Positions 1 to 35,713 of a stretch of 35,713 bases of DNA are shown in pieces (positions within the stretch are counted from its first letter, which is position 1; the number at the start of each line of letters is the position of its first letter). The position numbers were made by a program, and so were the translations under genes. Origin of the DNA: a virus; IMG/VR virus record IMGVR_UViG_3300032284_000935, positions 1 to 35,713 of that record. One strand, written 5' to 3'. The notes beneath the pieces were generated by a model, which made no database searches, was not told the DNA's origin, and worked only from the letters and a program-made list of their open reading frames with translations.

Positions 1-616
1 TAATAATCTTGGTTTTGGTACCAGCAGTAATAACAGGATAAACGGAAGTAAAGAAGTCGTATGCGATATTAGATGGAACGAAAGCAAACTCATCTAAGAA
101 CACGATGTTATAAGAACCAGAACGTGCAGCTGAACTAGATGTAGAAGATGCAATGATGACTGAACCGTTTTCTAATTCAATACGACCTTTGTTCCATTCA
201 ACAATACCTTGCTGTAACCAGATTGGTAAGTTTTCGTATGCAAGTTGGAGTTTACCAAGAATGTCACGAGCAGTCTGTCCTCTGTTAGCAAGGATAGCAA
301 CATTTTGTGAATCTTGGAATAGAACAGCCCAAAGAAGATAGGCAATCGATGATGTTGTTTTACCAACTTGACGAGGACATTTGACAATCGTAAAACGATT
401 ATCATGAAATGTACGAATCATGTCTTTCTGAAAGTCGTATGTATTAAATTGAGTTAGACCTTCATCCAATGTAATAATCTTAATGTATTTGGTAAAATAC
501 ACCGGGTCTTTGGCACATTTGATGTACTCATTGACTTGCTCTTGGGTGTATTCAATTTCTACACCAACTTTTTTTAAGAGCGGATTATCACGATAACTAT
601 CTTTTTCAACTGCCAT
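1..616 (-). CDS. 17: Terminase large subunit, gp17-like (N-terminal ATPase part; runs off left edge)
   Basis: This is the ATP-driven DNA packaging motor and nuclease that fills the prohead. Only the first 205 codons lie in the window. I translated them by hand because the reading frame is open at the left edge. A Walker A loop is visible at residues 80-88 (CPRQVGKTT, K86), and a Walker B segment at 171-176 (IVFLDE, D175 with the likely catalytic E176) is followed by FAFVP. Both are arranged as in the gp17 ATPase domain. T4 gp17 is about 610 residues, so roughly two thirds, including the C-terminal nuclease, is missing only because the window ends. The ATG overlaps the TAA of the upstream HAD gene by one base (TAATG), which suggests translational coupling. 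Family assignment is firm. Confidence 0.95.
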   Translation of the reverse strand, partial: MAVEKDSYRDNPLLKKVGVEIEYTQEQVNEYIKCAKDPVYFTKYIKIITLDEGLTQFNTYDFQKDMIRTFHDNRFTIVKCPRQVGKTTSSIAYLLWAVLFQDSQNVAILANRGQTARDILGKLQLAYENLPIWLQQGIVEWNKGRIELENGSVIIASSTSSSAARSGSYNIVFLDEFAFVPSNIAYDFFTSVYPVITAGTKTKII

Positions 617-1269
617 TATTTGTAGACTTTTGTTTTGATGTGAACTTTATTTGTTTCAGGGTCATGTAAAACATGGTGTGCATGTAACTCTACATGAGGG
701 TGGTCTTGTTTTAGACTTGCAAAATGGTTTAGATTGTGTTCCGAATCATCATACAAATGTACTTTGGTGTATCCATGTTGGTGAATCTGTTTACTGATTT
801 CTCTACGCTTACTATCACCTGTGCTTGTTGCTTCTTTATCGTTACCTGTACGTCTTACATGAACTTTACCTTCACCTTTACCGGCTGGAATTCCATGTTT
901 TTTTAATCCATTTAAGAATGCGTCTTTGTCATCTAAGTCTGAACGTGCTGTGACAATTTCTACTTTACCACCATTATGATGAATCTTTTTCAATTTTCGA
1001 ATCATGTGGTGAATTGGTTTTGCAGTCTGTTTGAATACTTTGCTAGAACGAAACTCGCTAAAATCATAGTGATGGTCTGGATGCAATTTGTGGTCATTGA
1101 ATTCTTGATTATTCAATGAGTGAATTGTTTTGCCGTGTTTGTCTTTAACATGAATTTTCAACTTAGAATGGTCGTGATGAAATAACACTTCGTCCATGTC
1201 AAATGCATGTAGTGTTTTTTCGTCTTTCTTTTGACGTTCTTCTGCTATGAATTGGTTAAATTTAATCAT
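616..1269 (-). CDS. HAD-superfamily phosphatase, His/Lys-rich, with a possible capsid-targeting N-terminus
   Basis: A 217-residue HAD-like hydrolase. Motif I is FDMDEVLF (D24 and D26), a motif II candidate is VTAR (T107), a motif III lysine may be K154, and motif IV is LYDDSEHN (D174-D175). The arrangement resembles phage HAD phosphatases and nucleotidases; the substrate cannot be read from sequence. Two things are odd. The protein has 29 histidines and many lysines, giving a strongly basic character. Its N-terminus, MIKFNQFIAE followed by E, resembles the short N-terminal capsid-targeting peptide of T4 internal head proteins, which ends in FIAE and is cut by the gp21 protease. The gene sits between the small and large terminase genes, overlapping gp16 by 8 bases and gp17 by 1. 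HAD membership is well supported; head packaging is inference. Confidence 0.8.
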   Translation of the reverse strand: MIKFNQFIAEERQKKDEKTLHAFDMDEVLFHHDHSKLKIHVKDKHGKTIHSLNNQEFNDHKLHPDHHYDFSEFRSSKVFKQTAKPIHHMIRKLKKIHHNGGKVEIVTARSDLDDKDAFLNGLKKHGIPAGKGEGKVHVRRTGNDKEATSTGDSKRREISKQIHQHGYTKVHLYDDSEHNLNHFASLKQDHPHVELHAHHVLHDPETNKVHIKTKVYK

Positions 1270-1684
1270 TCTTTGCTTTGATTAACTTGCTTAGTTCTGA
1301 TGTACTACCAACAAATATAGCATTATTTATCTTTGTGCTAGTATCTTCTTTTTTCTTTCCATCCATCTCACGCATTTGTTTTTGAACTGCAAGTAATTCT
1401 TTATTTGCATCAACTACGTTTTTAAGTAGTGTACCATAAACTTCAAACGCACGAGGGTGTTGACCTGCTTTAGCAATCTGTAACATTTCTTCCATTGCAT
1501 CTTTGCCTTGGTCAATTAATTCTTGCAGATTATCTCTAGTCTGGTCATATGCATCAATCAAATCTGTTTTTAAATCAGGTTCATCCACTATGGTTGATTT
1601 GACCATAGGCAGATTAGGTGTTTCAACAGGTTCAACTGTTGTCACCTCAAATATTTTTTCCATGTTTTTATCAAATGTACTCAT
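1262..1684 (-). CDS. 16: Terminase small subunit, gp16-like
   Basis: This is the small subunit of the packaging enzyme, which recognises concatemeric DNA and regulates the gp17 motor. The 140-residue product is close to the usual family length (T4 gp16 is 164). Its central part (about residues 40-110) is predicted helical and rich in Leu, Glu and Lys (for example LQELIDQGKDAMEEMLQIAK, then YGTLLKNVVDANKELLAVQK), as expected for the oligomerising coiled-coil core of T4-like small terminases. A candidate Shine-Dalgarno, AGGA, overlaps the end of gp15, 10 bases upstream of the gp16 start. The identification rests on this helical pattern plus position between gp15 and gp17; I see no separate DNA-binding motif. 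Confidence 0.85.
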   Translation of the reverse strand: MSTFDKNMEKIFEVTTVEPVETPNLPMVKSTIVDEPDLKTDLIDAYDQTRDNLQELIDQGKDAMEEMLQIAKAGQHPRAFEVYGTLLKNVVDANKELLAVQKQMREMDGKKKEDTSTKINNAIFVGSTSELSKLIKAKND

Positions 1685-1693
1685 GACTTATAT

Positions 1694-2743
1694 TTATCCT
1701 AACGGTCTTGGTCCTAAAATTGTTGAACTATTGGATGATATAACTGTGCTGTTTGCTTCTTGTATCGATACATTATATGTGAATGATTGTACATTGGCAT
1801 TTGCAGTATATGGAGTTATAGTGATAGTATCTAATTTTGTTGGTGTTTGATTTATATTATAAGTATAAGATAAAAATAATCTGTTTGTATTTGAATCGGC
1901 GCCAACAATTGGTGAATTAATTAAGAAATTTCCACTAGTGTTTGTAAGTATCAATTGATTTGTGTTACTATTCCAACTACGAACTCTGCCTTGCGATGAT
2001 GATAGTGCTAATGATGGACCTTGATACACTATTTCATTTTGCATATAGTTTGTTGTGCCAGAACCAACCTTAACTGTTAATTGTGCATTACCTAAAGAGT
2101 TGTCTTCTAGAATATTTGTAATAACAGTTTTAACAATACTTGTTGCGTTATTATAAGGACCATATAAAAACGCTTTTGCTGTGAAATTGAGTTCCCAAAT
2201 GATTGAACGCACCTTGGTGCTCATGTCACCTTCGTATGTTGTTTCGTGTGAAACATTATTCAATACAATTGGTACTTCTTTGACTACTCCCATCTCAGGA
2301 ATTAAATTCAACTTCATTGTATAATCTGGCGTGAAGTATGGTAAAATTCTTTCAATAATTTGTGTACCATCTTCAACATTACGAACATATATGAACAACG
2401 AAAAATCAAAATCATATGGAACAGGATTGTATTGTGATGTCAATCCACCATTTGCATATGCAAAGTTTTTTTGATTTGTATTTTGTTTTCTCGATGCATC
2501 GTACTTCATGCCAGTTATTTCAAATGACATAGCAGGTAATGTAATCTGAACTTTTTTATCTAAGTTTGGATCACCTTGTAATCTTGCAACATAATTTTCT
2601 TTGCCAGCGTAGGCAATAGGCACAAGAAATCTTTCATTCTCTGAGCCATCTGTATTGTATCTTGCAATTTGGATTTGATTGAATACATTACCAAACCCAA
2701 TTACAAGTTTACGAATTATGCCATTGTACTGTATTGTTGCCAT
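1694..2743 (-). CDS. 15: Tail sheath stabiliser / tail completion protein, gp15-like, with C-terminal insertion
   Basis: T4 gp15 caps the finished tail tube and sheath and joins the tail to the neck. Residues 1-215 carry the gp15 core: the start IIRKLVIGFGNVFNQIQIAR, then YDFDFSLFIYVRNVEDGTQIIERILPYF and the late-core IIWELNFTAKAFLYGP. The protein is 349 residues, against 272 in T4. The excess lies after residue 220 and is a Thr/Ser/Asn-rich beta region. It includes a module at 233-292 (NEIVYQGPSLA ... SPIVGA) that closely matches one in gp8 of this window. The ATG overlaps the gp14 stop by one base (TAATG), and gp16 follows after 9 bases. Core assignment is confident; the role of the extra C-terminal domain is unknown. 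Confidence 0.92.
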   Translation of the reverse strand: MATIQYNGIIRKLVIGFGNVFNQIQIARYNTDGSENERFLVPIAYAGKENYVARLQGDPNLDKKVQITLPAMSFEITGMKYDASRKQNTNQKNFAYANGGLTSQYNPVPYDFDFSLFIYVRNVEDGTQIIERILPYFTPDYTMKLNLIPEMGVVKEVPIVLNNVSHETTYEGDMSTKVRSIIWELNFTAKAFLYGPYNNATSIVKTVITNILEDNSLGNAQLTVKVGSGTTNYMQNEIVYQGPSLALSSSQGRVRSWNSNTNQLILTNTSGNFLINSPIVGADSNTNRLFLSYTYNINQTPTKLDTITITPYTANANVQSFTYNVSIQEANSTVISSNSSTILGPRPLG

Positions 2744-3870
2744 TAAATGCTTCCAAACGGATTGACTTCACCAAAATTGATAACAGAGTTTGCTTCATTC
2801 TGAATAATTTTGTTATCGTATACTTCACGATATTGAATATTAGAAATTTCATCATAATTTTTAACGTAATATGATGCACCGCTTGTTGAACCAACAATAG
2901 GTGTTGTTGAACCAAATTCTCCAGAAATATTTATGACCTCAAGTAATCCAGTTGTTGGTGTCCATGACTTAACAATTGCAGATGATGCGATTTGTGTGAC
3001 TGTTTCACCAACAACATATGCACCAAAACCACCAGGAACAGGTGCGCTAAATGATGTAACTGTTTGTGAACCACTTACAGTATTACTCAAGGCTAATGTA
3101 TAATTAAATCCAAGTTGACTTAATGATGTGAATGTTGAATATACTGTATTACTACCATATACAAAACTGAACGAATCGCCTGTACTTAATGTGGTCAAGT
3201 CATTAATCAATGTAGAATTTTGAGTATTGATTGTTAATGTATTTCCATTTGCAACTGCTGACGACCAAACGCTTGATGTAAATGTTTGTTTCAATCTCAT
3301 ATCCATATTCAACTCTAATGTGTATGCATCTTCAGAAACAATATCGATATCTGCAACTCCAGTTTGTACAATTTCTTGTGAGTATTTGAATTTTTCTAAT
3401 TGCAGTTCGTAAAAGTATGGTGACTTTCTACCAAGCACAAAGAAATCTTTGTTACCTTGAACAAATTTAATCTCCATTAATTCGCCTTTGCCCGATGCAC
3501 CACTAAATGGTATATACACCAAGTCACCTTCTTTTGGTCTTGCATAAACGTCTTGTGGTAACCATTCTTCAAAAGAACGCTTAGACATCATTAAAGAAAC
3601 TGTGTTGTGAATTTCTAAACCAAACTTAGAAAAGAATTCTTGTTCACCAATATAGCCTTCTGAGTTAGACATATAAAATTCTAACGGATATGCTTGTGTG
3701 AATTTTTTAAGTGGATCATCACCAAATAATAGATTACGAGCAACGCTATTATCCATTGGAATATAATAGCCGTCAAAACCATATTGCCTGATAGCCTCAA
3801 CCATCAGGTCTTCTATTAATCTTTGTTCTGATTTGTTATTGTAGAAATCAAAATAATGATTTGTTGGCAT
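2743..3870 (-). CDS. 14: Neck protein gp14-like, with a large internal insertion
   Basis: This is a head-completion (neck) protein that, with gp13, seals the portal and receives the tail. Residues 1-193 match the gp14 pattern: YFDFYNNKSEQRLIEDLMVEAIRQYG, then IYGE-like positions around FFSKFGLEIHNTV, and the EGDLVYIPF and DFFVLGRKSPYFYELQLEKFKY stretches. The C-terminus ends IINFGEVNPFGSI-like (actual VINFGEVNPFGSI), as in T4-like gp14 proteins. Between them, residues about 194-340 are an insertion of beta-rich Ser/Thr/Asn sequence. T4 gp14 is 256 residues and this is 375, so the insertion accounts for the excess. It contains a module (284-337: VGETVTQIASSA ... TPIVGSTSGA) shared with gp15, gp8 and gp13. 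No clear Shine-Dalgarno precedes the ATG, which lies one base after the gp13 stop, so reinitiation is likely. Confidence 0.92.
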   Translation of the reverse strand: MPTNHYFDFYNNKSEQRLIEDLMVEAIRQYGFDGYYIPMDNSVARNLLFGDDPLKKFTQAYPLEFYMSNSEGYIGEQEFFSKFGLEIHNTVSLMMSKRSFEEWLPQDVYARPKEGDLVYIPFSGASGKGELMEIKFVQGNKDFFVLGRKSPYFYELQLEKFKYSQEIVQTGVADIDIVSEDAYTLELNMDMRLKQTFTSSVWSSAVANGNTLTINTQNSTLINDLTTLSTGDSFSFVYGSNTVYSTFTSLSQLGFNYTLALSNTVSGSQTVTSFSAPVPGGFGAYVVGETVTQIASSAIVKSWTPTTGLLEVINISGEFGSTTPIVGSTSGASYYVKNYDEISNIQYREVYDNKIIQNEANSVINFGEVNPFGSI

Positions 3871-3871
3871 G

Positions 3872-4897
3872 TTAGTTCATGTACCATTCTGCTGGCAACT
3901 CGTAGTCTTCTTGCATCTGAGTTTCGAGAATTTCAATCTCTTTGTCTGCTTCATCCCACAAGTCTTTGCCGTTTAATGTAACACCACCAGGTAGTGTGAT
4001 GCCTCCGAATTTCTTGAGATTCTCTCCCCATTGGCGTTTAATTAAACAAGTAGCATATTCTTTCAACCAGCGGTCATTCCAGACAGCATAGTACACATCA
4101 GGATTAATAACAGCATAACATTCAACAACAACAGGTTGACCCGCTGGAGCCTCAGAATACCCCCATGCCCAATCAATAAACAACTTACGTTGATGTCTTG
4201 CGAATCGAATAGGTACTTCACCAGTAAACATAATTTCAAGTGAACGCAAGTGTTGCATCGTCAATGTATAGTTGATGTATGATGCTGATGTGAAGTCGTA
4301 CAATTCATTCAAACGCAATTGATAACGCAAATCAAACATGTTGATTGATGCTTGAGAATCTTGAATTGGAAATATACGAGTGACACCAATAATTTCAATA
4401 GGATTACCTTGAGCATCTCTAGTTACAGATGGATCCATATTGATGTATCTTGCATCGATATCACCTAATTGATACCATGTGACTGATGCACCTGTACTGT
4501 GCGATACACCATTTGCATCATAGTAATTTAAAGGTTCACCAACAATAAAATCTGCATATCCTGCACCAACAGTAACAGAAATATTCAAAGAATGTGTATT
4601 GGATGCATATGTTGTTACTGTTGCTACTGCACCAGATGTTGCACCAACAATCATATTGTTTTGACTAAAATGTGATGCTAAGTTAACATCGGTGTTTGTT
4701 CCTAACATTGATGATGTTAGAAGTTTAACGTAATAAACTTTTTGTACACCATCAAAATGATAGTCTTGGTAAAATTGCAAAGCATCATCAATACGGTCTT
4801 CGACTTGGTCATCATCCACGTTAATTTTAATTGTGGGAAAACCAAGTCTTCTAAGACAATATTCTTTAAATGATGTTCTATCGGTAACTGCTGGCAT
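3872..4897 (-). CDS. 13: Neck protein gp13-like
   Basis: This is a head-completion protein at the portal-tail joint. The N-terminus (FKEYCLRRLGFPTIKINVDDDQVEDRIDDALQFYQDYHFDG, residues 10-50) and the C-terminal half (around VTRIFPI, FDLRYQLRLNELYDF, LEIMFTGEVPIRFARHQRKLFIDW and WLKEYATCLIKRQWGENLKKF) are characteristic of T4-like gp13. The product is 341 residues, against 309 in T4. The difference is a small beta insertion at about 65-140 containing MIVGATSGA, which resembles the module seen in gp14, gp15 and gp8. The gene has the clearest Shine-Dalgarno in the window, AGGAGATA at 4901-4908, in the 12-base gap after the 1030-residue gene. Confidence 0.94.
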   Translation of the reverse strand: MPAVTDRTSFKEYCLRRLGFPTIKINVDDDQVEDRIDDALQFYQDYHFDGVQKVYYVKLLTSSMLGTNTDVNLASHFSQNNMIVGATSGAVATVTTYASNTHSLNISVTVGAGYADFIVGEPLNYYDANGVSHSTGASVTWYQLGDIDARYINMDPSVTRDAQGNPIEIIGVTRIFPIQDSQASINMFDLRYQLRLNELYDFTSASYINYTLTMQHLRSLEIMFTGEVPIRFARHQRKLFIDWAWGYSEAPAGQPVVVECYAVINPDVYYAVWNDRWLKEYATCLIKRQWGENLKKFGGITLPGGVTLNGKDLWDEADKEIEILETQMQEDYELPAEWYMN

Positions 4898-4900
4898 AAT

Positions 4901-4908
4901 TATCTCCT
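4901..4908 (-). promoter_or_regulatory. Strong ribosome binding site of the neck gene gp13
   Basis: Reads AGGAGATA on the minus strand, directly before AATT and the ATG at 4897. It is the closest match to the anti-Shine-Dalgarno in the window and fixes the gp13 start. Most other genes here have weaker forms, such as AAAGG, GGAGA or AAGGA, and gp14 and gp8 have none that I can see. Confidence 0.7.
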
Positions 4909-4909
4909 A

Positions 4910-7900
4910 TTATGCTTGTGCTTCATTCCATGAATATCTGGCTTGAATTGAACGAGCCGCAGTATCAATATTCTGTGCAACAAATGTTAATACGTCAGGT
5001 CCATCAGGATAGATACCACTACCACCAGTTGTTGCACCACCACCCAAGATACTATGACCAAGAGCAAGTAATTGCGATAAGTCTTGTTGTGTTGTACTAC
5101 CAGCACCAGGGTTAATGTTCAAGAAGAATCCAAAGACTGGTTCACCAGTGTTTGTGTTTGCTGTAGTACCCGTATTGTGGAAGATGTATTGTGATAGACT
5201 TGAGCCACCTACGTTTTGCCATACTTCTGCTGTGTTTGATGTTTTTGCATTCAAGTAGCAAGTAATCAAAAACGCACCGTTTGCATATACGTCTGCTTCA
5301 TATGGAATTTGTTGCATACGATTAATAACTTCACGAACACCTAATGTACCACCAGGAACACCACCTGATGCAGAAGGTGAAATACGGAAACTCATAACTG
5401 CTTGTGATGCACCAGCCGCAACAATAACGTTAGAAGTCATACCTTTTGTAAAGATGAATGATTTATCAACTGTGAAACCACCATCCATAATTGCAGAAGT
5501 ACCCCAATGGTTAATCTCTGGTGAGAATTGTGGAGCATGTAACTCAATAGATGTTTGTGCTGTTGCAGTATACAAGAATGTTTGTCCAGTATTTGCCATT
5601 GGTTGAACGTAAATTACAACACCTGTATTTGTTGCAAGAGCACCAGTATTCAATGTGATTGTGTTGGAACCAACTTGGTTAATACCTGCAATATAAGAAC
5701 CTGCGGCAACGTTTGCGGCACCAGCACCACCAAATACTAATTGTCCAACTTGCAGACCTGTTGTAACTTGTCCGGTTGTTAACTGAATTAAGTTATTACC
5801 TGCAATTGTGTTAACAACAATACCTGTTGTGTTACCAACTTGACCTCTTGTCAAACCAGTAAATGTGTTACCACTAATACCTGAGTAGTTTACAAATTCT
5901 GTGTTTGCATAGGAAAGACCACCAGTGTTTGCATTTTTCAACACTAATGTTCCGCTATTCGGGAAACCAAATGTATTTGCGGCATATATTAGTGTATCTG
6001 TTGAGTTCAATGCAGTACCTGGACCACTTTGACCACCTAACAAATATGTTGTTTTACTAAATGTGTTTGTTTCATAGCGACCAGGTAAGTTACCTGAACG
6101 CATATATGCAAGATAGTTAACGTTATTGTTAATAATTTTATGACAGTAAATTACGTTACCATCAGGACCACGAACACCAAAACGAATGAAACCAGCACCG
6201 TACCATGAGTAATCAATATACATCATTTGCATTTTTGTCAAATCAATGTTGTAACCTGAAGGACCAGTACCGTCTAATCGGTCAATGTTAAATTGGTTTT
6301 GAGTAATACGAGTATCAACTGTTTTACTGATTACTGCATTGTTTGATTGAATTGTACCACGATATGCTGGATTAATCATCATTTGTTGGTCAGACATAAT
6401 GTTGACTACACGATATGACATACCTTTGATGACAATGAAATCACCAGCAGTTACTTGTTTACTGAATGATGTTGGATACAATGTTGATGAGTTAACAATA
6501 TTAGAACCAGGAACAACAACTGCTTGTCCAGAAATTTGATATGTTGAACTACGTCTTACTGCCCATAGTGTTTGACCATCAAATTCGTAGAACAAACCAT
6601 TTTGTGAATCAAAGATACCAATACGATTTGTACCATTGTACCAAGAATATGCAGAACCTACATAGTTACCAGATGCAACTGTTGCTGTTGGTGCTGTGTT
6701 TGGTGTATATGTAAAACGATAAGGATCGATTACATTAAGAACGTTAAAAATACCATTGTAGCCTGTTTCGTTTGCACCGTTAATTGCAACACCCATTGTA
6801 GCAAAAATGTTATGTGGGTCTTTTGTTGTAACTTGTACTTGGTTGTTTGCAGAAGTATAGATTAGACCATCAAGGTTAAATTGTGATTTGAGTGTTGTAC
6901 CAGTAGACATTTGAATACCTTTACCAGATTGGTAACGGAAATATCTACGAGTTTGACGAATGTATTGATGATTATGACTTGATGCATTTGTAGAGAAACG
7001 AACACCACCGTCAAATGCACGATGTACTGCTGAACCTTGTGGTCTTACATATAATGATGCACTTGTTAATGTTACTGCACCTGATGTTGGTGTAAATGTA
7101 TCTGTGTAAAAGTTAAATGTATTTGGGCTTTGAATTGTTGAAACTAACCAAGAACCGTTTGCAGTAGATGCACCAGTTAATGCGATTTCGTTACCTACTG
7201 TTAATCCGTGTGGTGCCGCTGTAACAACTGTAACTGTGTTACCTGTTACGGAAGCAGAAGTCATTGCAATAGCGGCATTAGTAAATGTGTTACCGTAATA
7301 ACCTTGAGTTACACCAGTATTGAAAATAGAACCAGTTGCACCTGTGAAATAATATCTACCTGCATATGTGAATGTGTTTGCGCCTGCAACGTTATTGTTT
7401 GAGTTAACAATATACAAACCGTCTGCACCACCATAAATTGTATCTTGAATATAAACTGGAGTACCAACAGCAGGTAAAGGTGCACTTGTTACGTTTGCTG
7501 TGTATATTCTTGAACCTAAAACTGCTTGAACATCTGTTAAACCAAGGTTACCAGTTGCAGTCACATAATATGCATATGGTCTATTGTTCAACATTGCTAA
7601 CTGTTCCCACTTTGTGGTTTGAATTGAATACTCATAGTCAGTATCAATTAAACTTTGTGGAGTAGATGTGCGAAGTTTATTGATTGGATCCAACATCGTT
7701 TCTGCTGGAGTAAACTTTTCATCATATTCATCAACAACAATCTGCAACTTATCTGTATTTGCTAGTGCAGAAGTGTTGTAATTCAATACAACAGTTGTCG
7801 ATGTATTTGAACCGTCCGCTGATGTTGCAATTGAATATGCAGTTGATTTTAAGTTCGGATCAGAAAAGTTGTAAATCACGATGTTGTTTGTCACATCGGT

Positions 7901-8002
7901 AATCAAAACCAATCTTTCTTGCGGAATCGCACGAGGAATAGTAATCGTTTTTGATACTACATTGAACGAGTAGTATGTGTCTAATATCGCTTTTCTTGCC
8001 AT
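4910..8002 (-). CDS. Large conserved virion structural protein (1030 aa), T4-like phage of aquatic type
   Basis: A 1030-residue beta-rich protein in the place where T4 has gp9-gp12 and fibritin, just upstream of gp13. I do not recognise a T4 counterpart. The pattern is familiar from unnamed virion structural proteins of marine T4-like phages. The best-defined block runs from about 345 to 645: RRYFRYQSGKGIQMSTG, GDFIVIKGMSYRV, then MMYIDYSWYGAGFIRFGVRG, followed by NGNVIYCHKI-like sequence and MRSGNLPGRYE. The N-terminal 150 residues form a separate domain. Residues 158-450 hold three copies of a beta module with the pattern PHxL ... NG ... FxFY/FTY. Residues 660-810 are low-complexity Gly/Asn/Thr linker, and the C-terminal 200 residues look globular. 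A GGAGA ribosome site lies at 8007-8011. It could be a whisker, collar or fibre-attachment protein; this is inference from position only. Confidence 0.75.
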   Translation of the reverse strand: MARKAILDTYYSFNVVSKTITIPRAIPQERLVLITDVTNNIVIYNFSDPNLKSTAYSIATSADGSNTSTTVVLNYNTSALANTDKLQIVVDEYDEKFTPAETMLDPINKLRTSTPQSLIDTDYEYSIQTTKWEQLAMLNNRPYAYYVTATGNLGLTDVQAVLGSRIYTANVTSAPLPAVGTPVYIQDTIYGGADGLYIVNSNNNVAGANTFTYAGRYYFTGATGSIFNTGVTQGYYGNTFTNAAIAMTSASVTGNTVTVVTAAPHGLTVGNEIALTGASTANGSWLVSTIQSPNTFNFYTDTFTPTSGAVTLTSASLYVRPQGSAVHRAFDGGVRFSTNASSHNHQYIRQTRRYFRYQSGKGIQMSTGTTLKSQFNLDGLIYTSANNQVQVTTKDPHNIFATMGVAINGANETGYNGIFNVLNVIDPYRFTYTPNTAPTATVASGNYVGSAYSWYNGTNRIGIFDSQNGLFYEFDGQTLWAVRRSSTYQISGQAVVVPGSNIVNSSTLYPTSFSKQVTAGDFIVIKGMSYRVVNIMSDQQMMINPAYRGTIQSNNAVISKTVDTRITQNQFNIDRLDGTGPSGYNIDLTKMQMMYIDYSWYGAGFIRFGVRGPDGNVIYCHKIINNNVNYLAYMRSGNLPGRYETNTFSKTTYLLGGQSGPGTALNSTDTLIYAANTFGFPNSGTLVLKNANTGGLSYANTEFVNYSGISGNTFTGLTRGQVGNTTGIVVNTIAGNNLIQLTTGQVTTGLQVGQLVFGGAGAANVAAGSYIAGINQVGSNTITLNTGALATNTGVVIYVQPMANTGQTFLYTATAQTSIELHAPQFSPEINHWGTSAIMDGGFTVDKSFIFTKGMTSNVIVAAGASQAVMSFRISPSASGGVPGGTLGVREVINRMQQIPYEADVYANGAFLITCYLNAKTSNTAEVWQNVGGSSLSQYIFHNTGTTANTNTGEPVFGFFLNINPGAGSTTQQDLSQLLALGHSILGGGATTGGSGIYPDGPDVLTFVAQNIDTAARSIQARYSWNEAQA

Positions 8003-8041
8003 TTTATCTCCAGTATTTTTGGGATGTTATCGTTTATCTAT

Positions 8042-11000
8042 TTAGTAACCCATCATAATATCCAATGCCTTGATTGGATATTGTTTTTCGGTTGCAATTC
8101 TTGAATTTGGTACTTTTCTTGCATAAATTTGTGCTCCAACGGGTGGTGGAGATGCAAATTGTATATTTCCTTGGTAATTAACTGTATATCCTCTAGATGT
8201 ACCTAAAATGTAACTACCAAATAACGCACCATAGGTATTATATATGTTATATTGTAACCCAGGTTGCATTACACCATTAACCTCAATTTCCCAATCAAAT
8301 GCACTAGTTGTTGTTACTTGTACAGTATTGTATCTTGGTGTAAATACGTTTGTTCTTCCGTCTGCATAATTTGAGAAATCATCCAAATCATATACATCAG
8401 TTGAATAAACTGTATTGCTAGAACCAATTACAAGACCATTTGTGTAAACTGTGTTTGCATATACGTTTCCTGCAATTCCTACACCACCAGCAACTGTAAT
8501 TGCACCAGTTGTATTTGAAATTGATGCTGTTGTATTTGTATAGAAAATTTGAGATGCAATATTCTGAGCAGTAGTTACAATTGTCGATACTGCATTGTTG
8601 GCTAATGAGAATGCTAAATTAGCAAACGCATTTCCACTAGTCGCATTGGCTGTCACTACAAAATTGACATATGCATTAGTACTTGCCGCATTAGCAGTCA
8701 TCAATGAATATGTGTATGTATTCGTAGATGTCGCATTAGCAGTTACAATAGCATTGACATATGCATTAGTACTTGCCGCATTGGTTGTGATGTAACCATT
8801 TATTGTAGCCACATTGGCGCTCAATGCACTATTTGTGTATGCATTAGCATTTGTTGCATTTGCTGTCATTAACGAATACACATAAGTATTTGTACTTGCC
8901 GCATTGGCAGTAATGTATCCATTAATTGTTGCAACGTTAGCAGATATTTGTGCATTGATTACAGCATTGGCTGAAACTGCGTTTGCTGTTACGATAGCAT
9001 CGACATATGCATTGGTAGATGCCGCATTAGCAGTCATCAATGAATATGTGTAAGTGTTTGTTGATGATGCGTTAGCAGTAATATAACCATTGATTGTTGC
9101 AACGTTTGCACTTAATGCACTATTTGTGTATGCATTTGCACTTGTTGCATTTGCGGTCATCAATGAATAAACATATGTATTTGTACTTGCCGCATTTGCG
9201 GTAATGTATCCGTTGATTGTTGCAACGTTTGCGCTAATTTGAGAATTGATAACTGCATTAGCAGAAACCGCATTAGCAGTTACAACAAAATTTACATATG
9301 CATTGGTGCTTGCCGCATTAGCAGTCATCAACGAGTACACATATGTATTTGTACTTGCCGCATTTGCTGTTATCAATGAATTAGTATATGTGTTTGTACT
9401 TGCCGCATTAGCAGTCATCAGAGAATAAACGTATGTGTTTGTACTCTGTGCGTTTGCTGTGATGTATCCGTTAATTGTAGCAACGTTTGCACTTAGGATG
9501 CTGTTTGTATATGCGTTTGCATTAGTGGCATTAGAAGTGATGTTAAAGTTTGTGTACAGAATATTATTTGTATTGGCTGTACTGATAACACTATTTGTGC
9601 TTACGGCATTGGCAGTTACAACAGAATTCACATATGCATTAGTAGATACTGCATTGGATGCAATAGATGCATTGATTGTTGCAACGTTTGCCACCAGGTT
9701 AGTATCTGAATATGATTCCGCAATGGATAGGTTAGCAGTAATTCTACCATTGACATATGATGTCAAACTATTGTTGTTTGCAGTAATATTAGCATCAGTA
9801 TACAATTTCAAATTTGTATTGGCTGTGCTAATAACGCTATTTGTGGATACTGCATTTGCTGTAATGGATGCATTTAACGTATTGACGTTTGCCTGAATGT
9901 TTCCATCAGTATACAATTTCAAATTTGTATTTGCAGTTGATACAACACTATTTGTGCTAACAGCATTGGCAGTCACAATAGCATTTACATATGCATTGGT
10001 GCTTGCCGCATTAGCAGTCATCAACGAGTACACATATGTATTTGTACTTGTTGCATTAGCAGTCATCAACGCATATGTGTATGTGTTCGTACTTGCCGCA
10101 TTCTGTGTGATGTTGAAGTTTGTATACAGGATGTTGTTTGTATTTGCGGTTGATACAACGCTGTTTGTTGATACCGCATTTGCAGTCACAATAGCATTTA
10201 CATATGCATTAGTGGAAGCCGCATTCTGTGTGATGTTGAAGTTTGTATACAGAATGTTGTTTGTATTGGCTGTAGAAACAACACTATTTGTAGATACTGC
10301 ATTAGCAGTTACAGTTGCATTGACATATGCGTTTGTTGAAGCCGCATTAGCAGTCATCATTGCATACAAATCACTACCACCTAAGTTAGCAGAGATAGCC
10401 TCAATGTTTCCTACTTTCAAGATGTCATAGTTTGTGTTTACATCAAACGCAACTGTTGTTGATGGTTCAGTACTAACGTTACTGAATAGTTTCCACTTGT
10501 TATCATTGAAGTCACGAACGAAACCAGTATGTTGATAGTGTGAAAAATCTCCAGCATGTCCAGTACCAATAAAGTGTCCAACAAAACCAATATCTACGGC
10601 ATTACCAGTATTATTACCTGCAAGGTAAATCATAGGATCAGAAACAGATAGTGTATTTGAATTGTATGTGTTTGCTGAACCAGAAATATTCAAATTACCA
10701 GATAGTGTTAAATCTCCACCAACAATAATAGAACCTGTTGCATTCATTGACAATGAAGAACCGGTATTAATATTCAATGTACCAGTCATTGTATCACCAG
10801 CCTTAGCAACTCTTGTTGCAGTATTGACTGTGATATTATTATCTGTATATAATTTTAAGTTTGTGTTTGCGGTAGAAACAACACTATTTGTGGATACTGC
10901 ATTTGCTGTAATAGATGCGTTTAATGAAGCAACGTTTGCACTTAAAATATTATTTGTATATGCATTAGCATTTGTTGCATTCTGCGTAATGTTATAATTT

Positions 11001-12853
11001 GTATATAAAGTTAAATTTGTATTTGCAGTTGATACAACGCTGTTTGTACTGATTGCATTAGCAGTCATCAACGCTTCAATGAACGTATTTGTACTTATTG
11101 CATTTTGAAGAATGCTATAATTTGTGTACAAAATATTATTTGTGTTTGCTGTATCTGTGTATGATTCTGCTGTACCCAATGTTTGGTTAAAAAGAGTAAG
11201 AACATAACTACCCATTGACGTATTTGCGGCAATGACGTTTAGGTTTGCACCATTGGCTGCCGCTTGTGCAATATTTGCATTAGCAGTAATGTTGCTGTCT
11301 GTGTATGCTTTTAGACTTGTATTTGCATTGACGATTGCAGTATTTGTTCCAGTCAATCCAGCCTGCAAATTTGTTGCATTTGCTGTAATGTTTCTATCTG
11401 TATATAACTGTAAACTAGAGTTAGCAGAAACAATAGCAGAGTTTGTTCCGTTTAATCCTGCTTGTAAGTTGTTTACGTTCGCTTGGATATTTGCATCAGT
11501 ATACAACTTCAATGATGTGTTTGCGTTAACTATAGATGAGTTAGCCGCATTGATACCTATTTGTAAATTGTTTACGTTTGCAGTTACGACAGAATTCACC
11601 CATGCATTACTTGACAATGCATTTGCTGTAATGTAACTATTGAGTGTTGCAACATTAGATGCAATTGCAGTATTTGTATAAAGTAATGCTGTTGCTAAAT
11701 TTTGTGTAACTTGACCATTTACATATGCAATGACATTATTATTTGCATTAACAATTGCTGTGTTTGTACCATTTAATCCAGCCTGTAGGTTATTTACATT
11801 CGCTGTGATTTGACCATTCACATAACCAATAACATTATTATTTGCAGTTACGATGGCGGCATTTGCACCATTGATGCCTGCTTGTAAGTTTGTAGCATTA
11901 GCAGTAATATTGTAGTTTGTGTAGGCAATATTATTGTTGTTTGCTGTTACGATTGCAGTATTCGTGCCATTTAATCCTGCTTGTAAATTGTTTACGTTAG
12001 CAGTAATATTGTAGTTTGTATATGCAACAACATTATTATTAGCAGTAACTATTGCAGTATTGGTACCATTTAGTCCGGCTTGTAAATTGTTTACATTTGC
12101 TGTGACTTGAGTATTTGTATATTGTTGTGCTGTAATTAGGTTAGCATTAGCGGCATTGAATGCGGCTTGTGCTGTTGTATTTCCTACGTTAGCCTGTGCA
12201 TATGCAGAGTTGGCATAAGAACCCACAATACTAATGTTTGTATTTTGTATTGTGTTTATTGAGTTAACTGTGTTTGCTAAAGTATATGCAGAGTTAGCAT
12301 ATGAACCTGCAATGTTTACACTTGTGTTTTGATACGCATTAACAAGAACAATATTATTTGCAAGAGCATATGCACTATTGGCATAAGATTGTGCAAGATT
12401 AGCCGCAACATATGCAGAGTTGGCATAAGAAGCAGAAATTGTAATATTGTTTGCATCAATATTTGCGGCTAAGTTATATGCAGAATTAGCAATTAAAAAT
12501 GCAGAGTTTGTGTATGAAGCAACAATTGTAATATTTTGTGCATCTAAGTTTGCTTGTGCATATGCAGAGTTTGCGTATGAGCCAACAATAACAATATTAT
12601 TTGCGCCAGTGTTTGATAAATTTGATGCATATTGAGAATATGCAAGTGCAGAGTTTGCTGTGTTTGCAGAATACTGTGCATAAGTTAAGACCGAACCAAC
12701 GCTATTACTTGCAATATTTGCTGTTGCAAGTGCTGTGTTTGCTGTCTGAGAAATTGCATTAAGTTGTGCATTGACCGAAACAGAACCAATGAACTGTGTC
12801 GCTCCTTGTACAACTTGTTGATTTGTCGGATTAACTCTTACGTTAATTGTCAT
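8042..12853 (-). CDS. Giant repeat-rich tail fibre protein (1603 aa)
   Basis: A fibre-like protein built mostly of Ala/Asn/Thr/Ser repeats. Residues 1-250 contain SYANSAYxxAN units. Residues 254-525 hold seven 33-residue units beginning VNNLQAGLNG or a variant. Residues about 560-672 and 832-1412 are tandem 11- and 15-residue units that almost all end in AN, such as VATINGYITAN and AASTNTYVYSLMTAN. A compact domain at 686-830 starts with the phage-fibre motif GDTMTGTL and contains SDPMIYLAGNNTG and DFNDNKWKLF. The C-terminal 120 residues (from about 1481) form a beta domain with WEIEVNGVMQPGLQY and GYTVNYQGNIQFASPPPVGA. The unit lengths suggest a long trimeric right-handed coiled-coil shaft carrying two globular stations. 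The AAAGG ribosome site overlaps the stop of the upstream 116-residue gene. Fibre identity is strong; which fibre it forms in the virion is not readable. Confidence 0.85.
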   Translation of the reverse strand: MTINVRVNPTNQQVVQGATQFIGSVSVNAQLNAISQTANTALATANIASNSVGSVLTYAQYSANTANSALAYSQYASNLSNTGANNIVIVGSYANSAYAQANLDAQNITIVASYTNSAFLIANSAYNLAANIDANNITISASYANSAYVAANLAQSYANSAYALANNIVLVNAYQNTSVNIAGSYANSAYTLANTVNSINTIQNTNISIVGSYANSAYAQANVGNTTAQAAFNAANANLITAQQYTNTQVTANVNNLQAGLNGTNTAIVTANNNVVAYTNYNITANVNNLQAGLNGTNTAIVTANNNNIAYTNYNITANATNLQAGINGANAAIVTANNNVIGYVNGQITANVNNLQAGLNGTNTAIVNANNNVIAYVNGQVTQNLATALLYTNTAIASNVATLNSYITANALSSNAWVNSVVTANVNNLQIGINAANSSIVNANTSLKLYTDANIQANVNNLQAGLNGTNSAIVSANSSLQLYTDRNITANATNLQAGLTGTNTAIVNANTSLKAYTDSNITANANIAQAAANGANLNVIAANTSMGSYVLTLFNQTLGTAESYTDTANTNNILYTNYSILQNAISTNTFIEALMTANAISTNSVVSTANTNLTLYTNYNITQNATNANAYTNNILSANVASLNASITANAVSTNSVVSTANTNLKLYTDNNITVNTATRVAKAGDTMTGTLNINTGSSLSMNATGSIIVGGDLTLSGNLNISGSANTYNSNTLSVSDPMIYLAGNNTGNAVDIGFVGHFIGTGHAGDFSHYQHTGFVRDFNDNKWKLFSNVSTEPSTTVAFDVNTNYDILKVGNIEAISANLGGSDLYAMMTANAASTNAYVNATVTANAVSTNSVVSTANTNNILYTNFNITQNAASTNAYVNAIVTANAVSTNSVVSTANTNNILYTNFNITQNAASTNTYTYALMTANATSTNTYVYSLMTANAASTNAYVNAIVTANAVSTNSVVSTANTNLKLYTDGNIQANVNTLNASITANAVSTNSVISTANTNLKLYTDANITANNNSLTSYVNGRITANLSIAESYSDTNLVANVATINASIASNAVSTNAYVNSVVTANAVSTNSVISTANTNNILYTNFNITSNATNANAYTNSILSANVATINGYITANAQSTNTYVYSLMTANAASTNTYTNSLITANAASTNTYVYSLMTANAASTNAYVNFVVTANAVSANAVINSQISANVATINGYITANAASTNTYVYSLMTANATSANAYTNSALSANVATINGYITANASSTNTYTYSLMTANAASTNAYVDAIVTANAVSANAVINAQISANVATINGYITANAASTNTYVYSLMTANATNANAYTNSALSANVATINGYITTNAASTNAYVNAIVTANATSTNTYTYSLMTANAASTNAYVNFVVTANATSGNAFANLAFSLANNAVSTIVTTAQNIASQIFYTNTTASISNTTGAITVAGGVGIAGNVYANTVYTNGLVIGSSNTVYSTDVYDLDDFSNYADGRTNVFTPRYNTVQVTTTSAFDWEIEVNGVMQPGLQYNIYNTYGALFGSYILGTSRGYTVNYQGNIQFASPPPVGAQIYARKVPNSRIATEKQYPIKALDIMMGY
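8618..10360 (-). repeat. Tandem 11- and 15-codon coding repeats in the giant fibre gene
   Basis: Residues 832-1412 of the fibre consist of back-to-back units of 33 or 45 bases. Examples are VATINGYITAN (11), VNTLNASITAN (11), AASTNTYVYSLMTAN (15), AVSTNAYVNSVVTAN (15) and a 26-residue compound (15+11) beginning AVSTNSV. On the plus strand the DNA shows recurring words such as gccgcattagcagtcatca. Copies differ mainly at synonymous positions. A shorter stretch of the same family lies at about 10838-11176, on the other side of the GDTMTG domain. Confidence 0.9.
11279..12094 (-). repeat. Seven 99-base (33-codon) repeats in the giant fibre gene
   Basis: Residues 254-385 hold four and residues 427-525 hold three copies of a 33-residue unit with the pattern (V/A)xNLQAGLNGTNTAIV..AN......Y(T/V)...ITAN. 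The two sets are separated by a 15+11+15 residue spacer. Each unit divides into three 11-residue blocks. Confidence 0.88.
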
Positions 12854-12862
12854 GTTTAGCCT

Positions 12863-13213
12863 TTAGAATATTGACGTAACCGCAGGCGAAACAAATATTT
12901 GTCCTTCTAACACACGAGTAATATTATTTGATGTTGTATCTTTGATGATAACATCGTACACTAAATTATAAATTGCGGAAACATTTGAAGTAACTGCTGA
13001 GTTTGCAGAAAGTTGAATAACACCGTTATTTGCATTTACAATCGTTGCAACAAAATTGATTGCAGTATTATTGGTAAAATACGATTTTCTTGCAGTAGCA
13101 TGTATTGTGAAATTCGTTAAATTGTAGGGTGTACCATACTGGTCATCAAGTGTTAATTGAGTATTAAAGTCTGTTCCTTGTTCCAGATATAGATTATTGT
13201 AACCAGCGGCCAT
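12863..13213 (-). CDS. Small beta-rich virion protein (116 aa), probable baseplate/fibre accessory
   Basis: A small protein beginning MAAGYNNLYLEQGTDFNTQL, with alternating hydrophobic residues throughout and a conserved-looking centre: YNLTNFTIHATARKSYF, then VIQLSANSAVTS and YNLVYDVIIKD. The pattern suggests a single immunoglobulin-like or BppU-N-terminus-like beta-sandwich, a type of small structural protein found beside fibre genes in T4-like aquatic phages. I do not recognise a named family with certainty. It is preceded by a good ribosome site (AAGGA, 13220-13224) and a possible late promoter element at 13233-13240. Its stop codon overlaps the ribosome site of the giant fibre, so the two are probably made together. 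A role as adaptor or accessory to that fibre is inference. Confidence 0.7.
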   Translation of the reverse strand: MAAGYNNLYLEQGTDFNTQLTLDDQYGTPYNLTNFTIHATARKSYFTNNTAINFVATIVNANNGVIQLSANSAVTSNVSAIYNLVYDVIIKDTTSNNITRVLEGQIFVSPAVTSIF

Positions 13214-13219
13214 TGTAAG

Positions 13220-13224
13220 TCCTT
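13220..13224 (-). promoter_or_regulatory. Ribosome binding site of the 116-residue virion protein
   Basis: AAGGA on the minus strand, six bases before the ATG at 13213. It supports that start codon and lies in the 18-base gap between this gene and the S74 gene. Confidence 0.55.
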
Positions 13225-13231
13225 TTTAATC

Positions 13232-13630
13232 TTATTTATCTGTTTTGGACTTCAGTTCTTCAATCTCCGCTTCTAGTTTTTTGATGCATTCTACGAGTAC
13301 ACCGATTGTTCCATCGTAGTTTAGATGTCTGATTCCATCCTTATCCACTACAACTAACTCTGGTTTGTTTTTCTCTACATCCTGTGCAATTAAACCACTA
13401 GACTTCTCTCCATTATGAATCCATTCCCAATCAACACCGTTCCATTCTCTAATAATATCTAATGGATTTTCAATGACGGTAATGTTTTTCTTCATATTAA
13501 CGTCTGATGTAGCCTGCCATGTTATTGCTGTACCAACTCCTGTACTAATATAAATATTTCCTAAACCATTAATATCACCATTTACATTGAGTGCTCCGTA
13601 AACTGTTGATCCACCTTGTAACTTTGCCAT
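13232..13630 (-). CDS. Stand-alone S74-type intramolecular chaperone / mini-fibre (132 aa)
   Basis: Residues about 40-132 form a peptidase S74 (endosialidase-type) chaperone domain. The cleavage region is TSDVNMKKNI (S42-D43, with K47 the likely catalytic lysine). It is followed by SGLIAQDVEKNKPELV (78-93), LNYDGTIGVLVE (103-114) and a C-terminal helix, CIKKLEAEIEELKSK. In known proteins this domain trimerises and folds a fibre tip, then cuts itself off. Here it is not fused to a long fibre. It is preceded by only about 40 residues, which look like the end of a fibre shaft (YGALNVNGDINGLGNIYI). A GGAGA ribosome site lies at 13636-13640. The gene sits between a large LamG adhesin and a small virion protein. 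It may act on a partner in trans or form a short fibre alone; both are inference. Confidence 0.88.
   Translation of the reverse strand: MAKLQGGSTVYGALNVNGDINGLGNIYISTGVGTAITWQATSDVNMKKNITVIENPLDIIREWNGVDWEWIHNGEKSSGLIAQDVEKNKPELVVVDKDGIRHLNYDGTIGVLVECIKKLEAEIEELKSKTDK
13233..13240 (-). promoter_or_regulatory. Possible T4-like late promoter element (GATAAATA)
   Basis: GATAAATA on the minus strand matches the NATAAATA late-promoter pattern described for T4-like cyanophages (T4 itself uses TATAAATA). If it works as in T4, transcription would begin near 13227, just ahead of the AAGGA ribosome site and the ATG at 13213. It overlaps the last codons of the S74 gene. In AT-rich DNA such a word occurs often by chance, so confidence is low. 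Confidence 0.25.
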
Positions 13631-13642
13631 TTGTTTCTCCGT

Positions 13643-16600
13643 TTATATGTATCTATGTGCAGTTGCAATATAATTATTCTGCACTTGAGTTGCTGTAAGT
13701 GCGGCATTATATATTTTTAGTTCGCCTAATCCCATTGAACCTGAACCCAATTTAATATTTTGAGTTGATATTCCACTAACCCATGGTTGAGTTGCATGTC
13801 CAGTAAAGGTAGAAGAACTTACCAATTTACCATCTCTATATGCGTACAAAATTGCATCAGCACCTACGTTTTGTCTGACAAGAGTTAAATTAACCCAAAC
13901 ACCATATTGTGCGTCACCCCACCCAATAGTATTACCATAATATGGATTACTCAACCAAGGACTATAATTTGAACCAACTGATGCTATTTTTAACTGCCAT
14001 CCACCATCATATCCGCTAGATTGATCCGCTATGTTCCAATAACTCCCTTGAACTGGAATATTCCCTGTTGCGAAACCACCTGCTGTATATGGATTATCAT
14101 ATACCCAAACATCAATAGTCACATTACTTGTACCAAAAGCAAGGAAATTAGTATTACCAATATATCCGCTATTGTCATTTACGAACAAATTACCGAACCC
14201 ATTATTTATTCCTGCATCATAAGGAAGTGTACCTTGAAGCGTACTCGATTTTGGATTAGTAAATGAAATATACGAATTGGCATAATAAATGTTGCCACTA
14301 GAACTTCCATTATAACCTTGACCGCTTAAATCAGGTAAAATGTTATTTACATTAATTCTCCAAGCACCACCAACAAAATTAGAATTACTTCCTACAAGAG
14401 TTGATGCTACTTGTGTATTTGATGTGTTCCAATATAACTGTAAATTTGCTGTAACTATAGATGGTAAAGTTGCCGCATTGGCTGAACCTATCGTATTAAG
14501 ATAGTTGTCATCAAAATACCCACTACCATAAAGTTGAATCATTCCATTAGAATATTGTCTATTCGCTATTGATGAATTTGCTGGGATACCATAATTATAT
14601 GTTTGAGTGTATCCTGTGTTTGCAGTACCTGCACTATAACCAAGCGTATCATTATATGGGCTTTCATCTACAGATATTCCGCCATTAGTAGTCATTAACC
14701 ATGTTTGTATATATGAATTGGTACTCAAAGTTCCACTAGGAAGATATTGATTTATAATACCATTATACATAGGAAACACTTGGTAGCCTATGGTACTTTG
14801 TGATGTTTGATATGGTGTATTTAATCCCATACCATTAATTATTCTAAAGTTATATAATAATGGTGGTACATTTGGAAAATTAAAAACACCATCCGCCACT
14901 CCTATCTGACATTGAGTGCTAGTGCCACTAAAAGATAATGAAGTTGCTGAAGTTTGATTTAGTACCCCGTTTATAAAAATTCTAATTGTGTTTACTGAAT
15001 CTCTAGTAACTGCAACATGATTCCATCCTGGATTTAAAGGATAATCAGATAGAATCTTAAAAGAAGTAGTTGGTGGTGTCGTATATCCACTAAGCGACCC
15101 ATAAGTATAATAAGTAGGATTACTACCAGATTGATAAGTATATCCACTATAGTTTGAAAAATATACATAACCATAACTCACACCCAAAAACCAATCATAG
15201 TAAATATCAGTTCCACTATAATAACTACCTCCTTTACCACCACCACCGGAAAAACTTTGACTGTTTTGACCTTTTCCTGCGATAGGATAACTTGCGCTAG
15301 GATTATGATAGACATAAGTTTCAATTAAAAATTGATTACCTGGTCCTGGTAAAAAATTAAATTTACTAGCATTACTACCTGGTGCAGTAACATACACATA
15401 TGCATTTGCCCATGCTGTGATACTTTGAGATGTTGCGTTTGCTGGCCAATATAATGTTTGATTTGTTGTAATTGTATTTGCATTAGTAAGACTGACTTCA
15501 TCAAAAGTGTTTGCAATATATCCTGATGCAGTTAAGTTAGATGAAGTATTACCTTGAACAGTATCTAATGCTTGAGCCTGAAAATAATAATTTGTTGGTT
15601 GATATGCATAAAGCAAACCATTGTTTATATTCAAATCTTTATATAATCCAGCACTAGCATTACCGCTTACATTAGTAACTTCACCCAAACCTTGAGTTTG
15701 ATTGTATGTTCCGCCTGTTTTTGCTATATTATACACATAGCCAGTTGTATAAAACACACCAGCATCCGCATAAGCATAATTATATCCTCCACCTAATAAA
15801 AATTGTGTTTGTCCTGCAGGGACTAGGTTATCATTATTTTGCCAACCTCTCAATGTTGCATATGATGTTGGTACGGTGACGCCAGATGGAAATAACGCTG
15901 TTGAAAGATCCAAAGTTCCATGAACAATACGAAATTCTGCAATAGAACCTTGCATACCACCCGAAAGAAATAAATTACTTGCATTGTTACTAGTTTTAAT
16001 TAGACGACCACTAAGAACACCACCAATACATGCTGGTGAACCATAGTAAGATTCATCAAACGTGAAATCATTTTGAATTGGTACGGATAGAGTAGATACA
16101 ATTTGGCCGTTAATAAATGTTGTTAATTGGCTTACTGTGCCTGTTGCTTCATATGATAAAGTAACATAATTAAGACCTAATGAATTGTTATATCCATTAG
16201 TTGGTAAATAACCACCTGGATAAGTAGACGTGTATATTACATACCAATCCATACCGCTGGCTTTTGTAGTATTTTTAGTACCAAACCAAAGTTTAAAAGT
16301 TGTACCATTGTATGTGTACAACAACCAACATGAAGGATTAGTATTGTCGTTGAGATTACTAGAACAAAAAATTGTTTGTGCTATAGGAAGACCAATAGTG
16401 TTATCTATAAATGCACCTGCCTGAGTTTGACCTGCTACACTACCAAATCTTATCCAAAAATCAATTGACCAAGTGCAAGCCGATGACGGTTGTTCTGGTG
16501 TTGGATTAGGCATATATAAATTTGTTAAATATGCGGTATTTATGGTCCAATAGGATCCTGTAAAACTGTAATTATAAGAATTGGTAGAAAAAAATTCAAC

Positions 16601-16699
16601 AATTGGTGGTGAGTAATTGAATGTATATAACTTGCCTTCTTGAAAGCCAGTTGAATACATGTGACCAGTTGATGCTATTTTAGATACTAGATTTGCCAT
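13643..16699 (-). CDS. Large adhesin with three LamG/concanavalin-like jellyroll domains (1018 aa)
   Basis: Three repeats of the LamG-like jellyroll pattern are visible. Domain 1, residues about 75-260, has TWSIDFWIRF, YVTLSYEATG, LTTFINGQIVSTL and GSIAEFRIVHGTLD. Domain 2, about 455-625, has FLIETYVYHNP, GWNHVAVTRD, IRIFINGVLNQT and LYNFRIINGMGL. Domain 3, about 860-1010, has VTIDVWVYDNP, WVNLTLVRQ, LYAYRDGKLVSSS and LGELKIYNAALTATQVQ. Such domains usually bind glycans, which fits a receptor-binding role at the tail. The linkers are rich in Tyr, Asn, Gly and Ser. The protein starts MANLVSKIASTGHMYSTGFQ, like other aquatic phage fibres, and has no C-terminal S74 domain. The next gene downstream supplies one separately. 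No strong ribosome site is seen, and the start is 9 bases after the preceding fibre stop. Confidence 0.85.
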   Translation of the reverse strand: MANLVSKIASTGHMYSTGFQEGKLYTFNYSPPIVEFFSTNSYNYSFTGSYWTINTAYLTNLYMPNPTPEQPSSACTWSIDFWIRFGSVAGQTQAGAFIDNTIGLPIAQTIFCSSNLNDNTNPSCWLLYTYNGTTFKLWFGTKNTTKASGMDWYVIYTSTYPGGYLPTNGYNNSLGLNYVTLSYEATGTVSQLTTFINGQIVSTLSVPIQNDFTFDESYYGSPACIGGVLSGRLIKTSNNASNLFLSGGMQGSIAEFRIVHGTLDLSTALFPSGVTVPTSYATLRGWQNNDNLVPAGQTQFLLGGGYNYAYADAGVFYTTGYVYNIAKTGGTYNQTQGLGEVTNVSGNASAGLYKDLNINNGLLYAYQPTNYYFQAQALDTVQGNTSSNLTASGYIANTFDEVSLTNANTITTNQTLYWPANATSQSITAWANAYVYVTAPGSNASKFNFLPGPGNQFLIETYVYHNPSASYPIAGKGQNSQSFSGGGGKGGSYYSGTDIYYDWFLGVSYGYVYFSNYSGYTYQSGSNPTYYTYGSLSGYTTPPTTSFKILSDYPLNPGWNHVAVTRDSVNTIRIFINGVLNQTSATSLSFSGTSTQCQIGVADGVFNFPNVPPLLYNFRIINGMGLNTPYQTSQSTIGYQVFPMYNGIINQYLPSGTLSTNSYIQTWLMTTNGGISVDESPYNDTLGYSAGTANTGYTQTYNYGIPANSSIANRQYSNGMIQLYGSGYFDDNYLNTIGSANAATLPSIVTANLQLYWNTSNTQVASTLVGSNSNFVGGAWRINVNNILPDLSGQGYNGSSSGNIYYANSYISFTNPKSSTLQGTLPYDAGINNGFGNLFVNDNSGYIGNTNFLAFGTSNVTIDVWVYDNPYTAGGFATGNIPVQGSYWNIADQSSGYDGGWQLKIASVGSNYSPWLSNPYYGNTIGWGDAQYGVWVNLTLVRQNVGADAILYAYRDGKLVSSSTFTGHATQPWVSGISTQNIKLGSGSMGLGELKIYNAALTATQVQNNYIATAHRYI

Positions 16700-16708
16700 A
16701 ATTTAATT

Positions 16709-19700
16709 TTATCCAAAGATTGTGTCAAGACTATTTGTGCTTTGGTTATATATTTGATATACAACGCTAACACCACTTGCTCCTGCTGTGTTTGCAAAAC
16801 CAATTCTATTTGAAACATACAAACTATTTGATGTGGCTTGTGTGTTTGTTACACCAACCAACATGTTACTGTTTGCATCCATTGATGCTCTTACGTTACC
16901 AGCACCATCACTTAATACAACCCAATTGTTTCCTGTTGCATTGATAGGTGTTGTTGCACCTCTGTATGCACCAAGAATTGTATTGTTGCTACCTGTTGTA
17001 ACTAATCCACCAGAATTTGCACCAATGAATGTGTTATTTGATGTGCCTGTGTATAAAGATTGTCCTGCCGCCCCACCAACAAATGTGTGACTATTGCTGT
17101 AACTTCCTGTACCAGAAATAAATGCATATCCAGCAAAAGCACCAATAATAGTATTGTATGCACCATTTGCCATTGAACTTGCGGCATTGGCACCCATTAC
17201 AGTATTATATGTACCATACAAACTTGATTGTAATGTATTTGCACCAAATGCAGAATTATAACCTATACTATTGTCTGATTTTAATGCACCACTACCAAAT
17301 GCAGAATTATTATTTGCTGTTGTCGCTGAACCTAATGCGTTATCACCAAATGCAGAGTTGTATGTGCCTGATGTATTTTTAAATAATGTTGCAGTACCAA
17401 ATGATGAGTTATTTCCACCAATTGTCGTATTGTATTGACTGAACGCACCAAATGCAGAGTTGTTTGCACTTGTTGTTGCTGATGCTAATGATTGAGCACC
17501 AAATGATGAGTTATATGTACCTGTTATTAATGATGATAATCCATACGCACCAAATGTTGAGTTATATGTACCTGATGTGGATAATGTTAACCCGTTATAA
17601 CCACCTGCTGTATTATAATTACCTAAATTTGTTTGTGATGCTAATGCATTTCTACCTAATGCTGTTGAATAGTTTGCATTGTTTGCACCATTACCAACTC
17701 TTACTGAATTAAAAAATGAATCACCGCTTGATGTTACGTTTGCAAATGTTGGTGATGCAGTAGTTCTAATATCTTGTGCTGTGTTGACGTTAACTGTATT
17801 ACTACTTACATTAATATTAACACCATTACCACTTGTAAATGCAAGTGTTTGGTTAACAAGAGATACCGTACCAGTACCACTTGTGCCTGATAGTGCAAGA
17901 CTTGAAGATATTGCTGTATTTGTTACACTTAATACTCGACCATATGAATCAAGTTGAAGAACAGGAATAATTGTGTTATTACCATAATAACCTGAAGTTA
18001 CGCTAGTTTGTACTGCATTCACCCAAACTGTGTTACCACTTGATGCAACATTAATAACTTGTGCATTACTTGATGTAACTTGTAAAATTTGACTTACTAA
18101 ATTAACTGAACCTGTTCCATAATTACCTGTAACATTGATTGTTGAATCGATAGTAATTGATTGAACGTTTTGAATACGACCAAATTTATCAACAACAATA
18201 CTTGGTACTTGTGTCATTGTACCATATGTACCTGGTGTAACTGCACTTGTTGTAATTTGGAAATCAACGTTCTTAGTTGTGCTATTATATACAGTCGTAA
18301 TACCATTTTGTGTATTCGATGTAATTGAGTTTGCACTTAAAACTTGTGAGTAGTTACCATTGTTGTTTACATCTGCAACTTGCCAATATGATGATGATTC
18401 ATTCCAACCAATTACTGCATTTGCGTAAGAACCACCACCACGATAAACGGTTAATCCAGAAACGCCTGCTAATGGTGCGGCTACGTTTGAGTTCAATACT
18501 AATGTGTTTGACTGATACAATGTTGCACCAGTAATTGTAAATGCACCACCAATAATTACGTTGCCTGATGTTACAATCGATTTAAAATAACCAGTCGTAT
18601 TGTTCGCAAACATTTGACCAGTACCAGTAACATTTACTGATGGTGTATTGATAACACCGTTTGCGTATAAGTTGTTTAAGTATGTATTACCAGTAACATC
18701 CAATGTAATTGTGTTCATTGATGCTGTGTTAACAGATACATTTGCTTGTAAGTTTGTTGCGTAAACTGTAGGTGCAGTAATGTATGTGTTTGCAACAACC
18801 ATATTTTCATATGATGTACCAACAACACTTAATGATGCTGTATTGACTGCTGTATTTGATTGTGTTACATTGAAATAACCTGTACCTGGTGATGATAAAG
18901 CCGCCGCATTAACTGTTACGTTTGCTTGAATATTATTAGAATAAACAATATTGTGATATGCTGTCGGAACAATTAAAGTTAAGTTTGCTGAAATACTGTT
19001 AGCGTATGCTGTATTTGATACGTTCAATGTTCCAGCGTAAACTGTAACTGCACCAGTGATTGTATTTGATGTTATAGTAGGTACATTGACTAATGTATTT
19101 GCATTTAATGTACCAATATAACCTACAGTACCAATGTTCAATGTTGAGCCATTGATATAACTATTAGAAGTTAAACTGCCAACTGTTGCAGAACCACCAG
19201 TTGTTGTGAATCCTGTGATTGCAGTATTACCAGTAATAATTGCATTATTGCTGATTGTTGTTTGTGCATTGATTACGACTGCATTACTGAATGTTGAATT
19301 ACCTGTAACATTAAGATAACTTCCAATAGTAACATTATTTGCTACGTTCAATCCAATCTCTGCACCAGCAATTGGTGGACCAACATTAAGACCACCAGCA
19401 ATAGTTGCTACACCATTGATAGTTGCATTGTTTGATACATATAAACCTGTGTTGGAACTGTTTGCATATAAAGTACCATTTCGTACAGAAAGGTCATTCT
19501 GAACATATGAACCTGTTCCAGTAACTTGTAACGCACCTTGAATAATAGCGTTAGCATATGTCTGTAAACCCAATGTAGGGCTATTTAAAATCAACGTGCC
19601 TGTTGGTTTGATGAAGTCGTTTGCGGCAAAAGCATTATTTTCGACAACAAGTGCATTGGTTGTAGCCACCCAATCACCAAACGTATTGGCATAACCAAGA

Positions 19701-19729
19701 GAAGGAATAGTGATTGCTGTATTAGCCAT
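16709..19729 (-). CDS. Tail fibre protein with YadA-head-like repeats (1006 aa)
   Basis: A long fibre. Residues 1-430 are repeated short beta strands with Asn/Thr turns (for example NNATINGVATIAGGLNV), typical of beta-helical fibre shafts. Residues about 500-680 contain fibre repeats around PGTYGTMTQVPSIVVDKFGRI, then YGNNTIIPVLQLDSYGRVLSV, and a TAQDIRTTASPTFANV segment as in phage side fibres. Residues about 687-930 are a block of 14-20 residue repeats centred on N-S-x-F-G (TYNSTFGA, NNSAFGA, NNSSFGT, YNSAFGD and so on), resembling the head repeat of trimeric YadA-type adhesins. The C-terminal 75 residues are globular and end TNSLDTIFG. It overlaps the small upstream gene by 8 bases and has AAAAGG at 19735-19740 as ribosome site. 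The fibre class is clear; the receptor is unknown. Confidence 0.85.
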   Translation of the reverse strand: MANTAITIPSLGYANTFGDWVATTNALVVENNAFAANDFIKPTGTLILNSPTLGLQTYANAIIQGALQVTGTGSYVQNDLSVRNGTLYANSSNTGLYVSNNATINGVATIAGGLNVGPPIAGAEIGLNVANNVTIGSYLNVTGNSTFSNAVVINAQTTISNNAIITGNTAITGFTTTGGSATVGSLTSNSYINGSTLNIGTVGYIGTLNANTLVNVPTITSNTITGAVTVYAGTLNVSNTAYANSISANLTLIVPTAYHNIVYSNNIQANVTVNAAALSSPGTGYFNVTQSNTAVNTASLSVVGTSYENMVVANTYITAPTVYATNLQANVSVNTASMNTITLDVTGNTYLNNLYANGVINTPSVNVTGTGQMFANNTTGYFKSIVTSGNVIIGGAFTITGATLYQSNTLVLNSNVAAPLAGVSGLTVYRGGGSYANAVIGWNESSSYWQVADVNNNGNYSQVLSANSITSNTQNGITTVYNSTTKNVDFQITTSAVTPGTYGTMTQVPSIVVDKFGRIQNVQSITIDSTINVTGNYGTGSVNLVSQILQVTSSNAQVINVASSGNTVWVNAVQTSVTSGYYGNNTIIPVLQLDSYGRVLSVTNTAISSSLALSGTSGTGTVSLVNQTLAFTSGNGVNINVSSNTVNVNTAQDIRTTASPTFANVTSSGDSFFNSVRVGNGANNANYSTALGRNALASQTNLGNYNTAGGYNGLTLSTSGTYNSTFGAYGLSSLITGTYNSSFGAQSLASATTSANNSAFGAFSQYNTTIGGNNSSFGTATLFKNTSGTYNSAFGDNALGSATTANNNSAFGSGALKSDNSIGYNSAFGANTLQSSLYGTYNTVMGANAASSMANGAYNTIIGAFAGYAFISGTGSYSNSHTFVGGAAGQSLYTGTSNNTFIGANSGGLVTTGSNNTILGAYRGATTPINATGNNWVVLSDGAGNVRASMDANSNMLVGVTNTQATSNSLYVSNRIGFANTAGASGVSVVYQIYNQSTNSLDTIFG
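16940..17671 (-). repeat. N-S-x-F-G coding repeats in the 1006-residue fibre
   Basis: About 13 imperfect units of 14-20 codons, each with a core N-[ST]-x-[FIVM]-G followed by A/S/G-rich turns. On the plus strand the words accaaatgcagagtt and accaaatgatgagtt recur. The pattern is that of a left-handed beta-roll as in YadA heads. Confidence 0.8.
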
Positions 19730-19949
19730 TTGAACCTTTTTCTATTAATTTAAGCAATAAACTTTTAATATCTTTCATCTCATTTCGAACTTCTTCCATT
19801 TCACCTTTAATAGTATTTATTTGCTCTTTTTGTGTTTGGAGTAAACGCACTTTAGAATAATATTCATTTCGTGCGTTATCGTCTATATTCATAAGGGCTC
19901 TATTAGTAGTATCCCTTACCATTTTTTCGTTTTGAACTTTAACTAACAT
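19722..19949 (-). CDS. Small coiled-coil protein (75 aa), conserved type in aquatic T4-like phages
   Basis: A 75-residue protein with a polar N-terminus (VQNEKMVRDTTNRALMNIDD) and a helical heptad-like second half (about 30-70) with Leu/Ile/Met spacing: LLQTQKEQINTIKGEMEEVR, then NEMKDIKSLLLKLIEK. It begins one base after the stop of the gp10-like gene region boundary, with AGGAA at 19956-19960 inside the end of that gene. It overlaps the next fibre by 8 bases, which indicates tight coupling to both. I recall similar unnamed small proteins next to fibre genes in marine T4-like phages but cannot give a function. A trimeric adaptor or a fibre-assembly chaperone is a guess. Confidence 0.75.
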   Translation of the reverse strand: MLVKVQNEKMVRDTTNRALMNIDDNARNEYYSKVRLLQTQKEQINTIKGEMEEVRNEMKDIKSLLLKLIEKGSNG

Positions 19950-19950
19950 A

Positions 19951-22900
19951 TTAGATTCCTGTTCCAGATGGTAATGCTAATGCACGAACGTCTGTTAAGA
20001 ATGGTACGCTTGTTGAATCGTTTGTTGCGAATACAAGTTTAATCGCAAATTGGATAAAGTCTTTATATGTTTGTCCATTTGTACTTGTATATGAAAGATA
20101 ATTATCTGCAACTCCTGAACCATATACACCAGGTGCCCATTCAAATTCAATTAGATTTGTTCTATCTGTTGAGAATGTATTTTGATTACCAACTTGTGTC
20201 ATTAGTTGCCAATTTTGGTCATCAAACTTAGAATTATCTTTTGAACTCAAAATTTTGTAATAAACATAAACTTCTGAGCCAACTGGTTTATATGCTGTGT
20301 AATATACACGCAAGTCACCAGAATCTAATCCAGGTGTCAGAACAACTTTCTTAGTTACATAGTGAGTTAATCCATTACCACCATTTGCAGAAGTTTCACC
20401 ATGTACAACTACAACTGCATTTGTGTTACTTGAATTGAACGCAACGTTTGTGACTGCTGAAAGAGCATTTGCTGTCAAAATCAATGTATTTGAATTTGTG
20501 ATACTTTGAATTGTACCAATCACAACGTTTGCTTGTGTTACTAATGTTGAACCTGCTTTCAAGTCTTGTGTAAATTTCGTATTTGCATATCCATTAACAA
20601 CATTACTTGTCAACAATGTTGTAATTAAACCAGAACCGTAACGAGTTGTTGGGTCACTAATTGTAATTGTTGGTGTTGTCAAGTAGCCTGATCCAAAATA
20701 TGAAGTTACTACACCAGTGATTGCACCAGTAGTCGCATTTGTTTGAACAACTAGTGATGCGTTATCAGTTCCAACATCTGGATAACCACTTGAACCATTA
20801 CCCACTACAGTCGCAGTTGTATTTGGACCATATCCAGTACCAGGGTTAACAATAGAAATGAAGTTACTCATTAATCCCATGTTATTGATATTGTATTTGA
20901 TTGTATATACAGACAAACCATCATCAGAAATAACAGGTGAAACGTTCTTATCAAGTGATTGCAGTTGTGCATTCATAGCAACAGAAGAATATGAATTTGC
21001 ATCAAGTAAACGAGCACCATTTCCATCATTTAAATGTAAATCTTCTTGTAATGGTGTAGCATACTTACCAGGTGAAACTGGAGTGTATGTAGGCAACAAT
21101 GTGCGAGTATTTACCAATGTTGTTGTATATGAATAATCAATTCTTGTGTTTGAAAGAACGTAATCAGTTGTTGAGAAATTGATTGCATCATAATGTGTAC
21201 TCAAACGGAAGTTTCCTCTGTTTGGTACCATGTCAGGATTCATAGCATATTTAACCAATTGATTACCCAAAGGCATTTGTGGTAAACGATAAGGAATCAC
21301 AAAAGGAATAATTGGTTGTTTTGTGATATCGAATACTGCTTTTTCAAGTGTGAACATCAAATCTTTAGTTTGGTCTGCTGTCCATGTAATTGAATTCTGA
21401 GATTCAAACAATGCGCCAACATATGGTGCGGCACCAATAGTTCCCGATGCTGTTACTGCTTGTCCAGGTAATGGTACAGTAGTAGATGCGACTGCTTGTG
21501 CATTTTGTTGTGCATAGTATAATTGATACTCAGATGAACTAGATTCAACAACAACAGCATATAATGTATCTGGTTGAACATATACTGGTGCATCGAATAC
21601 AAATTCCGTTGCGGTAGTATTATCCAAATAGTGTGGAGTTAATGATGTTTTAATTTGCCATGGTTGTAAGTGAACAATAGAATGGTCTAGTGTTTGACCA
21701 CTTGGATATCCATTTTGTGTTCCAACGATTGATAATGTTACAGGTGCAAATGGTTGAAGTGCTTTTTTGCTAGAGCCATAAGCAGTAGCACCAAAGGAAG
21801 CACCACTTGTTGGTGGTGCAAAGAACAGTTTAACAGAAGTTAAGAATGTTCCATTTGGATAATCTTTCTTAGAAAGAATGAATGTCTGTGCAATTGGATC
21901 AATTCTACTTCCATTGTAACTTGCTTGAATCTGATTTACACCTTGAGTTTGTGGTATAATAGTTTTTCTTGCTGGGTCAATTGAATATCCAACGTTTGGA
22001 TTAGTTGATTGGTCTTGTACCCCACTTGCAGTAAATGTACCTTCAGCCCATGTTGTAGATGTTGTTGCATCATTCGCTGTAGCCATTTGTCTATTGTCAA
22101 TACGGAATACTTTTGTTCCTGTAGTAAATGCTGAACCAGGAACTGTGAATATACCAGTAAACTGTCCATATTCGTCAGTAGATAAAGTGGCGGGAGCACC
22201 TTTTTGAATAGCGGCTTTAACGTTTTCAATTGCACCTTTAATCATATATGTAGATGTTAAGTTTCCGTACTTTTTGCTAACTCCCATAGAAACAAACATA
22301 GGTGTTGACAAATAACAAGTTCTTGTATTTCCATCATATCCTATGATACTAGCAATATTTGATGATTTATATAACAACAAAATAGATTGTGTTTTTTGAT
22401 TTGTTGCAATAGCGGCTGTTTGTGCGGCATAATTAGCGGCAGCCTGATCCTCATATTGTTTATATGCAGTAGCAACAGCATCAGCATATGCGGCATCGTA
22501 TGCTTGTTGTCCCGCTTCTCTTATGTCAGAGTAGTAATCATCACTATCACCTGGATATTTTGGTGGGTTATAAACAGGTGGTGTGAATCCACCTACTGGT
22601 GTGAATGGTGGGAAATACTGAGCACCAAACTTATATTCGTAAACATACTGATAGTTAATTGTAATTGAAGCACCCAAATAGTACTGGTCAACTGTTGTTG
22701 CACTTGAATCCAATGTTACTGTGTTTGCACCATCATACAATGTGCCACCATCTGGCATTGTATAAGCATTATTAACATTGAAGAATCCAACATCACTAGG
22801 TGATGTAGATGAGAAGAATACATTCGCTAAATTGTTTGTTGGGTCAGTTAGTGTAAGTGCAATAGATGGTGTTGTCGTATCTGTAACTGCTACGTTCCAT

Positions 22901-25900
22901 GTTACGTTTGCAACACCTGAATTAATCAATACTGATACTGTGCAAGGAGTTTTTGATGTTGCTGTAGCCTTGGTGATAGACAATACTGTTGTGTTATTGA
23001 CGTTAAGTGTTGCTGTACCACTTGACGCCATAGTAATCAAGTACTTTTGCGTATTTGCAAAATAAACTGGATATGTTTTTGTCCATTTTTGTGGGTAACT
23101 AGCATTACCCCATGGTCCTTGTTCTTTCCAAACACCATAGTTAGATAAGAATGCATTCCAACCAGATACAGTAGTTGATTTAAATAAGTTATTAGCAACA
23201 GGTTCAATTGAAGTTGAGAACTTACCACCAATACCTGTAACGGAACCGGCTGTGTGTAATGTTGTCAATGCATTGGAACCTGCAGGACTTACGACAGTAG
23301 CAAGTGCAGTCGTACCATTTGCATCATATGCACCACCATTGGTGAATGTTGCATTAATTAATTGATTTGATGATGCTGTGAATGGTGGATTAACAACTTC
23401 AGAAATATACAATCTTGTATTTCCTGTATTTGCACCATCATAGTTATAAACAGCCATAACTCTACCAACTGGATAGAATTGTGAAATGTTAGATAAGTAG
23501 AAACCAACAATATCGTCTTCATTAAACTGACCACTTACATTAGTCAATTCAATTGTATCTGGTGTTGTAATGTAATTATCAACTAATTGACCATCAAACC
23601 AGCAATGGATTGGTGTGTTATGTAATAACCCTCTTGCCTTAATCGCAATTTCTTGTGGTCTAATATATGGAACATTAGCAATATTATTAACAAAACCTTT
23701 GTTCTTCACTAATGAAGCCGCCGCGGCACTTGATTCTGCTAACTGCAAACCAATCGTTTGACTTGAATATGCATCGTTTGATGTAACTGAATTTGTTGGT
23801 GTTGAATCTGATGTTGTACCTGGAATTGATTTCCAATCACCAACGTTTGTAAAGTTTGTTGCACCAGTTTGTTGATTAAAATGTAAATTTGGATCATTAA
23901 TTGTAATAGCAACTGGTTCCCATGAACACGCCCAATTATCTAATGGTGGATTCAAACTCAAAACACCTTGGTCTTTTACAACAGAGAATGGGTTAACACT
24001 AATTGTGTTACTTGCTAATTGTTGTACGACTGCATTTGCTGTTGTGTATGGTAAAGTATAGATGTTTGTTTGTCCACCATTGATACTATGTACCTCATAT
24101 AGTGCATTGTTAATGTCGCTGAAGTAAAGAGATTTACCACCATAACTGCTTAAAACAGAAAGGTTTTGTAGTCTATAATTATGAACCGCTTGTGATGCAG
24201 TCAATTGACCGGTTCTTTGGTTGATGTTATAGTCTGATTGTTTTGAATCTACTGTGTTGTAATCAGTAAATGTATCAACAAGAATACCGTTCTTGAAACG
24301 ATTCAATCCGTTAACATCTGTTACCTGCAAACTTTGTGCTTTTTGTTCCATCAAATTTAATGATGTGTAATATTCTAAATTATCAACTTGTTTTTGCAAA
24401 TCGGTAATATCAGATTTTGCCCAACGTTTGTGTAAAATCTTTTCGATAGAAATACTTGATGTACCACCAACAGGTACTTCACCTGGTACATATGCTGTAT
24501 ATGGATCCAATGTAATGTTAGCCAATAACAATGATGATGGTGGTTGTTTTGGTAATACTGGTTTTAATGAAGGTGTACCTTCGATGATAACAAAAGTACC
24601 ATCTTTAGTTAAAATCAATATGTCTTTTCTACCTAAGTAATATGAGTAACTACTTGTCATATTAGTCAATGGTGTTGGTATTAAAATACCATGAGATACC
24701 GATGATGGGCTACTGTATTCCCATGTGTATCCTGTTTGACCATTAACTCTAGATGCTCTAAAATCAAATACATCGCTTAGATTATATTTTGTGCCATCTT
24801 TTGCTGTATATGATGGGATATAAACATAGTTATCTGCGGGATATGAATTTACTGAGAAGTAACCATCACCGGAACCTGTGTGTTTATAATAGTTATAGCA
24901 AACAAGAATGTTACCAACTGGTAAAGGAACACCTGGATTCAATTGAATAGTTGCATGGTCATAATATGTGTCTTTTTGACCATTGGACATTGTGAAGTTT
25001 GCTGTAATATCTGTATATGCAGATAATGCTCCTGTAAATCCAGAAAGAGTATTTCCTGATTGATAGATTTTTGTAATACGAATCAAATCAGTCGTATACA
25101 ATGACATTGGTTGTCTAGTAATATCATTTGCATTGATAACTACTTGACCTTGCGGTGCACCATCTACAGAACTCAACGAAATAAATGTGTTTGTTGTTCC
25201 AACTTGCGAGAATGTAGAATTTGAATATGCTGATGTATTTGCACCAGTAACAATTGTTTTAATTTTCTTGATGCTAGATGTATCACCATTAGTAATAAGC
25301 ACAGTAGCATAAACATCAATACCACTAGAAATACCGCTGTATGTGTTTGAACTAAATGTAATTGTATTAGAATTTGCACCAAGTGTTGCAGTATTACCGG
25401 CAACACTAAAATCTAGAATTTGATTTGTTGCTGTATTAATTAACAAATACAATTGTTTAAATGTTTCACCATAGAATGATGTTGTAGCACCTTGGAATTG
25501 CATTCCTGTTGGTGCAGTAATTGTCAATGTATTTCCATATTGGAAACCTTGATTGCGGAAAATAACAGTTGATGTATATGCTACATTAGAAACGTTTGCA
25601 ACTGTTGGATAACCAACAGGAATAATTAACTCTGCGCCACCACGTTCTGTTGGTGGAACAATGATAGTATCACCAGTAGAAACACCACCAACTTTACCTG
25701 CTGTTTGATTGATGTTCATTGTGTTTGCTAGTGTATATACACCAGAATTTCTTTGAACAATTGTTTCTACAAGTTGAGTTGCCATAATGATAGACACTTG
25801 AGATGTGCTATCAATAGCAAATGGAAAATATGTTCCTAATGTTGCTGTCTTTGTTGTTCCGTTATATGAAATAATTTTTGCTGATAGTCCTGCGTTTGTG

Positions 25901-27417
25901 CCAGCAGTAACAGAAACAGTTGCACCAAAATACGCATTTGCTACGCTTGAAATTGCACCTTTGTTATCATAGAAGGCAATAGTGTTTGTTGTACCAGATG
26001 CGGCATTGGTAGACAATATTGCTGTGTTAACATCTGCAACACCAGCATAGAAAACATATGAATTTGCGTTTGCGCCAGATGATGATTGATAATCTAAAAA
26101 TCTGATTTGTGCGGTACCAACAAATGTTGAATTATATGTTGATGCGTTTGTTGTTACAATATTTGATGTCGATACACAATGCAAATCAACTCTAGGCATT
26201 GATGTAACATCAAATGCACCTTGTACTGTATCTACGACAAAATAATTTGCCCAATCAACATAGTATGAGTTTGTTTGAATTGTGTTTTTTGTTCTTGCTC
26301 TGTCTGTGACAATTGTATATGGTGATTGATTTTCAACTCTATACCCATGAACATACGCAATACCTTTGCTGACAACAAAATTATACTTGTCTGGATTTAA
26401 TGTGTTTGAAGATAACTGATTACCATTAGCACCTGTTACTGAAATATTAGGTGTTGCTTTAAACGTGAAATCTTGTACAATATAGTCACCGTTTGTTTCA
26501 TAATCACGTTTTGCAAAATAATCATCAATAGCAGAATATACAGTTTGATTGGTTTGTTGAACAACTTGACCACTTACTAATCTCATTAACTCAATAAATT
26601 GTCCATCATTTCCTAGAGTTATTGGTAAAGTCGATAGAGTTAAATTGATAACATATCTGTCGGCACCAGGTGCTTGATAATTAGATGCACCAGTAGCAGG
26701 ATCCAATAATGATGCATCATTGACGTAATCGTAAATTGTTTCCGTGATTTTTAATCCAACACGCAAACTTGGAGAACTGTCATACTTATCAAGAACTATT
26801 GTTTGTGGATTAACTTGTACAAATGTACCTTGTGAATATGTTGAATATGTTCCATCAGGATTTTGTGTAGATGATTTGTAATTACCATTAACAATATAAA
26901 ATACACCTTGAGATATTGATGCTACTGAAGATTTACCTACAGAAGTTTGTCCTCCAGTTGAACCAATTGATGTCGCATAGTATGTTGTAGAGCCTGTTAC
27001 TGTTTCAATCAACATGTTATCGCTAAATTGACCACCTGATATGTATGAAACAATTAGTGTTGGTGGATCAATTGTAGTAGATTCTGCTGTTGCAATAACC
27101 TTAGCAATAATTGTACCTGTAGCATCCGTAATAGATTGATTTAAGAAATCAGCGGCAACAACAGGAACGTTATTATATGTTGAGTTTAATTTAATATAGA
27201 ATACATTCAAATTTGTTGTGACTTTACCACCACTCACTGGTGTGTTTTGGCTAAAGATTGCATCAGCAAAATTTGAAATTTGATTTTGAAGAATTGACTG
27301 TGTTTGTGTCAACTCTCTGGCTTGAACTGCCACTCCCGGCTTAAATAAAATACGATGATAGTTTTTTGTTGGGTCAAAATCATCGTAGTATGGGGAAACG
27401 TTAAAATTCTCTGCCAT
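19951..27417 (-). CDS. Giant gp10-like / DUF4815 baseplate-fibre connector protein (2488 aa)
   Basis: The N-terminus (NVSPYYDDFDPTKNYHRILF, then KPGVAVQARELTQTQSILQNQI) is the hallmark of DUF4815 tail proteins of T4-like aquatic phages. They occupy the place of T4 gp10, which connects the wedge to short and long fibres. Other conserved blocks are about 995-1090 (RWAKSDITDLQKQVDNLEYY, a helical segment), about 1838-2030 (DPIAQTFILSKKDYPNGTFL, PVTLSIVGTQNGYPSGQ, EFVFDAPVYVQPDTLYAVV, SITWTADQTKDLMFTLEKAVF) and a C-terminal FIQFAIKLVF...VRALALP. Residues about 1619-1680 are an Ala/Tyr/Asp-rich helical insertion. Residues about 2183-2262 carry the GxGY beta module also found in gp6, gp7 and gp8. 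The length is exceptional: T4 gp10 is 602 residues. AAAGGAA at 27422-27428 is the ribosome site. Baseplate or fibre-connector placement is partly inferred from order. Confidence 0.85.
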   Translation of the reverse strand: MAENFNVSPYYDDFDPTKNYHRILFKPGVAVQARELTQTQSILQNQISNFADAIFSQNTPVSGGKVTTNLNVFYIKLNSTYNNVPVVAADFLNQSITDATGTIIAKVIATAESTTIDPPTLIVSYISGGQFSDNMLIETVTGSTTYYATSIGSTGGQTSVGKSSVASISQGVFYIVNGNYKSSTQNPDGTYSTYSQGTFVQVNPQTIVLDKYDSSPSLRVGLKITETIYDYVNDASLLDPATGASNYQAPGADRYVINLTLSTLPITLGNDGQFIELMRLVSGQVVQQTNQTVYSAIDDYFAKRDYETNGDYIVQDFTFKATPNISVTGANGNQLSSNTLNPDKYNFVVSKGIAYVHGYRVENQSPYTIVTDRARTKNTIQTNSYYVDWANYFVVDTVQGAFDVTSMPRVDLHCVSTSNIVTTNASTYNSTFVGTAQIRFLDYQSSSGANANSYVFYAGVADVNTAILSTNAASGTTNTIAFYDNKGAISSVANAYFGATVSVTAGTNAGLSAKIISYNGTTKTATLGTYFPFAIDSTSQVSIIMATQLVETIVQRNSGVYTLANTMNINQTAGKVGGVSTGDTIIVPPTERGGAELIIPVGYPTVANVSNVAYTSTVIFRNQGFQYGNTLTITAPTGMQFQGATTSFYGETFKQLYLLINTATNQILDFSVAGNTATLGANSNTITFSSNTYSGISSGIDVYATVLITNGDTSSIKKIKTIVTGANTSAYSNSTFSQVGTTNTFISLSSVDGAPQGQVVINANDITRQPMSLYTTDLIRITKIYQSGNTLSGFTGALSAYTDITANFTMSNGQKDTYYDHATIQLNPGVPLPVGNILVCYNYYKHTGSGDGYFSVNSYPADNYVYIPSYTAKDGTKYNLSDVFDFRASRVNGQTGYTWEYSSPSSVSHGILIPTPLTNMTSSYSYYLGRKDILILTKDGTFVIIEGTPSLKPVLPKQPPSSLLLANITLDPYTAYVPGEVPVGGTSSISIEKILHKRWAKSDITDLQKQVDNLEYYTSLNLMEQKAQSLQVTDVNGLNRFKNGILVDTFTDYNTVDSKQSDYNINQRTGQLTASQAVHNYRLQNLSVLSSYGGKSLYFSDINNALYEVHSINGGQTNIYTLPYTTANAVVQQLASNTISVNPFSVVKDQGVLSLNPPLDNWACSWEPVAITINDPNLHFNQQTGATNFTNVGDWKSIPGTTSDSTPTNSVTSNDAYSSQTIGLQLAESSAAAASLVKNKGFVNNIANVPYIRPQEIAIKARGLLHNTPIHCWFDGQLVDNYITTPDTIELTNVSGQFNEDDIVGFYLSNISQFYPVGRVMAVYNYDGANTGNTRLYISEVVNPPFTASSNQLINATFTNGGAYDANGTTALATVVSPAGSNALTTLHTAGSVTGIGGKFSTSIEPVANNLFKSTTVSGWNAFLSNYGVWKEQGPWGNASYPQKWTKTYPVYFANTQKYLITMASSGTATLNVNNTTVLSITKATATSKTPCTVSVLINSGVANVTWNVAVTDTTTPSIALTLTDPTNNLANVFFSSTSPSDVGFFNVNNAYTMPDGGTLYDGANTVTLDSSATTVDQYYLGASITINYQYVYEYKFGAQYFPPFTPVGGFTPPVYNPPKYPGDSDDYYSDIREAGQQAYDAAYADAVATAYKQYEDQAAANYAAQTAAIATNQKTQSILLLYKSSNIASIIGYDGNTRTCYLSTPMFVSMGVSKKYGNLTSTYMIKGAIENVKAAIQKGAPATLSTDEYGQFTGIFTVPGSAFTTGTKVFRIDNRQMATANDATTSTTWAEGTFTASGVQDQSTNPNVGYSIDPARKTIIPQTQGVNQIQASYNGSRIDPIAQTFILSKKDYPNGTFLTSVKLFFAPPTSGASFGATAYGSSKKALQPFAPVTLSIVGTQNGYPSGQTLDHSIVHLQPWQIKTSLTPHYLDNTTATEFVFDAPVYVQPDTLYAVVVESSSSEYQLYYAQQNAQAVASTTVPLPGQAVTASGTIGAAPYVGALFESQNSITWTADQTKDLMFTLEKAVFDITKQPIIPFVIPYRLPQMPLGNQLVKYAMNPDMVPNRGNFRLSTHYDAINFSTTDYVLSNTRIDYSYTTTLVNTRTLLPTYTPVSPGKYATPLQEDLHLNDGNGARLLDANSYSSVAMNAQLQSLDKNVSPVISDDGLSVYTIKYNINNMGLMSNFISIVNPGTGYGPNTTATVVGNGSSGYPDVGTDNASLVVQTNATTGAITGVVTSYFGSGYLTTPTITISDPTTRYGSGLITTLLTSNVVNGYANTKFTQDLKAGSTLVTQANVVIGTIQSITNSNTLILTANALSAVTNVAFNSSNTNAVVVVHGETSANGGNGLTHYVTKKVVLTPGLDSGDLRVYYTAYKPVGSEVYVYYKILSSKDNSKFDDQNWQLMTQVGNQNTFSTDRTNLIEFEWAPGVYGSGVADNYLSYTSTNGQTYKDFIQFAIKLVFATNDSTSVPFLTDVRALALPSGTGI

Positions 27418-27426
27418 TTTATTCCT

Positions 27427-28806
27427 TTAATATCCTAATACAAATTTAAATTGTTCAATACCGTCTGCACTTCTTTGAATTACTGCTCTGTTCTCAACGT
27501 AAAAAATGTTACCGGTATATGTCAAAAAATTTGGTACGGTTGATTGCAATACTGTTCTTGATGTTCCTGTTGTGGCACCAATGATTGGTTGATTTATAAC
27601 TAATGATCCTACTGTATTTATTACGCTAAGTACATTCAATCCTGTACTAAAGTCTACAAGTTGTCCTTTGAATGTTGCTGTTGCAAGAGAAGTGCCTTGA
27701 TAAACAATTTCATTTCCACTAAAAGCAAGAGGACCACTACTTACTAACAATTGTGTCGTTGTATTGTATATAGCACCGTTTGCTGGCTGTCCTACTGTAC
27801 CAGCAACATAAGGGTCAGTCATTAGACCAATTGTAGTATATGTCGTATTTGCAGAAACAAAATTACTTTCTGTACCTTGAAATTCACAAGTAATCATAAT
27901 ATTACTGCAACCCAACTCATCTGGTAAATCAAATCCATGACCACCTGATGGTGAAATTGCTGTCGTTAGAATTGCACCAGTACCATTTGCAGATGATACA
28001 GAAACGTTTGCATACGAATAATTTGAACCTTGTGTGTTCACCAACACCTGAGTGATAGAACCGTTAGATAGTACTGCATTTGCTGTTGCACCAGTACCAT
28101 CGCCTGTAATAACAATGTTGACTGGTGAATAGATTGTATTATATCCATATCCACCATTCACTACGTTAATAACTTCTAGACCACCACTACCTTGTAATTG
28201 CGTGGCGGCATTTGCAAAAATTTGTAAAACTGGCACTGGCATCCAGTTTGAGTCCATGAACTGATTCTTTCTACCAGCATCAATTGTATACATGTATTTC
28301 CATTTGTACCCATCATCAGGACCTACGAAAATATTGTTTGTTCCATACTGACCCGGTTGAAATTGTGGTTCGTTTGTAGAAACTGCACCGTTATTGTTCC
28401 AAAGACATTTAAAAACTTGGTCATATCTATTCTTTACATAAAACTCATATATCAAAAATCCGTTGATATCTTTTTGAAACATATCAATATTGTCACGATA
28501 ATAATCATAGACAACACCTGTTGTCCAATCAATACGCTGTGCAACTGGAGATAGATTGTTTCCTGTAATTTGTTTTACTGCAAAAATATTTTTATACAAA
28601 TTCTTAATGCTTTTTTGGTCTTGTTGTGGTACAGGAATAATAGGGTTTCCGCTACCATCAAGCGGCCATGGATTAACGTTCGCTAGAAAACAGTAGAAAC
28701 TGCTTTCAGTTAAACCATTAATCGTAGCAATAGGTGCATCATAAAGCCTTTTTACTTGAAAGCCTTTTGAATTAAATGTGAGTAGATTGTATGTTGTCTG
28801 TGCCAT
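27427..28806 (-). CDS. 8: Baseplate wedge subunit, gp8-like, with two inserted beta modules
   Basis: T4 gp8 is a dimeric component of the baseplate wedge that binds gp7 and gp10. The gp8 pattern is visible in residues 25-195: SSFYCFLANVNPWPLDGSGN, DQKSIKNLYKNIFAVKQI, RIDWTTGVVYDYYRDN, then YDQVFKCLWNNNGAVSTNEP and YKWKYMYTIDAGRKNQFMDSNWMPVP. The C-terminus ends FYVENRAVIQRSADGIEQFK, as in the family. The protein is 459 residues against 334 in T4. The excess matches two beta modules: a GYGY/GDGTGATA unit at 209-275, and an EIVYQG ... QPIIGATTG unit at 360-425 that is almost the same as one in gp15. No clear Shine-Dalgarno precedes the ATG. The gene follows a fibre gene by 16 bases. Confidence 0.93.
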   Translation of the reverse strand: MAQTTYNLLTFNSKGFQVKRLYDAPIATINGLTESSFYCFLANVNPWPLDGSGNPIIPVPQQDQKSIKNLYKNIFAVKQITGNNLSPVAQRIDWTTGVVYDYYRDNIDMFQKDINGFLIYEFYVKNRYDQVFKCLWNNNGAVSTNEPQFQPGQYGTNNIFVGPDDGYKWKYMYTIDAGRKNQFMDSNWMPVPVLQIFANAATQLQGSGGLEVINVVNGGYGYNTIYSPVNIVITGDGTGATANAVLSNGSITQVLVNTQGSNYSYANVSVSSANGTGAILTTAISPSGGHGFDLPDELGCSNIMITCEFQGTESNFVSANTTYTTIGLMTDPYVAGTVGQPANGAIYNTTTQLLVSSGPLAFSGNEIVYQGTSLATATFKGQLVDFSTGLNVLSVINTVGSLVINQPIIGATTGTSRTVLQSTVPNFLTYTGNIFYVENRAVIQRSADGIEQFKFVLGY

Positions 28807-28822
28807 GTTTTATTTATTCAAG

Positions 28823-31504
28823 TTAAGCCCAAGTACCAACACTTGTTGGGGCTGTATTTGCACCAATTGGTGTTATGTACATACTACTGAATGCTTGTGT
28901 ATATGCAGATGTAGTAGGTGCAGGTGAGAATGAAATCTGTGGATGTAAAGTACCACCTGTTAGTACATCTATATATCCCCAAATATCTAAAGACATAAAT
29001 GATGTTCCGCCAGCCATTGCGGCTGTTACAACAACAGGAGCACTAACATTTGACGTAATATAATTCGTCATAATAGTTGGAGCAGTAGGTGTAACTTGTG
29101 ATGTTGAACCTACACTATCTACTTGATATCTGTGTGATACTACGTTTGCTGTACCAGAAAAGTCAAACGCAATTGTTGGTGCGTTAGGACCGTTACCAAC
29201 TTTTTGAATAACTGCTTTAATGTTATAGCGATAACGCTTACCGCCTGTTACTGTAACACCAACACCCAATAGACTTTGTGCTACTGTATTTGCGCCTAAT
29301 GTGTAATTGTTACCAAGAACATAAGTTTGCTCTGATGGTACAATACCTCTTTGTGTACCTATTGGTGTTTGATAGAAATTAGTTCCATCATATTCTTTTG
29401 CACCAGTAACCGCTGTTGTTGTCAATACACCAGATTTGTATGTCAATGCGGGTGCCGCTGTATTACCTGCGGCAAGTACAACTGTGTTTCCAAATGTTGT
29501 GTTGTTTGAAGTAACTACAACAATACTTGGTACTAAAACATTTGAACCAATTGGTACTGCACCAAAATCAATTGATGTGCCTTTATTTGTATCTGTGAAG
29601 TTTTCAAGTGCAATCATTTGCATTCTTGCAGTACTACCAGCAATTGCAAATGCTGTATTACCAAAATTGTTTGCATATCCATTGCCACTAAATCGAGCCA
29701 TTATATCGCCTGATTGTAATGCTGTTGGATTGTTTGCAGTACCTCTTGATGCTCTTCCGTTAAACAATGCATATACACCAGTACCTGCGGCATCATTAAT
29801 TATCTTAGAACTTACGCCATCTTTACCTGTAATCTGTAACATTGTTCCATCAGAAATTGGTACAACATATGCATTATTTGCCGCACCAATAATACCGACT
29901 GCAAATTGATTTGTGCTGAAGTTTGAGTTGTATACTTTTAATGTTCCTGGATTATTTGCAACGGAATTGTTTAAATTTACATAATTGAAAGTTGCAACAG
30001 TATTTGCTGTATTTGATGTTAAGTTGCCTGTGATTGTAACGTTAGCAGAAGCAATTGTGCCGTTTGCATAAATTGTTGTATTGCCTACAATAAATGCGGC
30101 AGTATTATTCACTTGTACTGCTGAGTTTGCTACTGTAATGACTGCGGAGTTACCAGTAATAGTATCAAGAATATTGATTGAGTTGCCTGAAAGATATAAT
30201 GTACCCCAACGATTTGTTGCGCTACCTAAATTATATGTGTTTGAACCATTAGGTACTAAATTGCTAGTAACTGTATTTGCAATTGTTAAAGAATTCAATA
30301 CAACTGTTGAAGTATTCTGTACTGCTGTGTTTGTCAATGCATATGCAGAGTTAGCATAAGATTGTGCAAGAGCAATGTTTGTATTCTGTAATGTATTAAC
30401 ACCTACAGTAAATGTATTGATTGTATTTGCAAAAGCATATGCGGAGTTTGCGTATGAACCAACAATAGTAATATTTGTATTTTGAACTAAATCTACACCA
30501 GCACCTACGTTAGCAAGAGCATATCCTGAGTTAGCATAAGATTGTGCTAGGTTGGCGGCTACATACGCTGAGTTTGCATAACTACCTGCATATGTTGCAG
30601 TTGATAATCCTGAGTTTGCTACAATGAATGCGCCGTTTGCATAGTTGGAAATAATTGTGATGTTTGTATTTTGAACTGAATCTACACCAGCACTTACGTT
30701 AGCAAGAGCATATCCGGAGTTAGCATATGACTGTGCTAAGTTAGCCGCAACATATGCGCTATTTGCATATGATGCAATGATAACAATATTGTTTGCATCT
30801 GTATTTGCTAATGTATAAGCGGCATTTGCTTGTGCAAATCCACTATTTGCATATGAATATGGTCCTGCGGCAGTTAATTGTTTTGTTCCATCAGGGAAAA
30901 TATATGCAACTGATACAATCACATTTCCTGTAACATTCGAATCAACATATGAGTAGTATGCATTAGATGTATATTTTGCTACAACGTTTTGTGATGAACC
31001 ACCACCAACTGTAATTTTTAAACTTGTGTTTGTTGTTGTAGTACCAATAATCAAATTACCACCAAGTAATCCTGATGCATTTCCGCCTTGTACATACAAA
31101 TATCCATCTAATGGACTAATAGCCGTACCAATGTTATTGAATTCTTGACCTGGTTGATATGCTGGGTTTGCGTAACCTAAATCTAAAAAGTATGCTGAAT
31201 CTGTACCTGTACCTGCGTTTGCTGTAATAACATGGTCTGCTGTACCACCACCATCTAAGTTGATGAAGTTGGTCTGAACATATGAATTACCAGTCAACGA
31301 GAATTGTGCAATTGTGTTTGGTAAAAGAATATTATTATTACCAACAACAAGAGTGTTATTTGAAAACAATCCTGCGGCAAGTGTTGTTGCTGTCATTCTA
31401 CCAGTAACACCAGTTGGTACGTCAACCACAGCAAACAATGTATTCGCTGTATTTGAATTAATGACTGATACTGGTGGTAGTTGCGATATTTTTACTGTTG
31501 GCAT
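28823..31504 (-). CDS. Repeat-containing tail fibre protein between gp7 and gp8 (893 aa)
   Basis: It begins MPTVKISQLPPVSVINSNTA followed by LFAVVDVPTGVTGRM, a start typical of aquatic T4-like fibre proteins. Residues about 212-400 contain SYANSAYxxAN-type repeats (SYANSAYVAANLAQ, SYANSGYALAN), nearly the same as those at the N-terminus of the 1603-residue fibre. Then come short beta-strand repeats and, at about 400-470, a segment LVPNGSNTYNLGSATNRWGT of the 'N-x-Y-x-L-G-x-x-x-x-R-W' fibre type. The C-terminal 190 residues (RYRYNIKAVIQKVGNGPNAP, IAFDFSGTAN, MSLDIWGYIDV) look like a compact beta-sandwich tip, possibly TNF-like. T4 has no fibre gene at this place. The ribosome site is AAGGT over the gp7 stop codon. 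The fibre class is clear; which fibre it builds is not. Confidence 0.82.
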   Translation of the reverse strand: MPTVKISQLPPVSVINSNTANTLFAVVDVPTGVTGRMTATTLAAGLFSNNTLVVGNNNILLPNTIAQFSLTGNSYVQTNFINLDGGGTADHVITANAGTGTDSAYFLDLGYANPAYQPGQEFNNIGTAISPLDGYLYVQGGNASGLLGGNLIIGTTTTNTSLKITVGGGSSQNVVAKYTSNAYYSYVDSNVTGNVIVSVAYIFPDGTKQLTAAGPYSYANSGFAQANAAYTLANTDANNIVIIASYANSAYVAANLAQSYANSGYALANVSAGVDSVQNTNITIISNYANGAFIVANSGLSTATYAGSYANSAYVAANLAQSYANSGYALANVGAGVDLVQNTNITIVGSYANSAYAFANTINTFTVGVNTLQNTNIALAQSYANSAYALTNTAVQNTSTVVLNSLTIANTVTSNLVPNGSNTYNLGSATNRWGTLYLSGNSINILDTITGNSAVITVANSAVQVNNTAAFIVGNTTIYANGTIASANVTITGNLTSNTANTVATFNYVNLNNSVANNPGTLKVYNSNFSTNQFAVGIIGAANNAYVVPISDGTMLQITGKDGVSSKIINDAAGTGVYALFNGRASRGTANNPTALQSGDIMARFSGNGYANNFGNTAFAIAGSTARMQMIALENFTDTNKGTSIDFGAVPIGSNVLVPSIVVVTSNNTTFGNTVVLAAGNTAAPALTYKSGVLTTTAVTGAKEYDGTNFYQTPIGTQRGIVPSEQTYVLGNNYTLGANTVAQSLLGVGVTVTGGKRYRYNIKAVIQKVGNGPNAPTIAFDFSGTANVVSHRYQVDSVGSTSQVTPTAPTIMTNYITSNVSAPVVVTAAMAGGTSFMSLDIWGYIDVLTGGTLHPQISFSPAPTTSAYTQAFSSMYITPIGANTAPTSVGTWA
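30310..30870 (-). repeat. SYANSAY-type coding repeats in the 893-residue fibre
   Basis: About eight copies of an 11-codon unit of the form (S/N)YAN(S/G)(A/G)(Y/F)xxAN, separated by spacers such as VSAGVDSVQNTNITI. The same unit and the 14-codon variant SYANSAYVAANLAQ occur at about 12200-12660 in the giant fibre. Confidence 0.85.
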
Positions 31505-31513
31505 TTTTTTACC

Positions 31514-34500
31514 TTAATCTATTAGAATTGTGTTTCCGTTTTCTGCTTGTATTTCTCTTCCGTCTTCTGTCAACAATGTTTCTGTGTAAACAATACCTGA
31601 TGCACCAAATACGATTGTGGATCCTGTATTGCTTACAAACGTTCTGTATACAGTAACATTTGAACTGAAATTGTTTGCTAAATTTGTCGTTAAGTATGCA
31701 ATGTTATTTGGATAGTCAACTGTTGCAACAGTCAATACTGTGTTGTTTGCCACAACAATTGTATCCGGATTATTGTTTCCAAATAACAAATCATGTAATG
31801 GATATGCAGTATTACTATACAAACCACCATTAATTGTTGCATATGAATTTATGCCGGTATATATGTTAGTTATATTTATAGTATTACTACCGGCGGTTCC
31901 TGTTGCATAGAATGCATTTGCAAATGTTGTCCAGACATTTTGTTTTAGAATTAACGTATTTGCGGTATTATTTACACCAACAACATCACCTGTAATCAAT
32001 TGACCGTGGGTTGTTATCATTCTAAATGTTGTGACATTTGGTAAGAAAATATCGCTTACATTAAGACCACCAAACCAGTTTACAAATTTGATTATGTTAT
32101 TACTTGGATTAGATGTACTACTATAAATTGTTGGAAGAATTGTATTTGTAGTCAAATAATGATACAATGTGTTACCTGTATACAATGCTTGTGTAGCAGT
32201 TGTATTGACAACCTTTTGTGATTTTAATGCATAACGACCAATGGCCTGCATACCTGATGGATGCAACAAGTTGTACAGAATGTTTCTATATTTTGCAATT
32301 TCTTTTTCTAATGTAATCTGATAAGTGTAATTGTTATAGATGTTACTTTGTAGAATATCAAATGAACTTGGTTGACCTGATGTGTCTAAGTATTGACCTT
32401 GACCAATCAACAAACCATTTAAGAATTGTGCGGTTGCTTTTGCATTACCATCACCATAAGAAATAAACGCACCAGATGCATCTAATCTGGAATCTGCTGT
32501 CCATGAAGTAAATCCTGTCACAACATTCATCGAAATGTTGGTTTTATTTTTCACTAAAATTGGTAATGTGCTAATTGGATTTGAGTTAGCAGAGCCAGTG
32601 AAGTTATAAACACGAATCGCATAGTATGATGTGTTTGCTGGTGATGATGCTTGAACAAGATATGAAGAATCTACTGTACCTGTATATACAACTGTTCCAT
32701 TTGAATATTGATATACTGTGTCGCCTTTTGCTGGACCAGAACTAATAGATACGAGGTTACTTACCAATACATCTTGTACATCTAATGATATTTTAGGTGC
32801 CGCAATGTAGTCTTCACCATAATCACTAACGTTAACTGTTGTAATTGCACCCGTTCTATCTGTAGTAACACTAAATGTGGCTTCTGCACCAAGAATACCT
32901 GGGACACTAATAATCGCACCAGTACCAGTTGCAGAAACAACTCTTGCAACTGGTGGTGGTCCATATCCATATCCAATACCACCTAAAGGATATGTGTTAG
33001 GTGCACCTGGTTTACCTACATATTGAATCGATAAAATTGCACCAGTACCCGATACGAGAGAAACGTTTGCATATGCACCAACACCAGTACCTTGGTCAAA
33101 ATGTACATAATCATTGACTGCATAACCTGAACCTGTATTTGCAATTTGAATTGGTGCAAGAATACCAAGACTTGATAAGTTACCTTGAAACGCTGTATTT
33201 TGATATACTGTTTCTGCATCTGTTGTATATACTGTTTCCGCTAAAACTGATGGGGTAATAATAATATTAGAACCACCACCATCAACAACAACTGATGAAA
33301 GTGGATAGGTTGTAATTGATGCAAAAGTAAATGCGTTTGCTAATGTTGATGTATATGTTGCGTTTGTATTTCCAAGAAATCCATATGGACTATTGATTGT
33401 TGTATTACCTATCGCTACATTTGAATTTGCAATACGGGAAATTGAATCTGTAGGAAAGGTTGCAACCATTGTGTTTGCTGTATCAGTTAAATTAACTGTA
33501 GCAACGTGTGCTGTTGCTCCACCACCATTTGTGATTTGAATAATGGAGTTGGATATGTTATATCCATATCCTTGATTGTTAACATTAATCGATTGAATAG
33601 AACCTGGAGTAACATCACCAATTGTTGCTACTGCACCATGACCTGTTGATGAATTTAATCCACCATATACAATAACTGGATCACCTGTTCTATAATACTT
33701 ACCTCTGTTTTGAGGATCAACAAAAATTTGACCAATTTGACCAACAATTTTTGCTCTTAATGATTGACCATTAAAAAGAACATCTTGATTGTTTGTATCT
33801 ACAACACGAACGTATTCACCAGATTGGAATAAACGTTCGATGTTTGAAATAAAAACTTCAACTTTATTTCCTGCAATGATTGCATTTTCAATTGTTGCAA
33901 TTGATTTTGATGTTTCACCAAAAATTCTAAAATTATTTACATGCAAAAAGTTTTTATCAATTGTTCCATTTGGAATATAAATTGATGCTGTGTTACTAGT
34001 TACAACATTATCTGTTGGTGCAAGACCAACATTATATGTGAATGTGTATTCTGTTAATACTTGATTTACATTCCAATTACCATTTGGTGGATTTGTAGTT
34101 GAAGTTAAACCCGAAACAACAATTGCTGAGTTTGATTGTAAATTGTGTGGTACAAATGTTGTTAGAGTGATTGATGTATTGTTATATGTTACAGAATTAA
34201 TGTATAATACATCTGTGGATAGTTTAAGACTTGTTGGTGCATACCATTTACCACCAGATGCTTTCAATACTGCATCCTTAGTATAGAAAAAGTCTACATC
34301 GGTACCATATAAAACTTTAAACAAAAATTTGTATGATGCTTCTGTACCTTTTGTTTGGTATAGTTCTCTTGAGAATTTTGCAACTTTAATTGGATCCGAA
34401 ACAATATCTGTCGGAAAGTATGGAAGTAAGTCTTGATAAAAATACTGTAAAAACTGTTGAGTTGTTGTATCAATATCTTGATACGTTAAAATATTTTTTG

Positions 34501-34648
34501 TTAAGTCTGTTACACCATTATTTTGTTCCATCCATTGATAGTACGCCTGCAAGAACAGAACAAAATTGGCGTAGTCCGGTTCATCCCTGATGTACTCAGG
34601 AAGTTGAAACGGAACCAGTAATGATGTCTTTTGGTCGTTAGGTATCAT
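31514..34648 (-). CDS. 7: Baseplate wedge initiator, gp7-like (1044 aa)
   Basis: Occupies the gp7 place between gp6 and gp8 and has almost the T4 gp7 length (1032). The N-terminus (PFQLPEYIRDEPDYANFVLF, LQAYYQWMEQ, then DIDTTTQQFLQYFYQDLLPYFP and KFSRELYQTKGTEASYKFLF) is the usual start of the gp7-type wedge protein in aquatic T4-like phages. The later block YQITLEKEIAKYRNILYNLLHPSGMQAIGRY (about 775-806, shown in part) is also typical. The middle (about 150-640) is made of small beta modules: one PHNL...NGNW...FTY unit at 150-215, and several Gly-rich GxGY units at 345-395, 490-545 and 555-635. In T4 the protein nucleates the wedge and binds gp10, gp8 and gp6. The ATG overlaps the gp6 stop (ATGA), so translation is coupled. 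Confidence 0.88.
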   Translation of the reverse strand: MIPNDQKTSLLVPFQLPEYIRDEPDYANFVLFLQAYYQWMEQNNGVTDLTKNILTYQDIDTTTQQFLQYFYQDLLPYFPTDIVSDPIKVAKFSRELYQTKGTEASYKFLFKVLYGTDVDFFYTKDAVLKASGGKWYAPTSLKLSTDVLYINSVTYNNTSITLTTFVPHNLQSNSAIVVSGLTSTTNPPNGNWNVNQVLTEYTFTYNVGLAPTDNVVTSNTASIYIPNGTIDKNFLHVNNFRIFGETSKSIATIENAIIAGNKVEVFISNIERLFQSGEYVRVVDTNNQDVLFNGQSLRAKIVGQIGQIFVDPQNRGKYYRTGDPVIVYGGLNSSTGHGAVATIGDVTPGSIQSINVNNQGYGYNISNSIIQITNGGGATAHVATVNLTDTANTMVATFPTDSISRIANSNVAIGNTTINSPYGFLGNTNATYTSTLANAFTFASITTYPLSSVVVDGGGSNIIITPSVLAETVYTTDAETVYQNTAFQGNLSSLGILAPIQIANTGSGYAVNDYVHFDQGTGVGAYANVSLVSGTGAILSIQYVGKPGAPNTYPLGGIGYGYGPPPVARVVSATGTGAIISVPGILGAEATFSVTTDRTGAITTVNVSDYGEDYIAAPKISLDVQDVLVSNLVSISSGPAKGDTVYQYSNGTVVYTGTVDSSYLVQASSPANTSYYAIRVYNFTGSANSNPISTLPILVKNKTNISMNVVTGFTSWTADSRLDASGAFISYGDGNAKATAQFLNGLLIGQGQYLDTSGQPSSFDILQSNIYNNYTYQITLEKEIAKYRNILYNLLHPSGMQAIGRYALKSQKVVNTTATQALYTGNTLYHYLTTNTILPTIYSSTSNPSNNIIKFVNWFGGLNVSDIFLPNVTTFRMITTHGQLITGDVVGVNNTANTLILKQNVWTTFANAFYATGTAGSNTINITNIYTGINSYATINGGLYSNTAYPLHDLLFGNNNPDTIVVANNTVLTVATVDYPNNIAYLTTNLANNFSSNVTVYRTFVSNTGSTIVFGASGIVYTETLLTEDGREIQAENGNTILID

Positions 34649-35713
34649 GAATTATTTTTTGGTATAATGTTTACTGTAATTGCGCTTGGGTCGAATGGAT
34701 CGAGTGTAATGATTCTATTATACGATGATGAAAAAATTGTTGTTGTTGGGTTTGCTGTGATAGTTAACTGACCTAACAAATTGTCAATTGAAACTGGATT
34801 AAACTGATTAAGTGTAATTAAACCATTTTTATAGTCAATTTGTCCAACATTATTTTTTAGAACAGTTTTAACTGTGCTGTTGATTGTTGTATCAAATTTA
34901 TTGTAATATGATTCTATTGTACCATACTCACCTAAAAGATTCACAACTGCATATCCGTTCGTACCTGTAGTATCTCCTGTCTGAGGTGTGATAACCGCTA
35001 GTGCGGCTGTATAACCTGAACCGGGTGTATCTACAACAATTTTTGTGATTGCTCCTTGCACAAGAACCGCATGTGCTGTTGCGCCAGTACCATCACCATA
35101 TATCGTAACTGTTGGTGTTGATTGATAACCAAATCCAGGATTCAATACTGTAATTGAATCAACGCTACTTGTTGAAACTGGAACTTCTTGTAAGAATACA
35201 CCTTGGATGTTATTTGCAGTATCATTAACATTAATGAATTGCATTGATGGATTGCTTGAAATACCACTTAATAAACTTCCTCTTGCAAGAGGAACACCAA
35301 AATACAATTGATATGATGTTGAAGTATTTAAGTTTGGTAAAAACTTTTTCTGTACCTGAACTTGTGCTTCATTTGTAATAATTGATGGATCATAATTCTG
35401 AACAATACTCAACAAGTCATACTGATTAAATGTTGAGTTGAATGTGTTTAATGTGTTTGCACCAAATCGTTGAATCGCATTAATGATACCCGATTGTAAT
35501 TGTGTTGGTGATAAATTTGTTTTTGATGGATCATAATATACATTTGAAGTAATTTTAATGTATGTGTAGTCGGGATCAACAATAGATGGTGATACTGTCA
35601 TTACACTAACAGGTTTAAGAACCTCTGAAATGATTCTTTGTTTTTGTGTTGTTGTTAGATTGTATGAACCTGCTGGTTTCATTGAAACAAATACTTGACC
35701 ATACACAGGCGGA
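34645..35713 (-). CDS. 6: Baseplate wedge subunit gp6-like (C-terminal part; start lies beyond right edge)
   Basis: gp6 forms the continuous dodecameric ring of the T4-like baseplate. About 355 C-terminal residues are present (T4 gp6 is 660). The frame stays open to the window edge (PPVYGQVFVSMKP), so the GTG at 35704-35706 is an internal codon and not the start. Features include VYGQVFVSMKPAG, then a long block (RIISEVLKPVSVMTVSPSIV, DPDYTYIKITSNVYYDPSKT, IINAIQRFGANTLNTFNSTF, YDLLSIVQNYD) typical of gp6 and Baseplate_J-like proteins. A Gly-rich module (TVLNPGFGYQS ... YGDGTGATAHAV ... GSGY, nt about 34990-35150) is inserted further on. The stop overlaps the gp7 start. Confidence 0.92.
   Translation of the reverse strand, partial: PPVYGQVFVSMKPAGSYNLTTTQKQRIISEVLKPVSVMTVSPSIVDPDYTYIKITSNVYYDPSKTNLSPTQLQSGIINAIQRFGANTLNTFNSTFNQYDLLSIVQNYDPSIITNEAQVQVQKKFLPNLNTSTSYQLYFGVPLARGSLLSGISSNPSMQFINVNDTANNIQGVFLQEVPVSTSSVDSITVLNPGFGYQSTPTVTIYGDGTGATAHAVLVQGAITKIVVDTPGSGYTAALAVITPQTGDTTGTNGYAVVNLLGEYGTIESYYNKFDTTINSTVKTVLKNNVGQIDYKNGLITLNQFNPVSIDNLLGQLTITANPTTTIFSSSYNRIITLDPFDPSAITVNIIPKNNS

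Follow-up and report, generated by a model that had tools for sequence, protein, structure and literature searches.

A HAD-family phosphatase of an uncultured T4-like phage is likely to travel as internal cargo of the phage head, directed there by a short N-terminal leader of the kind that targets the internal proteins (IPs) of T4. The gene was found in a 35,713-base IMG/VR record (the window, meaning the whole stretch analysed), a genome fragment that ends before the prohead-gene region. Judged by its gp15, gp14-like and gp13-like neighbours, the source is an uncultured T4-like phage. The N-terminus of the HAD protein reads MIKFNQFIAEERQKKDEKTLHAFDMDEV, and no second leader-bearing gene was found within the window. 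Features of the locus are collected in Table 1.

Table 1. Features of the HAD locus and of its neighbours in the window.
Feature	Position	Strand	Basis
HAD-family phosphatase gene, 217 aa, with capsid-targeting-like N-terminal leader	616..1269	(-)	ORF; PF03767; phrog_415; AlphaFold2
Leader peptide MIKFNQFIAE, residues 1-10	1240..1269	(-)	predicted prohead-protease cut after E10; homologue conservation
HAD motif I, D24-M-D26	1192..1200	(-)	invariant, 37 homologues
HAD motif II, T107	949..951	(-)	invariant, 37 homologues
HAD motif III candidate, K154	808..810	(-)	invariant, 37 homologues
HAD motif IV, D174-D175	745..750	(-)	invariant, 37 homologues
gp16, terminase small subunit	1262..1684	(-)	PF11053 E 4.5e-10; phrog_445 E 1e-32
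gp17, terminase large subunit, cut by window end	2..616	(-)	PF03237; phrog_5989 E 7e-53
gp15, tail sheath stabiliser	1694..2743	(-)	PF16724 E 1.4e-69
gp14-like neck / head closure protein	2743..3870	(-)	phrog_460 E 2.6e-69

Elsewhere in the window (8042-12853 and 28823-31504), long proteins carry repeated Asn/Ala/Thr-rich segments (NANAANTA, SYANSAYAxAN) and are probably tail fibres.

The resemblance to T4 was first noticed in a first-pass annotation, which matched the start of the protein to the T4 IPs at M1, at the aromatic residue in position 4 and at F-I-A-E in positions 7-10. Both sides of this comparison hold: the open reading frame begins MIKFNQFIAEE, and in the T4 record (NC_000866) IPII and IPIII begin MKTYQEFIAE-A and IPI begins MKTFKEF. 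Aligning homologues to see whether the FIAE peptide persists, as had also been suggested, revealed clear conservation. Among 42 non-redundant homologues, 39 have F at position 4 and 38 have E at position 10; position 7 is F, L or Y in 39, and position 8 is I, L, V or R in 39. Positions 2, 3, 5, 6 and 9 are variable, as is the linker that follows, which also differs in length. The IMG/VR profile scan retained the best 80 of 438 HAD relatives, so the set is biased toward close relatives. The four conserved positions are the same four that govern T4 IPIII, where mutagenesis assigned residues 4 and 7 to targeting and residues 8 and 10 to cleavage (PMC9026906). The window leader carries T4-type residues at all of them, F4 and F7 for targeting and I8 and E10 for processing. 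In IPIII, aspartate at position 10 permits targeting and not cleavage (PMC9026906); one HAD homologue, in contig G003, has D at this position. A DNA-level cause of the conservation was considered and rejected, since codons 4, 7, 8 and 10 vary synonymously; the constraint therefore acts on the protein.

Behind the leader lies what is, from its motifs and modelled fold, very likely a phosphatase. Pfam places the protein in HAD subfamily IIIB (PF03767, 29.6 bits against a cut-off of 27) and PHROGs in phrog_415, a family named polynucleotide kinase (E 3e-10), which also matches 37/37 homologues (E 3e-10 to 3e-13). The catalytic set recognised at first pass (D24/D26, T107, D174-D175) is intact and, together with K154, invariant in an alignment of 37 diverse homologues, giving HAD motifs I-IV (DxD, T, K, DD) on a modelled HAD fold. 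The AlphaFold2 model built with the homologue alignment has a mean pLDDT of 87.5 and sets the first ~12 residues apart as a separate helix of low confidence; a run without the alignment reached pLDDT 42, and that model was discarded. In Foldseek searches the model matched class B and C acid phosphatases in the PDB (AphA, TM 0.50; P4 nucleotidase) and, among viral models, phage HADs, a PNKP phosphatase-domain protein and a HAD inside a 915-aa protein named cytidyltransferase-like. A sequence-profile search of the PDB with the HAD returned no relatives. A tblastn search of isolate phages with the window protein gave no match at E 1e-3, and one with a second HAD query gave only two distant copies from uncultured huge phages. 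The T4 pseT gene product is also matched by phrog_415, and a direct hhalign comparison of the HAD with PseT aligned 13 columns, covering motif I only. A nucleotide or nucleic-acid substrate is plausible. The earlier description of the protein as strongly basic stands in direction (29 His, 39 Lys plus Arg against 31 Asp plus Glu, pI 9.4) but is generous, as much of the count is histidine.

The matches to acid phosphatase and nucleotidase families are also what one would see if the protein were an ordinary intracellular HAD nucleotidase of late infection, with a leader that is vestigial or there by chance, and leaderless relatives on bacterial chromosomes fit that picture as well. F4 and E10, however, are retained in at least 90% of HAD homologues and are thereby as conserved as the catalytic residues, while the linker beside them varies in length; moreover, a phage-like copy at 37% identity (L161) retains the leader as MLSFKDYMNEQ. 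We therefore regard an ordinary nucleotidase as highly improbable. The first-pass annotation had named homologues that keep the HAD core and lack the peptide as evidence against capsid targeting. Such proteins do occur, solely among distant homologues: the leader was looked for and absent in bacterial chromosomal relatives, and two huge-phage HAD copies lack it, as do some from other phages. They are to be expected if the tag is transferable. In Flavobacteriia (L162, L163, L168) and Acidobacteria (L164, L166), the chromosomal HAD domain ends or directly follows a ~440-aa protein that starts with a QSGISDPRYPL-like motif.

The leader recurs on proteins that have nothing else in common with the HAD. 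Nine related contigs of 48-163 kb (G003-G011) were scanned for a strict form of the motif, which starts 29/1420 ORFs as against 18/6247 internal methionines (7-fold, p=6e-11). Leaders cluster around the HAD: 20 of 78 adjacent genes have one, compared with 19 of the 584 remaining ORFs (p=3e-10). Overall, leaders precede at least six unrelated body families. A leader-tagged operon recurs, in the order HAD, a variable gene drawn from three families, DUF6267, and a cytidylyltransferase/NMNAT (CYT). F4 and E10 are invariant in the DUF6267 leader and F4 in that of the GADSY family. The leader is a conserved, separable and transferable tag, and in T4-like phages of fresh and sea water it is found on many proteins with no other relationship to one another. 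The cytidylyltransferases of PA5oct and Cr30, which lie outside this phage group, have no leader. In the isolate Mosig EXVC030M, closely related by its terminase, neither the HAD nor the leader genes are present.

Several of the tagged bodies resemble enzymes. DUF6267 has an invariant K62 (within KYDGxP in most members), P370-x-G372 and K388, and its KYDGxP, PEG and late lysine resemble ligase motifs I (KxDG), IV (EG) and V (K). One family of the variable slot has an invariant D-F ... G-E-x-K, a PD-(D/E)xK-like nuclease signature. The CYT protein has a CTP_transf_like domain, joined in long versions by a P-loop. Sequence-profile searches of the PDB gave no match for DUF6267 and no relatives for the GADSY family. 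The leader proteins of at least 100 aa in the nine contigs are also unusual in composition, with a median histidine content of 7.3% versus 1.9%, K/R of 15.9% versus 11.8% and Cys of 0 versus 0.9% (p<1e-10 for each), points that are not fully independent because leader proteins share families. The histidine enrichment persists when the HADs are removed (p=1e-12). This His/Lys/Arg-rich, Cys-poor character suggests that they are adapted to the interior of a head packed with DNA or to transit through the tail; the cyanophage leader proteins show no such histidine excess.

Leader-like starts extend into the head-gene region. One check suggested at first pass was whether the phage's own prohead core proteins begin with the same peptide, and in relatives a small protein encoded between the portal and protease genes has a leader-like start, MKLFSNFRQQLDEA in G003 and MKSLKDFIA in G005 and G006. 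In these three contigs gp21-like and gp22-like genes stand in the expected order, as judged by synteny and resemblance to the annotated S-SM1, gp21 being assigned by position and this resemblance. Their gp23 has an L-x-E just upstream of a conserved PTNVTG stretch, a site consistent with a gp21-type cut. The PTNVTG that follows the predicted gp23 cut is found again, as GPTNVTG, in a basic leader-bearing protein of just 57 aa, and the G003 HAD has a similar APTNVVGG near its C-terminus (G003:C1:53227-54051 and G004:C1:131652-131837, besides gp23 of G003, G005 and G006). It looks as if this were a shared capsid-binding motif.

The step from proteins tagged like cargo to proteins that are cargo comes from the proteomes of other phages. 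A scoring matrix was built solely from 40 HAD leaders and applied to their proteins. The virion of cyanophage S-CREM2 contains 52 proteins by mass spectrometry (PMC10665884 Table 3). When its 219 annotated proteins were scored, four stood out at 8.1-16.0, the next reaching 2.2. These four, the SAM hydrolase gp6, the kinase gp14, gp136 and the cytidylyltransferase gp154, are all virion proteins (4/4, p=0.003, or 3.5e-4 among non-structural proteins, a result that rests on four proteins). In S-SCSM1, whose own record supplied the list of virion proteins, the matrix selects two candidates: the NMNAT gp91 is in the virion, and gp30, with a strong leader, is undetected (1/2). For both phages combined, 5/6 picks are in the virion versus 95/495 other proteins (p=0.0015). 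In S-SM1, the cytidylyltransferase T4-GC190, detected in virions (PMC3037559), begins MKKFSAFLNEA. The virion CYT/NMNATs of S-SM1, S-SCSM1 and S-CREM2 are homologues of the CYT encoded in the HAD operon and begin with the same leader. The cyanophages with proteomes lack the HAD; in S-CREM2 and S-SM1 we could find no phrog_415 HAD. The S-CREM2 paper (PMC10665884) makes no mention of a targeting leader, and none of the papers we consulted describes a targeting peptide for these T4-like phages.

Could the leader instead be some other N-terminal address or interaction helix, for a chaperone, a membrane or a replication site, with virion detection reflecting the abundance of late proteins? The motif is short, virion proteomes contain contaminants, and S-SCSM1 gp30 escaped detection. 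Taken by itself, a loose seven-residue core of the motif failed to tell the virion proteins of S-CREM2 from its other proteins (5/13 matches, p=0.2); the separation is seen only with the fuller leader. Yet the leader matches the mutationally mapped capsid targeting sequence (CTS) of T4, the four top picks in S-CREM2 are virion proteins with unrelated enzymes among them, and a leader-like start marks the protein of the portal-protease interval in related phages. Another address thus seems unlikely. Packaging has other routes too: the NMNAT of S-CBWM1, a phage outside this family, is reported in virions by way of a citation in PMC9602691 and has no leader, so that, if the cited report holds, it is packaged differently. 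The capsid targeting first proposed from the T4 resemblance gains support from a leader conserved at the T4 residues, its presence on unrelated neighbours, the leader-like start in the portal-protease interval of related phages, and a matrix that predicts virion proteins in S-CREM2 (4/4) and S-SCSM1 (1/2).

Two proteins in these phages deserve separate mention. S-SCSM1 gp30 (L169, record 44215-44535; 106 aa) starts MKTFKQFMSESV and lies in the terS-terL interval, flanked on both sides by virion proteins; on the strength of its leader it is predicted to be a head cargo protein that mass spectrometry did not detect. S-CREM2 gp12 (L148, record 7704-10313), virion-detected and annotated as Cas9-like, has a leader-like LRFASFMAEAA at residues ~17-27, preceded by an N-terminal extension, and its start may have been annotated too far upstream.

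Gene position raises the question of whether the HAD serves DNA packaging, for example by removing 3' phosphates from the ends being packaged, with a leader that binds the prohead or motor and not the head interior. In the window the HAD overlaps both terminase genes, sharing a few bases with gp16, and its stop codon overlaps the gp17 ATG (TAATG). The exact position between gp16 and gp17 is shared by seven further loci in the non-redundant set of 42. This arrangement is nonetheless a minority one: 13/42 relatives follow gp16 and 29/42 do not, many of the latter lying in the DUF6267/CYT cargo operon. In cyanophages the gp16-gp17 gap is also known as a hot spot for insertions (PMC3037559), and the leader occurs on virion proteins with no packaging link. 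The first-pass suggestion of an enzyme acting on DNA ends during packaging thus finds little favour, and we consider a motor role very unlikely.

We return to head cargo. The phage probably carries the HAD in its head and, following the precedent of the T4 IPs, which are injected into the host (PMC12373910), may inject it; for the window protein we infer packaging, cleavage, delivery and substrate alike. Residues 1-10 would act as a capsid targeting sequence, with F4 and F7 attaching to the prohead core so that the HAD would be incorporated into the prohead. Cleavage behind E10 by a gp21-type prohead protease would follow, and the enzyme would remain in the head together with the DNA. At infection it would accompany the genome into the cell and be active there ahead of phage gene expression. 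In relatives its companions would be the ligase-like DUF6267, the NMNAT/cytidylyltransferase (some with a P-loop) and the variable, sometimes nuclease-like protein. Because the HAD travels with ligase-like, NMNAT and nuclease-like leader proteins, the substrates of the cargo are probably nucleotides or nucleic-acid ends, and its task could be to repair damage inflicted by the host or to process nucleotides as infection starts. More tentatively, and with somewhat more doubt than belief, we propose a modular head cargo, directed by a tag, in many uncultured T4-like phages: a nucleic-acid/NAD repair and counter-defence kit injected before gene expression. It would comprise the HAD, a swappable slot (one version PD-(D/E)xK-like), the ligase-like DUF6267 and the NMNAT/P-loop enzyme, all under one shared leader.

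The leader makes it straightforward to predict which hypothetical proteins are carried in the heads of abundant aquatic T4-like phages, and it would account for the repeated appearance of NMNAT-like enzymes in T4-like cyanophage virions. If this is confirmed, what looked like a peculiarity of T4, confined to three anti-restriction proteins, would become a general means of supplying enzymes at the very onset of infection, with named cargo families worth assaying.

Known systems share parts of this design. Class B and C acid phosphatases are exported proteins with the same HAD core and motifs. The phrog_415 HADs, a family that includes the T4 PseT region, likewise have the core and motifs in common with the window protein, which lacks the kinase domain and aligns directly with PseT over motif I only. 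T4 Alt, MuF fusions and polyvalent proteins are head-carried enzymes delivered at infection (PMC9503650), as proposed for the HAD, and they rely on fusion to structural domains or on Alt-type propeptides in place of a ten-residue leader. The closest parallel is with T4 IPI, IPII and IPIII, which share with the HAD a ten-residue N-terminal leader with an aromatic residue at position 4, F7, I or L at position 8 and E10. As in the HAD-bearing phages, the T4 leader sits on unrelated bodies encoded in flexible gene clusters. In T4 an alanine follows E10, whereas in the HAD leaders, for which the cut site is predicted only, mostly acidic or polar residues follow and alanine is unusual. Finally, the T4 IPs are small proteins, Ip1-3 blocking GmrSD restriction enzymes (PMC12373910), whereas the putative cargo described here consists of conserved enzyme families.
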